A stretch of DNA of 64,000 nucleotides from Pleomorphomonas carboxyditropha (GTDB lineage: Bacteria; Pseudomonadota; Alphaproteobacteria; Rhizobiales; Pleomorphomonadaceae): contig NZ_NQVN01000002.1 in the NCBI RefSeq assembly GCF_002770725.1, positions 336,622-400,621 of the forward strand. Direction: 5' to 3'. The translations under genes and the position numbers were made by a program. Positions 1 to 64,000 of the stretch are shown piece after piece. Each line of letters opens with the position of its first letter. The first letter of the stretch is position 1. A model generated the notes under the pieces. The model worked only from the letters and a program-made list of their open reading frames with translations. It was not told the DNA's origin and searched no databases.

Positions 1-805
1 GCCGGCGGCCATCCTGGAGCTGCATCGCTTCGCCAATGCGCTCGGTTTCGAGATCGTCGCCGCCGGCAAGGGCAAGAACAATCCGCTCAACTACGCCTCG
101 ACGCCGGACACCGAACGCGCCAAGGCCGAGGCGCGCAACATGAACGCCCGCATGCTGTGCGAGTTCGTCGACGGCTCCAAGACGGCGGTCGAAATGGCGG
201 CGGTGTCGAACGCCACCGGCTTGGTCCCGGACGTGCGTGGCATGCACGGCGCCAGGTCGTCGGTGGCCGACCTCACCCGCGTGTTCGTACCAAAGGCCGA
301 GGGCGGCGTCCTCGGCAGGAGGGGCGTCGTCGATTTCGCCATCGGCGTCCATCCCGGCGTGTTCGTGATCGTCACCACTGACAATCCCCGTATCCGCGAC
401 GGCCTGGTGCAGCGCGACATGGGCAACGGACCCTACTACACGCTCTACCGGCCCTATCATCTCTGCTCGATCGAGGTGCCGCTCACCATCGCCCAGTGCG
501 TGCTCTACGGCGAGTCCTCCGGCCATGCCGCGGGCGGGCTGGTGTCCGAGTGCATCGCCATCACCAAGAAGGCGCTGAAGCCGGGCGACGTTCTCGACGG
601 CATCGGCGAGTTCTGCTATCGCGGCTCGATCGAGACGGCGGCCGTGGCGCGCGCGGAGCGGCTGCTGCCGCTCGGCCTCGCCAAGGGATGCGTCGTCACG
701 ACGGAGGTGCCGGAAGGCACGCCGCTTACCTATGATATGGTCGAACCGGCGAAGGAGACCGTGCTCCTGCAGCTTCGCCGCATCCAGGATCAGCTTTACG
801 CCTGA
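1..805 (+). CDS. SAF-domain NAD(P)-dependent oxidoreductase (predicted homoserine-dehydrogenase-like), 5' truncated
   Basis: The reading frame is open from base 2, so the N-terminal Rossmann part lies outside the window and only about 267 C-terminal residues are visible. They contain the dehydrogenase-type middle region (AGKGKNNPLNY, followed by MCEFVDGSKTAVEMAAVSNATGL) and a C-terminal SAF-like segment (VVTTEVPEGTPLTYDMVE). This is the layout of the predicted homoserine dehydrogenases of COG4091, which often sit in carbohydrate loci rather than amino-acid loci. It ends 14 bases before the FGGY kinase and is probably the upstream member of the same operon. An NAD(P)-linked oxidation or reduction of a small sugar acid or polyol is inferred from context; the substrate is unknown. 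Confidence 0.75.
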   Translation, partial: PAAILELHRFANALGFEIVAAGKGKNNPLNYASTPDTERAKAEARNMNARMLCEFVDGSKTAVEMAAVSNATGLVPDVRGMHGARSSVADLTRVFVPKAEGGVLGRRGVVDFAIGVHPGVFVIVTTDNPRIRDGLVQRDMGNGPYYTLYRPYHLCSIEVPLTIAQCVLYGESSGHAAGGLVSECIAITKKALKPGDVLDGIGEFCYRGSIETAAVARAERLLPLGLAKGCVVTTEVPEGTPLTYDMVEPAKETVLLQLRRIQDQLYA

Positions 806-819
806 GGAGTGCTGTGGCG

Positions 820-2334
820 ATGACACTCGTGGGTCTCGACGTCGGCACCACCGGCTGCAAGGCGGTCGTCTTCTCGGAAGGCGGCCGGCCCCTCGGCGCG
901 TCCTACCGCGAATACGGCATCGACGCCGACCGGGAGGGCAAGGCCGAGCAGGATACTGCCGAGGTCTGGAGCTTGACGCGCCAGGTGCTGGCCGAGGCTG
1001 TCGAGCGGGCTGGCCGGCCGGCGATCGCCGGGCTCAGCCTCTCCGTCCAGGGGGATGCGATCATCCCGCTCGGTGCCGACGGCGAGCCGGTCCATCCGGC
1101 CATCCTCGGCATGGACTACCGCTCGGCGCCGCAGGCCGGTGCCTGTGCCGAACGGTTCGGTCCCGAGGCCCTCTATCGGCGCACCGGCATGCGCCCGCAC
1201 GCCATCAATTCGCTTTGCAAGCTGTTGTGGCTGCGCGAGGCGCGGCCGGAGGTCTGGGCGCGCACATGCAAGGTGGTGACCTACGCCGACTTCATCCTCG
1301 GCCGGCTCGGCGCGCCGGGCTTCATCGACCTGACCATGGCCTCGCGGACCATGGCCTGGGACATCGAGCGCGGCGACTGGGCCGACGACCTGCTCGCCGA
1401 TCTCGGGCTCGACCGCTCGCTGTTCTCGGCCGCCGTGCCGACCGGAACGGTATGCGGCCGTCTCGCTCCGGCGCTCGCCGCCGAACTCCGTATCACCGGC
1501 GACGTTGCGCTGGTGGCCGGCGCGCACGACCAGCCGGCCGGCGCGGTCGGTGCCGGTGTGCTGACGGACGGCGATGCCGCGGTATCGACCGGCACCGCCG
1601 AGGTGCTGTCGACCACCTTCAGCAATCTGGCCGGCGCCGCCGACCTCTATGCCGGCTACTATCCGTCGACGCTGTCGGCGGTCCCCGGCCGTTACTTCAC
1701 CTTCTCCCTCAACCACGTCGGCGGGCTGATGCTGCGCTGGTATCGCGATGTCTGGGGGACGGCGGAAGTCATCGAGGCGGAGAAGCGCGGCGCCGACGCC
1801 TACGAGACCATCCTGTCCGAATTGCCGGACGGGCCGTCGCCGGTGATGGTGCTGCCGCATCTCAACGGCGCCGGCACGCCGAGCTGCGACCCCGTGTCGA
1901 TGGGTGCGGTGGTCGGGCTGACGCTCGCCACCCGGCGCGCCGACGTCGCCAAGGCGATCATCGAGTGCCAGACCTACGAGCTTGCCCTCAACCTCGCCGC
2001 GCTGCGAGCGGCCGGGGTCGAGGTGAGCCGTCTCACGGCCATCGGCGGCGGCGCCCGCTCCGAGGCGTGGCTCAAGACCAAGGCCGACGTGCTCGCCGTG
2101 CCGATCCGCACCCTGGAGGTCACCGAAGCCGGCTGCCTGGGGGCGGCGATCTTTGCCGGCTGCGGAACCGGCGTATATAGTTCGCTGGACGACGGCGTGC
2201 GCAGGGCCGTCCGGTTCAGGTCGGTCCATGAGCCGGATCCGGCGGCCCATGCCGCCTACGCGCGCCGTTTCGAGGTCTACAAGGGTCTGCACGGGGCGCT
2301 GAGACCCATCCACCAACGCTTGAGGGCGCCATGA
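820..2334 (+). CDS. FGGY-family carbohydrate kinase, xylulokinase-like
   Basis: A 504-residue sugar kinase. The N-terminal FGGY domain begins with the phosphate-binding GLDVGTTGCKAVVF motif. A second actin-like domain holds the sugar and phosphate loops (GAHDQPAGAVGAG, STGTAEVL) and a C-terminal adenosine loop (GGGARSEAWLKTKADVL). It should phosphorylate a ketose or polyol with ATP in the cytoplasm. ATG at 820 is chosen because GAGGAG lies 10 bases upstream; the GTG at 814 is only 4 bases from it. The stop overlaps the start of the RpiR regulator (ATGA), indicating translational coupling. Similarity is to the XylB/LyxK branch, but the exact sugar cannot be read from sequence. Confidence 0.85.
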   Translation: MTLVGLDVGTTGCKAVVFSEGGRPLGASYREYGIDADREGKAEQDTAEVWSLTRQVLAEAVERAGRPAIAGLSLSVQGDAIIPLGADGEPVHPAILGMDYRSAPQAGACAERFGPEALYRRTGMRPHAINSLCKLLWLREARPEVWARTCKVVTYADFILGRLGAPGFIDLTMASRTMAWDIERGDWADDLLADLGLDRSLFSAAVPTGTVCGRLAPALAAELRITGDVALVAGAHDQPAGAVGAGVLTDGDAAVSTGTAEVLSTTFSNLAGAADLYAGYYPSTLSAVPGRYFTFSLNHVGGLMLRWYRDVWGTAEVIEAEKRGADAYETILSELPDGPSPVMVLPHLNGAGTPSCDPVSMGAVVGLTLATRRADVAKAIIECQTYELALNLAALRAAGVEVSRLTAIGGGARSEAWLKTKADVLAVPIRTLEVTEAGCLGAAIFAGCGTGVYSSLDDGVRRAVRFRSVHEPDPAAHAAYARRFEVYKGLHGALRPIHQRLRAP

Positions 2335-3200
2335 ACAAGATCAATATCGATCGCGTGCCGCACAACTGCGCGCTCAAGCTCCAGGCGGTCTACGACAAGC
2401 TGAAGTCTGCCGAGAAGAAGGCGGCCGACTTCATCATGCAGTATCCCGACCAGATCGAGGCGCTGTCGATCGTCGATTTTGCCGAACGGGCCGGCTGCTC
2501 GGAAGCCACCATCGTCCGCCTGTCGAAGCGGATCGGCTACGATGGCTATCCCGAGCTCAAGGCGGACTTCCGGCCGTCCGAGAGCCGCAACGGCCTGTTC
2601 GACTATCAGGACCTCCGCCTCGACGATACGCCGCAGGAGGTGGCGCGCAAGGTGTTCAACTCGGCAGCGCAGGCGATCCTCGACACGGCCAACGTGCTGG
2701 ACCAGGCCGCTTACGAGGGCGCGCTCGACGCCCTCTGCTCGGCCGGCAAGATCATGTTCTGCGGCGTCGGCAACGGCGCCGTGGTGTCGCAGGAGGCCTA
2801 CTACCGCTGGTGCCGCATCGGCTTCCCGGCCATGATGTCGGCCGATCCCGACATCCAACTGATGCAGGCCGCCCAGCTCAAGAAAGGCGACGTGCTGGTG
2901 GCCATCAGCCATTCGGGACAGACCAAGACGCTGCTGACGGTGGTCAACCAGGCGATCGGCAGCGGCGCGGTGGTGGTCGCCATCACCAATTTCCCATTCT
3001 CGGCCCTGGCCAAGCGGGCCTCCTTCGTGCTGCAGACGGCTGTGTTCTCGACCTACATCTCCGGCGAGATCATGTCGAAGCGCATCGCCGAGCTGTGCGT
3101 GGTCGAGAGCCTGTTCGTGAACTTTTTGATGCGGCAGAAAGACAAATACATCGAACAGCTTACGCTGTCGAACGAGTCGCTGAAGATCAACAAGGCCTGA
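2331..3200 (+). CDS. MurR/RpiR-family transcriptional regulator
   Basis: A 289-residue regulator. An N-terminal RpiR-type helix-turn-helix lies at about residues 35-80 (LSIVDFAERAGCSEATIVRLSKRIGYDGYPELK is typical). A C-terminal SIS sugar-phosphate-binding domain lies at about 120-260, with the ISHSGQTKTLL phosphosugar loop. Family members sense a phosphosugar and usually repress the adjacent catabolic operon. Translation is coupled to the kinase upstream. The likely targets are this operon and the binding-protein promoter at 5.1-5.3 kb, where an 8-3-8 inverted repeat is present. Confidence 0.9.
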   Translation: MNKINIDRVPHNCALKLQAVYDKLKSAEKKAADFIMQYPDQIEALSIVDFAERAGCSEATIVRLSKRIGYDGYPELKADFRPSESRNGLFDYQDLRLDDTPQEVARKVFNSAAQAILDTANVLDQAAYEGALDALCSAGKIMFCGVGNGAVVSQEAYYRWCRIGFPAMMSADPDIQLMQAAQLKKGDVLVAISHSGQTKTLLTVVNQAIGSGAVVVAITNFPFSALAKRASFVLQTAVFSTYISGEIMSKRIAELCVVESLFVNFLMRQKDKYIEQLTLSNESLKINKA

Positions 3201-3328
3201 CGGAGCAGCTCCGCCGGGCAAGCCGGAACCAACATTTCGCCGCGGGCTTTCCCGCCATTCTCCGGCACGTCCGTCGCGCCGGGCGGGATATCTTTTGCCT
3301 GCCGGCCACCAAAGCGGAGGAGACGACC

Positions 3329-4417
3329 GTGGCCCGTCCCGTCGGCCTTGACGAGGTTCTGTCCATACTCGACCGTTGCGCGCTGGCGCATGCGGTGCTC
3401 GATCTCGACGCCGGCCACCGGCTGGTGGTGGTCGAGCGCGGCGGCCATGCCCTCGGCCCGTTCGACGCGGGCGGTCGTTCAACGCTGTGGCTCAACCCGG
3501 CCGCCTGGCGATCGGCGACGGCGATGGCCGACTTCGCGGCGGCCGGCAACTGGAACATCGGCGGCGAGCGCTACTGGCTGGCGCCGGAGATCCGCTTCAC
3601 CATCCGCGATCGCGCCGACTACTGGGGCAGCTACCACCTGCCTGCCGCGATGGCGCCCGGCAGCTACCGCCTCGGCGCGGCGGCGCGGTCGGTCCGGCTC
3701 GACACCGAGGCGACGCTCGCCTGCTTCAATCCCGAGGGCGACGTCGTGGCGGTCGGCATCGACCGCCGCTACCGGCCGCTCGCCAACCCGCTCCGCCATC
3801 TGTCGGCCGCCGACCAATTGCTCGACGGCGTCGCCTACGCCGGCTTCGAGCACAGCGCCGACCTGACGCTGCGGCCCGGCTCGACCGATGGCGCCCGCGT
3901 CGAATCCTGGACGCTGGCGCAGCTCATCCCGGACGGCACGCTGGTCATCCCGAGCAGCGAGGGCGTCGAGCACGAGGACTATTACGAGCCGGTCGATGCC
4001 GCTCACTATCGCTGGGCGGCGGGCGCGGCGTTGCTGTCGGTTACCGGCCGCCGCCGCTACAAGGTCGGCTTCCGGTCGCCGCACCTGACGGGACGCCTTG
4101 GCTATCTGAAGGCGCTGCCGGAGGAGCGGGCGCAACTCGTCGTCCGCAACTTCCTGAACGATCCGTCGTCCGACTATGTCGAGGAGCCGGCCGACCGCCC
4201 GGACTGCCGCGGCCTGTCCGTCCACGTCTATAACGACGGCGGCGTGTTCGGCGGCTTCGGTGAGCTCGAGTGCAACGGCCGCACCGTCGGCGGCGCGGCC
4301 GGTAGCAGCGGCCGCGACATCTTCGCCTTCTGGCAGTTCACCGGTCCCGCGCACCGCGTCCGCGCCATCGCCGCCACCCTGCTCGGGGCCGGCGCCGTGG
4401 CCGCCGCCGGCTTCTGA
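3329..4417 (+). CDS. galactose-mutarotase-like / DUF6786-type protein
   Basis: A 362-residue cytoplasmic protein with no signal peptide or membrane segment. The GTG start at 3329 has a GGAGGAGA ribosome-binding site just upstream; the frame stays open further 5' only by overlapping the RpiR gene. The middle stretch NIGGERYWLAPEIRF is the feature I associate with the DUF6786/mutarotase-like beta-sandwich proteins found in sugar-utilisation loci. It sits 127 bases after the regulator and 14 bases before the epimerase, so it probably belongs to the pathway, perhaps as an aldose/ketose mutarotase or isomerase. The family call is from memory of the motif and is the weakest in this locus. Confidence 0.55.
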   Translation: MARPVGLDEVLSILDRCALAHAVLDLDAGHRLVVVERGGHALGPFDAGGRSTLWLNPAAWRSATAMADFAAAGNWNIGGERYWLAPEIRFTIRDRADYWGSYHLPAAMAPGSYRLGAAARSVRLDTEATLACFNPEGDVVAVGIDRRYRPLANPLRHLSAADQLLDGVAYAGFEHSADLTLRPGSTDGARVESWTLAQLIPDGTLVIPSSEGVEHEDYYEPVDAAHYRWAAGAALLSVTGRRRYKVGFRSPHLTGRLGYLKALPEERAQLVVRNFLNDPSSDYVEEPADRPDCRGLSVHVYNDGGVFGGFGELECNGRTVGGAAGSSGRDIFAFWQFTGPAHRVRAIAATLLGAGAVAAAGF

Positions 4418-4431
4418 GGGAGGATCCGATC

Positions 4432-5106
4432 ATGCCGGCCGCTCTGCCGCTCCGCATCGCGCCTTCGCTTCTGTCCGCCGACTTCGCCGCTCTCGGCGAG
4501 GAGGTTCGGGCCATCGACGCCGCTGGCGCCGACCTCATCCACATCGATGTGATGGACGCCCATTTCGTGCCGGGACTGACCTTCGGCCCGCAGACGGTAG
4601 CCGCCCTGCGCGGACACACGCGAAAGCCGTTCGACGTGCATCTGATGGTCGACGAGCCGCATCGCCTCGTCGACCCCTTTGTCCGCGCCGGCGCCGATAT
4701 CGTCACCGTGCACGCCGAGGCGGGGCCGCACCTTCATCGCGCCATCGCCACCATCAAGGCGCTCGGTCGCCGTGCCGGCGTGGCGCTCAATCCGGGCACG
4801 CCGGCCGGCGCCATCGAGGCGGTGATCGGCGATATCGACGTCGTCCTCGTGCTGATGGTCGATCCGGGCCTGCCGGCACAGACGCTGCTCCGGTCCCAGC
4901 TCGAGAAGGTGCGGGCGCTGAGAGACATCCTCGATGCCAAGGACGGTCGCGGCGTCGAGGTCGAAGTCGACGGCGGCATCAACCCCGAAACCGGCAGGCT
5001 GGCGGTCGAGGCCGGCGCCAACCTCCTCGTCGCGGGGACGGCGGCCTTTGCCGGCGGACGGAAGGCCTACCGGTCGAACCTTTCGGAGCTGCGGCGGGCT
5101 GCCTAG
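4432..5106 (+). CDS. rpe: ribulose-phosphate 3-epimerase family protein (divergent)
   Basis: A 224-residue TIM barrel of normal RPE length. The active-site signatures are present: Ser12 in APSLLSADF, His37/Asp39/Met41 in HIDVMD, His70 in DVHLM and Asp180 in VDGGI, i.e. the metal ligands and the two catalytic aspartates. The loop normally reading NPGFGGQ is DPGLPAQ here (about residues 144-150), a departure in the segment next to the phosphate-binding region. The housekeeping reaction is D-ribulose-5-P to D-xylulose-5-P, but position in a sugar operon plus this loop suggest a specialised substrate such as the product of the adjacent kinase. A good GGGAGGA site precedes the ATG. Confidence 0.85.
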   Translation: MPAALPLRIAPSLLSADFAALGEEVRAIDAAGADLIHIDVMDAHFVPGLTFGPQTVAALRGHTRKPFDVHLMVDEPHRLVDPFVRAGADIVTVHAEAGPHLHRAIATIKALGRRAGVALNPGTPAGAIEAVIGDIDVVLVLMVDPGLPAQTLLRSQLEKVRALRDILDAKDGRGVEVEVDGGINPETGRLAVEAGANLLVAGTAAFAGGRKAYRSNLSELRRAA

Positions 5107-5117
5107 CTCCGGGAAAC

Positions 5118-5136
5118 TTCATATTTTCAATATGAA
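5118..5136. promoter_or_regulatory. 8-3-8 inverted repeat upstream of the ABC binding-protein gene
   Basis: TTCATATT, then three bases, then AATATGAA, in the A+T-rich 216-base gap between the epimerase and the binding-protein gene. The gap probably carries the transporter promoter; a TATGAT-like -10 sequence is visible near 5250. The repeat is a candidate RpiR-family operator, though a small hairpin at the end of the epimerase transcript is possible. The rest of the gap shows only the strong AAGGAGGAG site before the GTG start at 5323. Confidence 0.4.
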
Positions 5137-5322
5137 AAACAAAAATCGAAAATCTTCAGCTACCAGGCTGGAGGTGGAGGGGGTATTTTGTCCGACAAGT
5201 CGCTGAAAAAATGTGAAAAATCCCGAGATTTTGGCCTTGCGTCGATATATGATTAGCGGCATTATCGCCGCGTAGTTTTCAAAATTCAAATCGAATAGAG
5301 AAAACAACCAAAGGAGGAGCCC

Positions 5323-6330
5323 GTGAAACTCGCTACCAACCTGCTGCTTTCAGCCTGTCTCGTGGTGCCGATGGCCTTCGCCAGTTCGGCTTACGCCGCG
5401 GACAAGAAGCTCACCATCGCCTTTTCCTTCCAGGACCTCGAAACGGAGTTCTGGGTCGCCGGACATCAGGCCATCACGTCGACGCTGGAGGAGCGCGGCT
5501 TCAACGTGATCGAGAAGAATGCCAGCGAGGACGCCAACAAGCAGCTCGAGCAGGTCAAGAGCGTCATCGCCCAGGGCGTTGACGGTATCATCATCATCCC
5601 GAAGGACGGCGAACTGGCCGTGACCATCGGCAAGCTCGCCAACCAGGCCGGCATTCCCTACGGCGTGTTCAACCGCCCGCCGTCCAGCAAGGACGCCAAG
5701 GCGCTGGTCGCCGTCGCCGACAATCGCAAGATCTCCGCCGAGGCCGCCGGCTTCATGGCCGAGCAGGCCAAGAAACTCGGCCGCAAGGTCACCCCGGCCA
5801 TTCTGGTCGGCGACCTTGGCGATCCCAACGCGGTCGAGCGCCGCCAGGGCTTCCTCGACGCGATCGAGGCCAATCCGGACCTTTGGACCGGCGCACCGAT
5901 CGAGATCCCGACCAAGTGGGACGCCAATACCGCGCTCGCCAACCTGCAGAGCGCCCTCCAGGCCAATCCGGATATCGACTTCCTGTTCGTCAGCTCGGAC
6001 TTCCTGTTCCCGGTGGTGAAGTCGGTGCTGGCGCCGCTCGGCAAGTGGGAGAAGTCGGGCAGCGACAACCACGTCATTCTCGGCGGCGTCGACGGCGACA
6101 AGACCGCCTGCAAGCTCCTGGGGGACGGCTATCTCGACGCCACTGGCGTGCAAGACGTCTACAACGAGGCGGACCTGGTGCTCGATGCCATCACCGAGGC
6201 GGTGAAGGCCGGCGAGAAGACCCCCGAGAAGTGGATGCTGGACCCCGGCTTCGCCCTGACGCTCGGCAACTACGACGCCAAGAAGGACGACATGTGGGGC
6301 TGCAAGCTCCTCGCCCAGAAGGGCAAGTGA
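5323..6330 (+). CDS. CUT2 sugar ABC transporter substrate-binding protein
   Basis: A 335-residue periplasmic binding protein of the RbsB/Peripla_BP_4 type. It has a Sec signal peptide (charged MK start, hydrophobic core, cleavage probably after SSAYA at about residue 26). The mature protein starts with KKLTIAFSFQDLETEFWVAGHQA and contains the typical VDGIIIIPKD segment. It captures a monosaccharide or polyol for the permease/ATPase genes downstream. The start is GTG at 5323 behind AAGGAGGAG. A 195-base gap with a stable hairpin separates it from the first permease gene, an arrangement that keeps binding protein in excess over membrane components. Confidence 0.92.
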   Translation: MKLATNLLLSACLVVPMAFASSAYAADKKLTIAFSFQDLETEFWVAGHQAITSTLEERGFNVIEKNASEDANKQLEQVKSVIAQGVDGIIIIPKDGELAVTIGKLANQAGIPYGVFNRPPSSKDAKALVAVADNRKISAEAAGFMAEQAKKLGRKVTPAILVGDLGDPNAVERRQGFLDAIEANPDLWTGAPIEIPTKWDANTALANLQSALQANPDIDFLFVSSDFLFPVVKSVLAPLGKWEKSGSDNHVILGGVDGDKTACKLLGDGYLDATGVQDVYNEADLVLDAITEAVKAGEKTPEKWMLDPGFALTLGNYDAKKDDMWGCKLLAQKGK

Positions 6331-6360
6331 CGCGCCCTTTCCGGCTGGCCAAGATGGGAC

Positions 6361-6385
6361 GACCCCGTCCGATGCGGGCGGGGTC
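6361..6385 (+). terminator. GC-rich stem-loop after binding-protein gene
   Basis: An 11-bp stem (one G-U pair) with a 3-base loop: GACCCCGTCCG / CGGGCGGGGTC, about 30 bases after the binding-protein stop codon. There is no T-run, so it is more likely a 3'-end-protecting or partial-terminator hairpin than a full terminator. The permease gene begins 140 bases later on the same strand. Confidence 0.6.
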
Positions 6386-6525
6386 TCCCCTTCGGCTGCC
6401 GATCGCGAGCCGGGCTGCCGCATGACCGGATTCGGCCGGCGCCGGCAGCCTTCGACGGAAACCAGGAGCATTCCGGCGCCGGCGCAATCACGTCGTCCCA
6501 TCCCGGACAAAGGTTCAAATACGCC

Positions 6526-7668
6526 ATGGAAACGCAAGAGACCAACCAGGTGTCGGGCAGCTACAGGACTGGCGGAAATCGTCTCTCGCACGCTTTCGGG
6601 CGTATGTTCCTCCCCAGGCGAGACACCATATCCATCGGTTCGCTGGCCAAGAACGCCCTGCTGTCCGAATACTTCGTTCTCTACCTCAGCATCGCCTACA
6701 TGATCGTCCTCTGGCCGATCATCCCCTGGATGTTCGGCGCGCAGAACGTTTCCGACATCCTGTCGAACATGTGGCCGCTGCTGATCATCGCCATCGGCCA
6801 GACCTTTGTATTGATCACCGCCGGCATCGACCTGTCGCAGACGTCGGTCATGGCGCTCACCAGCGTCGTCGGCGCCATGCTGATGGTCGGCCACGTCGAT
6901 CCGCTGTTGTTCTCCAAGAGCCCGGTCTGGGGCATTCTGCTGACCGAGGAGGGCGGCCTCCTTTCGGGCTACAGCCTCAGCTTTATCTTCGCCATCGTCG
7001 CCATGCTGGCGATCGGCGCCCTGGTCGGCCTGTTCAACGGCATTGCCGTCGCCGTGTTCCGCATGCCGGCCTTCATCGTCACGCTGGTGTCGATGATGTT
7101 CTTCAGCGCCATCGCCGTCTACCTGCCCAAATCGGAGAACATCCAGGGCCTGCCGGAGGCCTATACCTCGATCTCCTCGGGATCGCTGCTCGGCATTCCC
7201 TATCCGCTACTGCTCGCCGTGGCCGTCGGCGTCGCCGCGCATATCCTCTTGTCGCGGACGCTCTACGGCCGCCGCCTCTATGCCATCGGCATCAATCCCA
7301 CGGCGTCGGCAATCTCCGGTATTCCCACCAAGCGCATCGTCGTCCTCGCCTATGTGATCTCGGCGCTGTGCGCGACGCTGGGCGCCGTCCTCTATTCGTC
7401 GCGCCTCGAAATGGGCCGGCCGACGCTCGGCGACATGCAGTTCATCGACATTGTCGGCGCCAACGTCATCGCCGGCGTCAGCCTGGCCGGCGGCAAGGGC
7501 AAGATCACCTGGACGCTGTTCGGCGTGTTCTTCTTCGTCCTGCTTGCCAATTCGCTCAATCTCCTGAACCTGCCCTTCTACATGATCGACATCGTCAAGG
7601 GCGCGGTGATCCTGGCGGCGGCGCTGCTCGACGTGGCGCGCAACCGGGCCGCCATCCAGAGCCGCTGA
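6526..7668 (+). CDS. CUT2 sugar ABC transporter permease
   Basis: A 380-residue RbsC-like inner-membrane permease with multiple hydrophobic segments and a long, rather polar N-terminal extension of about 45 residues. Family signatures are the ITAGIDLSQTSVMALTSVVGAML loop and the C-terminal GANVIAGVSLAGGKGKITWTLFG EAA-like region. It forms the translocation pore, probably as a heterodimer with the second permease encoded at 9200. The ATG at 6526 has only a weak AAGG upstream. It ends 11 bases before the ATPase gene. Confidence 0.9.
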   Translation: METQETNQVSGSYRTGGNRLSHAFGRMFLPRRDTISIGSLAKNALLSEYFVLYLSIAYMIVLWPIIPWMFGAQNVSDILSNMWPLLIIAIGQTFVLITAGIDLSQTSVMALTSVVGAMLMVGHVDPLLFSKSPVWGILLTEEGGLLSGYSLSFIFAIVAMLAIGALVGLFNGIAVAVFRMPAFIVTLVSMMFFSAIAVYLPKSENIQGLPEAYTSISSGSLLGIPYPLLLAVAVGVAAHILLSRTLYGRRLYAIGINPTASAISGIPTKRIVVLAYVISALCATLGAVLYSSRLEMGRPTLGDMQFIDIVGANVIAGVSLAGGKGKITWTLFGVFFFVLLANSLNLLNLPFYMIDIVKGAVILAAALLDVARNRAAIQSR

Positions 7669-7679
7669 GGACACGGGTC

Positions 7680-9203
7680 ATGACCAACACGCTCTTTTCC
7701 TTCAGCGGCATCTGCAAGGCCTTCTTCGGCGTACAAGTGCTCGACGGCATCGACCTCGAACTCCATTCCGGCCGCGTGCTCGGCCTCATCGGCGAGAACG
7801 GTGCCGGCAAGTCGACGCTGATGAACGTCATGGGCGGCGTACTGCGTCCGGAACGCGGCACCATGCGCATGGAGGGCCGGCTCTACGAGCCGAAGGGGCC
7901 GGCCGACGCCTCGGCGTCCGGCATCGGCTTCATCCACCAGGAACTCAACCTCTTCACCAACCTGACCATCGCCGAGAACATCTTTATCGAGGACTTCCCG
8001 CGTCTCGGCTGGCTGCCGTTCATCCATCACCGGCGCATGGCCGACCGGGCGCGGGAGCTGCTGGCCGACATCGGTCTCGCCGCATCACCGTGGACCCCGG
8101 TCGAGCGCCTGTCGCCCGGCGAGCGCCAGTTGGTCGAGATCGCCAAGGTCCTCGCCTCCGACGCCCGCATCATCCTGTTCGACGAGCCGACGACGTCGCT
8201 GACCGCCAAGGAGACGGCGGTGCTGTTCGACGTCATCCGCCGCCTCAAGGCGCGGGGTGTCGCCATCGTCTACATCTCGCACATCCTGAGCGACGTGGTG
8301 GCGCTCTCCGACGATATCGCCGTATTGCGCGACGGCGCGCTGGTCGCCACCGGCCGGGTCGAAGATTTCCCGATCCCGCGCATGATCTCCTCGATGGTCG
8401 GCCGCGACGTGAAAAGCATCTTCCCGCCGCCGCCGCAGTCGGTGCGCGAGGCAGCGATCCTCGAGGTGCGCGGCCTGTCGCAGCCGGGCGTCGCCCGCAA
8501 CATCGACCTCGCGGTCCATTCCGGCGAGATCGTCGGCATGTTCGGGCTGATGGGGGCGGGGCGCACCGAGCTGGTGCGCATGATCTACGGCCTCGACCCC
8601 TATGCCGAGGGCGGGGTGACGATCGCCGGCAAGCCGCTCCCCGGCGGCGATCCCGCCGCCTCGATCGTCGGCGGCCTCGCCTTCGTCACCGAGAACCGGC
8701 GCGAGGAGGGCCTGTTGATGAGCATGCCGATCGCCGAGAACATCGGCCTGGTGGCCCTGCCGGGCTATGCCCGACCCTACAGCGGCATCATCGACCAGAA
8801 GCGCCTCTACGACGCGGCGACCGGCATCGCCACCGATCTCCGCATCAAGGCGGCGTCCTACCTCAGGCAGAGCGCCAAGAGCCTCTCGGGCGGCAACCAG
8901 CAAAAGGTGGTGATCGGCAAATGGCTGATGGCGCGGCCGAAAGTGCTGATCGTCGACGAGCCGACGCGCGGCATCGACGTCGGCGCCAAGTTCGAGGTCT
9001 ACACCATCCTCGGCAATCTCGCCGAGGCCGGTTCGGGCATCCTGTTCATCTCGAGCGAGCTTGAGGAGCTGATGGGCGTGGCGCACCGGATCGTCGTCAT
9101 GAACCGCGGCGAAATCGTCGGGTCCTTCCAGCGTTCGGAATTCGACCGGGAGCGCATCATGGCCGCTGCCTTCCGCCAGAGCACAGAGGAGACAGCGGCA
9201 TGA
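7680..9203 (+). CDS. CUT2 sugar ABC transporter ATP-binding protein (two ABC domains)
   Basis: A 507-residue RbsA/XylG-type protein with two fused nucleotide-binding domains. The first has a Walker A GENGAGKST near residue 37, a signature LSPGERQLVEIAKVL and a Walker B ILFDEPTTSL. The second has the degenerate Walker A typical of the family (GLMGAGRTELVR), a signature LSGGNQQKVVIGKWL and a Walker B VLIVDEPTRGIDVG. It powers import by the flanking permeases. ATG at 7680 follows a GAGGA motif. Its stop overlaps the start of the next permease gene (ATGA), so the two are translationally coupled. Confidence 0.93.
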   Translation: MTNTLFSFSGICKAFFGVQVLDGIDLELHSGRVLGLIGENGAGKSTLMNVMGGVLRPERGTMRMEGRLYEPKGPADASASGIGFIHQELNLFTNLTIAENIFIEDFPRLGWLPFIHHRRMADRARELLADIGLAASPWTPVERLSPGERQLVEIAKVLASDARIILFDEPTTSLTAKETAVLFDVIRRLKARGVAIVYISHILSDVVALSDDIAVLRDGALVATGRVEDFPIPRMISSMVGRDVKSIFPPPPQSVREAAILEVRGLSQPGVARNIDLAVHSGEIVGMFGLMGAGRTELVRMIYGLDPYAEGGVTIAGKPLPGGDPAASIVGGLAFVTENRREEGLLMSMPIAENIGLVALPGYARPYSGIIDQKRLYDAATGIATDLRIKAASYLRQSAKSLSGGNQQKVVIGKWLMARPKVLIVDEPTRGIDVGAKFEVYTILGNLAEAGSGILFISSELEELMGVAHRIVVMNRGEIVGSFQRSEFDRERIMAAAFRQSTEETAA

Positions 9204-10192
9204 ATACCCTCCAGGTCTGGGTGGTGCGCACCCTTTTGAAGAATACGACCATCATCCTGTTCCTGCTGCTGTTCGTCGGGTTCGGCTTGCTGGCGCCCAA
9301 CTTCCTTAGTCTGAGGAACCTGGAGATCATCATCTCCAACGCCTCCTACATCGGCATCATCGCCGTCGGCATGACATTCGTCCTGTTGACCGGCGGCATC
9401 GACCTGTCGGTGGGATCGGTGATGTACGTGTCGGCGGTGGTGGTCGGCCTGCTGATCGAGAACTACGACTTCTCCATCGCCGCCGCGTTGATGGTCGGCT
9501 TCCTGGCCGGCCTGGCCTTCGGCCTGTTCAACGCGGTGGTGATCACCTTGCTCGGCATTCCGCCGTTCATCGCCACGCTGGTGACGATGATCGCCGGCCG
9601 CGGCGTCGGCCTGCTGCTCACCCGCTCGGCGGCGGTGGACTTTCCGGATGAGCTGACGATGCTCTCTGCCGTCCGGGTGTTCGGCATCCAGCTCAATATC
9701 TTCATCTTCGCGCTGGTGGTGCTGGCGGCGACGGTCTTCCTGATGCTCACCGCCTCCGGACGACGGCTCTACGCTGTCGGCAACGATCCAGAGGCCGCCC
9801 GCAAGGCCGGCATCAACGCGACGGCTCTCATTGCCATGACCTACGTGATCAGCGGCGGCTGCGCGGCGCTGGCCGGCTTCGTGTCGATCTCCCAGCTCGG
9901 CCGCGTCAACGCCGGCTTCGGCATGGGCGATGAGTTCGACGCCATTGCCGCGGCAGTGCTGGGCGGCGCCAGCCTGTTCGGCGGCGTTGGTACCGCCTTC
10001 CCCGGCACGGTGCTCGGCACCATCATGATCCAAATGGTTCAGGCCGGTCTGGTATTCATACGCGTCGATCTGTACATCCAGCCGATCGTCATGGGCGGGA
10101 TCATCTTCTTTGCCGTCTTTCTCGACTCCTTCCGGCGCGTTCAGCTCAAGAAACTGGAACGGCGCAACATCATGAGGCTCTCCGATTCCTGA
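9200..10192 (+). CDS. CUT2 sugar ABC transporter second permease
   Basis: A 330-residue RbsC-like permease with the usual hydrophobic segments, the GGIDLSVGSVMYVSAVVVGLL loop, and a C-terminal FDAIAAAVLGGASLFGGVGT region. Its start overlaps the ATPase stop. Two different permease genes in one operon imply a heterodimeric channel, as in the autoinducer-2/rhamnose-type systems. It is the last gene of the locus; a strong convergent stem-loop follows at 10307. Confidence 0.92.
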   Translation: MNTLQVWVVRTLLKNTTIILFLLLFVGFGLLAPNFLSLRNLEIIISNASYIGIIAVGMTFVLLTGGIDLSVGSVMYVSAVVVGLLIENYDFSIAAALMVGFLAGLAFGLFNAVVITLLGIPPFIATLVTMIAGRGVGLLLTRSAAVDFPDELTMLSAVRVFGIQLNIFIFALVVLAATVFLMLTASGRRLYAVGNDPEAARKAGINATALIAMTYVISGGCAALAGFVSISQLGRVNAGFGMGDEFDAIAAAVLGGASLFGGVGTAFPGTVLGTIMIQMVQAGLVFIRVDLYIQPIVMGGIIFFAVFLDSFRRVQLKKLERRNIMRLSDS

Positions 10193-10306
10193 GGAAAGCT
10201 CTCGTCGATACGACACCGAATGGCAAGACGTCTCCAGCGAACGGACGTTTCTTCCGGACGCGGTTCTGATGATGGAGATCGGTGATCGCTATCGTTTTGA
10301 GCCGCC

Positions 10307-10334
10307 GCGTTGCCTCGCGCGGGCGAGGCAACGC
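10307..10334. terminator. convergent stem-loop between ABC permease and binding-protein genes
   Basis: A perfect 12-bp stem, GCGTTGCCTCGC / GCGAGGCAACGC, with a 4-base loop. It sits between two genes whose 3' ends face each other (stops at 10192 and 10389), so it can act for both strands. The rest of the 196-base gap shows nothing else. Confidence 0.65.
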
Positions 10335-10388
10335 ATGGAACTCAATGCCGGCCGGACCCCTGTTGCCGTGGAGTAGCCACACGGTCGC

Positions 10389-11426
10389 TCAGGCGAAAAT
10401 ATCGACTGTGATGCGGTTGGCGATCTCTTCCGGGTCGGTCGAGGAATCCGCGACGCCGGTCAGCTTGAGATCTTCGTAGCCGATCCGTACTTCGTCGCGC
10501 AGTTGCTTGCCGAACCAGTGGTCGTGATAGGTGAAGGAAGCCAGCACTTCCGTCAGGTCTTCCAGCGGCAAGCCGGGCTTCAGCGTGTCGAAATACCACT
10601 TGGCAACCTCGTCGGGGTGCTCCGCGGTATAGTGATGGATTTCGAGATTGGCGGCGGCGACGCGCCGGATGGCGTCCTTGTTGGCTTCGTAATAGTCTCC
10701 GTTGACGCCGAGCACACAGCAGACGCGGTCCTGGAACGTGCCCGACTGGGTATCCGCGATCTTCAGGAAGCCGTGCTGCTTCTGGTAGGAATAGGCCCAT
10801 GGGTCCATGTGCGCGACGGCATCCGCCTCGCCCTTCAGCACGCCCTCGGCGACGAGATCGAACGGGAAGACCTTCCAGGTGACATCGGCGTCCGGATCGA
10901 GGCCGGCCTTGGCGAGCGCCACGGAAAAGGCGACGCGCGACGGCGACATCACGTCGAAGGTGCCGATCGTCTTGCCCTTGAGATCGGCGAGGGTCTTGAT
11001 CCCCGCATCCGGTTTCACCAGCAGCCGCTGGCAGCCGCCATGCGATCCGGCGAACAGCTTGACGTTGAGGCCCTGCTCGATCGGCTTCAGCCAGTCGTAG
11101 AGCAGGCCCGGTCCGGCCTCCGCCTTGTGGGTGGCGAGCGCCTGGATCAGCGTCTGGCCGCTGGAGCCCTGATAGAAGAGCTCCACCTCCAGTCCGTGCT
11201 TTGCATAAAACCCCTTGTCGACGCCGAAGCCGACCGGAGCGTGGCAGGCGGCGACTTCCGTCCATTCCAGCTTGATCGGCGTCAGGTTGCCGGCGATCGC
11301 ATATCTGCTCGGTTGCGTGGCGGCGATGCCGAAGGCGGCGACCGCCCCGGTAGCGCCCGCCGCCTTGATGAAGCCGCGCCGGGAAAGTCCGGCCGGCGGA
11401 AAAGCCCCCTGTTTCATGCTCGTCAA
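10389..11426 (-). CDS. NitT/TauT (sulfonate-type) ABC substrate-binding protein, orphan
   Basis: A 345-residue NMT1/SsuA-like periplasmic binding protein. It has a Tat-type signal (SRRGFIKAAGATGAVAAFG) and the domain starts at IKLEWTEVAACHAPVGFGVDKGFYAKHGLEVELFYQG. The family binds sulfonates, nitrate or related small anions and organosulfur compounds. No permease or ATPase gene lies next to it, so it must share a transporter encoded elsewhere or the TauT-type system at 27.7-30.4 kb. It is divergent from the TPP-riboswitch thiamine operon; a pyrimidine-precursor role (ThiY-like) is possible, but the sulfur genes nearby make an organosulfur ligand at least as likely. Confidence 0.82.
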   Translation of the reverse strand: MTSMKQGAFPPAGLSRRGFIKAAGATGAVAAFGIAATQPSRYAIAGNLTPIKLEWTEVAACHAPVGFGVDKGFYAKHGLEVELFYQGSSGQTLIQALATHKAEAGPGLLYDWLKPIEQGLNVKLFAGSHGGCQRLLVKPDAGIKTLADLKGKTIGTFDVMSPSRVAFSVALAKAGLDPDADVTWKVFPFDLVAEGVLKGEADAVAHMDPWAYSYQKQHGFLKIADTQSGTFQDRVCCVLGVNGDYYEANKDAIRRVAAANLEIHHYTAEHPDEVAKWYFDTLKPGLPLEDLTEVLASFTYHDHWFGKQLRDEVRIGYEDLKLTGVADSSTDPEEIANRITVDIFA

Positions 11427-11729
11427 AGCTCCTTGAACTGGATGCGAGAGTCGGGCAGGAAACTAGCGTTATCGACATATTATAGATAGATTAAATAGAC
11501 TAACGTTGACGAAAACCGGGAAAATCTCTTTCCGCGCCTTCGGGCAGACACGCGGCCGCTCCCTTCGCCTTGGAATACGTTGAAATACGGCCCCGTTTTC
11601 TTGAGCGTTTCCTGAATATTATTGGATCGCCTGCGGCTCTCCTCGCTTGGCCTCGCCACGACCCACGGGGTGGATCAGCAATTTATCTCGGTTGACGGGA
11701 GAGGCCGGCCTCGCCCACATTTGCCGATG

Positions 11730-11817
11730 TCCGAGGGGTGTCCCGTCAACCGGGGCTGAGATGGCATGTCGCCGAACCCTTTGAACCTGATCCGGGTCAT
11801 GCCGGCGAAGGAACGGG
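11730..11817 (+). promoter_or_regulatory. TPP (thi-box) riboswitch
   Basis: The conserved TPP aptamer segments are readable: GGGGTGTCCC, then GGCTGAGATGG, then ACCCTTTGAACCTGATCCGGGT, and TCATGCCGGCGAAGGAA. Their order and spacing match the consensus, including the GCUGAGA and CUGAUC..GGGU elements that hold the pyrimidine and pyrophosphate. It lies about 155 bases upstream of thiS. In Gram-negative bacteria such elements usually block translation when TPP is bound. The remainder of the 545-base gap between 11427 and 11971 carries A+T-rich promoter-like sequence for both divergent genes (around 11450-11520) and no other feature I can support. Confidence 0.93.
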
Positions 11818-11971
11818 ATGCATAGATTTCAGTCCCCATTCTGCGCTCATCGCACCCGGATCTTCCCGCAAGAGAGGAGGGCCGGATGTCTCGTCCTGTT
11901 TCGTCCGCCCCCACCGCAGGCCCCGCCTGTGCCGGCGCTCCGGCATGGGCCCGGGCAGATGGAGATCGTTC

Positions 11972-12166
11972 ATGCAGGTCAACGGTGAACAGGCGGATCT
12001 CGCCCGGCCCATGAGCCTTGGCGCGTTCCTGTCCGACATGGAGATCGGCGCGTCGCGCATCGTCGTCGAGCGAAACGGCGAGATCGTCGCCCGCGACAGC
12101 TACGACACGACCATGCTGTCGGCCGGCGACGTTCTGGAAATCCTCTATTTCGTCGGCGGCGGCTGA
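11972..12166 (+). CDS. thiS: ThiS sulfur carrier protein
   Basis: A 64-residue ubiquitin-fold sulfur carrier ending in FVGGG; the terminal Gly-Gly is the residue pair that is adenylated and thiocarboxylated. The open frame extends much further 5', but ATG at 11972 with GGAG 9 bases upstream gives the normal ThiS length and start (MQVNGEQADL), while the longer version would run through the riboswitch. It donates sulfur to the thiazole ring made by ThiG. First gene of thiS-thiG-thiH-thiF. Confidence 0.92.
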   Translation: MQVNGEQADLARPMSLGAFLSDMEIGASRIVVERNGEIVARDSYDTTMLSAGDVLEILYFVGGG

Positions 12167-12220
12167 CCACCCGCCCGGACATAGCCGGCGTTTCCCATCG
12201 TTTTCGCATCCGAGGTTGCC

Positions 12221-13036
12221 ATGTCCAACATATCCAGTCCCGACCGCCCGGCATCGCCGCATCCGGCGGCAGCCGACGATCTCGTCATCGCCGGCAAAGC
12301 CTTCCGCTCCCGCTTCATCCTGGGATCGGGCAAGTTCTCGCTCGACCTGATGCGGGCGGTGATCGAAAACGCCGGCACCGAGATCGTCACGCTGGCGCTC
12401 CGGCGCGTGAGCGTCGGCGGCCCCGGCAATATCCTCGACCATATTCCGCCCGGCATCACGCTCCTGCCCAACACCTCGGGCGCCCGCACCGCCGACGAGG
12501 CGATCCGCATCGCCCGTCTCGGCCGCGAACTGACCGGCAGTCCCTTCGTCAAGATCGAGGTGGTGCCGGACGCCAGGTATCTGCTGCCGGACAATGGCGA
12601 GACCGTCCGGGCCATCGAGGTGCTGGCGCGCGAGGGCTTCGCCGCATTGCCCTACATGCATCCGGACCTCGTTGCCGCCCGGGCGATGCGCGAGGCCGGC
12701 GCGGCGGCGATCATGCCGCTGGCCGCGCCGATCGGCAGCAATCGCGGCCTGACCACGCGCGAATTCATCCGCATCCTGGTCGAGGAGATCGACCTGCCGA
12801 TCATCGTCGACGCCGGCATCGGCCGGCCGTCGGAAGCCTGCGAGGCCATGGAGATGGGCGTCGCCGCCATCATGGCCAACACCGCCGTCGCCACCGCCGG
12901 CAACGTCGCCGTCATGGCCCGGGCCTTCGGCGCCGCCGTCGAGGCCGGCCGCCTTGCCTGGCGGGCCGGTCTTGGTCGCCGTCTCGACGCCGGCGCCGAG
13001 GCGTCGAGCCCGTTGACCGGTTTCCTGCGCGACTGA
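12221..13036 (+). CDS. thiG: thiazole synthase ThiG
   Basis: A 271-residue TIM-barrel enzyme that condenses 1-deoxy-D-xylulose-5-P, dehydroglycine and the ThiS thiocarboxylate into thiazole phosphate. The Schiff-base lysine is Lys111 in FVKIEVVPD. Other signatures are GSGKFSLDLM, the phosphate loop DAGIGRPSEACEAMEMG and the C-terminal MANTAVATAGN. The N-terminus carries about 18 extra Ser/Pro/Ala-rich residues compared with typical ThiG; a downstream in-frame start is not obvious. It lies 54 bases after thiS. Confidence 0.95.
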   Translation: MSNISSPDRPASPHPAAADDLVIAGKAFRSRFILGSGKFSLDLMRAVIENAGTEIVTLALRRVSVGGPGNILDHIPPGITLLPNTSGARTADEAIRIARLGRELTGSPFVKIEVVPDARYLLPDNGETVRAIEVLAREGFAALPYMHPDLVAARAMREAGAAAIMPLAAPIGSNRGLTTREFIRILVEEIDLPIIVDAGIGRPSEACEAMEMGVAAIMANTAVATAGNVAVMARAFGAAVEAGRLAWRAGLGRRLDAGAEASSPLTGFLRD

Positions 13037-13047
13037 CGGAGGCAACC

Positions 13048-14199
13048 ATGAGTGCACACTTTGTCCACGCTCCCTACCAGGACGGCATGGAAGTCATCGA
13101 CTCCGGCATCATGGGCCGGATCCTCGACGGAGTGGGGCGCTACGACCCCGCCGCTCCGACCGAGCGCGACGTCGCCCGGGCGCTCGGCGCCGACCGGCTG
13201 ACGCTCGACGATTTCGCCGCCTTGCTGTCGCCGGCCGCCCGGCCGTTCCTCGAGGCGATGGCCGTCCGGGCGCGGGCCGAGCGGCGGCGGCATTTCGGCA
13301 CCGCCGTGTCGCTGTTCACGCCGCTCTATCTGTCCAACCATTGCCGCAACCGTTGCGTCTATTGCGGCTTCAATGCCGCCAACAGGATCCGCCGGGCCCA
13401 GCTCGACCTCGACAGCATCGACCGCGAACTGGCCGCCATCGCCGCCACCGGCTTGCAGGACGTGCTGCTGCTCACCGGCGAAGCGCGGTCGATGTCGGGC
13501 GTCGCCTATATCGGCGAGGCGGTGAGGCTGGCCGCCCGCCGCTTCGCCCTGGTCGGCATCGAGGTCTATCCGCTCAACACCGACGAATACGCCTATCTCA
13601 ACGCCTGCGGCGCCGACTACACCTGCGTGTTCCAGGAGACCTACGATCCGGTGCGCTATCTTGAGGTGCACGCGGCCGGCCCCAAGCGGGTCTACCCCTA
13701 TCGCCTCGACGCCCAGGAGCGGGCGCTGAGGGGCGGCATGCGCTCGGTGGCGTTCGCCGCGCTGCTCGGCCTCGCCGACTTCCGCAAGGACGCCTTCGCC
13801 ACCGGCCTGCACGCCCATCTCATCCAGCGCGCCTACCCGTGGGCGGAGATATCCTTCTCGCTGCCGCGCCTGCGGCCGCACGTCAGCAACGCCGCCGAGA
13901 ATGCCGGCGACGTCCATGAGACCGAGCTCCTGCAGGTGATGCTGGCCTACCGGCTGTTCATGCCGCACGCGGCCATCACCATCTCCTCGCGCGAGCGGGC
14001 CGGCTTCCGCGACCATGCCGTCGATCTCTGCGCCACCAGGATGTCGGCCGGCGTCCGGGTCGACATCGGCGGCCACGGCGAAGCGGAAAAAGGCGACGGT
14101 CAGTTCGAGATCGCCGACGGCCGCGACGTCGGCGCCGTGCACGCGGCGATCGTCGGCCGCGGCCTGCAGCCGGTCTACCGCGATTACATCAGGACCTGA
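13048..14199 (+). CDS. thiH: 2-iminoacetate synthase ThiH (radical SAM tyrosine lyase)
   Basis: A 383-residue radical SAM enzyme with the CxxxCxxC cluster motif at Cys99, Cys103 and Cys106 (CRNRCVYCGF). It cleaves tyrosine to p-cresol and dehydroglycine for ThiG. This is the oxygen-sensitive alternative to the glycine oxidase ThiO, which is not in the cluster. The choice of ThiH fits an organism making thiamine under low oxygen and agrees with the anaerobic enzymes elsewhere in the region. It starts 11 bases after thiG. Confidence 0.95.
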   Translation: MSAHFVHAPYQDGMEVIDSGIMGRILDGVGRYDPAAPTERDVARALGADRLTLDDFAALLSPAARPFLEAMAVRARAERRRHFGTAVSLFTPLYLSNHCRNRCVYCGFNAANRIRRAQLDLDSIDRELAAIAATGLQDVLLLTGEARSMSGVAYIGEAVRLAARRFALVGIEVYPLNTDEYAYLNACGADYTCVFQETYDPVRYLEVHAAGPKRVYPYRLDAQERALRGGMRSVAFAALLGLADFRKDAFATGLHAHLIQRAYPWAEISFSLPRLRPHVSNAAENAGDVHETELLQVMLAYRLFMPHAAITISSRERAGFRDHAVDLCATRMSAGVRVDIGGHGEAEKGDGQFEIADGRDVGAVHAAIVGRGLQPVYRDYIRT

Positions 14200-14214
14200 C
14201 ATGGGGAGCGCAAG

Positions 14215-15018
14215 ATGGACTTCACGCCGGAAAGGCTGGAGCGTTACAGCCCCCACATCCTGCTGAACGAGGTGGGGGGCGCCGGCCAGCGCAAGCTGTT
14301 CGACGCCCGGGTGCTGGTGATCGGCGTGGGCGGCCTGGGCTCACCGGCGGCGCTCTATCTGGCGGCGGCCGGCATCGGCACGATCGGCCTCGTCGATGCC
14401 GACGTGGTCGATCTTTCCAACCTGCAACGCCAGATCATCCACGCCACGCCGGATGTCGGCCGCCCGAAGGTCGATTCGGCCGCCGACAGCATCGCCGCGC
14501 TCAATCCCGACGTCGTCGTCCGGCCGTACCGGCAGCATGTCGACGAGGACAACATCCGGTCGATCGTCCGCGACTACGATTTCGTCATCGACGGGACCGA
14601 CAGCTTCGCCGCCAAGTTCCTGATCAACGACGCCTGCGTCGCCGAAGGCGTCGCCTTCTCCCATGGCGGCGTCGGCCGGTTTCGGGGCCAGACGATGACT
14701 GTCCTGCCCGGTCGCTCGGCCTGCTATCGCTGCGTCTTCGGGGCGCCGCCACCGGAGGGGGCGGTGCCGCCCTGTTCGCGCATGGGCATTCTCGGCGCCG
14801 TCGCCGGCATGCTCGGAACCATCCAGGCGGCCGAAGCGCTGAAATTCTTCACCGACACCGGCCAGTTGCTCGTCGATACCATGCTCACCTTCGACGCCCG
14901 GGACATGAAATTCCGCAAGGTGCCCGTCAAGGCCGACAGCCACTGCGCCGCCTGCGGTTGCCGCACGGCGAAAGCCGGCGCCCCGGAAGCCGGCGGAGGC
15001 GGGCCGGACGCGCGGTGA
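14215..15018 (+). CDS. thiF: ThiF/MoeB-family sulfur-carrier adenylyltransferase
   Basis: A 267-residue E1-like adenylyltransferase. The nucleotide-binding GVGGLGSPAALYLAAAG lies near residue 40, the NLQRQIIH motif follows, and zinc-binding CxxC pairs occur in CYRCVFG and near the C-terminus (CAACGC). It activates the ThiS C-terminus by adenylation. MoeB for molybdopterin synthesis is the nearest alternative, but the operon settles on ThiF. It is the last gene of the riboswitch-controlled operon and converges with the B3/B4-domain gene with only 17 bases between the stops. Confidence 0.9.
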   Translation: MDFTPERLERYSPHILLNEVGGAGQRKLFDARVLVIGVGGLGSPAALYLAAAGIGTIGLVDADVVDLSNLQRQIIHATPDVGRPKVDSAADSIAALNPDVVVRPYRQHVDEDNIRSIVRDYDFVIDGTDSFAAKFLINDACVAEGVAFSHGGVGRFRGQTMTVLPGRSACYRCVFGAPPPEGAVPPCSRMGILGAVAGMLGTIQAAEALKFFTDTGQLLVDTMLTFDARDMKFRKVPVKADSHCAACGCRTAKAGAPEAGGGGPDAR

Positions 15019-15035
15019 TCTCCCCTGTTCCGGGT

Positions 15036-15710
15036 TCAGGGACGGTAAAGCGGCTCGACGGTTCCGCCGAAGAATCCCGACAGGACCGACAGCAGGCGGT
15101 CGTGTCCTTGCCGGACGAATTCCGGCGAGGTCCGGGCGTTGCCCTGCACGATGAGGAAGGCGCTCTTGGTGCCGGCGGTCACCTTGGTCTTTTCCACCTG
15201 CCGCACTTCGAGCCGGCAGATGACGTCGCCGGCATCGTCGACATAGGCGTATTCCCCCGGCCGCACCGCTTCCGGTTCGGGCGCGCCGATCGGATGGAAG
15301 TGCTCCGTGCCGTCGGTGAGGCGCAGCGACACGTCGCCCTCGACGTGGTCGAGATCGTGTGCGCCGAGCGCCAGGCGGGTTTCGATGGACACGGCGTTGT
15401 AGAGATCGACGAATGGCCCGATGCGCGGAATGTCGCCGCGTTTTTCCAGGTAGCGCAGCAGCGTTTCCGGCGCCGAATGCAATTTCCGGGTCGGGACGGA
15501 AAAGTCCAGGTGCAACTGATGGAACCCCCGGAGGACCGGATCGTCCGACACCGGGATTTTGGCGAGCGCGCCCCGCGCCCTGGCAACCGCCTTATCGACG
15601 TATGCCGTCACGGCGGCGGGATCGGCCCGCGAGATATCGAAGTCCTTGAGGAGGGAATAGGCGCCGATCAGCCCTTTCTCAGCAACGGCCGGGGCCAGAT
15701 GAAACCGCAT
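15036..15710 (-). CDS. B3/B4 tRNA-binding-domain protein
   Basis: A 224-residue protein resembling the B3/B4 editing-type domain of phenylalanyl-tRNA synthetase beta chains (COG3382-like). Recognisable segments are ISRADPAAVTAYVDKAVARARGAL, the central LHLDFSVPTRKLHSAPETLLRYLEKRGDIPRIGPFVDLYNAVSIETRLALGAHDLD, and a C-terminal TKSAFLIVQGNA. Stand-alone members of this family have no firmly assigned role; tRNA or amino-acid binding is inferred. It follows the nitrogenase-like operon on the same strand after a terminator-like hairpin, with 176 bases between the genes. Confidence 0.75.
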   Translation of the reverse strand: MRFHLAPAVAEKGLIGAYSLLKDFDISRADPAAVTAYVDKAVARARGALAKIPVSDDPVLRGFHQLHLDFSVPTRKLHSAPETLLRYLEKRGDIPRIGPFVDLYNAVSIETRLALGAHDLDHVEGDVSLRLTDGTEHFHPIGAPEPEAVRPGEYAYVDDAGDVICRLEVRQVEKTKVTAGTKSAFLIVQGNARTSPEFVRQGHDRLLSVLSGFFGGTVEPLYRP

Positions 15711-15851
15711 CGTCGATCAGGTCTTTCGTATGCCGCCCGAAAGGTCGGGAAGCCGGGTGAGAAAATGGAACCGTATCCGGAGCATGGATCGCAGCTTATT
15801 CGAGCCCGCCATGAATGCCAGTGCATCCAGCGGAATTTCGTGCCGCCGTAT

Positions 15852-15878
15852 GCGGCCGCTCGCCACCCGAGCGGCCGC
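15852..15878 (-). terminator. stem-loop after nitrogenase-like K gene
   Basis: A perfect 11-bp stem, GCGGCCGCTCG / CGAGCGGCCGC, with a 5-base loop, 9 bases beyond the stop of the K subunit. No T-run follows on the - strand, so it may be a partial terminator or mRNA 3'-end hairpin separating the HDK operon from the B3/B4 gene. Confidence 0.6.
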
Positions 15879-15886
15879 GGGCGCGT

Positions 15887-17269
15887 TCAGGCGCTGGCGC
15901 CGACGGTAGTCGTGTAGATCTTCTCGAGCAGCGTCAGCGCGCCGCGATAGCCGACGTAGGAGCGCGACAGCACCACCTCGTAGGAGGTGGGGAAGCCGAC
16001 CTCGACGATGGCGCCTTTCAGTTCCTTGGCGAGATCGCGTTCCCAGGTGGTGCCGAAGATGATCGGCGCCTTGTGGCCGAAGTCCGTGGCGCGCAGCTTC
16101 TGATGGATCGTGTAGCTGTCTTCCTCGAACTCGACGTCGGTCGAGACGTCGTCGGCGATGTGCCGATAGTGCTCGACGATGCCGGCGCGGAATTCCTCCG
16201 GCGGATTGTCGGTGATGATCTGCTTGCCGGGGATCAGGCCCAGTTGGTTGACCAGGAAGTTGGTGAGGGCGAGGTTGTAGGTGGCGTCGCCCACCACGGC
16301 GAACTTGGCCGGCAGGCCCCACCAGTATTCGGCGTAGAAGTCGCTGAAATCCTCGAGATACTTGTAGTAGCGCGCCTCCTCCTCGGCGATGAACGCTTCC
16401 GCCCTGGCGCTCCGGCGTTTGCGGCCGGCAAAGGCGAGCACCTGCCGCAGGAAGGCCGTGGTGGCGTTGGCGCCGATCGGCAGCGCCGGCACGTGCAGGA
16501 ACGGCTGACCGTATTTCGCTTCGAGATGGCGGGCGGTGGCGACGCCGAGCCACGGGCCGAGCACGATGTTGAAGGCAGCCTTCGGGATCGCCTTCCACTC
16601 GGAAATGCCCTTCGATTCCGGGCCGAACAGGATGTTGACCCTGAGACCGACGCCCTCCAGCACCCGCTTGATCTCGGTGAGGTCGCCGCGCCAGAAGGTG
16701 TTGTGATAGGGCAGCAGCGACCAGACGTTGACGAGGTCGGCGTCGCGCGTGCCCTCGTAGGGACCGACATGCTGGTCGATGATCGCCCGCGTCACCAGTT
16801 CGTGGCCGGTGAAGTTGTTGCCGCGGAAGCCGCCGGTCTCGGCGTAGACGATCGGCACGCCGCGCTTCTGGTAGGGCGACACCACCCCGCCGATGTCGTC
16901 GCCGACCAGGTCGGAGATGCAGCCGGTCAGCACCACGAACAGATCGGCGTCGAGGATCTTCAGCGCGGCATCGATCAATTCGTCGAGCCGCTCGCCGCCG
17001 CCGAAGATCACCTCGCGCTCGGAGGCGTTGGTGCTCGGGATGACGGCGCCGCCGCCGTAGCCGCCGCCCTGGAAGCCATTGTAGAAGCTGAGGTTCATGA
17101 ACTGCTTGTCGGTGCAGCCCGGCCCGCAGTGGGTGATGGGAATGGCCCGCGGGATGGCCGCCACGGTCTGCTGGGCGCCGATGGCGCAGCCGTAGCGGAT
17201 CTGCTCGATGGAATTGGTCTTGGCGGGGGCGGCCGCCGGCTTGATGGAGGCGTGGTCGATCAGGGTCAT
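15887..17269 (-). CDS. marK: nitrogenase-like component 1 beta subunit, probable methylthio-alkane reductase MarK
   Basis: A 460-residue NifK-family protein. The three beta-side cysteines expected at the P-cluster position are all present: Cys28 (YGCAIGA), Cys52 (HCGPGCTDK) and Cys117 (LTGCISDLVGDD). It pairs with the D subunit encoded 13 bases upstream. Complete cysteine ligation separates it from BchB and CfbD-type relatives. Length is shorter than canonical NifK (about 520) and there is no nifE/N/B nearby. Among group IV nitrogenase-like enzymes the H-D-K order in a sulfur-gene context fits methylthio-alkane reductase, which releases methanethiol from volatile methylthio compounds. The family is certain; the Mar substrate is inference. 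Confidence 0.8.
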   Translation of the reverse strand: MTLIDHASIKPAAAPAKTNSIEQIRYGCAIGAQQTVAAIPRAIPITHCGPGCTDKQFMNLSFYNGFQGGGYGGGAVIPSTNASEREVIFGGGERLDELIDAALKILDADLFVVLTGCISDLVGDDIGGVVSPYQKRGVPIVYAETGGFRGNNFTGHELVTRAIIDQHVGPYEGTRDADLVNVWSLLPYHNTFWRGDLTEIKRVLEGVGLRVNILFGPESKGISEWKAIPKAAFNIVLGPWLGVATARHLEAKYGQPFLHVPALPIGANATTAFLRQVLAFAGRKRRSARAEAFIAEEEARYYKYLEDFSDFYAEYWWGLPAKFAVVGDATYNLALTNFLVNQLGLIPGKQIITDNPPEEFRAGIVEHYRHIADDVSTDVEFEEDSYTIHQKLRATDFGHKAPIIFGTTWERDLAKELKGAIVEVGFPTSYEVVLSRSYVGYRGALTLLEKIYTTTVGASA

Positions 17270-17282
17270 GGGAGCGCTCCGT

Positions 17283-18821
17283 TCACTCGGCGGCCCGGGA
17301 GGGCTGGGAAGCCCGGGCCAGCAGGAAGGGATCGCTCTGTTCGAGCCACCACTTCTTGTAGGGCAGCTTGACGCGCCCGGCGAGGTCCTGGTGGAACTTC
17401 TTGTGGGCCAGCACGTCGAGGATAGATTCGCCGAGATTGAGGATGCCCTGGTAGCCGACGGTGTGATGCTCGTCGCCGAGCGGGATGGCGGGAATGCCGA
17501 GGCGCGAGGCGAGCGGGGCGAGGCCGTTGTGGCGAATGATGATGAAGTCCGGCTTCACCTGCTGCAGCAGCGCGTAGAACTGATACTGCTGGCGATTGCC
17601 GACCGTGAACTGCGGCACGTCGCCGTAATTGTCGATCAGGTGGCTGAGCGAATCCTGGCGCGGGTCCTGGCTGTCGTAGACGGGGTCGTGGTGGAAGACC
17701 AGCGAGCCGTCGACCTCGACGCCGAGCTCGCGCAGCACGGCGATGAGGCCGTGCGAATAGGCCGAGCCGGTCGACACGTAGCCCTTCTTGCCCTTGAGCA
17801 GTTCCTTGAGTTCGGCCAGGCGCGGCTGAACGCGCTCGTGCTCGCGGGCGATATAGGCCTCGGCCCGTTCCTCGCGGTGGGTGACGCGGGCGATCTCGCG
17901 CAGCCAGGCGTCGGTGCCGGCGAAGCCGTAGGGCTGCGGCGCCTTGATCTCCGGCACGCCGAACTCCTGTTCGAGCCCGGCCGCCAGGTAGGACGACAGC
18001 GTGTAGCAGAAGCCGACGGTGGCCGCCGCCTCCGACATCTTCGCCAGATCCTCGACCGAGGCGAGATCGACGACGTAGTTCACCTTGAGGCCCAGTTCGC
18101 CGAGGATGGGCGAGAACACGTCGGAACCCCAGAGGTTGATGACGTTGACGAGCTCCTCGTCCTTTTTCGCTGGGTTCTTGCGGACGATCTGCCGGAGAAT
18201 GCCGTGCTGGGTGGCGTCGAAGCCGGTCGACCAGTGCTTGGACTTGAACCCCTCGCAATGCAGCGGGACCACCGGGATGCCCAGTTCCTTCTCGAGATGG
18301 CCGGCCGCGCTTTCGACGTCGTCGCCGATGATGCCGGTGGCACAGGAGGTGGCGATGAAGATCGCCTCGGGGTGGTGGCGCTCGAAGGCGTCGCGGATCG
18401 ACTGTTCCAGCTTGGCGATGCCGCCGAACACCATGTCGCGCTCGGTGAGGTTGGTGCTGATGAGGTGCAGGTTCTCGACCGGCAGGCCGCGGGCCGCCAG
18501 GCCGTTGCGGTAGATCGAATTGTAGATCACCTGTCCGGTGCCGCAGCCGATCGGCGAATGCTGGACCAGCACGGCGTTGCGGACGTTGCCGGCCTGGCAC
18601 TCGACCATCTGCTCGGAGCAGACCGAGCCTTGCGTGAACGGACCCTTCAGCTCGCACACCCGCCGCGCCTTGCGGCCGTCGCTTCCGCCGCAGCCGTCGC
18701 AGCCGCCGCGGGCGTAGGCCGATTCCCGGGCGAGGTCCGAAGCCCTGCCATGCCAGCCGATGATGGTGCCGAGCCGCTGCTCGCGGCTTTCGACCACCGC
18801 CGTCTTGAGGTTGATCGCCAT
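17283..18821 (-). CDS. marD: nitrogenase-like component 1 alpha subunit, probable methylthio-alkane reductase MarD
   Basis: A 512-residue NifD-family protein; ATG at 18821 has AGGAG upstream and lies 11 bases after the H gene. The alpha-side P-cluster-type cysteines are Cys68 (GSVCSEQ), Cys93 (PIGCGTG) and Cys160 (TSCATGIIGDD). The cysteine that holds the active-site cofactor in NifD (Cys275 of Azotobacter) has a counterpart, Cys272 in GFCYTLSSYL. The expected His442 motif is replaced by DEHHTVGYQG, offering His452/His453 as candidate ligands. An unusual Cys/Gly-rich N-terminal stretch (GGCDGCGGSDGRKARRVC, residues 39-56) precedes the core. This indicates both electron-transfer cluster and a nitrogenase-type cofactor; reduction of C-S bonds is the inferred role. 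Confidence 0.8.
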   Translation of the reverse strand: MAINLKTAVVESREQRLGTIIGWHGRASDLARESAYARGGCDGCGGSDGRKARRVCELKGPFTQGSVCSEQMVECQAGNVRNAVLVQHSPIGCGTGQVIYNSIYRNGLAARGLPVENLHLISTNLTERDMVFGGIAKLEQSIRDAFERHHPEAIFIATSCATGIIGDDVESAAGHLEKELGIPVVPLHCEGFKSKHWSTGFDATQHGILRQIVRKNPAKKDEELVNVINLWGSDVFSPILGELGLKVNYVVDLASVEDLAKMSEAAATVGFCYTLSSYLAAGLEQEFGVPEIKAPQPYGFAGTDAWLREIARVTHREERAEAYIAREHERVQPRLAELKELLKGKKGYVSTGSAYSHGLIAVLRELGVEVDGSLVFHHDPVYDSQDPRQDSLSHLIDNYGDVPQFTVGNRQQYQFYALLQQVKPDFIIIRHNGLAPLASRLGIPAIPLGDEHHTVGYQGILNLGESILDVLAHKKFHQDLAGRVKLPYKKWWLEQSDPFLLARASQPSRAAE

Positions 18822-18832
18822 CGTTTTTCTCC

Positions 18833-19705
18833 TCAAGCCACCTGGATGGCGCGTTCGCGCTGGTTCTCGGCCTCGATCAGCCGATCCGCCCAACTGGCCG
18901 ACCATTCGCGCAGTTCCTGCTGGCCGAGCGGCGTCGGCACCTTCGACTGGGTGTGCTCGGCGATACGGGTGGCCAGGCGCCGGTAGATGCTGGCCTGCTC
19001 GGACTTGGGAGCGGCCTCGATGGTGGTGCGGCCGGACAGTTCGGCCTGGGTGACGGTCACCGAGCGCGGCACGTATTCGACCACCTGCGTCGCCGTGCGG
19101 CCGACGAAGTCGTCGATGATCTCGTGGTGGAAATCGGTGTTGATCGAGTTGGCGATGACGCCGCCGAGCAGGGCGCCGCCCTTGTTGGAATAGGTCTGGA
19201 TGCCGCGGAACAGATTGTTGGCGGCGTAGATCGCCATGAAATCCGAGGAGGAGATGGTGAAGACGTGCTCGGCGATGCCCTCGCGCACCGGCACGGCGAA
19301 GCCGCCGCACACCACGTCGCCGAGCACGTCGAAGATCACGAAGTCGAGGTCGAGCTCCTCGAAGATGTCCTGCTGCTTGAGCAACTGGACGGCGGAGATG
19401 ATGCCGCGGCCGGCGCAGCCGACGCCCGGCTGCGGACCGCCGGCCTCGACGCAGTAGATGCCGCCGAAGCCCTTGAAGATGGCGTCGTGGGCGTCGACCG
19501 AGCTGTTGGCGTGCAGGAGGTCGAGCACGGTGGGGATATAGTCGCCGCCGCGAAGCGTATTGGTGCTGTCGGCTTTGGGGTCGCAGCCGAACTGCATCAC
19601 CTTGTAGCCGGCTTCCGCGAGGGCCGCCGAGATGTTGGAGGTGGTCGTCGACTTGCCGATGCCACCCTTGCCGTAGATGGCGATCTGTTTGGTTTTCTTG
19701 GCCAT
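18833..19705 (-). CDS. marH: nitrogenase reductase-like protein, probable MarH
   Basis: A 290-residue NifH-family ATP-dependent electron donor. It has P-loop YGKGGIGKST (residues 11-20), the 4Fe-4S cysteines Cys97 (GVGCAGRG) and Cys133 (GDVVCGGF), and Arg100, the residue ADP-ribosylated in some NifH proteins. ATG at 19705 with GAAGGAA upstream is preferred; the frame remains open 64 codons further into A+T-rich promoter DNA. It is the first gene of a three-gene operon with 11- and 13-base spacers. Sequence alone does not exclude a true nitrogenase reductase, but the partners and neighbourhood do not support N2 fixation. Confidence 0.85.
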   Translation of the reverse strand: MAKKTKQIAIYGKGGIGKSTTTSNISAALAEAGYKVMQFGCDPKADSTNTLRGGDYIPTVLDLLHANSSVDAHDAIFKGFGGIYCVEAGGPQPGVGCAGRGIISAVQLLKQQDIFEELDLDFVIFDVLGDVVCGGFAVPVREGIAEHVFTISSSDFMAIYAANNLFRGIQTYSNKGGALLGGVIANSINTDFHHEIIDDFVGRTATQVVEYVPRSVTVTQAELSGRTTIEAAPKSEQASIYRRLATRIAEHTQSKVPTPLGQQELREWSASWADRLIEAENQRERAIQVA

Positions 19706-19836
19706 GTGTGCTTCCTTCAGACAAAGACGAGCCGATGCCGCTCCACGCGCGGAGCGGCGGTTTGGTCGGATCCCGAATAGGTTCGGCGCCGTCGCCCCGC
19801 CGGTGCGGCCGGGGCCGACAAACCAGGCTTTCAGCG

Positions 19837-19869
19837 ATAAGTACTTTATATTACTGTAAATATACTTAT
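19837..19869 (-). promoter_or_regulatory. inverted repeat upstream of nitrogenase-like operon
   Basis: ATAAGTA and TACTTAT flank a 19-base A+T-rich centre that itself contains TTACTGTAA. It lies about 130 bases upstream of the H gene in an otherwise G+C-rich region, where the operon promoter should be. A LysR-type or other dimeric activator site is plausible. I looked for the sigma-54 -24/-12 pattern and did not find it. The 428-base gap (19706-20133) also holds the terminator hairpin at 20071 and nothing else I can support. Confidence 0.45.
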
Positions 19870-20070
19870 CTATTTCCCGGGCTGTTACTGACGACAACTG
19901 CCTGGACTTTAGGGGAGTGCGGCGCGAAGGTGAATATAAAATACTAAATTGATATTCTATTATTGCCCGTCAATCCGTTGGTTGCGCCTATGAGTGGCGC
20001 GGTTGGGGCAATGTCGTTTCATCGCACGGCAATCGCCGGTCCTCGGGGCGCGAAGGCCGACCCATGCGGA

Positions 20071-20101
20071 AAGGTCGCGATGGCGGGACCATCGCGACCT
20101 T
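20071..20101 (-). terminator. terminator hairpin of the betaine/choline-type transporter operon
   Basis: A perfect 13-bp stem, AAGGTCGCGATGG / CCATCGCGACCTT, with a 5-base loop, 33 bases beyond the stop codon of the binding-protein gene on the - strand. The A/T pairs at the stem base resemble a weak intrinsic terminator. Confidence 0.65.
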
Positions 20102-20133
20102 GTCGGGAAAGAGCGGCTGATCGGCGGTGTCTG

Positions 20134-21150
20134 TCAGAGGCCGGCGACCCAGGCGTCGACCGTCGGCTTGTTGGCCTCCACCCAGGCCTTGGCGGCGGCG
20201 GCCGGCTCGACCTTGTTCTGATCGATCTCGCGGATCAGGCTGTTGAGTGCCGCCGGATCGATTTTCACGTTGGTGAGGAAGGCGGCGATCCTGGGCGCGT
20301 CCGTCTCGAGATGCTTGGCGTGCAGCACGTAGACCTGCGCATCGGGGAAGGCGGAGGTGATCGAGCTCTTGTTCAGCCAGTCCGGATCCTCGGTCGGGCT
20401 GACGAACTTCCACTTGCCGTTCGGGTTATACTGCGGATCGTCCTTCTTGTTGTCCTGGGCGTAGCCGTCGAAGGCCGGTTCCTCCAGGCGGCGGAGATCG
20501 TAGGCGGCGAAGATCCAGTCGGGCGTATAGCCGTAGAACAGCACGCCGGTCTTGGCCTTGAAGGCGGCGTCGATCTTGGCGTAGGTGGCGGCCGCCTCGG
20601 TGGAGACGATGTCGAAATTGGGCGCGAAGCCGTAATCCTTGGCCTTCACCTCGCTGATATAGGTCGATTCCCAGCCGGCCGGGCCGACCAGGAATTCCGG
20701 CTTGCCGCCGCCGGGCGCCGCGAACAGCGCGGCGACCTCCGGCTTGACGAGGTCGTCGACCGATTTGACGCCGTGTTCGTCGGCAATATAGGCGGGAACG
20801 TAGAAGCCCTGCTCGGCGGTGTAGGGCGATGTGTTGGGGATCAGCGTCTCGGTGCCGCCCGGCGCCACGAACTTCGCCCAGGCGGTCGCCTGGTTGGGCA
20901 GCCAGATATCCGGCAGGACGTCGACCGAGCCGTCGTTCTTGGCGGCGCCGGCGAACAGCACCGGCAGGTCGGCGGCGAGGAAGCTCACCTCGCCGTCGAG
21001 CCGGCCGCGGATCACCTCGGCGAGCACGTGCTGGATGGCGATGGCGCCGGTCCAGTTCTGCTCGCCGATCACCACCTTCTCGGCGGCGGCCGATGGACCG
21101 GCGAAGGACGCGACGAGCGTCAGGCCGGCGAGGATCGATTTCAGGCTCAT
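20134..21150 (-). CDS. glycine betaine/choline-type ABC substrate-binding protein
   Basis: A 338-residue ProX/OpuAC-type binding protein with a Sec signal peptide (cleavage probably after SAAA, residue 23). The mature start EKVVIGEQNWTGAIAIQHVLAEVI is typical of this family; aromatic residues such as the VGPAGWEST and FYGYTPDW segments would form the quaternary-ammonium cage. ATG at 21150 follows AGGAG, 17 bases after the ATPase-permease gene. With choline-sulfatase encoded next door, choline-O-sulfate or choline is a likely ligand. Confidence 0.85.
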   Translation of the reverse strand: MSLKSILAGLTLVASFAGPSAAAEKVVIGEQNWTGAIAIQHVLAEVIRGRLDGEVSFLAADLPVLFAGAAKNDGSVDVLPDIWLPNQATAWAKFVAPGGTETLIPNTSPYTAEQGFYVPAYIADEHGVKSVDDLVKPEVAALFAAPGGGKPEFLVGPAGWESTYISEVKAKDYGFAPNFDIVSTEAAATYAKIDAAFKAKTGVLFYGYTPDWIFAAYDLRRLEEPAFDGYAQDNKKDDPQYNPNGKWKFVSPTEDPDWLNKSSITSAFPDAQVYVLHAKHLETDAPRIAAFLTNVKIDPAALNSLIREIDQNKVEPAAAAKAWVEANKPTVDAWVAGL

Positions 21151-21167
21151 CAACAACTCCTGTTTGC

Positions 21168-23216
21168 TTACGGATGCGGGTGCGGGCCGGACGGATCGCC
21201 CCAGCGGCGCATGGCGCCCTGGATGATGCGGTCGGGGACGAGGGCGCAGAAGACGATGGCGAGGCCGGCGAGCAGGCCGGCGCCGCTCTGGATGTTGCGG
21301 AGCGCGGTGACCACGTCGTAGCCGAGGCCGCCGGCGCCGATCATCGCGGCGATCACCACCATGGAAAGGCTCATGACGATGGTCTGGTTGACGCCGAGCA
21401 GCAGCGAGCGGGCGGCCAGCGGCAGTTCGACCTTGACAAGCGTCTGCAGCGGCGTTGCGCCGTGGGCGACCGCCGCCTCGACGGCCGAGCGCGGCACCTC
21501 GGTGATGCCGAGCGCCGTCAGGCGGATCATCGGCGGCAGCGAGAAGACGATGGTGGCGACGACGGCCGGCGTCTTGCCGACCGAGAAGAAGGCGACGGCC
21601 GGGATGAGGTAGACGAAGCTCGGCAGCGTCTGCATGACGTCGAGCAGCGGCGACAGCACGTGGCGCGTCAGCCGGCTTCTGGCCATCAGCACGCCGACCG
21701 GAACGCCGACGATCACGGTGAGCGCCACCGCGGCGCCGACCAGCGACACGGTGGCGATGGTCGGCGGCCAGTAGCCGAACAGCACCAGATAGGCGACGGC
21801 GACGACGGTGAGGGCGAACACCGCCCGGCCGGCGAACTGTCCGGCGGCATAGACCAGCGCCAGCGCCGGCACCGGCCAGGGCAGCCAGCCGAGCAACGCC
21901 TCGCTGGCGTCGATGGTCGAGCGGACGGCGGCCACCACCCCAGCGAACACCGGCGCCAGCGCCACCTGGGTGGCGGCGACGGCGGCGTCGAGATAGCCGC
22001 CCGCCCAGAGCGCCCGCGACCGGTCGGCGAGCGGCAGGCCGAAGTCGCCCGCGATCAGCGATCCGTGCGCCCGCGCGAGGACGATGGCGTCGATGGCATA
22101 GAGAAGCAGTGCCGCAAGGATCGGTCCGCGCCGCCGGTATTCGGCTCCGCCGGCCGGCACGAGGCTCCACAGCCCGCGCGAGAGGAGGATCGCGGCGGCG
22201 GCGAGCGCCGCGCCGACCGGCCAGCCGTTGCCGAGGCTGGCGCCGAGCGCGGCGGCGAGCAGCGCCTCGATCGGCAGGCCGGCCCAGAACAGCGCCGGAC
22301 GGCCGGCGGCGAAGCGGGCCGGTCCTATTGCAACGGCTGCAAGGCGGGATCGGCCGGATGCCGCCGGCTCGGCGGCCGTATCCTCTTCGGTGACGGCGGC
22401 CGGCTGCCTTGTCGCCGGTGCGTCGGCATCGACGGCCCCGCCGAAGAAATCGGCGACGCCGGCGTCGGCGGGGTGCGCGACGATCTCCTCGGGCGTCGCC
22501 ACCTGCACGATGACGCCGTCGCGCAGCACGGCGATGCGGTCGGCCATGGCCAGCGCCTCGGCCGGATCGTGGGTGACCAGCAGGGTGGTGATGCCGTTCC
22601 GCCGCACCAGCTCGGTCACCTGCTGGCGCAGATCGCGGCGGATGGTCGGGTCGAGGGCGCCGAAGGGCTCGTCCATCAGCAGGATGTCGGGGCGGCCGAC
22701 CAGCGCCCGCGCGAGACCGACCCGCTGGCGCATGCCGCCGGACAACTGGCTGGGATGCTTGTCCGCCGCCTCGGCAAGGCCGACCCGTTCGAGCTGGAGG
22801 CGCGCCGCCGCCGACCGCTCGGCCGGCGGAACCTGCCTGAGCTCCAGCGGCAGCTCGACGTTTTCGAGCGCGGTGCGATGCGGCAACAGGCCGAAGTCCT
22901 GGAACACCATGCCGACCGTCTGCGCTCTCAGACCGCGCAGGGCGGCCGGATCGAGCTTGGCGAGGTCGCGGCCGTGCACGCGGATGGCGCCGCTCGACGG
23001 CGCGATCAGCCGGTTGACGAGGCGCAGCAGCGTCGACTTGCCGCTGCCCGAAGTGCCCATCAGGCAGAAGATTTCGCCGACGCGGATCTCGAGATCGATG
23101 CCGGTCAGCACAGGATTGGTTTCGTCTCCACCGAAATACTTGTGGACGCCGATGAACGCGATGGCCGCATCACCGGAGTTGTTCGCCTGGATTTCCTGGG
23201 GTCGAAGATGCATCAT
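21168..23216 (-). CDS. fused ATPase-permease of a glycine betaine/choline-type ABC importer
   Basis: A 682-residue protein that joins two functions usually encoded separately. Residues 1-260 are a ProV-like ATPase (Walker A GTSGSGKST, signature LSGGMRQRVGLARAL, Walker [13 protein letters not shown]). After a linker of about 35 Ala/Glu-rich residues, residues 300-682 are hydrophobic, with a ProW-like permease domain (LLDVMQTLPSFVYLIPAVAFFSVGKTPAVVATIVFSLPPMIRLT and MVVIAAMIGAGGLGYDVV). No stop codon or frameshift separates the halves. The C-terminal CBS region of ProV is missing. It forms an importer with the binding protein downstream. Confidence 0.88.
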   Translation of the reverse strand: MMHLRPQEIQANNSGDAAIAFIGVHKYFGGDETNPVLTGIDLEIRVGEIFCLMGTSGSGKSTLLRLVNRLIAPSSGAIRVHGRDLAKLDPAALRGLRAQTVGMVFQDFGLLPHRTALENVELPLELRQVPPAERSAAARLQLERVGLAEAADKHPSQLSGGMRQRVGLARALVGRPDILLMDEPFGALDPTIRRDLRQQVTELVRRNGITTLLVTHDPAEALAMADRIAVLRDGVIVQVATPEEIVAHPADAGVADFFGGAVDADAPATRQPAAVTEEDTAAEPAASGRSRLAAVAIGPARFAAGRPALFWAGLPIEALLAAALGASLGNGWPVGAALAAAAILLSRGLWSLVPAGGAEYRRRGPILAALLLYAIDAIVLARAHGSLIAGDFGLPLADRSRALWAGGYLDAAVAATQVALAPVFAGVVAAVRSTIDASEALLGWLPWPVPALALVYAAGQFAGRAVFALTVVAVAYLVLFGYWPPTIATVSLVGAAVALTVIVGVPVGVLMARSRLTRHVLSPLLDVMQTLPSFVYLIPAVAFFSVGKTPAVVATIVFSLPPMIRLTALGITEVPRSAVEAAVAHGATPLQTLVKVELPLAARSLLLGVNQTIVMSLSMVVIAAMIGAGGLGYDVVTALRNIQSGAGLLAGLAIVFCALVPDRIIQGAMRRWGDPSGPHPHP

Positions 23217-23383
23217 CGGCGATCACGTCTTTCGGCTATGCCTTGCGGAAATACGAAAAATGGACCTTCCCATTCCGGTAAAGATGCCAATTCCATATTT
23301 AGTCTATTGTTTTTCTTTTTGACTGGCAGGCAAAAACACACATAATCCGGGCCAATTCCGGAACCGCTTTCCACGGCGGCCGG

Positions 23384-24895
23384 TCAGCGCGGGAAGCGGC
23401 TCCGCGCCTCCAGGACATTGAGGTCGAGATGGTTGCGCATGAAGCGCTCCGACGCCTCGGTCCGGGGCTGGAAGTCCCAGGCGTGATAGGCGCCCTTGCG
23501 CAGCGCCGCATAGACGGCCTGCCGCCGCCGCTGGCTGGTCCGCACCTCGCGGTCGAAGCGGTCGAGATCCCAGGTGGCGGCGACCTCGGCCGAGAGCTCG
23601 GCGAGGATGGCGGCGGCGGCCGGGTCGCCGGCCCGATTGTCGAGCTCCTGCGGATCGGCTTCGAGGTCGTACAGCAGCGGCGGATCGGATGCCGAGACGG
23701 CGAGCTTCCAGCGCCCCTTGCGGATGCCGACCATCGGCGCCACCGTCGTCTCGCCGGCATATTCCATCAGCACCGACGGATGATCGTCCGGCGTCACATC
23801 GCCGAGCAGCGACCGGCCCGGCCCGATGTCGGCCTCCGGCGCGCCGGCGAGCGCGGCGAGCGTCGGCGCCACGTCGACGAGCGATACCGGCGTATCGATC
23901 CGGCCGGCGCCGAGGCCCGGCGCGGCGATCATCAGCGGCACGCGCGCCGATCCCTCGAAGAAGGACATCTTGAACCACAGGCCGCGCTCGCCGAGCATGT
24001 CGCCGTGGTCGGCGGTGAACACGATGGCGGTGTTGTCCGCAAGGCCGCAGCTCTCCAGCACGTCGAGGAGGGAGCCGATCTGTTCGTCGATATAGGAGAT
24101 ATTGGCGAAATAGGCCTGCCGCGCCCGCCGCACCGTCGCCTGGTCGATGGCGTAGCTGTCGCTGTCGCAGGCGGCGCGGATGCGCCGCGAGTGGACGTCG
24201 AGCGCCTCGTCGTCGATCGGCGGCACCGTCGGGTCGAGCGCCGGGCTGTCCTGATAGAGATCGAAGAAGCGCTTCCGGGCGACGTAGGGGTCGTGCGGAT
24301 GGGTGAAGGAGACGGTGAGGCACCAGGGCCGGTCGTCCGGCCGGCGGGCGAGGTCGTAGAGGCGGGCGCGGGCCTGGAAGGCGACCTCGTCGTCGTATTC
24401 GAGCTGGTTGGTGATCTCGGCGGTGCCGGCGGCGGTCACCGAGGCGAGGTTGTGATACCACCAGTCGATGCGCTCCTCCGGCTTCTCGTAGTCCGGCGTC
24501 CAGCCGAAATCGGCCGGGTAGATGTCGGTGGTCAGCCGCTCCTCGAAGCCGTGCAACTGATCGGGGCCGACGAAGTGCATCTTGCCGGAGAGGACGGTGC
24601 GGTAGCCGGCGCCGCGCAGCCGGTGGGCGAAGGTCGGGATGTCCGAGCGGAACTCGGCGGCGTTGTCGTAGACGCCGGTTTCCGACGGCAGAAGACCGGT
24701 CATGAACGAGGCGCGCGACGGCGCGCAGAGCGGGCTTGCCGTATAGCAGTTCGAGAAGCGGCGCGCGCGGCGCGACAGCGCCGCAAGGCGCGGCGTCCTG
24801 AGGAAATCGGCCGGCCCGTCGGGGAAGAACACGCCGCTCAACTGGTCGACCATCAGGACCAGGATGTTGGGTTGCTTCGCCGTAGCATCGGACAC
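23384..24895 (-). CDS. betC: choline-sulfatase BetC
   Basis: A 503-residue type I sulfatase. The formylglycine motif is CAPSR with Cys57 (SPLCAPSRASFMTG), i.e. a Cys-type site. The N-terminus PNILVLMVDQLSG supplies metal ligands. The long C-terminal block RRRQAVYAALRKGAYHAWDFQPRTEASERFMRNHLDLNVLEARSRFP is the hallmark of choline-sulfatases. GTG at 24895 is chosen because AAGGAGAGG precedes it; there is no signal peptide, so it acts in the cytoplasm on imported choline-O-sulfate, yielding choline and sulfate. It lies upstream of the betaine/choline-type transporter on the same strand (167-base gap) and is divergent from a LysR gene. Confidence 0.92.
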   Translation of the reverse strand: MSDATAKQPNILVLMVDQLSGVFFPDGPADFLRTPRLAALSRRARRFSNCYTASPLCAPSRASFMTGLLPSETGVYDNAAEFRSDIPTFAHRLRGAGYRTVLSGKMHFVGPDQLHGFEERLTTDIYPADFGWTPDYEKPEERIDWWYHNLASVTAAGTAEITNQLEYDDEVAFQARARLYDLARRPDDRPWCLTVSFTHPHDPYVARKRFFDLYQDSPALDPTVPPIDDEALDVHSRRIRAACDSDSYAIDQATVRRARQAYFANISYIDEQIGSLLDVLESCGLADNTAIVFTADHGDMLGERGLWFKMSFFEGSARVPLMIAAPGLGAGRIDTPVSLVDVAPTLAALAGAPEADIGPGRSLLGDVTPDDHPSVLMEYAGETTVAPMVGIRKGRWKLAVSASDPPLLYDLEADPQELDNRAGDPAAAAILAELSAEVAATWDLDRFDREVRTSQRRRQAVYAALRKGAYHAWDFQPRTEASERFMRNHLDLNVLEARSRFPR

Positions 24896-25012
24896 GGGTG
24901 CCGTCCTCTCCTTGAGAAATTTCCTGCCGCCTGGGCGCTCGAAATAGCAACAGCATGGTTTTTCAGCCCGGCTGAAGAGGGATAATTTCGATGCCAGCGA
25001 TAAGGGGACTTT

Positions 25013-25903
25013 ATGGCTTCTCCCTCTCCCGATCTCGGCAGTTTCAGGGTTTTCGAGGCGGTCGGAAGGTTGAAAAATCTTACCCGCGCCGCGCAGGAAC
25101 TTGGAATGTCGCAGCCGGCCGTCAGCTATCAGATAAATCGCCTCGAGGAGTGCCTGGGCACGGCGCTGTTCGCCCGCCGCTCGCGCGGCGTCGACCTGCT
25201 CGACGATGGCGAGGCCTTGCTCGAGGCGGTGCAGGCGGCGATCGGCGCCATCGACGAGGCGGTGGACGGCATCCGGCGCGGCCGCCGGCCGCGGACGCTG
25301 TCGGTCGCCACCGACTACGCCCTTGCCGCCTTCCGCCTGATGCCGACCGTCGCCGCCTTCCGCGACCGCCATCCGGATGTCGACCTCAGGATCGCCGCCT
25401 CGTCCCTGCTGCCGCCGGCCGGCGAGACCGGCCCCGATCTCGGCATCCAATTCGGCCGGCGCGAGGATTTTCCCGACGACGCGACGCTGTTCGAGGCCGA
25501 GGAGGTGCTGCCGGTCTGCTCGCCCGGCTGGCTCGATCGCCATGGCCCGATTGTGCATCCGGCCGACCTTGCCGAGGCCGATCTGTTGCATCTCGAGACC
25601 AGCCAGGACCACCGCTGGTTCACCTGGGAGAGCTGGCTCCGGGCGGCCGGCGCCGACCTGCCGTTCGGCCGACGCGGCGGCATCGTCCTCAACACCTACA
25701 CGATGGTGATCGAGGCGGCGATGGCCGGCCAGGGCGTGGCGCTCGGCTGGCGCGGCCTGATCGATCGCTCGCTCGCCAGCGGCGATCTGGTGCCGGCCAC
25801 GCCGGTGAGCCTCAGGAGCGACAAGGGCTATTTCCTGACGTTCCGGCGTGGCCTCGACGCCGGGACGCTGGCGTTGGCCCGCGACCTCACCGCCATGATG
25901 TGA
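25013..25903 (+). CDS. LysR-family regulator (choline-sulfate-utilisation type)
   Basis: A 296-residue LysR protein. The N-terminal winged helix (FRVFEAVGRLKNLTRAAQELGMSQPAVSYQINRLEECLGTALFARRSRGV) spans about residues 11-60. The co-inducer domain follows and includes NTYTMVIEAAMAGQGVALGWRGLI. It is divergent from betC with 117 bases between starts, the standard arrangement for a LysR regulator controlling its neighbour. Choline sulfate or choline is the inferred inducer. Confidence 0.88.
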   Translation: MASPSPDLGSFRVFEAVGRLKNLTRAAQELGMSQPAVSYQINRLEECLGTALFARRSRGVDLLDDGEALLEAVQAAIGAIDEAVDGIRRGRRPRTLSVATDYALAAFRLMPTVAAFRDRHPDVDLRIAASSLLPPAGETGPDLGIQFGRREDFPDDATLFEAEEVLPVCSPGWLDRHGPIVHPADLAEADLLHLETSQDHRWFTWESWLRAAGADLPFGRRGGIVLNTYTMVIEAAMAGQGVALGWRGLIDRSLASGDLVPATPVSLRSDKGYFLTFRRGLDAGTLALARDLTAMM

Positions 25904-25915
25904 CGCACGCCGCTC

Positions 25916-25947
25916 ATACCAAGATGCATTAAAATGCCTCTTGGTAT
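25916..25947. repeat. intergenic palindrome, first of a pair
   Basis: ATACCAAGA ... TCTTGGTAT with an inner GCATT / AATGC pair, between the 3' ends of the convergent LysR and SDR genes. It can serve as a bidirectional terminator. Together with the 16-bp palindrome 5 bases later it looks like a composite intergenic repeat element. Confidence 0.6.
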
Positions 25948-25952
25948 TCCGC

Positions 25953-25995
25953 TTGCCGATTTCTCATGCCCTTGCTGCACATGAGAAATCGGCAA
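25953..25995. repeat. intergenic palindrome with perfect 16-bp arms
   Basis: TTGCCGATTTCTCATG and CATGAGAAATCGGCAA form a perfect 16-bp stem around an 11-base loop. No T-run follows either arm. The length and perfection exceed a usual terminator and resemble the mosaic palindromic elements scattered through Hyphomicrobiales genomes; copy number elsewhere cannot be judged here. Confidence 0.6.
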
Positions 25996-26038
25996 TGGCT
26001 TCAATGAGCGGATGCGTCAGCATCTCCGCGAATTGGTA

Positions 26039-26800
26039 TCAGTTCTGGGTGAGGCCGGCGTCGACCATGAAATTGGCGCCGGTGCAGCCGGCGCTCTCGT
26101 CCGAGCCGAGGAACAGGGCAAGCCGGGCGACGTGGGTCGGGTTCAGGCGGAACTTCAGCGCCTGCAGCTCGACGAAGCGCCGGCCGTCGTTGGCCGAGAA
26201 CCAGCGTTTCTGCCGCTCGGTTTCGACGGCGCCCGGCACGATGCAGTTGACGCGGATGCCCGCCGGCCCGAGGTCGCGGGCGAGCGTCCGGGTGAGACCG
26301 TTGATCGCCGCCTTGGCGGTGGTGTAGCCGACCATCGCCGGATTGCCGCGCATCCACGATACCGAACCCATCATGATCACCGAGCCCCGGCCCTTCGCGC
26401 GCATGCCGGCGGCCACCGCCTGCGTCGCGAAGAACTGGTGGTCGAGATTGATCGCCAGCGCCTCGCGCCAGCCGTCCGGCTCGACGCCCTCCATGGAATG
26501 GCGATCGTCGCGACCGGCGTTGTTGACGAGGACGTCGACGGCGCCGAGCCGCTCCTCCACGCCGGCGATGGCACCGCGCAGGGCGGCGATGTCGGTGACG
26601 TCGCAGCGGATGAACATGGCGCCGGTCGCCGCGGCCGTCGCCTGGCCGGCCGGCTCGTCGATGTCGAGGAAGGCGACCGTCGCCCCCTGGCTGCCAAAGG
26701 CGGTGACTATCGCCTCGCCGATGCCCGAGGCGCCGCCGGTGACCAGCACCTTGCGGCCTTCGAGCGAACGGTAGCGGACGGTATCGAAGGGAGAGGGCAT
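26039..26800 (-). CDS. SDR-family sugar dehydrogenase
   Basis: A 253-residue short-chain dehydrogenase with cofactor loop TGGASGIGEA, an NNAGRD motif and catalytic Ser/YxxxK (MMGSVSWMRGNPAMVGYTTAK). ATG at 26800 lies 7 bases from the stop of the lactonase gene. Adjacent SMP-30 lactonase genes usually act on the lactone made by such an enzyme, so oxidation of an aldose at C1 is the simplest reading. It is the last gene of the six-gene sulfatase/importer operon. Confidence 0.82.
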   Translation of the reverse strand: MPSPFDTVRYRSLEGRKVLVTGGASGIGEAIVTAFGSQGATVAFLDIDEPAGQATAAATGAMFIRCDVTDIAALRGAIAGVEERLGAVDVLVNNAGRDDRHSMEGVEPDGWREALAINLDHQFFATQAVAAGMRAKGRGSVIMMGSVSWMRGNPAMVGYTTAKAAINGLTRTLARDLGPAGIRVNCIVPGAVETERQKRWFSANDGRRFVELQALKFRLNPTHVARLALFLGSDESAGCTGANFMVDAGLTQN

Positions 26801-26807
26801 GGCGGAT

Positions 26808-27692
26808 TCAGCCCGGCGGATGGAACAGCGGCCTGGCAAGGCCGGCGACGTCGACGCGCATGGCGAACAGTGCGCCGGACAGCGGGTATTCGGCAAGCTC
26901 GGCTTCCGGCCGGCCGGCGCGGGCGCTGGTGCAATAGAGCGTCCGCAGGTCGCGGCCGCCGAAGGCGACCATGGTCGGGCAGCGCGCCGGCACCGGGTAT
27001 TCGGCGATGAGGCGGCCGTCGGGCGCGTAGCGCTGCACCCGGCCGCCCTCGTAGAGCGCCGTCCAGTAGCAGCCGTCGGCGTCGATGGCGCCGCCGTCGG
27101 GGCGGCCGCGGTCGGTCTCGCTGCCGAAGCGGGCGAACACTCGGCGGTTGGTCGCCTCGCCGGTCGCCGGATCGTAGTCGCGGACGTAGAGGACGTGGCG
27201 GAAGGTATCGGAATGATAGAGCCGCCGGCCGTCCGGCGAGAAGGCGGTGCCGTTGGAGGTGATCAATCCGCCGTCGATCCGGACGAGACCGCGCTCGTCG
27301 AACCGGTAGAGACCGGCGTCTCCCCACTCGCGCGTCTCGTCGAGCGTGCCGACGATAAAACGGCCGGCCGGATCGACGGCGCCGTCGTTGAAGCGGCTGG
27401 TCCGCTGGTCCTCGGGGTTGTCGGCGAGCTTGCGGACGGCATGCCCGTCCCCGTCCAGCAGCCAGATGCCGGACCGCAGGCCGGCGACGAGGCCGCCGTC
27501 GTCCGAAAGGCCGATGCAGCCGACCTCCTCGGGCAGTTGGGTGGACGCATGCTCGGAGGAGGCAGGGTCGAAACGGTGGATGCGCCGGCCCTTGATGTCG
27601 ACGAAGCGCAGCACCTCCTCGGCGACCGACCAGAGCGGACTTTCGCCGAGGGCGCATTGCGCGTCGAGCGCAAGCTCGAAGCCGGCCGCCAT
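26808..27692 (-). CDS. SMP-30/gluconolactonase-family sugar lactonase
   Basis: A 294-residue six-bladed beta-propeller. Family signatures are the N-terminal LGESPLWSVAEEVLRFVDIKGRRIHRFDP (metal-binding Glu), RFNDGAVDPAGRFIVGT (Asn ligand), ITSNGTAFSPDGRRLYHSDT (Asn and Asp) and GRPDGGAIDADGCYWTALY (Asp). It hydrolyses a sugar-1,4- or 1,5-lactone to the aldonate in the cytoplasm. It sits between the binding-protein and SDR genes with spacers of 12 and 7 bases, so the pair forms the first two oxidative steps after desulfation. Confidence 0.88.
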   Translation of the reverse strand: MAAGFELALDAQCALGESPLWSVAEEVLRFVDIKGRRIHRFDPASSEHASTQLPEEVGCIGLSDDGGLVAGLRSGIWLLDGDGHAVRKLADNPEDQRTSRFNDGAVDPAGRFIVGTLDETREWGDAGLYRFDERGLVRIDGGLITSNGTAFSPDGRRLYHSDTFRHVLYVRDYDPATGEATNRRVFARFGSETDRGRPDGGAIDADGCYWTALYEGGRVQRYAPDGRLIAEYPVPARCPTMVAFGGRDLRTLYCTSARAGRPEAELAEYPLSGALFAMRVDVAGLARPLFHPPG

Positions 27693-27704
27693 CTCCGTCC
27701 CCGC

Positions 27705-28682
27705 TCAGGCGCTGGTGAACAGGTCGGCGGTGTAGTATTCGGCCGGCGGCAGCGGCTTTTCCAGCTTGCCGAACTCGACGAAGATCTTGTTGAAGTCGTC
27801 GAGCCAGCCGTTGACCGTGCCGTCCTTGGTCAGCGCATCGAGCTCCTGGCTGGTCAAGAGCTTGCGGCTGTGGGCGACGTTGGCGGTGGCGGCGGCCGGC
27901 GCGTTGAGGAAGGCGGTGGTCAGCTCGATCGACCGTTCGAGATTGGCCGCCCGGTAGTCGATCGCCTTCTTGATGACGCGCAGGAAGGTCTTCACCACCT
28001 CGGGGTTGCTCTCGACGATCTCGTTGCGGGCGACGAAGGCGTTGATGAACGAGTGGGCCGGATAGAAGTCCTGGCTCGCCGCCAGCTCCTTCAGGTCGGG
28101 AACGTGCTGCTTGATCGCGTCGATCAGCGGATACCAGATGCCGGCCGCGTCGATCTGCTTCGAGGTGAAGGCGGTGACGATGACCGACGGATCGAGCGGC
28201 ACGACGCTGATGTCGTCGATCGACAGGCCGGCCTTGGCCAGGGCGAGGCGCAGGATCATGTCGCCGGACGTGCCTTGGGGAACGCCCACCTTCTTGCCCT
28301 TGAGATCGGCGATCGAGCCGAAGCCCGCCTGGGCGATCACCCGGTCGGAGAAGCCGATATCGTTGACGCCGATCACCTTGGCCTTGCCGCTGGCCGGCAG
28401 CCACAGGGCGCCCGGCCCGATGGTGCCGAAGTTGAGGCTGCCGGCGCCCATCGCCTGGATCTGCAGCGGGCCGTTGGTGAACACCTTCAGCGACGGCGTG
28501 ACGCCTTCGGCCTCCCAGTATTTCTGGTCCTCGGCGATCGCCAGCACCGAGGCATTGGGGAAGTCGGCGATATAGCCGATGGTCAGCTCGCCGGACTGGG
28601 CGAAGGCCTGCCGCCCGAGCGGCAGCGCGGAAACCGCGGCCAGCGCCGCGGCCGTCTTGAAGAGGTGTCGTCTCGTCAGCAT
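27705..28682 (-). CDS. NitT/TauT-type ABC substrate-binding protein
   Basis: A 325-residue NMT1-like binding protein with a Tat-type leader (TRRHLFKTAAALAAVSALPLG, cleavage near QAFA). The mature domain begins GELTIGYIADFPNASVLAIAEDQKYWEAEGVTPSLKVF. Relatives bind sulfonates, taurine or aromatic sulfates. Here the ATPase and permease follow the classical TauABC/SsuABC order. The co-operonic sulfatase and sugar enzymes suggest the ligand is a sulfate ester of a sugar, unusual for this fold. Confidence 0.87.
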   Translation of the reverse strand: MLTRRHLFKTAAALAAVSALPLGRQAFAQSGELTIGYIADFPNASVLAIAEDQKYWEAEGVTPSLKVFTNGPLQIQAMGAGSLNFGTIGPGALWLPASGKAKVIGVNDIGFSDRVIAQAGFGSIADLKGKKVGVPQGTSGDMILRLALAKAGLSIDDISVVPLDPSVIVTAFTSKQIDAAGIWYPLIDAIKQHVPDLKELAASQDFYPAHSFINAFVARNEIVESNPEVVKTFLRVIKKAIDYRAANLERSIELTTAFLNAPAAATANVAHSRKLLTSQELDALTKDGTVNGWLDDFNKIFVEFGKLEKPLPPAEYYTADLFTSA

Positions 28683-28719
28683 GGTCCACTCCCTTGGTGA
28701 TGATCGGGCAGTCGCGGCT

Positions 28720-29490
28720 TCAGTTGAGGGCCGGGTGATAGACGGACCGCCACACCTCGTTGCGCAGCGCGGCGAAGGCGGCGGACAGGCGGATGTCCTC
28801 GGTGCGCGGGAACGGCAGGTCGACGTCGACGACGCGGTGGAGGCGGCCCGGGCGGGCGGCCATCACCACCACGCGGTTGGCGAGATAGACCGCCTCGTCG
28901 ACGTCGTGGGTGATGAACACCACCGTGCGCCGTTCGCGGCTCCACATGGCGAGCAACTGGTCCTGCAACTGCACGCGGGTCAGCGCGTCGAGGGCACCGA
29001 ACGGCTCGTCCATCAGCAGGATCTTGGGATTGACCGCGTAGGCGCGGGCGATGGCGCAGCGCTGCTTCATGCCGCCGGACAGCGTCTTCGGCAGCGCTCC
29101 GGCGAAATCGGTCAGGCCCACCAGGTCGATGAAGTGATCGGCGATGCGGCGGCGCTCGTCGCGGCGGTGACCGGCGATCCTGAGGCCGAATTCGACGTTC
29201 TGCCGCACGGTCAGCCAGGGGAACAGCGCGTATTGCTGAAAGATGACGCCGCGCTCCGGCCCCGGCCCCTCGACCCTGGCGCCGTCGACGGTGATGCCCC
29301 CCGACGACGGCCTGACGAGGCCGGCGGCGACGTTGAGCGCCGTCGACTTGCCGCAGCCGGACGGCCCCACCACCGTGACGAACTCGCCGTCGGCGACGTC
29401 GAGATTGAAGTCCTCGATCGCGTTGAACGGCGCCTGCCCGGCCACGGCATAGGTCTTGGTGACGTTGCGGAAGGAGATCTTGGCGGTCAT
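28720..29490 (-). CDS. NitT/TauT-type ABC transporter ATP-binding protein
   Basis: A 256-residue SsuB/TauB-like ATPase with Walker [10 protein letters not shown], signature [17 protein letters not shown] and Walker [17 protein letters not shown], followed by the switch histidine FITHDVDEA. Its start overlaps the permease stop (ATGA). It energises the importer formed with the adjacent permease and binding protein. Confidence 0.92.
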
Positions 29491-30377
29491 AGCTTCTCCT
29501 GCCAGGCGGTGAGAAAGCCGTCGATCGCCAGGACGACGCGGTCCATCAGCAGGCCGAGGACGCCGATCGAGATCAGGCTGACGAAGATGGTGGGCAGGTC
29601 GTAGTAGAGCTGGGCCTGCTGCATGCGGAAGCCGAGGCCCGACTGGGCGGCGATCAGCTCGGCGGCCACCACCGTCGCCCAGGACGAGCCGAGGCCGATG
29701 CGCACGCCGACCATGATGTAGGGCAGGGAGGCCGGCACCACGACGCGGCGGAAGATGGTGAAATCGCCGGCCCCCAGCACGCGCGCCGCGTTGATCAGCG
29801 TCTTGTCGACGTTGACGACGCCCTGGTAGGTGGCGACGACGCTCGACAGGAAGGACGACAGGAAGATCACGAAGATCTTCGGCGTCTCCTCGATGCCGAG
29901 CGTGACAATGGCCAGCGGGATGATGGCGAGCGGCGGGATGGTGCGAAAGAACTGGACATAGGGCTCGATCACCGCCCGGGCGAGGCGGTACCAGCCCATC
30001 AGGAAGCCGATCGGGATGGCGACGGCGATGCCGAGCAGGAAGCCGCTGGAGACGCGGGCGAGGCTGGCCGCCGCATCCGACCAGAGGAGGCCGTTTTTCG
30101 CCTGCACCACCGCCTGGCGGCCGACCTCGAGCGGCGTCGGCAGGCCGACCATGCCTTCGGTCGTGAACAGCCCCCAGATCAGGATGCCGGCGACGACGGC
30201 CAGGACGTTGATGGCGAGCCGGCCGGCGCGCCGGTCGAGCAGGGAGCGTTGCGCTGCGTTGCCGGCGGTGTCTTCGAGCGGTGCGGGCGCCAATGCCGTC
30301 TTCCCTTCGGCAGAGCGGGTGAGACGCGGCCGGCGGAAAGCGGCCGGGTCCGGGCGGTCGGAGGCGGCGAGCGTCAT
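29487..30377 (-). CDS. NitT/TauT-type ABC transporter permease
   Basis: A 296-residue SsuC/TauC-like permease. It has a polar N-terminal tail of about 55 residues, then roughly six membrane segments, with the EAA-like loop [48 protein letters not shown] at 30377 overlaps the sulfatase stop and its own stop overlaps the ATPase start, so sulfatase, permease and ATPase are translationally coupled. Confidence 0.92.
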
Positions 30378-31807
30378 CTCGCCTCCGCCAGGAGATCGCG
30401 GGTGCGATAGTTGGACTCGATCAGCCAATCGCGGATGGCATCGAGCAATTCGCGCCGCTTGTCGAGATGGGCGGGATCGTCCCAGAGATTGTCGACCTCT
30501 GCCGGGTCGTTGTCGAGATCGAACAACTGGCCCTCGTCGGTGCCCTTGAACTGGACGAGCTTCCAGTTCTCCGAGCGGACGCCGATGATGAAGTCGGCGC
30601 CGGTCAGCGAGATGTCGCCGGCCTGCTCGAAGAAGACGTGGGCGCGCGGCGTCCACGCCGTTCCCTCCAGGGCGGGCTTCAGGCTCGCGGCCTCGAAGCT
30701 CGCGGGCGGCGTGATGCCGGCGTATTCGAGGATGGTCGGCCCGAGGTCGAACAACTGGCAGAGGCCGTCGACGCGGCGGCCGCCCGCGAAACGCCCGGCC
30801 GTCGACCAGACGATGGCCGGCACGCGCGTCACGGCGTCGTACATCGACCACTTCTGGCTGAGGCCGTGGTCGCCGAGGCATTCGCCGTGGTCGGAGGCGA
30901 AGATGACGATGGCGTCGTCGAGATAGCCGCGATCGCCCAGGACGCCGAGCAGTTCGCCGATCTTCTCGTCGATCAGCGTGACGTTGCCGAGATAGTGCGC
31001 CCAGAGCCGCTGCAATTGCTCGCGGGACGGCTCGAGGTCCCAGGCGACAGAATCGTGATCGACCGCGACGTCGTGGTGGCGCTTTTCCCTGAGGGCCGTC
31101 GGCAGGCTGTCGATTTCGGCTTGCGACGGTGCGGGCAGCGGCAGGTCGTCGCGGTCGAGATAGGCCGCCGAATAGCGGGCCGGCGGATCGTAGGGCGGAT
31201 GCGGCCCGGGAAAGCCGACCTGCAGGAACAGCGGCTCCGTTTTCGGATAGGTGTTGACCCACCACTTGGCCATGTTGGCGACGAAGGTGTCGGAGTGCAG
31301 CTCCTCCGGCAGTTCCCAGTCGAAGGCGCCGAGCCGCTCGCGGTAGTCGTCGCGCTGCCGGTAGAGCTCGCGCTGCTGCTTGACGAGACCGTGGGCGGCG
31401 AGCGCCTTGTCCCATTCGTCGAAGAACCAGCGGCCGTCGAGATAGCGGTCCTTGTTCTCGACCACGTAGCGCTCGTCGAAGCCGGCATCGGCGTCGTAGG
31501 GCACGGTGTGCATCTTGCCGACGTTGACGCAGCGGTAGCCGGCCTCGCGCAACTGCGACACCCAGGTGCGCCGCCACTTCTGGCCGTTGGCCAGGATGCC
31601 GGTGCTGTGGGGATAGTAGCCGGTGAACAGGCTCGCCCGCGACGGCACGCAGCTCGGCGCGGTGATATGGCAGTTGGAAAACACCACGCCCCGCTCGGCG
31701 AGCGCGTCGATGTTGGGCGTCGAGGCATAGGGAAAGCCGAGGGCGCCGATCGAATCGTAGCGTTGCTGATCGGTGATGATGAGAATGATGTTCGGCCGTG
31801 CCGCCAT
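30374..31807 (-). CDS. sulfatase (Cys-type), probable carbohydrate sulfatase
   Basis: A 477-residue type I sulfatase: N-terminal [18 protein letters not shown], formylglycine motif CVPSR with Cys53 ([19 protein letters not shown]), and [14 protein letters not shown] metal/active-site loop. No signal peptide, so it works in the cytoplasm on an imported ester. It lacks the choline-sulfatase C-terminal block, so the substrate differs from that of BetC. First gene of a coupled operon with importer, lactonase and SDR; a sulfated sugar is the inferred substrate. Divergent from the LacI gene with an operator-like palindrome between them. Confidence 0.88.
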
Positions 31808-31900
31808 GCGCGCCCCCGTTCGGATAGGTCCCGATCCTAGAGACAGGCGCCGGCGACAGAAGACATGGATTTGCTAATTCCGGCCCGATCGGGACAAAAA

Positions 31901-31914
31901 AGTTACCGATAACT
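31901..31914. promoter_or_regulatory. LacI-family operator candidate
   Basis: AGTTACCGATAACT, a 14-base near-perfect palindrome with a central CG, in the 168-base divergent region between the sulfatase and the LacI gene. It resembles GntR/LacI-type operators (TTACCGGTAA core). It is positioned to control the sulfatase operon and the lacI-maturase pair together. Confidence 0.6.
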
Positions 31915-31975
31915 CAACGTTCACTTGGGCGGCGAACCTGCCGTTCGCCAGGGCGTTCGGTATATAAAAGGCCGG

Positions 31976-33043
31976 ATGACCGACAGGACGACGCCGACCC
32001 TTGCCTCCATCGCCGCTCGCGTCGGCGTTTCCGTCAACACGGTTTCGCGCGCCCTCAGGGCGCCGAACACGGTGCGCCCCGAACTGCGCCAGAAAATACG
32101 CGCGGCGATGGACGAACTCAATTACGTCCCCAACCGGCTGGCCGGTGGCCTGTCCGGCACTCGCTCCGACGTGGTCGGCGTGATCGTCACCTCGCTGCAC
32201 CATTCGGAATTTGCCAGCCTCGTCGACACGTTGCAGGCCGAGCTTCTCGCCCAAGACTTGCAGGTGATGCTCGCCAATACCCGCTACGATCCCGACGAGG
32301 AGGTCCGCCTCGTCCGCGCCGTGCTGAGCTGGCGGCCGGCCGCCATCGCCATCGTCGGCATCGACCATCCGCCGAAGGCGGTCGAACTGCTGAAGGCGGC
32401 CGGCGTGCCGGTGGTCGAAATGTGGGACGTCGACGGCCCGGTGATCGATACCGCCGTCGGCATCGATCACCGGGCGATCGGCCGCGCCCAGGGGCAGCAC
32501 CTCGTCGAGCGGGGCTATCGGCGCCTCGCCTTCCTCGGCAGCCTCCGCGACAACGACAGCCGCGCCCACAAACGCCTGGCGGGCGTCGAGGAGGCGACGT
32601 CGGCGGCCGGCCTCGGCCATGTGGTGCGGAGGACCGAACCGCTGCCGGGCAACCCCGACCTCGGCGAACGTCTGCTGGGCGAGCTGATCGAGCGGCAGTC
32701 CGACGTCGACGCCGTCGTCTGCAACAGCGACGTTATCGCCTACGGCGTGCTGCGCGGGCTGCGGCGGCTCGGTCGCGACGTGCCCGGCGACGTCGGCGTG
32801 ATCGGCTTCGGCGACAGCGAGGCATCGAGCTGCCTCACCCCGGCGCTCACCACCGTCCGCCCGGACCGCGAGGCGATCGGCCGGCTGGCCGCCGCCGCCA
32901 TCCTGTCGCGCATCGACGGCGGCGGGCCGGAAATCCGGCGTGCCGACTGGCGCCTGATGACGCGGGAAACGACGGCCCGCCAATCCCGGATACCGCTTGC
33001 CATGGCAGCGGCCATTCCGGCCGATCCTCTCGGGAAAGGCTAG
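31976..33043 (+). CDS. LacI-family transcriptional regulator
   Basis: A 355-residue LacI protein: N-terminal helix-turn-helix and hinge (TLASIAARVGVSVNTVSRALRAPNTVRPELRQKI, then LNYVPNRLAGGLSG), followed by a periplasmic-binding-like effector domain (GVIVTSLHHSEFASLVDTLQ; VDAVVCNSDVIAYGVLRGL; GVIGFGDSEAS). ATG at 31976 is used because it gives a normal N-terminus; the frame opens 17 codons earlier. LacI regulators usually sense a sugar, supporting a carbohydrate substrate for the divergent operon. It ends 7 bases before the maturase gene. Confidence 0.9.
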   Translation: MTDRTTPTLASIAARVGVSVNTVSRALRAPNTVRPELRQKIRAAMDELNYVPNRLAGGLSGTRSDVVGVIVTSLHHSEFASLVDTLQAELLAQDLQVMLANTRYDPDEEVRLVRAVLSWRPAAIAIVGIDHPPKAVELLKAAGVPVVEMWDVDGPVIDTAVGIDHRAIGRAQGQHLVERGYRRLAFLGSLRDNDSRAHKRLAGVEEATSAAGLGHVVRRTEPLPGNPDLGERLLGELIERQSDVDAVVCNSDVIAYGVLRGLRRLGRDVPGDVGVIGFGDSEASSCLTPALTTVRPDREAIGRLAAAAILSRIDGGGPEIRRADWRLMTRETTARQSRIPLAMAAAIPADPLGKG

Positions 33044-33050
33044 GTCATCG

Positions 33051-34298
33051 ATGTCCGCCCAGCGCCGAACGGCCCGCAAGCCCTTCCACGTCATGGCCAA
33101 GCCGACCGGCTTCCAGTGCAACATCGCCTGCGACTACTGCTTCTATCTCGAAAAGGAAGCCGGCACGCTGAAGCCCCGGACGCACCAGCGGCACATGGAC
33201 GACGCGACGCTCGACGCCTTCGTCCGCAGCTATATCGAGGCCAATCCCGCGCAGACGGTGGAATTCGCCTGGCAGGGCGGCGAGCCGACGCTGGCCGGCA
33301 TCGCCTTCTACGAGAAGGCGCTGGCGCTGCAGGCAAAATACGCCCGCGGCAAGACGGTCACCAACGCCATGCAGACCAATGGCCTGTTGATCGACGACGC
33401 CTGGGCGAAGTTCCTCGCAGACAATAAATTTCTCGTCGGCGTGTCGATCGACGGCCCGCCGCACATCCACGACCGCCACCGCGTCGCCCGCAACGGCCGC
33501 GGCGTCGCCGACCGGGTGCTCGCCGGCCTCGACCATCTGAGGCGGCAGGGCGTCGAGCACAACGTTCTCACCGTGGTCAACGCCACCACGGCCGAGCATC
33601 CGGCCGAGATCTACCGCTACCTGACGGGCGATCTCGGCGAGACCTTCCTGCAGTTCATCCCCGCCGTCGAGCAGCGGCCGGCCGGCGCCACCGCCGGCGA
33701 GCTCGCCCATCCGCAGGCAACCGTCGCCCGCCTCACCGACTGGTCGGTGTCCGGCGAGGCCTACGGCCGCTTCATGATCGGCATCTTCGAGGAATGGGTG
33801 CGGCGCGACGTCGGCCGGGTCTTCGTGCAACTGTTCGACAACGCGCTGGCCGCCTGGCTCGGCGAGCGGGCGAGCCTCTGCATCATGCAGCCGTCCTGCG
33901 GCGCCGCGCTGGTCGTCGAGCAGAACGGCGATGTCTATTCCTGCGACCACTACGTCTATCCCGAGCACCGGCTCGGCAACCTCCGGACAGATTCCCTCGC
34001 CGCCCTGGTCGACGGCCGCAAGCAGCACGCCTTCGGCATGATGAAGACCGAGCTGACGCCCGACTGCGTGCGCTGCGACTGGCGCTTCGCCTGCCACGGC
34101 GGCTGTCCCAAGCACCGCATCCACCAGGTCGGCAACCGCTGGCACAACCATCTCTGCGCCGGCTACAAGGCGATGTTCGCCCACATGGACCCCTACATGC
34201 GCTTCATGGCCGAACAGATCCGCCGCGGACGAGCCCCGGCCGACGTAATGTGTTTCGCATCGGCCATCGCCGCCGACCGCCCGTCGACTGCCTGTTGA
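33051..34298 (+). CDS. anaerobic sulfatase-maturating enzyme (radical SAM/SPASM)
   Basis: A 415-residue radical SAM enzyme of the anSME type. It has the cluster motif at Cys23, Cys27 and Cys30 (CNIACDYC), the MAKPTG start typical of the family, WQGGEPTL, and a C-terminal SPASM region with several cysteines (SCGAALVVEQNGDVYSCDHYVYPEHRLGN; CVRCDWRFACHGGCPKHR). It oxidises the active-site cysteine of sulfatases to formylglycine without oxygen. Both sulfatases in this region are Cys-type, so both are possible clients. Co-transcribed with the LacI regulator. No oxygen-dependent formylglycine-generating enzyme is visible in the window. Confidence 0.92.
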   Translation: MSAQRRTARKPFHVMAKPTGFQCNIACDYCFYLEKEAGTLKPRTHQRHMDDATLDAFVRSYIEANPAQTVEFAWQGGEPTLAGIAFYEKALALQAKYARGKTVTNAMQTNGLLIDDAWAKFLADNKFLVGVSIDGPPHIHDRHRVARNGRGVADRVLAGLDHLRRQGVEHNVLTVVNATTAEHPAEIYRYLTGDLGETFLQFIPAVEQRPAGATAGELAHPQATVARLTDWSVSGEAYGRFMIGIFEEWVRRDVGRVFVQLFDNALAAWLGERASLCIMQPSCGAALVVEQNGDVYSCDHYVYPEHRLGNLRTDSLAALVDGRKQHAFGMMKTELTPDCVRCDWRFACHGGCPKHRIHQVGNRWHNHLCAGYKAMFAHMDPYMRFMAEQIRRGRAPADVMCFASAIAADRPSTAC

Positions 34299-34395
34299 CG
34301 ATACTCCCGATCGTCGGATGCGGTTGCGGGATCAGGCCGCCGTCAACCCCAAGGTATCAGCGCGCCGACCTGGGCTTCGGCACCGACGACGGAAT

Positions 34396-35145
34396 TTACG
34401 CCGCTATGGAATTGATAAATGCCAGGACTTCGCGCGTGTCCTGAAGACGATAGGGCGCATTGCTTTCTCCAGGCCCCACGCGGATTGAAATGCCGCCTAG
34501 AGAATTGACGATCAAAAACCCGGCTTCGTCCGCTAAATCATCGCCAATAAAAACAGGTATGCGTCCTGAAAACGGTACCCGGGCCATCAGTCTGCCAATG
34601 CCGCATCCCTTGTCGGCTACGACCGGTCTGAACTCGGCAACGCCCCGACCGGCCTGCAGCGCAAAATCCGGCATGACTTTGCAAGTGTCGAAGGCGAATT
34701 GACAGGCGAGGTCGGCAATCTCGAGCGCGTCGTGGAATTGCAGCACAACCGTAAGGGATTTTCTTTCCACATAGACCCCTCGGTGCTTTTCCGCCCACGC
34801 CGACGAAAGCGCGAACAGGCGTTCAAGCCCCTCGACAATGCGATTCAGGTTTTCACCGGCGAGACCGAATTCGATCGGGGAGTTGGGTGCCGCCCGAAAT
34901 TCGAAACCATGCGCTCCCGAAATTGCCAGTTGAATCGGTCCGAGCAGCTTGTCGAATTCGGCAACTCCACGCCCGCTGACGATAGCCGTGGCGCCGCCGG
35001 TCCTTTGTACCAGCCGTTCGAGCAGACCCGGCAACCGTGGATCGACTTCGGGTATCAGTCTGGTTTCGGATGCATAAGGGACAAGCGTCCCGTCGAAGTC
35101 GAGCATCAGAGCGATTTTGCCAGGCTGGACAACGGGTGGCATCAT
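34396..35145 (-). CDS. HAD-IIB phosphatase, trehalose-6-phosphate phosphatase (OtsB)-like
   Basis: A 249-residue HAD phosphatase of the OtsB family: nucleophile motif DFDGTLVPY near residue 16, AIVSGR motif II, conserved lysine in VVADKGCGI and acidic motif GDDLADE. Standard reaction is trehalose-6-P to trehalose. No otsA is adjacent; the gene is the last of a leftward SorC-SDR-HAD series, so another sugar phosphate may be the real substrate. Its base composition is visibly less G+C-rich than that of neighbouring loci, as for the two genes upstream. Confidence 0.82.
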   Translation of the reverse strand: MMPPVVQPGKIALMLDFDGTLVPYASETRLIPEVDPRLPGLLERLVQRTGGATAIVSGRGVAEFDKLLGPIQLAISGAHGFEFRAAPNSPIEFGLAGENLNRIVEGLERLFALSSAWAEKHRGVYVERKSLTVVLQFHDALEIADLACQFAFDTCKVMPDFALQAGRGVAEFRPVVADKGCGIGRLMARVPFSGRIPVFIGDDLADEAGFLIVNSLGGISIRVGPGESNAPYRLQDTREVLAFINSIAA

Positions 35146-35234
35146 AATTCGATCTTCGGCATGGACTGGGCCCTTTCGACTTGAGCTCAGCCTTCAGGCT
35201 GAGCTCGATTAGTCTCTTCTTTGCGGGGAGCCGT

Positions 35235-36017
35235 TCAAGACATGAACATGCCGCCATCGATATTGATGGTCTGTCCCGTCACATAAGCGGCATCGTCGCT
35301 CGCAAGGAAGGCAACCACGCCCGCGACGTCCTCGCCGGTTCCGACACGGCCGATTGGAATATTGGCAACCCATTCGGCCATCAACTCGCCCGGCTTGTAG
35401 TCGCCCAGAAGCTTGCCCCAGGCCTGATCGTTGTAAGCCCACATATCCGTGTCGATAATGCCGGGGCAGAAGGCGTTGACGGTGATTTTTTCCTTCGCGA
35501 CCTCTTTGGCCAGGCTCTGGGTAATGCCCATGACGCCGAACTTCGAAGCCGCATAGTGCGGCGTATAGATGAAGCCCTGCCGGGACTGCCCGGAGGCGGT
35601 ATTGATCAGACGGCCGCCGCGCCCATGCTTGCGCATCCGCCGGATAGCTTCCTGGCAGCACAGAAATACGCCGGTCGTGTTGACCGCCAATACCTTGTTC
35701 CACTCGGCTTCGGTGAGATCCTCGATCTTGGCGATGGTGATGACACCGGCATTCTGGCAGGAAATGTCGATCGAGCCGAAGGCTGCTTCGGCGGCATCGT
35801 AGAGGGCGATCACCGAGGCTTTGTCGGTGACATCGTTGATCGACCATTCGGCGCGGCCGCCCTCGGCCCGGATCGCCTTGGCGACCTCCTCCACCCGGGC
35901 CTCGTTGGCGCTGACGAACACGGAAGCTCCCTCCTGCGCAAAACGCCTGGCAATTGCTGCGCCGATACCTCGGCTTGCGCCGGCAACGACCACCGTCTTG
36001 TTGTCAAATCGCGCCAT
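35235..36017 (-). CDS. SDR-family polyol/sugar dehydrogenase
   Basis: A 260-residue short-chain dehydrogenase: cofactor loop AGASRGIGAA, CQNAGVI, catalytic Ser and YxxxK in TASGQSRQGFIYTPHYAASK, and a C-terminal GQTINIDGGMFMS. It resembles sorbitol/acetoin-type dehydrogenases. It lies 43 bases after the SorC regulator and 89 before the HAD phosphatase gene. Oxidation of a polyol to a ketose is the likely reaction; NAD preference and substrate are not deducible. Confidence 0.82.
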   Translation of the reverse strand: MARFDNKTVVVAGASRGIGAAIARRFAQEGASVFVSANEARVEEVAKAIRAEGGRAEWSINDVTDKASVIALYDAAEAAFGSIDISCQNAGVITIAKIEDLTEAEWNKVLAVNTTGVFLCCQEAIRRMRKHGRGGRLINTASGQSRQGFIYTPHYAASKFGVMGITQSLAKEVAKEKITVNAFCPGIIDTDMWAYNDQAWGKLLGDYKPGELMAEWVANIPIGRVGTGEDVAGVVAFLASDDAAYVTGQTINIDGGMFMS

Positions 36018-36060
36018 GATTTCCTCCTGGGTTTGTCAGTTGGCACTGTTGGTTGGAAAT

Positions 36061-37032
36061 CTATTCCCTGTGCGGAAACGGCAGGCTCAGCAGGCGTTCC
36101 GCAGTAAACTTGTCGGTGATGAAGGTATCGACCCAGCCGCCGACCAAAGCGCCGTGGATGGTGGCGGTCTTGCGGGCGCCACCGGCTACCCCGATCACGT
36201 GCGGGACACTCTTGAGTTCGGGGAGAGTGATGCCGATCACGCGCTCGTCGAACGGACTGTCGACAAACCGGCCATCTGCATCGAAAAAGCGCATGCAAAT
36301 ATCACCGACCACGCCGCGTTGCTTGAGGTCGGACAGCTCGTCGGCGGCGAAGGTGTTGCCGGAATTGTGCAACATGTAGGACGGTTCGAGCGTACCGATG
36401 CCGACGATTGCCATGGTCAGGCGGCGAAACTGCTCCATCGTGGAGCGGACATAGCCGTCCCCGAGCATGACAAGGCGGGCAGCCGACGAGGCGGTGACCC
36501 CCGGAGCGGGCAACAGCACGGGGGCTGCGCCAACCAGACTTGCAAGACGGGTGGTGATCTGGGTAGCGTGGCTTTGTACGGCAGGGTTACCGATACCGCC
36601 TACGAGCTGAATCACCTTTTCCGCCTTGAGCCGCTTGATTGGATGAATAGCGTCGACCAGGCGCAGTAATGCAGAGCTCCAGCAGGAAATGCCGATCACC
36701 TCATCCGGGCTGACCGTTGATTCAAAGTAATATGCAGCAGCGCTTCCGATGGCGGAAAGAATTGCCTCGTCGCGGTCTTCATAGCACTCGGCGACCACCA
36801 CCTCGGCAAGCCGATACCGGTCACGCAATTGATCCTCGAGCTGAGGATATGTCCCGCGCGGCGCATTGATCGTGATCCGCACTATTCCTTCGTCCACGGC
36901 GCGCGACAGCAGGCGCGATACCGTTGCCTGCGACAAATGCAGCTGCTTGGAAATCTGGGCCTGCTTCAGATTTTTCTCGTGATATAGTTGGGCAACCCGC
37001 GCCATTAGTCGCAGCTCGTAAATACGGCTCAT
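36061..37032 (-). CDS. SorC/DeoR-type sugar-responsive transcriptional regulator
   Basis: A 323-residue SorC-family protein. The N-terminal helix-turn-helix (RVAQLYHEKNLKQAQISKQLHLSQATVSRLLSRAVDEGIVRITI) is followed by the sugar-phosphate-binding domain (EVIGISCWSSALLRLVDAI; VQLVGGIGNPAVQSHATQ; VGIGTLEPSYMLHNSG; GVAGGARKTATIHGAL). It is divergent from the transketolase-kinase-ABC operon across a 542-base region holding three matching palindromes, so it probably controls both arms and itself. Confidence 0.9.
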   Translation of the reverse strand: MSRIYELRLMARVAQLYHEKNLKQAQISKQLHLSQATVSRLLSRAVDEGIVRITINAPRGTYPQLEDQLRDRYRLAEVVVAECYEDRDEAILSAIGSAAAYYFESTVSPDEVIGISCWSSALLRLVDAIHPIKRLKAEKVIQLVGGIGNPAVQSHATQITTRLASLVGAAPVLLPAPGVTASSAARLVMLGDGYVRSTMEQFRRLTMAIVGIGTLEPSYMLHNSGNTFAADELSDLKQRGVVGDICMRFFDADGRFVDSPFDERVIGITLPELKSVPHVIGVAGGARKTATIHGALVGGWVDTFITDKFTAERLLSLPFPHRE

Positions 37033-37096
37033 GAAAACCTCCAGATAACAGAACGACGCGGCCGTCCGTTGCGGACGCGCATCGTTGCTGGATACT

Positions 37097-37108
37097 GAAT
37101 GTATATTC
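37097..37108. promoter_or_regulatory. SorC operator candidate, site 1
   Basis: GAATGTATATTC, a 12-base palindrome about 65 bases upstream of the SorC gene start. It is the first of three related sites in the 37033-37574 intergenic region and differs from the other two cores only in the central bases. Suited for autoregulation of the leftward operon. Confidence 0.55.
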
Positions 37109-37272
37109 CAGAGCGTAGTTTATTCATAGCCGGGCACCATCGAGCGACGACGGCGTACTCTCAAAAAAAGACCTTGTTTACCTTGGCTTACAGATGAGGA
37201 CCAAAATCGCCCATCGGAGGCCTTGTTGGGAAAGCCTATAAGGATCCATTTATTGGATGTCAATCCTGTATT

Positions 37273-37284
37273 GAATAAATATTC
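37273..37284. promoter_or_regulatory. SorC operator candidate, site 2
   Basis: GAATAAATATTC inside the longer palindrome ATTGAATAAATATTCAAT (37270-37287, arms of 8 with a 2-base centre). Identical core to site 3. The 542-base region around it is markedly A+T-richer than the window average; apart from the three sites and presumed promoters nothing else is supported there. Confidence 0.6.
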
Positions 37285-37546
37285 AATCTGATTGCCAGAC
37301 GGCGCCATCATATGTGAAATTATGTTTGCATGCTGAAGTTGCAGAAAGTTTGCGGGCTAACCGCATGAAAACTCTCCATAGGCGACGTTATAGCCAGTTC
37401 AATCGATTTGCAGCTATCCTATTTGACCACAGCTAAAACGAGAAATCGAAACCAATCGAAAGAAAACGCGCCTCAATGAGGAGGCCGCGAAAAAATTCCT
37501 TGACGCTTTTCAATCATTTTCCTATATTGGAAGAACATCCGATAAT

Positions 37547-37558
37547 GAATAAATATTC
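37547..37558. promoter_or_regulatory. SorC operator candidate, site 3
   Basis: GAATAAATATTC just upstream of the ribosome-binding site of the transketolase A gene (start 37575). It overlaps an in-frame ATG at 37545, which argues that translation begins at 37575, where GGGAGGA precedes the ATG. Occupancy here would block transcription of the rightward operon. Confidence 0.6.
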
Positions 37559-37574
37559 CAAGCGGGAGGACGCT

Positions 37575-38453
37575 ATGGGAACGATCGGAACCCTCACGTC
37601 AGTCGAGGCCTATCCGACGCCGGACACGCTTTCCTCTCTTCCCCGAGAGCGGCGGGCGGCTCTGCTTTATCGGCTTGCCCAGACCGCAAGGCGATCGATC
37701 GTCGAGATGATCGGCACCGCGCGGCTCGGCCACATCGGGGGCGACTTTTCCATCACCGATGCCATGACGACGTTGTTTTTCGGCGTCCTGCGCCTCGATC
37801 CGGCCAATCCTGATTGGCCGGAGCGGGACCGTTTCATCCTGTCGAAGGGGCATTGCGCGGCTTCGCTCTATTCGGTGCTGGCCATGCGCGGCTTTTTTCC
37901 GACGGACTGGCTATCCACCTTCATGCAGCCGCTGTCGGTGCTCAACGGCCACCCCAACCGCAAGATCCCGGGCGTCGAGGCCAACACCGGCCCGCTCGGC
38001 CACGGCCTGCCCATCGGCGTCGGCTCGGCCATCGCCTCGCGCCTTTCCGGCAAGAACTGGCGGACTTTCGTCGCCCTCGGCGATGGCGAGCTGCAGGAAG
38101 GCTCCAATTGGGAAGCCGCCATGGCGGCCGGCCACCGTGGGCTCGACAATCTCGTCGCCGTCATCGATCGCAACCGATTGCAGCAAGGCGCCCGTACCGA
38201 GGAAACCAACCGGCTCGATCCGCTTGCCGAGAAATGGGCCGCTTTCGGCTGGGAGGCCATCGAGATCGACGGCCATGATCACGCCGCCCTTTACGAGGTG
38301 TTCACCCGTCCCGGCCGGGGCAAGCCGCTCGCCGTGGTCGCCAACACCATCAAGGGCAAGGGCGTCTCGTTCATCGAGGATCGCGTCGAGTGGCACCACA
38401 AGGTGCCGTCGCCCGAACAGGTCAAGCTGGCCCTCGAGGAGCTTGCCCGATGA
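37575..38453 (+). CDS. split transketolase, N-terminal (TPP-binding) subunit
   Basis: A 292-residue subunit equal to the N-terminal half of transketolase. It has the GHIGGDFSITDAMTTLFFG and SKGHCAASLYSVL substrate/cofactor motifs and the TPP motif from GDGELQEGS to VIDRN. ATG at 37575 with GGGAGGA upstream is chosen over 37545. The stop overlaps the start of the C-terminal subunit (ATGA). Paired half-size transketolases serve specialised pathways, e.g. apulose-4-phosphate transketolase AptAB in D-apiose catabolism. Here the adjacent kinase would supply the ketose phosphate to be cleaved. Confidence 0.9.
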   Translation: MGTIGTLTSVEAYPTPDTLSSLPRERRAALLYRLAQTARRSIVEMIGTARLGHIGGDFSITDAMTTLFFGVLRLDPANPDWPERDRFILSKGHCAASLYSVLAMRGFFPTDWLSTFMQPLSVLNGHPNRKIPGVEANTGPLGHGLPIGVGSAIASRLSGKNWRTFVALGDGELQEGSNWEAAMAAGHRGLDNLVAVIDRNRLQQGARTEETNRLDPLAEKWAAFGWEAIEIDGHDHAALYEVFTRPGRGKPLAVVANTIKGKGVSFIEDRVEWHHKVPSPEQVKLALEELAR

Positions 38454-39391
38454 ACGCGCCGCTCGCCACCTTTGACTGCCGTCAGGCCTTCGCCGAGACC
38501 CTCTCCGCCCTGGCCCGGGAAAACGACCGCATCGTCGCCGTCTGCAACGACAGCGTCGGCTCCTCCAACCTCGTCGCGTTCCAGAAGGAATTCCCGAACA
38601 GGCTCGTCAACGTCGGCATCGCCGAGCAGGACCTGATCGGCGTGGCGGCTGGGCTGGCCAACGGCGGCTTCATTCCGTTCGTCTGCGCCGCCGCTCCCTT
38701 TCTGACCGGTCGGGGTGCCGAGCAGATCAAGGCCGACGTCGCCTACAGCAAATATCACATCGTCCTCTGCGGCATGAGCCCGGGCATGGCTTATGGTGAG
38801 CTCGGCCCCACCCATCACTCGATCGAGGACCTTTCCTGGATGCGGGCCATGAGTGGCCTGTCGGTTCTAGTGCCGGCCGATCCCGAACAGACCATTGCCG
38901 CCGTGAAGTGGGCCGCAGCCGCCGACAAGCCGATCTACATGCGGATCGGCCGCACGAAAGTGCCGTCGGTGAGTGCCGGCCAGGCCGACCCGTTCGTCTA
39001 CGGAAAAGCAAACGTGGCGCGCGGCGGCGGCGACGTCACGGTGATCGCCACCGGCATCCTGGTATCGCGCGCCATCGAAGCCTCCGAACGCCTGGCGGCC
39101 GAGGGCATCGGCGTGCGCGTCGTCAACATGTCGACCATCTCGCCGCTCGACGAGGCCGCCGTGATCGCCGCTGCGAAGGAGACCGGCGCGATCGTGACGG
39201 CGGAGGAGGCGCTGACCGAAGGCGGACTTGGCGCTGCCGTGGCGTCGGTGGTCGTCCGTCACCATCCCGTTCCGATGCGCATCCTCGGCGTGACCGGCTT
39301 CGCACCGACGGGAAGTGCCGAGTTCCTGCTCGATCATTTCCACCTCAACGCCGACGGCATCATCGCCGCGGTGAGAGAACTGAGGGGGTGA
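38450..39391 (+). CDS. split transketolase, C-terminal subunit
   Basis: A 313-residue subunit with the pyrimidine-binding domain, catalytic glutamate in NVGIAEQDLIGVAAGLA, the FLTGRGAEQIKADVAY and GPTHHSIEDLSWMRAM motifs, and the transketolase C-terminal domain (VTVIATGILVSRAIEASERLAAEGIGVRVVNMSTISPLD). Translation is coupled to the N-terminal subunit. The two form the active enzyme, moving a two-carbon unit from a ketose phosphate to an aldose phosphate. It ends 3 bases before the kinase gene. Confidence 0.9.
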   Translation: MNAPLATFDCRQAFAETLSALARENDRIVAVCNDSVGSSNLVAFQKEFPNRLVNVGIAEQDLIGVAAGLANGGFIPFVCAAAPFLTGRGAEQIKADVAYSKYHIVLCGMSPGMAYGELGPTHHSIEDLSWMRAMSGLSVLVPADPEQTIAAVKWAAAADKPIYMRIGRTKVPSVSAGQADPFVYGKANVARGGGDVTVIATGILVSRAIEASERLAAEGIGVRVVNMSTISPLDEAAVIAAAKETGAIVTAEEALTEGGLGAAVASVVVRHHPVPMRILGVTGFAPTGSAEFLLDHFHLNADGIIAAVRELRG

Positions 39392-39394
39392 GGA

Positions 39395-40888
39395 ATGGCT
39401 TCGCCTTTGATTTTGGCCATCGATCAGGGTACCGGCTCCAGCAAGTGCCTGCTGGTCGACGAACGGGGTGAAGTGGTGGCCCGCGGCGGCGCGCCGCTCG
39501 GTCAGTCCACGCCGCAGCCGGGATGGGTCGAGCAGGATCCCGAGGAAATCTGGGCCAGCGTGCGCACCGCGGTGGCCGCCTGCGTCACTGCCGAGCTGGC
39601 CGCGCGCGTCGTGGCCGTCGGGTTCAGCACGCAGCGCGAATCCTGCGTCATCTGGGACAGGAAGACCGGGAAGGCGCTGACGCCGCTTCTGTCCTGGCAG
39701 GATCAGCGGACGGAGGATCTCTGCGCCGGCATTCGCGCCAGAGGTCAGGGCGCCATCATTCGCGAGAAGAGCGGTTTGCCGCTCGATCCCATGTTCACGG
39801 CGGTCAAGGCGAAATGGCTGCTGGACCGCATCGATCCGGATCGCCAGCGGGCGCGCGCCGGCGACATCGTCATCGGCACCATCGACAGCTTCCTGCTGTC
39901 CCGCTTCGGCGGCGAGGCGTTCGTCGAGGCCGGCAATGCCTCGCGCATGCAGCTCGTGAACGTCGGCATTGCCGAATATGACGAGGTTCTGCTCGACATC
40001 TTCGACATTCCAAGGGCGGCGCTTCCCCGCATTGTTCCCTCGATCGGGCCATTCCCGGCCTGCCGGGATTTCGCGCCGATCCCCGACGGCGTGCCGGTGC
40101 GGGCGATCATGGCCGACTCCCATTCTGCCCTGTTCGCTCACGGCGCCTACAAGCCCGGCCCGATCAAGGCGACCCAGGGCACGGGCTCTTCGGTGATGGG
40201 TCTCTTCGACTCTACCTCTGTCAGGGGCGGCAATGCCTTGCATCCGGGCCTCTGCCTGACGCTGGCCTGGTGGATCGACAAGCCGATGCTGGGTTTCGAA
40301 GGCAACATCCGCTCGGCCGGTTCGACGATCCTCTGGATGGCCGATTTGCTCGGTATCGATCCCGGCGAATTGGCTCGGCTCGCCGCCACCTGCGAGGACG
40401 CCGGCAACGTCTACGTGGTGCCCGGCTTCAACGGATTGGGTGCGCCCTGGTGGGACGGCAACGCTGTCGGCACGATTTCCGGCGTGACGCTCGGTGCCGG
40501 ACGTTCGGTCATCGCCAGGGCGACGATCGATTCGCTCGCCCATCAGATTGCCGACGTGGTCGATGTGGTCAGGCAGTCAGGCCTGGTTGTCGACCGCCTG
40601 CACGTCGATGGGGGACCGACCCGCAACGATCAGCTCATGCAGTTCGAGGCGGACATGACGGGCGTGACCGTGGCGCGCACCGATACCGCCGAGCTGTCGG
40701 CTATGGGTGTCGCCCACCTTGCAGGCATAGCGGAAGGAATTTTCACCTTCGCGGGATTGAGCCGGATGGATCGTGGCGGACGGAGCTTCACGCCGGTGCT
40801 GGATGAAAAGGCGCGCATGGCGAAACGGCTCGGCTGGCGCCGGGCGGTTGCCCGGTCGCTCGGGTCCGTCGCCCCTGCCGAGCCATAA
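39395..40888 (+). CDS. FGGY kinase, glycerol-kinase-like with altered substrate pocket
   Basis: A 497-residue kinase resembling GlpK along its length: LAIDQGTGSSKCLLVD, PQPGWVEQDPEEIW, FSTQRESCVIWD, LLSWQDQRT and a C-terminal GGPTRNDQLMQFEAD. The glycerol-contacting Arg83-Glu84 pair is kept (Arg81-Glu82) and the catalytic base Asp245 corresponds to Asp241. However Tyr135 is replaced by Met133 and Gln246 by Ser242, so a ligand other than glycerol is expected. It sits 3 bases after the split transketolase and probably phosphorylates its ketose substrate. A 245-base gap separates it from the transporter genes. Confidence 0.87.
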   Translation: MASPLILAIDQGTGSSKCLLVDERGEVVARGGAPLGQSTPQPGWVEQDPEEIWASVRTAVAACVTAELAARVVAVGFSTQRESCVIWDRKTGKALTPLLSWQDQRTEDLCAGIRARGQGAIIREKSGLPLDPMFTAVKAKWLLDRIDPDRQRARAGDIVIGTIDSFLLSRFGGEAFVEAGNASRMQLVNVGIAEYDEVLLDIFDIPRAALPRIVPSIGPFPACRDFAPIPDGVPVRAIMADSHSALFAHGAYKPGPIKATQGTGSSVMGLFDSTSVRGGNALHPGLCLTLAWWIDKPMLGFEGNIRSAGSTILWMADLLGIDPGELARLAATCEDAGNVYVVPGFNGLGAPWWDGNAVGTISGVTLGAGRSVIARATIDSLAHQIADVVDVVRQSGLVVDRLHVDGGPTRNDQLMQFEADMTGVTVARTDTAELSAMGVAHLAGIAEGIFTFAGLSRMDRGGRSFTPVLDEKARMAKRLGWRRAVARSLGSVAPAEP

Positions 40889-41133
40889 AGAGGCAGCCGT
40901 CGCTTCGAGGAAAGCGGAGGCCCGGAGTGAAGGAGTTCGTCGGCAACGGCCTCTCTCGCTCGTAAATATTATGACTCGGACGCAAGTGTAACCCCGTTTT
41001 CACTTAGGTCATCCGGTCACGAGATATCGAATTTGCGGCAATGAGTCTGAATAGTCCGCCAGGGGAGGGATGAAAACCTGTCGGAGGAGCGGACTTCGAG
41101 TGGTTGCTGCATCTGCTAGGGAGGAGTGTTGCT

Positions 41134-42117
41134 ATGGCCAGCCTTGCCGGAACCAAATCAGGTGATACCAAGGCCACCTGGAAGAGCTATTTTAGCGGAG
41201 GCGCGGTAGGGCCGTTCCTTGGGTTGGTAGCGCTTTGCATATTTCTCTCGTTCACGTCCGAAACATTTCTGACGCTCCGGAATTTCCTGAATGTCATGGA
41301 CCAGATCACCGTCATCGGCGTGATGGCGCTTGGCATGACCCTGGTCATCCTTCTCGGCGGCATCGACCTCAGCGTCGGCTCGGTGCTGGCGCTTTCCGGC
41401 ATGGTGCTCGGCTATCTGGGAAACAACCTTGGCTGGCCGTTTGCCGTCGGCATCGTCGTCGCGCTGGTCGTTTCCGCGCTCTGCGGTGCGGTTTCCGGTT
41501 TGATGATCACCAAGCTGAACATGCCGGCCTTCATTGCCACGTTGGCGATGATGTCGATTGCCCGCGGCATCGCTTCGATCATCACCGATGGCCAGCAGAT
41601 CGTCGGCTTTCCTGATTGGTTTTCCAATCTGGCGATTATTCGCCATTTCGGCCTGTTGAGCGCCACCGTCTCGGTGATGATCGTGCTGACGATCATCTTC
41701 TACGTTTTCCTGAAATATCGCCCGGCGGGACGGGCTCTTTATGCCGTCGGCGGCAATCCCGAGGTGGCGCGTCTCGCCGGCATCCATGTCGAACGCGCGA
41801 CGCTCCTGGTCTACACGACGTGCGCGCTGCTGTCCGGCCTGGCGGGCGTCATTCTTTCCGCGCGGCTCGACAGTGCGCAGCCCAGCTCGGGTATCGGCTA
41901 TGAGCTCGACACCATCGCCGCGGTGGTGATCGGCGGTGCCAGCCTCGCCGGCGGCGTCGGCGGCATCGGCGGAACGGTGGTGGGCGTGCTTATCATCGGC
42001 TTCCTGCGCAACGGCCTCAATCTCCTGCATGTTTCGCCCTTCGTGCAGCAGGTGATCATCGGCGTCGTCATCGCGCTGGCCGTCGCCGCCGATACGTTCC
42101 GCGCCCGTCGCCGCTGA
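41134..42117 (+). CDS. CUT2 sugar ABC transporter permease
   Basis: A 327-residue RbsC-like permease with multiple membrane segments, the GGIDLSVGSVLALSGMVLGYLG loop and a C-terminal LDTIAAVVIGGASLAGGVGGIGG region. ATG at 41134 has GGGAGGAG upstream; an earlier TTG at 41104 lacks such a site. It is the only permease in this operon, so it acts as a homodimer. The order permease, binding protein, ATPase differs from the usual binding-protein-first arrangement. Confidence 0.9.
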   Translation: MASLAGTKSGDTKATWKSYFSGGAVGPFLGLVALCIFLSFTSETFLTLRNFLNVMDQITVIGVMALGMTLVILLGGIDLSVGSVLALSGMVLGYLGNNLGWPFAVGIVVALVVSALCGAVSGLMITKLNMPAFIATLAMMSIARGIASIITDGQQIVGFPDWFSNLAIIRHFGLLSATVSVMIVLTIIFYVFLKYRPAGRALYAVGGNPEVARLAGIHVERATLLVYTTCALLSGLAGVILSARLDSAQPSSGIGYELDTIAAVVIGGASLAGGVGGIGGTVVGVLIIGFLRNGLNLLHVSPFVQQVIIGVVIALAVAADTFRARRR

Positions 42118-42280
42118 AGCCGCCTGCCGACCGGAGAATTGCCGGCGCAAACATCCTTTGCGTTGGCCCGGAGTTCGCCACACCGGCGAAACGAGGTCCT
42201 TCTGGGACCCAAGAAGACCGCGAAACGTAGGGGAGGAGCCCTTCGTCGCGGACAGACATCAGCAACTGGAGGAAACTGTA

Positions 42281-43216
42281 ATGCTGTCTCGTGCTGTTCT
42301 CTTTACTGCCGCCGCCGCTCTGGCTCTGGTGGGCGCCGTTGATATCGCGAACGCCAAGGAAGCCAAGAAGATCGGTCTTGCGGTCGCCAATCTGCAGGCC
42401 GACTTCTTCAATCAGATCAAGCAGTCGGTCGAAGCCTACGGCAAGACCAAGGATCTCGAGATCATCACGGTCGACGCCAAGGGCGATGCCGCCACCCAGG
42501 TCAGCCAGATCCAGGATCTGCTCGCCCAGAACATCGACGCCCTGATCTACATCCCGGCCGGCGCCACTGCGGCGTCGGTGCCCGTCAAGGCCGCCAAGGC
42601 CGCCGGCGTGCCGGTCATCAACGTCGACCGCAACGCCGAAGGCGCGCCCGGCGATACCTTTATCGCCACGAACTCCGTCGAATCCGCCAAGAACCTTTGC
42701 GATTACATCGGCAAGCAGACGGGCGGCAAGGGCGAGATGCTGATCATCCATGGTCAGAAGGGTACGACGCCCGAGGTCGATCGCACCAAGGGCTGCGCCG
42801 AGGCGCTGCAGGCCTACCCGGACATCAAGGTGGTCGGCGAATTGTGGTCGGAAGGCTGGCATCAGGACGAGGGCTTCAAGCTGACGCAGGACCTGCTGCA
42901 GACGAACCCCGACGTGAGCATCATCTGGGGGCAGGCCGATGCGCTGGCGCTTGGCGCCGCTCAGGCCGTTAAGGTCGCCCATCCCGATCATCCGATCCTG
43001 GTGGCCGGCTTTGACGGCGATACCGCCGCCCTCGTCGCTCTGAGGGACGGCGTCTTCGACGTGACCGTCACGCAGCAGACCCAGAAAATGGGCCGCCTGG
43101 CCGTCGATTCCGCCATTGCGCTGGTCAAGGGCGAAACGGTGCCGGCCGAGCAACTGCAGCCGGCGACGCTGACGACCAAGGACAACGTCGCCCAGTTCGT
43201 GGCGGAGCATCCTTGA
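42281..43216 (+). CDS. CUT2 sugar ABC transporter substrate-binding protein
   Basis: A 311-residue RbsB-type binding protein with a Sec signal (MLSRAVLFTAAAALALVGAVDIANA, cleavage after ANA, residue 25). The mature protein shows KKIGLAVANLQADFFNQIKQSVE, IDALIYIPAGATAASVPVK and GFDGDTAALVALRDGVFDVTVTQQTQKMG. ATG at 42281 follows GGAGGAAA. The upstream 163-base gap may hold an extra promoter, and a stable hairpin follows the gene, consistent with high expression. Confidence 0.92.
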   Translation: MLSRAVLFTAAAALALVGAVDIANAKEAKKIGLAVANLQADFFNQIKQSVEAYGKTKDLEIITVDAKGDAATQVSQIQDLLAQNIDALIYIPAGATAASVPVKAAKAAGVPVINVDRNAEGAPGDTFIATNSVESAKNLCDYIGKQTGGKGEMLIIHGQKGTTPEVDRTKGCAEALQAYPDIKVVGELWSEGWHQDEGFKLTQDLLQTNPDVSIIWGQADALALGAAQAVKVAHPDHPILVAGFDGDTAALVALRDGVFDVTVTQQTQKMGRLAVDSAIALVKGETVPAEQLQPATLTTKDNVAQFVAEHP

Positions 43217-43223
43217 TGCGGCC

Positions 43224-43250
43224 GCGGCGGCGGGTCGATCTCGCCGCCGC
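43224..43250 (+). terminator. GC-rich stem-loop after binding-protein gene
   Basis: GCGGCGGCG / CGCCGCCGC, 9 bp, with a 9-base loop, starting 8 bases after the binding-protein stop. No T-run follows. It occupies the same position as the hairpins after the binding-protein genes at 6361 and 50618. Confidence 0.55.
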
Positions 43251-43375
43251 CATGTCGAGTCCGAATTGTCCGCAGTAGCTCCACGATCATGCGGACATCC
43301 CGGGCGCCGCGACGGATGGGAACTCCTCCCCCTCTTCCCCCGGAGCGGCGCCCCCTGCCACAAGGTTGAGCGGCC

Positions 43376-44875
43376 ATGTCCGAACAGTCCATTCAGTCCG
43401 ACACAATTCTGAGCGTTCGCGGCATCACGAAGAAATATGGTTCGGTAACCGTGCTGAGCGACGTCGATCTCGATGTGCGACACGGAGAGGTGCTGGCGCT
43501 TCTGGGTGAGAATGGCGCCGGAAAGTCGACCATCTCCTCGATCATTGCCGGTCTGGTGCAGCCGACGACCGGCACCATGACCTGGATGGGCGAACCGCAC
43601 GCACCGCAATCCCCCGCCGATGCGCTCTCGGCCGGCATCGGTCTGATCCATCAGGAAATGCGCCTGCTGCCTGCTCTTTCGGTCGCCGAGAATGTCTTCG
43701 TCGGCCGGCTTCCGATACGAATGGGGCGCGTCGACCGTTCCGGCATCAATCGACGCGCCGCCGAACAGCTCCGACGGCTCGGTCTCGACATTGCGCCGAC
43801 CACGCTTGTCCGCGACCTTAAGGTCGCCGCCCAGCAGCAGGTGGAGATCGCCAAGGCGCTGACGCTGAATGCGCGTCTGCTGATCTTCGACGAGCCGACC
43901 GCCGCGCTTGGCGGCGAGGAGACGCTTCGCCTGTTCGAGCGCATCGAACAGCTCAAGGCGGAAGGGGTATCGTTCATCTACATCAGCCATCGCCTGGACG
44001 AGATCGCCCGCATCGCCGATCGCGTGGCGGTTCTGCGCGACGGTCAACTGGTCGCGACGCACGAAACCGCTCAACTGCCCGTCAAAACGCTGGTCGAGGA
44101 AATGGTCGGCCGTCCGCTCGATCGCATGTTCCCCGACCTTGACGAAGCCATCGGAGAAACGCTGCTCGAAGTGGAGGACATCACGAGCGCCAGCGGCGCT
44201 TTCAAGAACGTGAGCTTCTCCGTGCGCCAGGGCGAGGTGCTCGGCATCGCCGGCATCGTCGGGGCCGGCCGTACCGAATTGGTCAGGGCGATAGCCGGTG
44301 CCGATCCGATCGCAGCGGGCGTCGTCAAGATCGCCGGCAAACCAATCCGCCTCAGCCATCCGAGCGACGCGCTCGACCAGGGAATCGTGCTGGTGCCGGA
44401 GGACCGCAAGGCCCAGGGCCTTATTCTGCCGCAGACCATCGCCGAGAACATTGCACAGACCAACTATGACCAGATCGCGCCCAAGGGCTGGATCAATCCC
44501 AAGGCGGTCGACCGGTTCGCGCGCGTCGCCATCGAGCGCTTCGGCGTCAAGGGCCGCGCCGAACAGCGCGTCAACGAGCTGTCGGGCGGCAATCAGCAGA
44601 AAGTCGTCATCGCCAAGTGCATTTCGCGCAATCCGCGGGTGGTCATTCTCGACGAGCCGACGCGAGGCATCGACGTCGGCGCCCGCGCCGCCATTTACGA
44701 GGTCATCGCCGGCCTGGCGCGTCAGGGCATGGCGGTCGTCGTGGTCAGCTCGGACCTCGACGAGGTATTGGGCCTCGCGCATCGGGTGATGGTGCTGAGC
44801 CGTGGCATCAACCGCGGGATTCTCGATCGGGAAAAGGCCGACCGGGTGGCTGTGATGGAGCTGGCGACCACTTAG
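43376..44875 (+). CDS. CUT2 sugar ABC transporter ATP-binding protein (two ABC domains)
   Basis: A 499-residue RbsA-like protein. Domain 1 has Walker A GENGAGKST and Walker B LLIFDEPTAALGGEE; its signature region is the degenerate DLKVAAQQQVEIAKAL. Domain 2 has the family's modified Walker A (GIVGAGRTELVRAI), signature LSGGNQQKVVIAKCI and Walker B VVILDEPTRGIDVG. It energises import through the permease at 41134. It lies 159 bases after the binding-protein gene and 106 before the SDR gene. Confidence 0.93.
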   Translation: MSEQSIQSDTILSVRGITKKYGSVTVLSDVDLDVRHGEVLALLGENGAGKSTISSIIAGLVQPTTGTMTWMGEPHAPQSPADALSAGIGLIHQEMRLLPALSVAENVFVGRLPIRMGRVDRSGINRRAAEQLRRLGLDIAPTTLVRDLKVAAQQQVEIAKALTLNARLLIFDEPTAALGGEETLRLFERIEQLKAEGVSFIYISHRLDEIARIADRVAVLRDGQLVATHETAQLPVKTLVEEMVGRPLDRMFPDLDEAIGETLLEVEDITSASGAFKNVSFSVRQGEVLGIAGIVGAGRTELVRAIAGADPIAAGVVKIAGKPIRLSHPSDALDQGIVLVPEDRKAQGLILPQTIAENIAQTNYDQIAPKGWINPKAVDRFARVAIERFGVKGRAEQRVNELSGGNQQKVVIAKCISRNPRVVILDEPTRGIDVGARAAIYEVIAGLARQGMAVVVVSSDLDEVLGLAHRVMVLSRGINRGILDREKADRVAVMELATT

Positions 44876-44981
44876 CGGCGCACCGGCGACAGGCGGCCGC
44901 CGTCAATGGCTTGGGAGGTCCGGGAAAGAGCGTGCACCCGCTCCGAATGGAACCGGTGCGCGGCATGCAAGGAGAGGAAAA

Positions 44982-45746
44982 ATGGACAAGTTCAGCCTCA
45001 AGGGGGAAGTCGCCTTCGTCACGGGTGCCGGAAGCGGCATCGGGCAGGCGATCGCGCTCGATATCGCTGCCGCCGGTGCCGACGTTGCGCTGTTCGATCT
45101 GTCGAATAGCCAGGGCATCAGGGAGACGGCCGCGAAGATCGAGGCGCTTGGACGCAAGGCTCTGATCACCGCCGGCAACGTCACCGATCTTGCCTCGCTG
45201 GAGGCCGCTGTCGGCGAGACCGAAGCCAAGCTCGGGCCGCTCTCGGCCGCCGTCAACGCCGCCGGCATCGCCAACGCCGCGCCGGCCGAAGAGATGCCGC
45301 AAAGCCAGTGGCAGAAGGTGATCGACATCAACCTGACCGGTGTTTTCCTGTCCTGCCAGGCCGAAGGCCGCGCGATGATCCGCCATGGTTGCGGCGCCAT
45401 CGTCAACATCGCGTCGATGTCCGGCACGATCGTCAACCGTGGCCTTACGCAGGTTCACTACAACGCTTCCAAGGCCGGCGTCGTCCACCTCAGCAAAAGC
45501 CTGGCGATGGAATGGATCGGCAAGGGCATCCGGATCAACGTCATCAGCCCCGGCTATACGCTGACGCCCATGAACCTGCGGCCGGAGGTCGCCGAGCAGC
45601 GCAAGATCTTCGAGCGGGACACGCCGATCCAGCGCATGGCGACACCCGATGAGATGGGTGGGCCGGCCGTATTCCTGCTTTCGAAAGCCGCGTCGTTCAT
45701 CACCGGTGTTGATCTGCTCGTGGACGGCGGCTTCGAGTGCTGGTGA
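44982..45746 (+). CDS. SDR-family polyol/sugar dehydrogenase
   Basis: A 254-residue short-chain dehydrogenase: cofactor loop TGAGSGIGQA, VNAAGIA, catalytic Ser and YxxxK in NIASMSGTIVNRGLTQVHYNASK, and the C-terminal GVDLLVDGGFECW found in pentitol/hexitol SDRs such as arabinitol and xylitol dehydrogenases. ATG at 44982 follows GGAGAGGAAA. It closes the rightward operon; together with the SDR of the leftward arm it gives the locus two dehydrogenases. Oxidation of an imported polyol to the ketose used by the kinase is inferred. Confidence 0.85.
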   Translation: MDKFSLKGEVAFVTGAGSGIGQAIALDIAAAGADVALFDLSNSQGIRETAAKIEALGRKALITAGNVTDLASLEAAVGETEAKLGPLSAAVNAAGIANAAPAEEMPQSQWQKVIDINLTGVFLSCQAEGRAMIRHGCGAIVNIASMSGTIVNRGLTQVHYNASKAGVVHLSKSLAMEWIGKGIRINVISPGYTLTPMNLRPEVAEQRKIFERDTPIQRMATPDEMGGPAVFLLSKAASFITGVDLLVDGGFECW

Positions 45747-45761
45747 TCATGAAACTCTAGA

Positions 45762-45806
45762 GCATCGGACCGAAAAGTGGAATCCGGTTTTCGGTAAATC
45801 CGATGC
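45762..45806. repeat. intergenic palindromic element, first half
   Basis: Nested inverted repeats GCATCGGA / TCCGATGC and CCGAAAA / TTTTCGG around an 11-base loop. The sequence style (agagCATcggaccgAAAAgtgg) resembles the abundant palindromic intergenic repeats of Hyphomicrobiales. It lies 15 bases after the SDR stop. Confidence 0.65.
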
Positions 45807-45818
45807 GAGAACAAAAGG

Positions 45819-45861
45819 CTAGATCGTCGCTTTGCGTCCGTTAGGACGCACGACGATCTAG
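45819..45861. repeat. intergenic palindromic element, second half
   Basis: CTAGATCGTCG / CGACGATCTAG, 11 bp, with an inner GCGTCC / GGACGC stem. It follows the first palindrome after 12 bases, so the two make one composite mosaic-like element of about 100 bases. Confidence 0.65.
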
Positions 45862-45865
45862 ACGG

Positions 45866-45893
45866 GGGCACCTGCTGACAGTGGCGGGTGCCC
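45866..45893 (+). terminator. terminator of the rightward kinase/ABC/SDR operon
   Basis: GGGCACC / GGTGCCC stem followed on the + strand by TTCCTTT. It lies directly after the two palindromes and about 120 bases past the SDR stop. The rest of the gap to the next gene (stop at 46018) shows nothing further. Confidence 0.55.
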
Positions 45894-46017
45894 TTCCTTT
45901 GACGAAACGCCGCGCGACCGGCAGGCCGGCTGGACCGGGCCATGCCGCGGCATGGTCGGTGTCGATGGCTTTAGGCTCTTAGGGCAGTGCCACCAACAAG
46001 CGCCGCGGGACCAATGC

Positions 46018-46578
46018 TCAGCGGGCCTCGGAGGAGCGGTCCAGTTCCTCACGAAGCAACTCATGGAGCTTGCGTAGGAGCCCGTCCTCATCGAGCGGCC
46101 GTTCGGTGTCGACATCGATCACCGGCCAGCGGCCGATCGGCGTGGCGCGCGCGGCGAGATCGGCAAGCTCGGTTGCGTAACCGGCCGGTGGATGGCCGGG
46201 ATGGCGATCGCCGGCGCGGGTGCGATAGCGCTCGGCGCAGACCTCCGGCGGCGCGTGACACCAGACTTCGATCACCCGGCCGGCCTTCGCCCGGACGAGA
46301 TGGTCCTCGAGCACGTCGAGCGGCACAAACTTGTGCCAGGCGTCGACAACGGCGCCGAGACCGTCGGGGAATCCGGCAATGGTCGAGAAAACGGCCTGGT
46401 AGGCGGCCCGGCCGAGCCGGCGGCTATAGTCGCGGTCGCCGATGCCGAGATGATCGAAGAAAGCCTCCTTGACCGTATCGACGGCAAGGATCGGCAATCT
46501 CAGCCGGTCGGCGATCGCCGCGGCGACGGTGGACTTGCCGCTGGCCGGCACGCCGTTGACGAGAACAATGGGATGCAT
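46018..46578 (-). CDS. P-loop small-molecule kinase (AAA_33 type)
   Basis: A 186-residue P-loop protein: Walker A NGVPASGKST near residue 8, a DTVKEAFFD segment after the first beta strand and a lid-like CAERYRTRAGDRHPGH region. It resembles small gluconate/shikimate-type and zeta-like kinases. It is the distal gene of the ketose-type locus, 25 bases after the ROK gene. FrcK of the rhizobial frcBCAK fructose operon is a comparable small kinase-like protein next to the same transporter type. The substrate is unknown. Confidence 0.7.
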   Translation of the reverse strand: MHPIVLVNGVPASGKSTVAAAIADRLRLPILAVDTVKEAFFDHLGIGDRDYSRRLGRAAYQAVFSTIAGFPDGLGAVVDAWHKFVPLDVLEDHLVRAKAGRVIEVWCHAPPEVCAERYRTRAGDRHPGHPPAGYATELADLAARATPIGRWPVIDVDTERPLDEDGLLRKLHELLREELDRSSEAR

Positions 46579-46603
46579 GACGACCGTCTCGGAAGAATGC
46601 AGG

Positions 46604-47521
46604 CTAGAGTATTGAAATTAAAGCCGGCGGGGCGCTTGCCGCATCCTCGATCCGGCCGAGAGCGCACAGTCCGGCGCCGATGACGCCGGCATCGTCGCCG
46701 AGTTCGGCCGCCCGGATGTCGTAGCGGTACCAGCTATCCTCCGCCGGCAGTCTTTTCAGAGCTCGGACCATGGCCGCGCCGAGGCCGCCTCCGAACAGCA
46801 CGACATCCGGGTCGAAGGCGGCGGCCATCGAGGTCGCCGCGTCGCGCATCGGCGCGGCCCAGGCCGAAAGGACCGCCTCGGCGACCGTGTTGCCGGCATC
46901 GGCCGCCGCGAACAGATCGTCCACCCGGGTGTCGGAAGCAAGCCCGGCCTGCCGGATGTGCCGGCCGAGCGCCGTGCCGGAACTGGTGGTCTCGACGCAG
47001 CCTCGCCGGCCGCAGTTGCAGGGTTCGCCGCCCGGCCGGACGGTGATGTGGCCAAGTTGGCCAGCCGTCGCCCGGCCGTGCACCGGCCGGCCGTTCTGGG
47101 CGATCGCGCCGCCGATGCCGGTGCCGATCGTAAACATGACGACGTTGGCCGCGCCGCGCGCCGCGCCGACGGCGCATTCGGCGATCAGCGCCATGGTACA
47201 GTCGTTGTCGACGACGACGGGCAGATGGCTGGCCGTTCCGAGCAGCCCGGCGAGCGGCAGGCCGCCGAGATCGAGGTAGCCGGCGGAGAGTATCAGGCCG
47301 GCGGCGGCGTCGATGCGGCCGGGCATGCCGACGCCGATCGCGCCGACATCCGGGCCTCGCCTTGCCGCGACGATATCCACGAGGCGAGCCAGGAAGGCCT
47401 CCCGCCCCCTGGTGACCCGTTCCGCGTGGCGCGATCGAATGCGGCCGGCCCCGTCGATCTCGGCGACGCGCAAGTTGGTGCCGCCGACGTCGACGCCGAG
47501 CGCGGTTGGTTTGCTGGTCAT
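46604..47521 (-). CDS. ROK-family sugar kinase
   Basis: A 305-residue ROK kinase: phosphate loop GVDVGGTNLRVAEID, catalytic Asp in VVVDNDCTMALIAE, GTGIGGAI and the zinc motif CNCGRRGC with the preceding GQLGHITV. It would phosphorylate a hexose or amino sugar (glucokinase, fructokinase or N-acetylmannosamine-type). No N-terminal helix-turn-helix, so it is an enzyme rather than a ROK repressor. It lies between the P-loop kinase and the aldolase genes. Confidence 0.9.
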   Translation of the reverse strand: MTSKPTALGVDVGGTNLRVAEIDGAGRIRSRHAERVTRGREAFLARLVDIVAARRGPDVGAIGVGMPGRIDAAAGLILSAGYLDLGGLPLAGLLGTASHLPVVVDNDCTMALIAECAVGAARGAANVVMFTIGTGIGGAIAQNGRPVHGRATAGQLGHITVRPGGEPCNCGRRGCVETTSSGTALGRHIRQAGLASDTRVDDLFAAADAGNTVAEAVLSAWAAPMRDAATSMAAAFDPDVVLFGGGLGAAMVRALKRLPAEDSWYRYDIRAAELGDDAGVIGAGLCALGRIEDAASAPPALISIL

Positions 47522-47618
47522 GGATCACCTCCCGGCGCGGGATCGCTTGCGGGCGGACGACGCGCAGGCCGTTCTGCCCCGACGGCGGCGGACTTTCGAT
47601 CGCTTCTTTAGTCGCGGA

Positions 47619-48536
47619 TCAAGCCGGTTCGGGCACCCGCACGGCAAAGCCGTCGAGGATGGCCTGGAGCTGGCGGAGACGGGGGGTCGCCACGTTGGCG
47701 AGCCGGCGCTGCTCTTCCTCGCGGTCGATCGAGATGCAGTCCTTCCACAGCGAGCGACCGGCGATGACGCCGGAGGCGCCATTCTCCATCGCGACCTTCA
47801 CCTGACCGAGGAAGGTCTCGTGATCGACGCCGGCCGACAGCACCGCCCAGGGGACGTCGCGGGCGATCTCGCTGATGACCCGGCAGGAGGCGGCGCTGCC
47901 GGGGAAAGGCAGCTTCAGCACCTTCGCGCCTTCGTCGATGGCGATGCGCGCGCAGCCCTCGATCAGCCTGCCGAAGTTTGCCTTGTACTCGGCCTCGTCC
48001 TCTCCCTCGAAGGCATAGGTGAGGATCTCGACCACCAGCAGCAGGTCTTCCTTTGCGAAGTCGGCGACGCAATCGCGGATGAGCTGGATATTGTGCGTGT
48101 TGGCCGCCGGCCGGTCGGGGCGAAGATAGACCATCAGCTTGCCGCCCGTGCCGCCCAGCTCCCGCACGCGGCGGGCATCGATGCCGGGAACCAGCCTGGA
48201 CAGGCGGTAGCCGCTCGGGTCGGTGTCCCAGCCGGAGGCATCGAGACCGATGAGGAGCGCCGTATCCCGGCCCAGGACTCCCTCGTCGACGACGCGCGGA
48301 ACGGCGCAGACCGGATCGAGCAACACGCAGGAGGCGGCATTGGCGAGATAGGCGACGATGTCGGACTTGACGTCGCCGAGCTTTCGCTCGTCGATCTTCG
48401 CCTGCTCCTCCGGCGTCGCGGCGAGGATCTTGCGCATGGCGCCGCGCTGGTCGCAGGCGACGACCATCATCCGGCCGTTGGTCCCGCAAATCTGCTGATA
48501 GCCGCGATATTCGGCCGTGGTCATCCTGTTTGACAT
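47619..48536 (-). CDS. class I aldolase, LacD/YihT-like
   Basis: A 305-residue TIM-barrel aldolase resembling tagatose-1,6-bisphosphate aldolase LacD and sulfofructose-phosphate aldolase YihT: MMVVACDQRGAMRKIL at the start of the barrel, Schiff-base lysine candidate in GAKVLKLPFPG, PWAVLSAGVDHETFLGQV and the phosphate loop GASGVIAGRSLWKD. It should split a ketose (bis)phosphate into dihydroxyacetone phosphate and an aldehyde. Located between the ROK kinase and the FrcACB-like importer; which phosphoketose it uses is open. Confidence 0.82.
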   Translation of the reverse strand: MSNRMTTAEYRGYQQICGTNGRMMVVACDQRGAMRKILAATPEEQAKIDERKLGDVKSDIVAYLANAASCVLLDPVCAVPRVVDEGVLGRDTALLIGLDASGWDTDPSGYRLSRLVPGIDARRVRELGGTGGKLMVYLRPDRPAANTHNIQLIRDCVADFAKEDLLLVVEILTYAFEGEDEAEYKANFGRLIEGCARIAIDEGAKVLKLPFPGSAASCRVISEIARDVPWAVLSAGVDHETFLGQVKVAMENGASGVIAGRSLWKDCISIDREEEQRRLANVATPRLRQLQAILDGFAVRVPEPA

Positions 48537-48588
48537 TTTCTGTTCCGTGTCGCTTGTCGTTGATTGCTTGGGGAGGGGGATGGCTGCC

Positions 48589-49392
48589 TCAGCCGACCAT
48601 CAGCCGGACGACTTCGTTGGCGTTGGTGTCGGCCGCCCTGAGGTCGGCGACGGCGCGGCCGCGCCGCATGATGAACAGCCGGTCGGCCACCTCGAACACG
48701 TCCTGCATGTTGTGGGAGATGACGATCACCGGCACGCCGCGCGCCTTCAGCGCCTCGATCAGGGACAGCACCTTCTTCTGCTCGGGCACGCCGAGCGCCG
48801 CCGTCGGCTCGTCCATGATCATCAGCCGCGCCTTCCAGTAGACGGCGCGGGCGATGGCCGTCGCCTGACGCTGGCCGCCGGACAGCGTGCGCACCGGCGC
48901 GTCGAGGTTGCGGATGTTGATGTGCAGCTCGGAGAGCACCGACTTGGCTTCCGAACGCATCCTGGCTTCATTGAGGCCGGGCAGGAAGCGGTAGGCCTTG
49001 CCGGGCAGTTCGCGGCCGAGGAAGATGTTCTCGGCGGCGCCGAGGTTGTCGCAGAGCGCTAGATCCTGGAACACCGTCTCGATGCCGAGGTCGCGCGCTT
49101 GCAGGGGCGAGCGGATCTCCACCTCCTTGCCGTCGAGTTCGATGCTGCCGCCGTCGGGGCGATGGACGCCGGCCACCGTCTGGATCAGCGTCGACTTGCC
49201 GGCCCCGTTGTCGCCGAGCAGCGCGACCGTCTCGCCGGGATAGACGTCGAAGTCCACCTGGTCGACGGCGACGAGCCCGCCGAAGCGCTTGGTCAGCTTG
49301 CGGCAGCGCAGCACCGGCGCCAGGCCTTCCGGATGCGGCCCTTGCGGAATGGAGGCCGGCGCGGTCCGCGTTTCGGTTGCGAGCGGGCTCAT
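48589..49392 (-). CDS. CUT2-type ABC transporter ATP-binding protein, single domain (FrcA-like)
   Basis: A 267-residue ATPase with one ABC domain: Walker A GDNGAGKST, signature LSGGQRQATAIARAV and Walker B LMIMDEPTAALG, then HNMQDVFEVADRLFIMRRG. Most CUT2 ATPases are twice as long with a second domain; the single-domain form matches the rhizobial fructose importer FrcA. ATG at 49392 overlaps the permease stop. Confidence 0.92.
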   Translation of the reverse strand: MSPLATETRTAPASIPQGPHPEGLAPVLRCRKLTKRFGGLVAVDQVDFDVYPGETVALLGDNGAGKSTLIQTVAGVHRPDGGSIELDGKEVEIRSPLQARDLGIETVFQDLALCDNLGAAENIFLGRELPGKAYRFLPGLNEARMRSEAKSVLSELHINIRNLDAPVRTLSGGQRQATAIARAVYWKARLMIMDEPTAALGVPEQKKVLSLIEALKARGVPVIVISHNMQDVFEVADRLFIMRRGRAVADLRAADTNANEVVRLMVG

Positions 49393-50483
49393 GGAAAGAA
49401 CCTTCCCTTGGCCTGATCCACCAGGACGGCCATGATGATGACGGCGCCGACGGCGACGTACTGCCAGAAGGGATCGATGCCGAGGATGACCAGGCCGTTC
49501 TGGATGACGGCGATCACCAGGGCGCCGACGATGGTGCCGAGGATGCGGCCCTGGCCGCCCAGCATGGAGGCGCCTCCGATGGCGATGGCGGCGACCGACG
49601 ACAGCATCAGAGCGTCGCCGGCGTTGGCGACGCCGCCGTTGAAGCGCAGCACGTAGAGGAAGCCGGCGAGGGCGGCCGACGTCGAGCAGAGCACGTAGAT
49701 ACGGAACAGCGTCCACTCGAGCGGAATGCCGGCGCGGGAGGCCGCCTTGGGATTGCCGCCGACGGCGTAGACGTGGCGGCCGAAGCGGGTGCGGCCGAGC
49801 AGCCAGCCGAAGAACGCCGCCAGGATGACGATGTAGACCACCTGCAGCGGGAAGAAGCCCATGACGTCGCGCACGGCGGCGCCGCTCACCCCCTCGGGCA
49901 GGCCGAGGATCGATAGGCCGGCCTCGGGGTGAAAGTAGGCCAGGAAGCCGTTGCCGAAGAAACCGAGGCCGCGCGTCGCGATGGATACCGGCGGACCGCC
50001 GGACAGCACGTAGGCGACTCCCTGGGCCACCGACAGCGTGCCGAGCGTGGCGATGAACGGCGGCACCCGCATGTAGGCGACGAGGGCGCCGTTGACCGCG
50101 CCGGCGGCGAGACCGATCAGCAGCGCCATCGCCAGGCCGGCGAAGATGATGACCGGCAGCGGATAGCCCGTCAGTCCCTGCATCACCAGCGCGCTGGCGA
50201 CCGAGGACAGCCCCATCACGAAACCGGTCGAAAGGTCGATGCCGGCCGAGATGATGACGAAGGTCTGGCCGAGCCCCAGCACCAGCAGCACGGCCATGTT
50301 GGCGCCGACGGCCTGGAAGTTGAAGAGATCGAAGAAGCCGGGCGCAACGATCGAGAAGAAGACGATCAGGGCGATCAGGAACAGCACCGCCCAGAGGCGG
50401 CTGGCGAGGGCGATCAGACCTGCCGGCCGGATGTTCTCGTCGTCGATGGAAGGAGGTGACATGGTCGTTGGATTGGCACTCAT
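49389..50483 (-). CDS. CUT2 sugar ABC transporter permease (FrcC-like)
   Basis: A 364-residue permease, longer than RbsC mainly through an extra loop in the middle (FGNGFLAYFHPEAGLSILGLPEGVSGAAVRDVMGFFPLQ), as in FrcC-like proteins. It contains ISAGIDLSTGFVMGLSSVASAL and a C-terminal MLSSVAAIAIGGASMLGGQGRILG. Coupled to the ATPase gene by a 4-base overlap and separated from the binding-protein gene by 166 bases with two hairpins. Confidence 0.92.
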   Translation of the reverse strand: MSANPTTMSPPSIDDENIRPAGLIALASRLWAVLFLIALIVFFSIVAPGFFDLFNFQAVGANMAVLLVLGLGQTFVIISAGIDLSTGFVMGLSSVASALVMQGLTGYPLPVIIFAGLAMALLIGLAAGAVNGALVAYMRVPPFIATLGTLSVAQGVAYVLSGGPPVSIATRGLGFFGNGFLAYFHPEAGLSILGLPEGVSGAAVRDVMGFFPLQVVYIVILAAFFGWLLGRTRFGRHVYAVGGNPKAASRAGIPLEWTLFRIYVLCSTSAALAGFLYVLRFNGGVANAGDALMLSSVAAIAIGGASMLGGQGRILGTIVGALVIAVIQNGLVILGIDPFWQYVAVGAVIIMAVLVDQAKGRFFP

Positions 50484-50517
50484 GGAGCGCGTCCTCGGGC
50501 TTTGGTGAAAGAGGGGA

Positions 50518-50541
50518 GCGGGCGCGCGACAGGGCGCCCGC
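50518..50541 (-). terminator. stem-loop before permease gene
   Basis: GCGGGCGC / GCGCCCGC, 8 bp with an 8-base loop, about 35 bases upstream of the permease start. With the hairpin at 50618 it makes the binding-protein/permease junction strongly structured. Confidence 0.45.
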
Positions 50542-50617
50542 GCCGCCGAACGGCGATCGACGTGTCGCGGGAAAAGGGCGTCGCGGATCGCCGCAGCGGC
50601 GGCGCGGTGACTTGCGA

Positions 50618-50640
50618 GGGCGGAAGCTCCGCTTCCGCCC
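50618..50640 (-). terminator. GC-rich stem-loop after binding-protein gene
   Basis: A perfect 10-bp stem, GGGCGGAAGC / GCTTCCGCCC, with a 3-base loop, 9 bases beyond the binding-protein stop on the - strand. No T-run; likely an mRNA-protecting or partial-termination hairpin that keeps binding protein more abundant than the membrane parts. Confidence 0.6.
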
Positions 50641-50649
50641 GCCCGACCG

Positions 50650-51627
50650 TCACTTTGCCTTGTAGATCGCCGCCTGGGCGTCCGGCGTGTCGACGTTGTC
50701 GCGGGTGATGGTGACGAAGGGCACCGCGACCTTGGCCGGAATATCCGTTTTGCCGGTCAGCGAATCGAACACCGCCTGCACGGCCACCGCGCCGATCTCC
50801 GCCGGCTGCTGGGCGATGACGATGTCGATCGTGCCGTCCTTCAGGCTGGCGATCGCCTCCTCGGGGGCGTCGAAGCTGGCGATCTTCACCGTACCCTGCA
50901 GGTTGGCGGTGCGGGTTGCCGCCGCCGCGCCCTGGGCGCTGAACAGGTTGCCGCCGAAGATGGCGCCGATCTCCTTGTCGCGTTGCAGCGCCGCCTGCGT
51001 CAGGTTGGTGGCGTTGGTGGCATTGGACTGGGTGTAGTCGACGCCGGCCAGCTTGACGGCGCCGCCCGTGGCATCGACCGCCGCCTTGCAGCCGTCACGG
51101 CGCAGCGTGTCGGACGGCACGTTGGGCGTCGAGACGAGGATGTAGAGCGATCCCTTGCCGCCCATGGCGTCGATCAGCGCCTCGCAGGCCACCTTGCCGC
51201 CGGCGAAATTGTCGGACGACACGGCCGATACCGGGAAGTTCACCGTGCCGTCCTTGTAGTCGCCGTCTCCGACGAAGGTGTCGGCCGTCGCGATGGCGAT
51301 GCCGGACTGGAAGGCCCGCTCGAGCACCGGCACCATGGCGGTCGGATCGTTGGGAACGGCGACCATGCCGTTGACTTTCTTGGCGATCATGGCGTCGATC
51401 AGCGGCGTCTGAAGCTGCGGGTTCCACTGCGACGGGCCGTCCGCCACCAGCTTGATGCCGAGTTCCTCGGCTTTTGCCCGGGCTCCCTTTTCCATGGTGA
51501 CGTAGAAGGGATCGCCCTTGATGCCGTAGATCAGCGCGACTGTAATGTCGGCCGGCGCCAGCGATGCGGCCATTGCACTCGTCGACGAGATCAATGCGGC
51601 AGCCAGCGCGATGGAAATCTTCTTCAT
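50650..51627 (-). CDS. CUT2 sugar ABC transporter substrate-binding protein (FrcB-like)
   Basis: A 325-residue binding protein with a Sec signal (MKKISIALAAALISSTSAMA, cleavage after AMA). The mature protein shows ITVALIYGIKGDPFYVTMEKGARAKAEELG and VNGMVAVPNDPTAMVPVLERAFQSG. ATG at 51627 follows GGAGGAAA. The 308-base region upstream carries two repeats similar to one in front of the SorC gene, so this transcription unit is probably under that regulator. Confidence 0.92.
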   Translation of the reverse strand: MKKISIALAAALISSTSAMAASLAPADITVALIYGIKGDPFYVTMEKGARAKAEELGIKLVADGPSQWNPQLQTPLIDAMIAKKVNGMVAVPNDPTAMVPVLERAFQSGIAIATADTFVGDGDYKDGTVNFPVSAVSSDNFAGGKVACEALIDAMGGKGSLYILVSTPNVPSDTLRRDGCKAAVDATGGAVKLAGVDYTQSNATNATNLTQAALQRDKEIGAIFGGNLFSAQGAAAATRTANLQGTVKIASFDAPEEAIASLKDGTIDIVIAQQPAEIGAVAVQAVFDSLTGKTDIPAKVAVPFVTITRDNVDTPDAQAAIYKAK

Positions 51628-51729
51628 CTGTTTCCTCCCAAAACCGGCGATGGCTCCTCACGCTCATCGCCGGACCTGGATGGCCGTCATGACCATCCGC
51701 GTTCGGCAGGTTCTCTGTAACATCTTTCC

Positions 51730-51741
51730 GTAATAAATTTC
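51730..51741. promoter_or_regulatory. SorC operator candidate A of the ketose-type locus
   Basis: GTAATAAATTTC, about 100 bases upstream of the binding-protein start. It matches the proposed palindrome GAAATAAATTTC with two differences. The 51628-51935 gap holds this site, site B and the presumed promoter; nothing else is supported. Confidence 0.45.
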
Positions 51742-51783
51742 AAGTGGCGGTGACGAGAATTTCATCCCTTGGAAATCCGACGC

Positions 51784-51795
51784 GAAATAAATTGC
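51784..51795. promoter_or_regulatory. SorC operator candidate B of the ketose-type locus
   Basis: GAAATAAATTGC, one difference from GAAATAAATTTC, 54 bases from site A (start to start), i.e. about five helical turns. This spacing would put both sites on the same face of the DNA for cooperative binding. Confidence 0.45.
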
Positions 51796-51935
51796 CGGAG
51801 CCTATGAAAAAGCCGGCAGGCCGCGGCAATGCGAACTCCATCGGCAGCCCGGAGGACCGCGAATGGAGATGGACTGCGGCGCCGGAGACGAATGACGCTG
51901 GCCGGACGGGAGACGAAGACGGTCGGCGCTCGGCT

Positions 51936-52916
51936 TCAGTCGCAGAGGTCGACAACGGCCTGGGCGGTGCGGACGTCCGTGACGAGAATATTGATCAGCC
52001 GCGACCGGGCGGCGCCGATAATGGCCGCGGCCTTGGCGGTGGAAACGGCAACGCCGATGACCGAGGGGATTTCCCTCAGTTGCTGCACCGACAGAGCGAT
52101 CAGCCGGTCGGCCCCGTTCCACGACACGAGCTGTCCGCGGATATCGAAATAGTGGCGGATCACGTCGCCGACCGCGCTGGTGAGCTGGCGCTCATCGGGC
52201 GTCACGCCAAGCTGGCCGGCCGCCGGCGAGACGTGCGGCAGGCCGATGCCGACAATGGCCGCTTCCGCTATGTCCCAGAGGGCTATGGTCTCGCGGATGC
52301 CGGGGTCGCTCAGGAAGGCCTCGCGCAACGTGGCCGACGGCAGGTAGGGCGCGTGCAGGAAGCGCGGCGTCCCGCCCATCTGTTCCGCCGCCAGGCGGAC
52401 GAATTCGTTGATCTGGAAATGCGCGGCCGTTTCCTGCATGCCGCCGTTGGCCGGCACGGTGACGACGCCGGGGATTCGCTCGAGGCCGGCCTGGATGATG
52501 TCCCGTACGGCTCTTCCCCAGCCGATCGCCACCACCGAGCCGGGATGAAGTCCGGCGTCGGAAAGGCAACCGGACACGGCCCCGGCGAGCGAGGTTACCG
52601 CGTTGGTCTCGGGAACGTCGGCGACGACGGCTCGCTTCAGCCCGAGCTTTTGCTCGAGATCGCGGGCCAGTTCCTCCGGGCCGACCAGATCCCGAACCTC
52701 GATCCGTACGATACCATCCTCGCGCGCCCGCTTGAGCAGCCGCGAAATGGTGGCCGTCGAGAGGCCAAGCTGTCGGGAGATCTCATTCTGAGGAATGTTC
52801 GACAGGTAGTAGAGCTTGGCGACTGTGTGCAGGAGAGCCCGCGAGGATCCCGGCTCCTGCCCAGTGGAATCGGACAGATCGACCTCCGTGAAATAGATTG
52901 CAGCCCTCCTTATCAT
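51936..52916 (-). CDS. SorC-family sugar-responsive transcriptional regulator
   Basis: About 326 residues. The helix-turn-helix (HTVAKLYYLSNIPQNEISRQLGLSTATISRLLKRAREDGIVRIEV) is followed by the sugar-binding domain (GSVVAIGWGRAVRDIIQAGLERIPG; VPANGGMQETAAHFQ; VGIGLPHVSPAAGQLG; GVAVSTAKAAAIIGA). The start is uncertain: 52916 gives MIRRAAIYF, but no good ribosome-binding site precedes it; the frame is open further to 52982. It probably represses the importer/aldolase/kinase genes downstream and, via site C at its 5' end, itself. Confidence 0.85.
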   Translation of the reverse strand: MIRRAAIYFTEVDLSDSTGQEPGSSRALLHTVAKLYYLSNIPQNEISRQLGLSTATISRLLKRAREDGIVRIEVRDLVGPEELARDLEQKLGLKRAVVADVPETNAVTSLAGAVSGCLSDAGLHPGSVVAIGWGRAVRDIIQAGLERIPGVVTVPANGGMQETAAHFQINEFVRLAAEQMGGTPRFLHAPYLPSATLREAFLSDPGIRETIALWDIAEAAIVGIGLPHVSPAAGQLGVTPDERQLTSAVGDVIRHYFDIRGQLVSWNGADRLIALSVQQLREIPSVIGVAVSTAKAAAIIGAARSRLINILVTDVRTAQAVVDLCD

Positions 52917-52921
52917 CGAAG

Positions 52922-52933
52922 GAAATTTATTGA
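52922..52933. promoter_or_regulatory. SorC operator candidate C (autoregulatory position)
   Basis: GAAATTTATTGA; on the - strand TCAATAAATTTC. It lies directly before the chosen SorC start and shares the AATAAATTTC block with site A. If transcription starts nearby, this is an autorepression position. Confidence 0.4.
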
Positions 52934-53023
52934 AACAACCAAACCGCATCAAAAGACCGTTTGGACGGGTCGTCACGCCCACTCGCCCTTGGCTGGCGGC
53001 CGCCAGCGGCAGGCTATCGCCTG

Positions 53024-53356
53024 TCAGGGAGCGATGGCCTTCGGCCGGCCCTCGGCGTCGATGGCCACGTAGACGAACTCAGCCTCGGTGACCTTCTCGC
53101 GCCGGTCGGACAGGAAGCGCCGCGCCCAGGCCTCGAGACGGAACCGCATCGAGGTGCGGCCGACAGCCAGCAGCTCGGCGTAGACGCACAGCACGTAGCC
53201 GACCTTCACCGGCTGGATGAACGTCATGGCGTCGACGGCGACCGTCACCGCCCGGCCGCCGCAGCGATGGACCGCCGCGATGCCGCCGGCCGAATCCATC
53301 TGCGACAGGACCCACCCGCCGAACACATCGCCGTAGGCGTTGGTGTCGGCCGGCAT
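53024..53356 (-). CDS. acyl-CoA thioesterase (hotdog fold, YciA-like), start uncertain
   Basis: The hotdog core is clear: MPADTNAYGDVFGGWVLSQMDSAGGIAA with the active-site Asp, then AVTVAVDAMTFIQPVKVGYVL and SMRFRLEAW. The only canonical in-frame start, ATG at 53356, gives 110 residues and removes the first strand (KDPRGELTIRINA), which homologs have. The frame does continue upstream, and a GAGGAG motif lies at 53413-53418, but the codons at the proper distance are ACG (53407) or ATA (53401). It hydrolyses acyl-CoA esters; in this operon it may recycle CoA. Confidence 0.75.
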   Translation of the reverse strand: MPADTNAYGDVFGGWVLSQMDSAGGIAAVHRCGGRAVTVAVDAMTFIQPVKVGYVLCVYAELLAVGRTSMRFRLEAWARRFLSDRREKVTEAEFVYVAIDAEGRPKAIAP

Positions 53357-53475
53357 GGCATTGATGCGGATGGTGAGTTCGCCGCGTGGGTCTTTCGTTA
53401 TCGCCGTCGGTGCTCCTCGAAGGAAGGGGCGGCGCGGATCCCGCCGGAGGGAAGCCGCGCCGCATGATATCCGCG

Positions 53476-55440
53476 TCAGAGATCCATCGCCGCCGACATG
53501 CCTTCGTAGACGGCGTCGAGGATGAAGCGCGGGCGCCTGCAGTCGCCGACCGGCACAAACCACGGCACGCTGTTCCGCAGCGCGTCCACCACGTCCCGGC
53601 GCGCCTTCATGCCGGTGGCGAAGAGGACGGTGTCGGCGGCGCGCAGCGTTTGCGCGCCGTCGGCAGCCACGAGCATCACGCCCTCCGGCGTGACCTCGGC
53701 GACCGTCGTGTTTAGCGACCAGCTGAGGCCCGGCGTCTTGCGCATCAGCGGCAGCAGCGCGCGGCGATGGCTGTCGTTGCCCTCGATGGCCAGGTCGCCG
53801 CGCACCTCGACGATGTGCACCTCCTTGCCGCGTTCGGCCAGGTAAAGGGCGATCTCCGAACCGGTGAGCCCGCCGCCGATCATCACCACCCTCCGGCCGA
53901 TCCTGTCGAAGTCGGCATAGGCGAGGAGCGCGTGGGAGGCGTGGTCGATGCCCTTGATCGGCGGCACCGCCGGCACCGAGCCGGCGGCACAGATCACTGC
54001 GTCGGGGTTCCTGTCGGCGATATAGCCGGCGGTCACCTCGGTGTTGAACGCGAAATCGACGCCGGCGCGCTGGGCGCGGGTCACCAGCGAATCGCGATAG
54101 CGGCGGAAGTCGTTCTTGTGCGGATCGACCTCGGTGAACCACAGCGTTCCGCCGAGCTTGTCGGTCTTCTCGGCCAGCAGCACCTTGTGGCCGCGCTCGG
54201 CGGCCGTGATCGAGGCATAGAGGCCGCCGACGCCGCCACCCACGACGAGCACGTTCTTCGCCTTCCTGGGCGGAGGCGCCCAGCGCAGACGCAGCTCGCG
54301 TCCGGACCGCGGGTTGACCGTGCACAGGAACGGCGGCGCGCTGGGTCGCTTGTTCGGATCGGGCGGCAGCGGGTTGAAGCAGGAACACCGCAGGCAGGGC
54401 GCGATCTCGTCCGCCCGGCCGGTGAGGGCCTTGTTGACGAACTCCGGATCGGCGAACTGCTGGCGGCCGAGCGCGATGGCGTCGACCAGTCCGTCGGCGA
54501 GCACCCGCTCGATATGCGCCGGATCGTTGTAGCCGCCGACCGACACGACGGGAACCTTGACCGCTTTCTTGATCGGGATCGCCAGATCGAGGTTGCAGCC
54601 GTGGTCGTGGTACATGGACGAGAAGGCCTTGGACTCGACGTGGTTGAAATACATGCCGCTGGTCACGTGGATGAGGTCGACCTTGTCCTCGATCATCTTG
54701 CAGAATTCGACGGTTTCCTCGATCTGCATGCCGCCGGGCGTGCGCTCGTCGCCGGACACGCGGTATTCGATGAGGAAGTCCTCGCCCACCTGCTGGCGGA
54801 CCTTGTCGAGCACCAGCCGGGCGAACCGCGCCCGATTTTCCAGGCTGCCGCCCCACTTGTCGGTGCGTTTGTTGGACAGCGGCGAGGTGAACTGGCTGAG
54901 CAGCCAGCCGTGGCCGCCATGCAGCATGGCCATGTCGAAGCCGAGAGCCTGGGCCGAGGCGCAGGCGACGGCGAAGTTGTCGGCGACGCGATGGATCATC
55001 TCCTCGTCCATCTCGTCGACCTGAACGCCGTCCGGACGCAGCATCGCCGACGGCCCGATCGGATTCCGGCCGCCGAGCAGCGCCGGATGGTTGGTGTTGC
55101 CCGCGTGGTTCAATTGGATCGAGGCGACGGCGCCGTGCGCCTGGATCGCGTCGGTCAGGATGTGGACCGATTCCAGGTGGTGCACGGTCAGCCCCGGCGA
55201 CACGATGTCGAGGCCGTGCTCGTGGCGCGCGGCATAGTCGAAATCGACGAAGCTCTCGGTGATCGTCACCTGGGCGAAGCCGCCGCGCGACCGCCCTTCG
55301 TACTGGTCGATTGCCTCCTCTGTCGGGGCGCCGTCGACGACACAGCGGCTGGTGGTCACCGGCGGCGCAAACACCCGGTTCTTGAATGTCGTCTTCTTGA
55401 TGGTCAGAGGCGTGAAGATATGGGGAAACGGTATCGTCAT
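53476..55440 (-). CDS. FMN/FAD/4Fe-4S enoate reductase (2,4-dienoyl-CoA reductase-like)
   Basis: A 654-residue old-yellow-enzyme-type oxidoreductase. Residues 1-340 form the FMN barrel (ASIQLNHAGN; FDMAMLHGGHGWLLSQFTSPLSNKRTDKWGGSLENRARF; the usual second active-site His is conserved as HGGHGWL). The 4Fe-4S cysteines follow (CLRCSCF ... FLCTVNP, about 370-400). Residues 415-654 carry the FAD/NAD(P)H domain (VLVVGGGVGGLYASITAAERGHKVLLAEK; VVMIGGGLTGSEIALYLAERG). It reduces an activated C=C bond. Directly downstream of an MFS carrier and CoA-transferase genes. Confidence 0.9.
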   Translation of the reverse strand: MTIPFPHIFTPLTIKKTTFKNRVFAPPVTTSRCVVDGAPTEEAIDQYEGRSRGGFAQVTITESFVDFDYAARHEHGLDIVSPGLTVHHLESVHILTDAIQAHGAVASIQLNHAGNTNHPALLGGRNPIGPSAMLRPDGVQVDEMDEEMIHRVADNFAVACASAQALGFDMAMLHGGHGWLLSQFTSPLSNKRTDKWGGSLENRARFARLVLDKVRQQVGEDFLIEYRVSGDERTPGGMQIEETVEFCKMIEDKVDLIHVTSGMYFNHVESKAFSSMYHDHGCNLDLAIPIKKAVKVPVVSVGGYNDPAHIERVLADGLVDAIALGRQQFADPEFVNKALTGRADEIAPCLRCSCFNPLPPDPNKRPSAPPFLCTVNPRSGRELRLRWAPPPRKAKNVLVVGGGVGGLYASITAAERGHKVLLAEKTDKLGGTLWFTEVDPHKNDFRRYRDSLVTRAQRAGVDFAFNTEVTAGYIADRNPDAVICAAGSVPAVPPIKGIDHASHALLAYADFDRIGRRVVMIGGGLTGSEIALYLAERGKEVHIVEVRGDLAIEGNDSHRRALLPLMRKTPGLSWSLNTTVAEVTPEGVMLVAADGAQTLRAADTVLFATGMKARRDVVDALRNSVPWFVPVGDCRRPRFILDAVYEGMSAAMDL

Positions 55441-55544
55441 GACGTGGTCCTCCCCTCATGGGGTTGCGGTCCGGGCGGGGGCCGGACCGGTCAAGTCGGA
55501 TGGAAACACAGTGATCGCTCGGCCCGGTTCGGCAAAGGTCCCGT

Positions 55545-56852
55545 TCAGGCGATCGGCCGGGTATCGATGCGCGAGACCAGAACGATGGTCAGCAGGCAGA
55601 CGCCGGCGAGCAGCGCATAGGCGCCGGCATAGCCGCCGAGGAAGTTGAGGCCGAAGGCGAGGATCGAGAAGGAGAAGCAGCGTACCACCGACTGGATCGG
55701 GTGGATGACGCCGAACGCCTTGACGAACTGCTCGCGGCGGAACTTGCTGGCGACGATCGACGTGGCGAAGTTGGTGGCGCCGCCGAGGCTGAAGCCGATC
55801 ATCAGCAGCGAGGCCCAGAGGACGGCGCCCTTCGGCTCGAACATCTGCAGCGCGACGGCCACCAGCCACCACAGCATGTAGACGACGAGGGCCGGCTTGG
55901 TGCCGAGCTTCTGGCCTACCCAGCCCCAGGCATAGGCGCCGGGAATGCCGATCAGCGCCGTGATCATGACGTAGGAGATGGCCGTGTCCATCGGCAGGCC
56001 GAGGGCGGTCAGGCGCGGCACCTGCTGGCTGATGACGCCGACCAGCACGATGTAGACGCAGCCGGTGGCAAGGCCGATCAGCCAGACGTCGACGTCGCGC
56101 AGCAGCCGGCGGGTGGTGAGCTCGGCGGCGTCGGCCGGCACCGCCCGCTTCAGGGCGGCGAGCTTTTCCAGCGACCGCGGGTCGTTGTCGGGATGGCAGC
56201 CGACCTCCTCGGGCCGGTTGTGGATGAAGAGGGCGACGGCCACGAACAATACCGCCAGAAGGGCCGACAGGCCCCAGAAGCCGTAGTCGGGGCCGAAGAT
56301 GGCCAGGAAGAAGGCGACCAGCGGCACGAAGAAGGCCGAGGAGAGGGCCTGGCCGACGGTGGTCCAGCCGAACGCCAGGTCCTTCTTCAGCGGGAACCAG
56401 GTGGCGATCAGCGTCGGGCCGGCGATGTAGCCGAAGCTGGTGGCGAAGAAGCTGAGCCCGGCAAAGCACAGCGCGAACCGCGCGACGGAGCTCGCCTGTC
56501 CCATCAGTCCCCAGCAGACGGCGCAGGCGGCGATGCCGATCAGAATGGTGAGCTTGGCGCCGTATTTTTCGGCGAACTTGGCGGCCAGGAAGCCGGCCGG
56601 CACGCCGGCCCAGGCGGCCGGCGTCGCCCAGGCCAGCAGCGTCGCCTGGTCGAGGCCGTAGCGGGCGATCAGCGTCGGCAGGGTGATGTTGAGGCCGTGC
56701 GTGGCGAGGCCCGCCGCGAACCAGAACAGCACGGCCTGAAAACCGATCACCGTCCAGCCGTGCCGGCCGAAGTTGCTGCTGAGATCGGTGACGGCGGGAT
56801 CGGCCACCTCCCCGCTGGCGGTCAGCCCGGCCGCCGATGTCTCGTTCTGCAT
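55545..56852 (-). CDS. MFS transporter (OFA/monocarboxylate-like)
   Basis: A 435-residue major facilitator with about twelve membrane segments, a short polar N-terminus and the central cytoplasmic loop rich in charged residues (HNRPEEVGCHPDNDPRSLEKLAALKRAV). The profile resembles OFA/monocarboxylate carriers. Located between the enoate reductase and CoA-transferase genes, it probably imports the organic acid degraded here. Confidence 0.85.
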   Translation of the reverse strand: MQNETSAAGLTASGEVADPAVTDLSSNFGRHGWTVIGFQAVLFWFAAGLATHGLNITLPTLIARYGLDQATLLAWATPAAWAGVPAGFLAAKFAEKYGAKLTILIGIAACAVCWGLMGQASSVARFALCFAGLSFFATSFGYIAGPTLIATWFPLKKDLAFGWTTVGQALSSAFFVPLVAFFLAIFGPDYGFWGLSALLAVLFVAVALFIHNRPEEVGCHPDNDPRSLEKLAALKRAVPADAAELTTRRLLRDVDVWLIGLATGCVYIVLVGVISQQVPRLTALGLPMDTAISYVMITALIGIPGAYAWGWVGQKLGTKPALVVYMLWWLVAVALQMFEPKGAVLWASLLMIGFSLGGATNFATSIVASKFRREQFVKAFGVIHPIQSVVRCFSFSILAFGLNFLGGYAGAYALLAGVCLLTIVLVSRIDTRPIA

Positions 56853-56976
56853 GATGTTCCTCCCTTTCGGGATCGTGGCCCCGTGATTTTGCTTTGGTTC
56901 GCCAACGGCCCCGGTCGCCGCCTCCGGCGCCAGGGTCGATGGTCTGATCGATGCTTTCCGGCCTTCGCCGTCCCCC

Positions 56977-57621
56977 TCAGGCCTCCATGATCCTGAGGTC
57001 GTCGGCGACGATCAGCTCCGGCTCGATCTGGCGGGCGATGTCCTGCGGCGTCACCCCGTCGACGATGTCGGTGAGCACCAGGCCGCGCGCCGTGACGTCG
57101 ATGACGCCCTGCTCGGTGACGATGTGGTCGACGCAGGCGCGGCCGGTCAGCGGGAAGGTGCAGGCCTTCAGGATCTTCTTCTCGCCGCCGCGCGCGCAGA
57201 GCTCCATGGCGATGATCACCTTGGGCGCGCCGGTGACGAGGTCCATGGCGCCGCCCATGCCGACCATCTTGCCCGGCCGCGCCCAGTTGGCGAGGTCGCC
57301 GTTCTCGGCCACCTGCAGCGCGCCCAGCACGGTGGCGGCGAGGCGGCCGGAGCGCACGATGGCGAAGGACTCGGCGCTGTCGAAGGCCGAGGCGCCCGAG
57401 AGCGGCAGGAACTGCTGGCCGGAGGCGTTGGTGAAGCTTTCCACCTGCCGCAGCCCGGTCGACAGCGGCCCGACGCCGATCAGGCCGTTCTCGGTGTGGA
57501 ACATGACGCCGGGGTCGGAATAGGCCGGGCAGAGGCTCGGCATGCCGATGCCGAGGTTGACCACGTCGCCCGACTTGAAATAGGCGGCGACGCGCTTGGC
57601 AATTCTGTTGCGGATGTCCAT
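56977..57621 (-). CDS. 3-oxoacid CoA-transferase, subunit B
   Basis: A 214-residue beta subunit: NLGIGMPSLCPAYSDPGVMFHTENGLIGVGP contains the catalytic glutamate (ENG motif) that forms the enzyme-CoA thioester. GGAMDLVTGAPKVIIAME and the C-terminal VTPQDI are typical. ATG at 57621, 11 bases after subunit A. With A it moves CoA between succinyl-CoA or acetyl-CoA and a keto acid such as the acetoacetate expected from the BKACE reaction. Confidence 0.92.
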   Translation of the reverse strand: MDIRNRIAKRVAAYFKSGDVVNLGIGMPSLCPAYSDPGVMFHTENGLIGVGPLSTGLRQVESFTNASGQQFLPLSGASAFDSAESFAIVRSGRLAATVLGALQVAENGDLANWARPGKMVGMGGAMDLVTGAPKVIIAMELCARGGEKKILKACTFPLTGRACVDHIVTEQGVIDVTARGLVLTDIVDGVTPQDIARQIEPELIVADDLRIMEA

Positions 57622-57632
57622 TTGCTTTCGCC

Positions 57633-58298
57633 TCAATGCGCCAGGATCATGTCGACGAACACGCCGGGGGTGACGATGCGGTCGATGCCGATCTCGTCGA
57701 CTTCCATCAGGAGGTCGGCGTCGACCAGCGTGACGTCCGCCGCCTTGGCCACCAGCGGGTTGGTGTTGCGCGAGGTGCCGCGGTAGGCGAGATTGCCGAG
57801 CGGGTCGGCCATGCGGGCGCGCACCAGCGCGACGTCGGCCCTGAGCGGCGTCTCGAGGATGTAGTCCTCGCCGTCGACGCGGATGATCTGCTTGCCTTCC
57901 TGCATGATGGTGCCGAGGCCGGTCTTGGTCAGCACGCCGCCGAGGCCGGAGCCGCCGCAGCGCAGCCGCTCCATCAGCGAGCCCTGCGGCACGAAGGTCA
58001 CGGCGATCTCGCCGGCCTCGATCAGCGCCACCGTTTCGGTGTTCATGCCGACATGCGAGGCGACGATCCTGTCGACGCGGCGGTGGTGGACGAGGCGGCC
58101 GATGGTCAGGTCGGCGTCGCCGGTGTCGTTGGAGATCAGCGTCAGATGCTTGGCGCCGCTGTCGAGCAGGCACTGGATCAGGTTGTTGGGCACGCCGCGA
58201 TTGGCGAAGCCGCCGCACATGATCGTCTGCCCATCCTTGAACTGGGCGACGATCTCGTCGCGGGAGCGGATCTTTCCGGTCATGGGTTCACTCTTCAT
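57633..58298 (-). CDS. 3-oxoacid CoA-transferase, subunit A
   Basis: A 221-residue alpha subunit with the glycine-rich CoA loop TIMCGGFANRGVPNNLIQCLL, NDTGDADLTIGRLV, GSLMERLRCGGSGLGGVLTKTGLGT and RNTNPLVAKAADVT. ATG at 58298 overlaps the thiolase stop (ATGA); the ATG at 58283 with a weak GAAGAG is the alternative, giving 216 residues. Partner of subunit B immediately downstream. Confidence 0.9.
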   Translation of the reverse strand: MKSEPMTGKIRSRDEIVAQFKDGQTIMCGGFANRGVPNNLIQCLLDSGAKHLTLISNDTGDADLTIGRLVHHRRVDRIVASHVGMNTETVALIEAGEIAVTFVPQGSLMERLRCGGSGLGGVLTKTGLGTIMQEGKQIIRVDGEDYILETPLRADVALVRARMADPLGNLAYRGTSRNTNPLVAKAADVTLVDADLLMEVDEIGIDRIVTPGVFVDMILAH

Positions 58299-59464
58299 TT
58301 TCTCGTCAGCAGCACGGCGACGCCCTGGCCGCCGCCGACGCAGAAGCTGATGACGGCGTTGGCCAGGCTGCGGCGACGCATTTCGTCGACGGTCTTGGCG
58401 GTGAGGATGGCGCCGGTGCCGGCCAGCGGATGGCCGAGGGCGATGGCGCCGCCGTTGGGATTGACGCGCTCGATCGGCATGCCGATGTCGCGGATGCAGG
58501 CGAGCGCCTGCGCGGCGAAGGCCTCGTTGAGCTCCCAGAGGTCGATGTCGGCGACGGAAAGGCCGGCCCGCTTCAGGAGCTTGTCGACGGCGGCGATCGG
58601 CCCGAGGCCCATGTAGTTGGGATCGACGCCGGCCACGGCGTAGCCGCGGAACACGGCGAGCACGTCGAGCCCTTCGGCCTCGGCCGCCTCGCGCTCCATG
58701 ACCACCATGGCGCCGGCGCCGTCGCTCATCGGCGACGAGTTGCCGGCGGTGACGAGGCCGTCGGGAATGAAGGCCGGGCGGAGGGCGGCGAGCGTCTCGA
58801 TCGAGCAGTCGGCGCGCACGCATTCGTCGCGGCGCACCGTGGCGGTGCGGCCCTTGCCGAGATCGACCTCGATCGGCACCAGCGCGTCGTCGAAGCGGCC
58901 GGCATCCCAGGCGGCGGCCGCAAGGGCGTGGCTGCGGACGGCGAAGTCGTCGAGCTCGCGGCGGCTCAGGCCGTAGCGGCGGGCGACGTTCTCGGCGGTG
59001 ATGCCCATCGTCACGTGGCCGATGCGGTCGGGCGCCGTATGGATGTCGGCGAACTTCGGCGGCGCCACCGAATAGGCGACCTCCGCCTTCTCCAGCGAAT
59101 AGGTGCGGCGGGAGTCGCTCTCGACGCCGCCGGCCACGATGACGTCGGCGAAGCCGGCCATGATCTGGATGGCGCCGTAGGCGAGGGCGTTGAGCGAGGC
59201 GGCGCACTGCCGGTCGAGCGTGATGCCCGGCACCGACAGCGGCAGGTCGGCCTCCAGCGCCACCATCCGCCCCATGTTGTTGATCTCGTTGTTCATCAGG
59301 TTGGCGAAGATCACGTCGTCGATGCGCGTCGGATCGATGCCGGTCCGCCTCACCGCCTCGCGCACGGCGGCGGCGCCGAGCATGTGCGCCGGCACCGGGG
59401 CGAGGGCGCCCCGGCAGCGGCCGACCGGCGTGCGCACCGCCGAAACGATAACTGCTTCTCTCAT
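58295..59464 (-). CDS. acetyl-CoA acetyltransferase (thiolase)
   Basis: A 389-residue thiolase with the acyl-accepting cysteine in LDRQCAASLNALAYG, catalytic His in NPNGGAIALGHPLAGTGA and second cysteine in SFCVGGGQGVAVLL. It splits acetoacetyl-CoA (or a longer 3-oxoacyl-CoA) to acetyl-CoA. Placed between BKACE and the CoA-transferase genes, it completes acetoacetate to two acetyl-CoA. Confidence 0.93.
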   Translation of the reverse strand: MREAVIVSAVRTPVGRCRGALAPVPAHMLGAAAVREAVRRTGIDPTRIDDVIFANLMNNEINNMGRMVALEADLPLSVPGITLDRQCAASLNALAYGAIQIMAGFADVIVAGGVESDSRRTYSLEKAEVAYSVAPPKFADIHTAPDRIGHVTMGITAENVARRYGLSRRELDDFAVRSHALAAAAWDAGRFDDALVPIEVDLGKGRTATVRRDECVRADCSIETLAALRPAFIPDGLVTAGNSSPMSDGAGAMVVMEREAAEAEGLDVLAVFRGYAVAGVDPNYMGLGPIAAVDKLLKRAGLSVADIDLWELNEAFAAQALACIRDIGMPIERVNPNGGAIALGHPLAGTGAILTAKTVDEMRRRSLANAVISFCVGGGQGVAVLLTRK

Positions 59465-59492
59465 GGCTGGATTTTCCGTCTGGAAGAGGGGC

Positions 59493-60338
59493 TCAGCGGG
59501 CGAGCGGCTTGAGACCGAGGATGTCGCGGGCCTCGGCCGGGCTGGCGGGTTGCTTGCCGAACAGGCGGATCGCCGCGGCGGCGCGCTCGACCAGGCTGAC
59601 GTTGGTGGCCTTCACCCCCTTGGCGAAGTAGATGTTGTCCTCGAGGCCGACGCGGACGTGACCGCCGAGCGCCAGCGCGCCGTAGAGGATCGGCAGGTGC
59701 GCCTTGCCGATGCCGAAGGCCGACCAGGTCGAGCCCTCCGGCAGCTTGGAATGCAGGTAGAGGAGGTTCTCGACCGTCGCCGGCATGGCGCCGAGCACGC
59801 CGAGGCAGAGCTGGTAATGCACCGGCGCCTTGAGCTTGCCCTGGCCGAGGAAATAGTCGGCGACGCCGAGCATGCCGGCGTCGAAGATCTCCACTTCCGG
59901 CTTGACGCCGCGCCCGATCATCGCCTCGCCGAGCTCGCCGAGGAACTTCGGCGAGTTGGTGAACACGCCGCCCGGCATCCAGTTGAACGAGCCGGCGTCG
60001 AAGGAGGCCATCTCGATGCCGTCGAGGGTCTTCACCGCTTCCATGCGGCGGGCGTCGTCCGACCGGCTGTCGCCCGACGTCGTGCAGTTGATGACGACGT
60101 CGCAATCCTCGTGGGCGCGGATCAGGCGGATGGTCTCGGCGAACTTCGCCGGGTCCATGGTGCCGAGGCCGGCTTCGTCGCGCACGTGGATATGCACCAC
60201 GGCGGCGCCGGCCTGCCAGCAGCGATAGGCGTCCTCGGCGATCTCCGCCGGCGTCAGCGGAATGAACTCGTTGGCGTCCTTGGGGGTCACCGCGCCGGTC
60301 AGCGCCGCCGAGATGATCGTCTTGTCCTGCGTGCTCAT
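59493..60338 (-). CDS. beta-keto acid cleavage enzyme (BKACE/Kce, DUF849)
   Basis: A 281-residue TIM-barrel enzyme: IISAALTGAVTPKDANEFIPLTPAEIAEDAYRCWQAGAAVVHIHVRDE carries the zinc histidines (HIHVRD), and VINCTTSGDSR and the C-terminal GGHVRVGLEDNIYF are family signatures. It condenses a beta-keto acid with acetyl-CoA, giving acetoacetate and a shortened acyl-CoA. The family has many substrates (3-keto-5-aminohexanoate, dehydrocarnitine, 3-oxoadipate-type acids) and the one used here is not evident. First gene of the operon running to the thioesterase. Confidence 0.9.
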   Translation of the reverse strand: MSTQDKTIISAALTGAVTPKDANEFIPLTPAEIAEDAYRCWQAGAAVVHIHVRDEAGLGTMDPAKFAETIRLIRAHEDCDVVINCTTSGDSRSDDARRMEAVKTLDGIEMASFDAGSFNWMPGGVFTNSPKFLGELGEAMIGRGVKPEVEIFDAGMLGVADYFLGQGKLKAPVHYQLCLGVLGAMPATVENLLYLHSKLPEGSTWSAFGIGKAHLPILYGALALGGHVRVGLEDNIYFAKGVKATNVSLVERAAAAIRLFGKQPASPAEARDILGLKPLAR

Positions 60339-60575
60339 ATCTCGTCCTGTCTTTCGTGGGTTCGCAGGACGTCGCCGGTGCCTTGGGGGCGGATCGGATG
60401 GCGGAGCCTTTCCGATCCTAAGTATTGATTGGCGACGTCACGTATTTCATCGCCATGATATGGATGCGTCTTTCTTATTTGTAATTCTTTTTGTGTATTT
60501 CGATCATGCGGCTTATGAATAATGGGCGGCAAGAATATGTATATTAACCGATAAATTTGCCCGGGGAATTGGGAA

Positions 60576-60606
60576 ATCCGATCGGCGGACCACGCCCGCC
60601 GATCGG
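60576..60606 (-). terminator. terminator downstream of the MFS gene
   Basis: A perfect 12-bp stem, TCCGATCGGCGG / CCGCCGATCGGA, with a 7-base loop, 29 bases past the MFS stop, followed on the - strand by TTTCCC. It closes the upstream unit (FAD enzyme, cyclase, MFS). The A+T-rich remainder of the 297-base gap (60339-60575) probably holds the promoter of the BKACE operon. Confidence 0.7.
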
Positions 60607-60635
60607 AATATCTTGCCTGCGTCGTTGCCTTTCCG

Positions 60636-61925
60636 TCAGGCGGCCGCCTTGTCGCCGACATTGCCGGGCGCGGCGCTGGAACCGCGCTGCAGGCGGTTGA
60701 GCACGATCGCCAGGAGCGCGCCGGCCACCGCCACCACGGCGAGGATGTTGACCGTCGAGACGTAGGTGCCGGTGGCGGCCAGCGCCTGCGCCGACACGAA
60801 CAGCCCCACCGAGCCGCCGAACGAGCCGACGCCCATCCAGATGCCGTTCATGGTGCCGACGATGCGCGGATCGTAGGCCTCGGCGATCTTGGTCTGCAGG
60901 AGCGGCATCAGCATGCCGATACCGAGGCCGGGCAGGATCAGGAACAGGAAGAACAGCGGCTGCACGCCGTAGATGCCGGAGAACTGCAAGGCGCCGTAGG
61001 TGACCGACAGCAGCAGCGCCGCCACCAGCATGCCGCCCGGCCGGCCGCCGAGATACTTGCCGGTGATGTAGCCGCCGATGACCGGCGCGATGATCGAGGC
61101 GACCTGCATGATCGACATCAGGCTGCCGCCGGCCATCGGGCCGAGGCCGAGGCCGACCGGCGCCGCTTCGGCGAAATAGGACGGGGTGATGCCGAAGGCG
61201 GTCTGCATCAGCCAGTTGGCGGCGAAGGTGACGACGACGCCGAGCCAGGTGAAGGGCGAGGCGAGGGCGGCCCTGGCGCCGGCGCCGGCCGAGCCCTGTC
61301 CTTCCGGCGCGCCGATCATCGCCGGCTCGCGGCCGCGGGTCAGGCGGAAGATGAAGGCGCAGTAGAGCAGGGTGAGCAGCGGGATGACCGAGATGCCGGC
61401 CATCGCCGCTTTCCAGTCGCCGAAGGCGTTGAACAGCATCGGCGTCAGCACCACGCCGGCCATGGCGCCGAGCGGGATGCAGGCGCCGGTGATGCCGAGC
61501 GCCAGCGCCCGCTGCTCCATCGGGAACCAGCGGATGGCCAGCGGCACCATGCCGGCCATGCAGAAGCCGACCGTGAAGCCCTGCAGGGCGCGGATCACCG
61601 CCACGGCGGCGTAGGATTCCCCGACCCACAGCGTCAGGAACGTCGGCACGAAGGCCAGCGCCGCGCTGACGGTCACCGACAGCGCCGGCCCGTAGCGGTC
61701 GGCGAACACGCCGCCGATGAAGAAGGAGAAGGACGAGAACAGCATGAAGATCGTCATCAGCTGCACCGCCTGCGGCAGCTCGACATTGAGCCCCTTGGCG
61801 ACCTCGCCCAGCAGCGGCGCATAGGCCATGGCGACGAGCTGGAAGCAGACGCCGGACAGGCACAGGGCGACCAGCACCGCCCAGCGGATTGGCGAATAGC
61901 TCGCCGGCAGGTGTTCGGTTTCCAT
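60636..61925 (-). CDS. MFS transporter
   Basis: A 429-residue major facilitator with about twelve membrane segments, GGVFADRYGPALSV in the first conserved loop and a central charged loop (RLTRGREPAMIGAPEGQGSAGAGAR). It lies 60 bases after the cyclase-family gene. It differs from the MFS carrier at 55545, so the region has two carriers, perhaps one for uptake of the substrate and one for a product or second acid. Confidence 0.85.
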   Translation of the reverse strand: METEHLPASYSPIRWAVLVALCLSGVCFQLVAMAYAPLLGEVAKGLNVELPQAVQLMTIFMLFSSFSFFIGGVFADRYGPALSVTVSAALAFVPTFLTLWVGESYAAVAVIRALQGFTVGFCMAGMVPLAIRWFPMEQRALALGITGACIPLGAMAGVVLTPMLFNAFGDWKAAMAGISVIPLLTLLYCAFIFRLTRGREPAMIGAPEGQGSAGAGARAALASPFTWLGVVVTFAANWLMQTAFGITPSYFAEAAPVGLGLGPMAGGSLMSIMQVASIIAPVIGGYITGKYLGGRPGGMLVAALLLSVTYGALQFSGIYGVQPLFFLFLILPGLGIGMLMPLLQTKIAEAYDPRIVGTMNGIWMGVGSFGGSVGLFVSAQALAATGTYVSTVNILAVVAVAGALLAIVLNRLQRGSSAAPGNVGDKAAA

Positions 61926-61985
61926 CGTTTTCCTCCCAAGGGGACGGGTGGCGGCCTCCCAGCGGCTCCCGTCCCTCGTTTCGGG

Positions 61986-62765
61986 TCAATCGGATTGCGG
62001 ACAGTAGGCGATCGGTCGCAGCGGCGAGCCCGAGCCGCGCTCGATCGGCAGGGCGGTGGCGACGAACAGGCACTCGCGACTGACCAGTTCGAGGTTGGCG
62101 ACCGATTCCAGGATCAGGATGCCGTTCGGCAGCCAGTGCTTGCGGTGGCCGGGCATGTCGATGATGCGGCCATCGACGAGCGCGCTCTCGCAGGCGATGG
62201 TGTCGGCGCCGACCGCCGTCACGCCGCGCTCCTTGAACAGGATGGTGACCTCCTCGTTCATGCCCGGCGAGTTGGTGGCGTACCACTGGGCCAGGTTGTC
62301 GCGGCGCCAGTGGGCTTTCAGCCAGCCGAAGTTGACGAGCGCGATGTCGCCCGGCCGGACGGCGCAGCCGTGCCTCTTCTCGTAGGCCTCGATATCGTCG
62401 GTGGTCAGCACCTCGCCGGGCTGGAAGGCGCGGTCGGAGAAGTCGTAGACGACGGCGGGCGCGACGAGGGCGTCCACCGGCAGCGTGTCGACGGTGTCGT
62501 CCTTGCGGTTCTGCGCCACGTGCGACGGCGCGTCGACGTGGCAGCCGACGTGCTCGGGCATCACCACGCTCTGGCAGTAGTAGCCGTCATGCTCGTAGGT
62601 GATGGTCGGATCGATGAAGAAATGCGGGTGCGTCGGCCAGCGCGGGATGCCGCGTTCGAGCCGCGGCGCCAGATCCACGGTGCGCATGGCCTTGAGGCGG
62701 CCATAGAGGTCGTCGACCGCGTTCCGGCAACGGCAGGCCGGCCGCGGGGAATTCGGGGTACACAT
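61986..62765 (-). CDS. cyclase-family hydrolase (kynurenine-formamidase-like)
   Basis: A 259-residue protein with the metal-binding motif of the cyclase family, HVGCHVDAPSH (family HxGTHxDxPxH), plus VDLAPRLERGIPRWPTHP near the start and a late HKHWL-like GHRKHWLPNGILILE. The family hydrolyses formamides, cyclic amides, imides or lactone-like rings. ATG at 62765 has GAGGAG 11 bases upstream. It lies between the FAD enzyme and MFS genes, so ring opening or ester hydrolysis of an imported compound is inferred. Confidence 0.85.
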   Translation of the reverse strand: MCTPNSPRPACRCRNAVDDLYGRLKAMRTVDLAPRLERGIPRWPTHPHFFIDPTITYEHDGYYCQSVVMPEHVGCHVDAPSHVAQNRKDDTVDTLPVDALVAPAVVYDFSDRAFQPGEVLTTDDIEAYEKRHGCAVRPGDIALVNFGWLKAHWRRDNLAQWYATNSPGMNEEVTILFKERGVTAVGADTIACESALVDGRIIDMPGHRKHWLPNGILILESVANLELVSRECLFVATALPIERGSGSPLRPIAYCPQSD

Positions 62766-62835
62766 CTGTCGGGTTGCTCCTCGCGAGCTGCCGGGAAAGT
62801 CCGGGCGCCGGGGGAGAGCCGGCGCCCGGAGGAGG

Positions 62836-64000
62836 TCAGGTCCGGGCGGCGACGGCCGCCTGAGCCAGCCTTTCGCCGAGCACGTAGCTCAGCGTGATCG
62901 CCCGGCCATGGCTGAGACCGGGCGCCATCAGCGGATATTCGTTGGCGAAGAAGTTGCCCTGCATGTTGCCGACCGCGTAGAGGCCGTCGATCTTGTTGCC
63001 GTCGACGTCGAGCACCTGCATGTCGGGGTCGCAGTCGAGGCCGCCCACCGTCACCAGGATGTGCGAGCGGATCGGCACGGCGTAGAACGGCGCCTGTTCG
63101 ATCGTGAACATCAGGTAGGACTCCTTGTTGAAGTCCTCGTCCTTGCCGTTCCGCGCCATCTCCGAATAGCGCTTGCAGGTCGCCACGAAGGTGTCGGCCG
63201 GCACGCCCATCTGCTGCGCCAGCTCCTCCAGCGTATCGGCGCGGCAGAGCCGGCCCTTGTCGGCATGGAAATTGAGCTGGTCGATCGGCTCGGTGATCGG
63301 GCCGTCGAAGCCGGTCTCGAAGGTGGCGTGGTCCTTCTCGTACTTGGCGTCGAACACCGCCCAGGCCTGGCGGCCCGGCTGGCGGAAGCGGCCGTTGACC
63401 AGGTTCTGGTTGGGCAGCGACTCGCTCTGGAAGCGCTTGCCGAGCCGGTTGACGTGCATGAACGACTGGTTGCCGGCCATCAGGTCGATGTGGAAGCCGG
63501 GGATGGTGTGGATCATCACCGGATGCGGCCAGTTCTGCAGCCCGGCGCCGACCCATAGCGCCTGCGCGAACACCTCGCCGCTGTTGCCGCCCTGGGGGCT
63601 GAAGGTCCGGATTTCCGGATCGTTGGCCACCGGGCACCAGGCGTCGACCATCTCCTGGTTTTCGGTGTAACCGCCGGCCGCCAGCACCACGGCGCGGGCG
63701 GCGGCGAATTTGACGTAGCGGCCGTCCTTGTCCTTGGCGACGATGCCGGTGACGCGGCCGCCGTCCTCGCGCAGAATGCGCTCGCAGGCGGTATTGTAGT
63801 GAAACTCGGCGCCGAGCTTCTTCGCCTCGCCCTCGACGAAGGTCAGGAACCCTTCCTGGGTCGGGATGTATTCGTTGCCGGTGCTGATCTTCTGGCCCTT
63901 GCCGGCGAAGATGTGCGCCGTCGGATACTGGCGGAACATGTCCGGATAGGTCTTGGCCACCGAGAAGCAGTCGACCAGCGCCACCTGCATGTCGTTGGCC
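62836..64000 (-). CDS. FAD-dependent dehydrogenase/fumarate reductase-like flavoprotein, 5' truncated
   Basis: The last 388 residues are visible; the N-terminal dinucleotide-binding part lies beyond the window, since the frame runs off the end without a stop (an internal Met at 63990 is not the start). Visible are AAARAVVLAAGGYTENQEMV, HVNRLGKRFQSES, FYAVPIRSHILVTVGGLDCDPDMQVLD and DGLYAVGNMQGNFFANEYPLMAPGLSHGRAITLSYVLGERLA, the pattern of fumarate reductase/3-ketosteroid-dehydrogenase-type flavoproteins. It oxidises or reduces a C-C bond in the compound handled by this locus. 70 bases upstream of the cyclase-family gene. Confidence 0.85.
   Translation of the reverse strand, partial: ANDMQVALVDCFSVAKTYPDMFRQYPTAHIFAGKGQKISTGNEYIPTQEGFLTFVEGEAKKLGAEFHYNTACERILREDGGRVTGIVAKDKDGRYVKFAAARAVVLAAGGYTENQEMVDAWCPVANDPEIRTFSPQGGNSGEVFAQALWVGAGLQNWPHPVMIHTIPGFHIDLMAGNQSFMHVNRLGKRFQSESLPNQNLVNGRFRQPGRQAWAVFDAKYEKDHATFETGFDGPITEPIDQLNFHADKGRLCRADTLEELAQQMGVPADTFVATCKRYSEMARNGKDEDFNKESYLMFTIEQAPFYAVPIRSHILVTVGGLDCDPDMQVLDVDGNKIDGLYAVGNMQGNFFANEYPLMAPGLSHGRAITLSYVLGERLAQAAVAART

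Follow-up and report, generated by a model that had tools for sequence, protein, structure and literature searches.

The window studied here, a stretch of 64,000 nucleotides from the genome of Pleomorphomonas carboxyditropha, contains an operon best explained, with high confidence on the basis of sequence comparison, as encoding a methylthio-alkane reductase (Mar). The operon is a further example of an enzyme already known, here without the usual adjacent marB gene. Pleomorphomonas belongs to another order than Rhodospirillum rubrum. Reading of the open reading frames places the H, D and K genes, in that order, on the minus strand from position 19705 to position 15887: marH, for the reductase or Fe protein (18833..19705, 290 aa), marD, for the catalytic subunit with the [Fe8S9C] site (17283..18821, 512 aa), and marK, for the beta subunit (15887..17269, 460 aa). 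The gaps measure 11 bases between H and D and 13 bases between D and K, as the first-pass annotation had described. Mar acts anaerobically on methylated sulfur compounds, forming ethylene, ethane or methane, which makes its hosts relevant to sulfur salvage and to the ethylene of waterlogged soil (PMC12552129).

Relationship to R. rubrum Mar and to nitrogenases

The three proteins match, over almost their full lengths, the chains of the R. rubrum Mar complex (PDB 9FMG; PMC12552129). D reaches 959 bits with chain 9fmg_A, the best NifD scoring only 128 bits; K reaches 833 bits with 9d9u_C, whose sequence is identical in 9fmg (runner-up, 73 bits); and H reaches 538 bits with the MarH chain 9fmg_D (runner-up, 277 bits). 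Chance is excluded by scores of this size. D is 82.1% identical to R. rubrum MarD and K 80.6% identical to MarK, and H has the P-loop GKGGIGKS together with Cys97 and Cys133 (R. rubrum MarH numbering). No Mar model was found among the NCBIfam matches. There, the top match of K is BchB, at 93.6 bits for a cut-off of 490, and D scores 143 bits with NifD (cut-off 654), 98 bits with VNFD (823) and 68 bits with ANFD (874).

Phylogenetic trees were computed under LG+G4 with 51 rows for D and 40 rows for K. These rows were chosen by hand (48 D and 37 K sequences out of 126 non-redundant ORFs, plus in each case the proteins of the window, of a second set and of R. rubrum), and the tree program warned for both trees that long branches may join falsely. 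In the D tree, window D and R. rubrum MarD belong to a 15-row clade (99/98) located within a Mar clade of 33 rows (100/100); the branching order inside the window-type clade is unsettled. Window K lies within a Mar clade of 30 rows (100/99), its nearest neighbour being that of locus L049 of Magnetospirillum fulvum MGU-K5 (92/84), which is also the nearest relative found overall, with 86% identity for D and 80-82% for K. The branch uniting the window-type and Acetobacteraceae-type rows apart from a second type is weak (44/54 in the K tree). A clade of Nif, Vnf, Anf, NifE and NifN sequences excludes both D (100/100) and K (100/99). D stands apart from BchN in its tree; as BchB is the outgroup of the K tree, the latter alone is no test of Bch membership. 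Hence, neither protein groups with the catalytic nitrogenases or with another nitrogenase-like clade, and the trees, along with the conserved Arg-His loop and pocket described below, bear out the earlier preference for Mar over N2 fixation.

The six cysteines expected at P-cluster positions (Cys68, Cys93 and Cys160 of D; Cys28, Cys52 and Cys117 of K) and the counterpart of the NifD cofactor cysteine, Cys272 of D, all of them pointed out in the first-pass annotation, were recovered in the alignments. In the K alignment, the NifK, AnfK, VnfK and NifN rows have Q in the first cysteine column, which we read as a one-residue alignment shift. In the structure of R. rubrum MarD, the cofactor is bound by His429, whose pairing with the adjacent Arg428 has been proposed as a hallmark of Mar (PMC12552129). 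Window Cys272 and His431 correspond to the R. rubrum [Fe8S9C] ligands Cys270 and His429, and window Arg430-His431 to the Arg428-His429 loop. This loop is found in 33 of the 33 Mar-type rows of the D alignment and in 0 of the 18 other rows. His452/453 had been suggested as the ligand; both residues do exist in D, but the counterpart of His429 is His431, which rules them out for this role. His452 itself aligns with R. rubrum His450, a position occupied by Leu in one window-type row and by Asn in 18/18 second-type rows. The pocket residues Cys75, Gln76, His196, Trp197, Phe201 and His377 of the window are equivalent to Cys73, Gln74, His194, Trp195, Phe199 and His375 of R. rubrum; over the 12 ligand and pocket positions compared, window D is the same as MarD throughout. 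The R. rubrum system resembles that of the window in its H-D-K genes, P-cluster cysteines, ligand loop and checked pocket residues, and differs from it by the marBHDK arrangement.

By analogy with the R. rubrum enzyme, whose clusters and reaction are known (PMC12552129), Mar activity and its substrates may be envisaged in the Pleomorphomonas host as follows. MarH would hydrolyse ATP and pass electrons through its [Fe4S4] cluster to the P-cluster held between MarD and MarK, and from there to the [Fe8S9C] cluster bound in MarD by Cys272 and His431. At this site, small methylthio compounds would undergo C-S cleavage to methanethiol and a hydrocarbon, and methanethiol would be converted to methionine by O-acetylhomoserine sulfhydrylase. 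Candidate genes for substrate production and for methanethiol use exist in the genome. It has three sulfhydrylase homologues and two mtnA genes. The presence of mtnA says little because this gene is widespread: 8 of the 14 genomes used as controls have a match over the cut-off. There are also an MtnK scoring above its cut-off and, near one mtnA, a class II aldolase of the FucA family; since the aldolase scores under its family cut-offs, the label Ald2 can be given to it only putatively.

Cofactor supply and a second Mar-type set

No marB was found beside marHDK at the window locus, whereas five of the six further window-type loci that were read contain a NifB-type gene; in M. fulvum L049, for instance, it lies upstream of marH. 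The first-pass annotation had remarked that no nifB, nifE or nifN lies nearby and that nifB should be sought elsewhere. Both points held: PF00148 has ten matches genome-wide, of which D and K are the only two inside the window, and none of the four matches to the nifB model is on its contig. One nifB is on contig C55 (666.7 bits). A second NifB-type gene, on contig C4, scores 254 bits, under the cut-off of 343.65, as do the marB genes of L049 and L052. Because no marB adjoins the operon, the cofactor precursor of marHDK would be supplied in trans, by the nifB of C55 or the NifB-type gene of C4.

The genome also carries a Nif set, an Anf set and a divergent second Mar-type set (contig C4, locus L013), whose D is 54.0% identical to that of the window and whose gene order is D-K-X-B-H instead of H-D-K. 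The corresponding clade includes members from R. palustris, Rhodoblastus, Pleomorphomonas and others. It shares with the window the P-cluster cysteines, Cys270, Arg428-His429, His194, Trp195 and His375 (R. rubrum numbering), but differs by Thr/Ser73, Asn74, Trp199, Ser449 and Asn450 in 18/18 rows; these natural pocket variants could serve to probe what determines substrate range. Window-type marD occurs in 1 of 14 genomes of the genus and the second type in 6 of 14, several of these genomes being drafts of 86-99% completeness, in which an absence is no proof. In view of this rarity, the window operon was probably acquired horizontally.

It may tentatively be imagined that the Mo- and Fe-nitrogenases coexist with two Mar isoenzymes: a canonical one that was acquired and lacks a dedicated maturase gene, and a genus-resident type whose distinct, clade-fixed pocket (Thr/Ser73, Asn74, Trp199) would probably accept another substrate, both being fed by a shared NifB pool. 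NifB would then serve four enzyme systems per cell, with C-S cleavage and N2 reduction in competition for a single precursor. A canonical Mar that lacks its own marB and coexists with nifB, with the Nif and Anf sets and with another Mar-type set offers a natural test of whether N2 fixation and C-S cleavage draw on a common precursor made by NifB.

Alternative readings and neighbouring genes

Other explanations of the operon have to be considered. A further N2-fixing nitrogenase, for which the H-D-K layout, the P-cluster cysteines and the score of H above the NCBIfam NifH cut-off (by a margin of 6 bits) would speak, is extremely improbable given the tree positions of D and K; moreover, the counterparts of NifD Val70, Gln191 and His195 are replaced in window D as in MarD, Nif and Anf sets are already in the genome, and the R. 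rubrum enzyme shows no 15N2 reduction (PMC12552129). The surrounding sulfur genes had been taken as a pointer to Mar. One gene separates marK from the thiS, thiG, thiH and thiF genes, which start 0.9 kb away from it, and ThiH is an anaerobic-type enzyme. It might be proposed on these grounds that the reductase supplies sulfur for anaerobic thiazole synthesis. However, mar and the thi operon lie on different strands, a relative (G007) has the thi operon with no mar gene in the 12,000 bases read of its 13,453-base contig, and thiSGHF was not found in the DNA examined around 21 other mar loci. These loci came from a scan with two short peptide patterns and form a biased Mar sample; more generally, the gene calls of the neighbourhood tables were filtered by length and GC3, by which genes may be missed. 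A functional link between thiSGHF and mar is accordingly not supported and such a role is very unlikely; by the same absence at the 21 loci, thiSGHF lends little weight to Mar. A better candidate partner of mar would be the SsuA-like binding protein encoded at 10389-11426, which is 59.6-61.2% identical to proteins near the second-type loci L061, L067 and L068 and 33-39% to proteins near L053, L057 and L058.

Two further possibilities accept the Mar fold. In one of them, the main physiological substrate would be a methyl-sulfur compound other than (2-methylthio)ethanol. The R. rubrum enzyme also takes dimethyl sulfide and ethyl methyl sulfide (PMC12552129), the second Mar-type set could cover one substrate, and pocket position 73 is variable among window-type MarD (Cys in 6 of 9 rows), so that substrate preference may vary. 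Nonetheless, the identity with R. rubrum MarD at every position checked and the presence of candidate genes for a route that produces (2-methylthio)ethanol make this rather unlikely. In the other, less probable still, the operon would have been gained without marB and its enzyme not made active. The missing marB would fit such a decay, as would the rarity of three genes, window-type marD, choline-sulfatase and B3/4, each of which occurs in 1 of 14 genus genomes. But the three ORFs are full-length and keep the ligands that were checked, the genome has two NifB-type genes on other contigs, and M. fulvum L051 likewise has marDK in a locus where neither a marB nor a marH homologue was found.

The marH leader (19706..20070, minus strand), with AT-rich blocks, is presumed to hold the promoter region. 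A single weak sigma-70-like match was found at 19888-19859 (one in 15700-20150, for 0.6 expected). No literature was found on a regulator named SalR in combination with R. rubrum. An AT-rich box with TTGACA at its end is common to the M. fulvum leaders of L049 and L050 (score 41, for a maximum of 28 in 100 shuffles), and second-type leaders of Pleomorphomonas have another common box. Comparison of the window leader with 11 other leaders gave no common block beyond shuffles, so that an operator common to it and them is not supported. Finally, a perfect hairpin of 13 bp with a 5-base loop (20071..20101, minus strand) is located in the interval that separates marH from the choline ABC gene upstream of it. 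It has no clear T tract and is absent from the terminator-search list, but the best inverted repeats in 40 shuffles did not exceed 11 bp, and it possibly marks the end of the upstream choline ABC transcript.

Identity of the HDK operon

Three adjoining minus-strand genes make up the operon: H, of 290 aa, at 19705-18833; D, of 512 aa, at 18821-17283; and K, of 460 aa, at 17269-15887. Spacers of 11 and 13 bases separate them, and together they cover exactly the extent 15887-19705 proposed in the first-pass annotation. Judged by sequence matches and by phylogeny, they form a genuine methylthio-alkane reductase (Mar) operon. In a comparison with PDB sequences, the full length of D aligns to 9fmg_A at 959 bits (best NifD, 128), K matches 9d9u_C, a chain also present in 9fmg, with 833 bits (next chain, 73), and H matches 9fmg_D with 538 bits (next, 277). 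Although the PDB labels for these molecules read simply 'Nitrogenase' and 'Nitrogenase iron protein', PMC12552129 identifies 9FMG as MarDK2H2, the methylthio-alkane reductase of R. rubrum. Identity with R. rubrum reaches 82.1% for MarD (418/509) and 80.6% for MarK (362/449). No Mar model occurs among the NCBIfam matches of H, D and K. D and K stay far under every cut-off listed (the best for K is BchB, 93.6 bits vs 490) and H exceeds that of NifH by 6 bits.

In a D tree of 51 rows with BchN as outgroup, window D and R. rubrum MarD share a 15-row clade (99/98), itself nested in a 33-row Mar clade (100/100). NifD, AnfD/VnfD and NifE make up a clade of their own (100/100), and the earlier reading of the operon as Mar is thus upheld. 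The branching order within the 15-row clade is open; of 200 bootstrap trees, just 6% recover the nine rows of the window type as monophyletic. In the K tree (40 rows), the Mar sequences make a clade of 30 (100/99) in which the divergent second Mar type holds together (100/99). The nearest sequence to window K comes from a Magnetospirillum fulvum MGU-K5 locus, L049 (92/84); support is low (44/54) for the branch uniting the other 14 Mar rows.

The active site is also of the Mar kind. In R. rubrum MarD, the cofactor ligands are Cys270 and His429, the pair Arg428-His429 is a likely hallmark of Mar, and Cys73, Gln74, His194, Trp195, Phe199 and His375 surround the cluster (PMC12552129). All the aligned residues of window D are identical (Cys272, His431, Arg430, Cys75, Gln76, His196, Trp197, Phe201 and His377). 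The Arg-His pair is found in 33/33 Mar-type rows of the alignment and in 0/18 others. Because the counterpart of His429 is His431, within this pair, His452/453, previously put forward as candidates, are not the cofactor ligand. Equivalents of NifD Val70, Gln191 and His195 are absent from window D in the alignment. H retains the P-loop, Cys97 and Cys133.

Cofactor supply and the second Mar-type set

The interest of the operon lies in its missing marB, the gene of a NifB-type maturase, and in the coexistence of two Mar-type sets and two nitrogenases in one genome. The ten PF00148 matches of the genome comprise four on contig C31 (NifD above its NCBIfam cut-off; NifK, NifE and NifN named by likeness), anfDK on C22, the contig of the window, window D and K, and a second Mar-type pair on C4. 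The anfHDK-like genes (L011 7284-11775, that is C22:307-312 kb), whose AnfD and AnfK pass the NCBIfam cut-offs, share this contig with marK; some 41 kb separate the anfH-like gene from marK. A nifB-model search of the genome gave no match on C22, in keeping with the initial remark that no nifB lies nearby, and located nifB on C55 (666.7 bits). The C4 set encloses both another radical-SAM gene of NifB type (254 bits, under cut-off) and a separate NifX-like piece. The window operon would therefore most likely depend on a cofactor precursor made in trans. A NifB-type gene, checked against NCBIfam in two of the five cases, adjoins mar in 5/6 other window-type loci read (L049, L050, L052, L060 and L102, not L051). 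L051, from M. fulvum MGU-K5, has the order X-D-K (5773-9211), and no marH or marB homologue was found in that locus.

The C4 set has the order D-K-X-B-H (L013 4216-9335, that is C4:46215-51334) and has PLP-type enzymes encoded close by, one cystathionine beta-synthase-like and several others. Its D shares 54.0% identity with window D and falls in a clade of 18 rows (100/99) that also has members from R. palustris, R. infernalis, Rhodoblastus, M. fulvum, Telmatospirillum, Rhodopila and other Pleomorphomonas. In R. rubrum numbering, the P-cluster cysteines, Cys270, Arg428-His429, His194, Trp195 and His375 are kept in all 18 rows. Ser449 and Asn450 are also invariant, as are Asn74 and Trp199, where R. 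rubrum MarD has Gln74 and Phe199; position 73 is Thr in 17 rows and Ser in one. In L102, a window-type locus of a relative, a tandem marD pair precedes a single marK (7909-12374), with Cys at position 73 in one copy and Thr in the other.

Among second-type loci, whose gene families were checked for a few only, nine have a sulfhydrylase-family gene immediately upstream of D, and a cystathionine beta-synthase-like gene is present at eight. R. palustris obtains sulfur from MTA via methanethiol (PMC10986504); no assignment of this use to the second-type enzyme was found in the literature consulted.

Surrounding genes and candidate pathway

Beyond marK comes a B3/4-domain gene, followed by plus-strand thiF/moeB-like, thiH, thiG and thiS genes; past these, the minus strand encodes an SsuA-like binding protein. 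No thiGHF homologues were found at the 21 other mar loci, within the locus DNA compared. Upstream of mar, a choline-type ABC transporter and a choline-sulfatase (784 bits, cut-off 433) run in the same direction and a LysR gene is on the opposite strand. A perfect 13-bp hairpin (20071-20101) separates marH from the choline transport genes; the marH leader gave no strong promoter match. Upstream of mar, L049 (7880-7917) and L050 (7538-7575) share an AT-rich box that terminates in TTGACA and may be an operator or promoter; no such block was found in the window marH leader.

MtnK, MtnA and Ald2 constitute a DHAP shunt giving 2-methylthioacetaldehyde, which serves methionine in R. rubrum and R. palustris (PMC10986504). 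The present genome carries mtnK on C22 (386.6 bits, cut-off 275) and two mtnA, on C22 and C12; mtnA is common, being above cut-off in 8/14 control genomes. Ald2 may be represented by a class II aldolase of the FucA family (231.7 bits, under the cut-off of 264), encoded 1.3 kb from the C12 mtnA. O-acetylhomoserine sulfhydrylase genes are present at several mar loci; relative to the copy of locus L057, the three homologues in this genome have identities of 68, 63 and 47%. It is plausible that both ends of the pathway are present.

Distribution and divergent relatives

Window-type marD occurs in 1/14 genus genomes (this one included) and the second type in 6/14. Window thiH is found in 2/14 (E <= 1e-60), the choline-sulfatase in 1/14 (1e-100) and the B3/4 gene adjoining marK in 1/14 (1e-20). 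Among 397 genomes sampled from the order, at least 10 have a Mar-type D (E <= 1e-100): at least three of the window type and nine of the second, including two with both, these counts being lower bounds since at most three candidates were scored per genome. Of the relatives found, M. fulvum MGU-K5 is the closest, with 86% identity in D. Given the accessory distribution in the genus and this nearest D relative in Magnetospirillum, horizontal acquisition would be the simplest account of the window operon. The GC content of the region does not stand out. No Mar study in Pleomorphomonas figures among the literature matches listed.

MarHDK-like genes have been described near methyltransferase clusters (PMC10418091). 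In Rhodopseudomonas sp. BR0M22, a contig with two Mar-type sets carries a third, very divergent H-D-K set (L100 2287-5793) having no NCBIfam family match at 1e-20, the D of which is aligned without Cys270, the Arg-His pair and two of the three P-cluster cysteines. Finally, a MAG labelled Candidatus Methanoplasma encodes a single 763-aa frame in which an H-type reductase is followed by a D-type domain (L089 490-2781); another of its contigs (L056) holds a Mar-type HDK set, and contamination of the MAG is possible.
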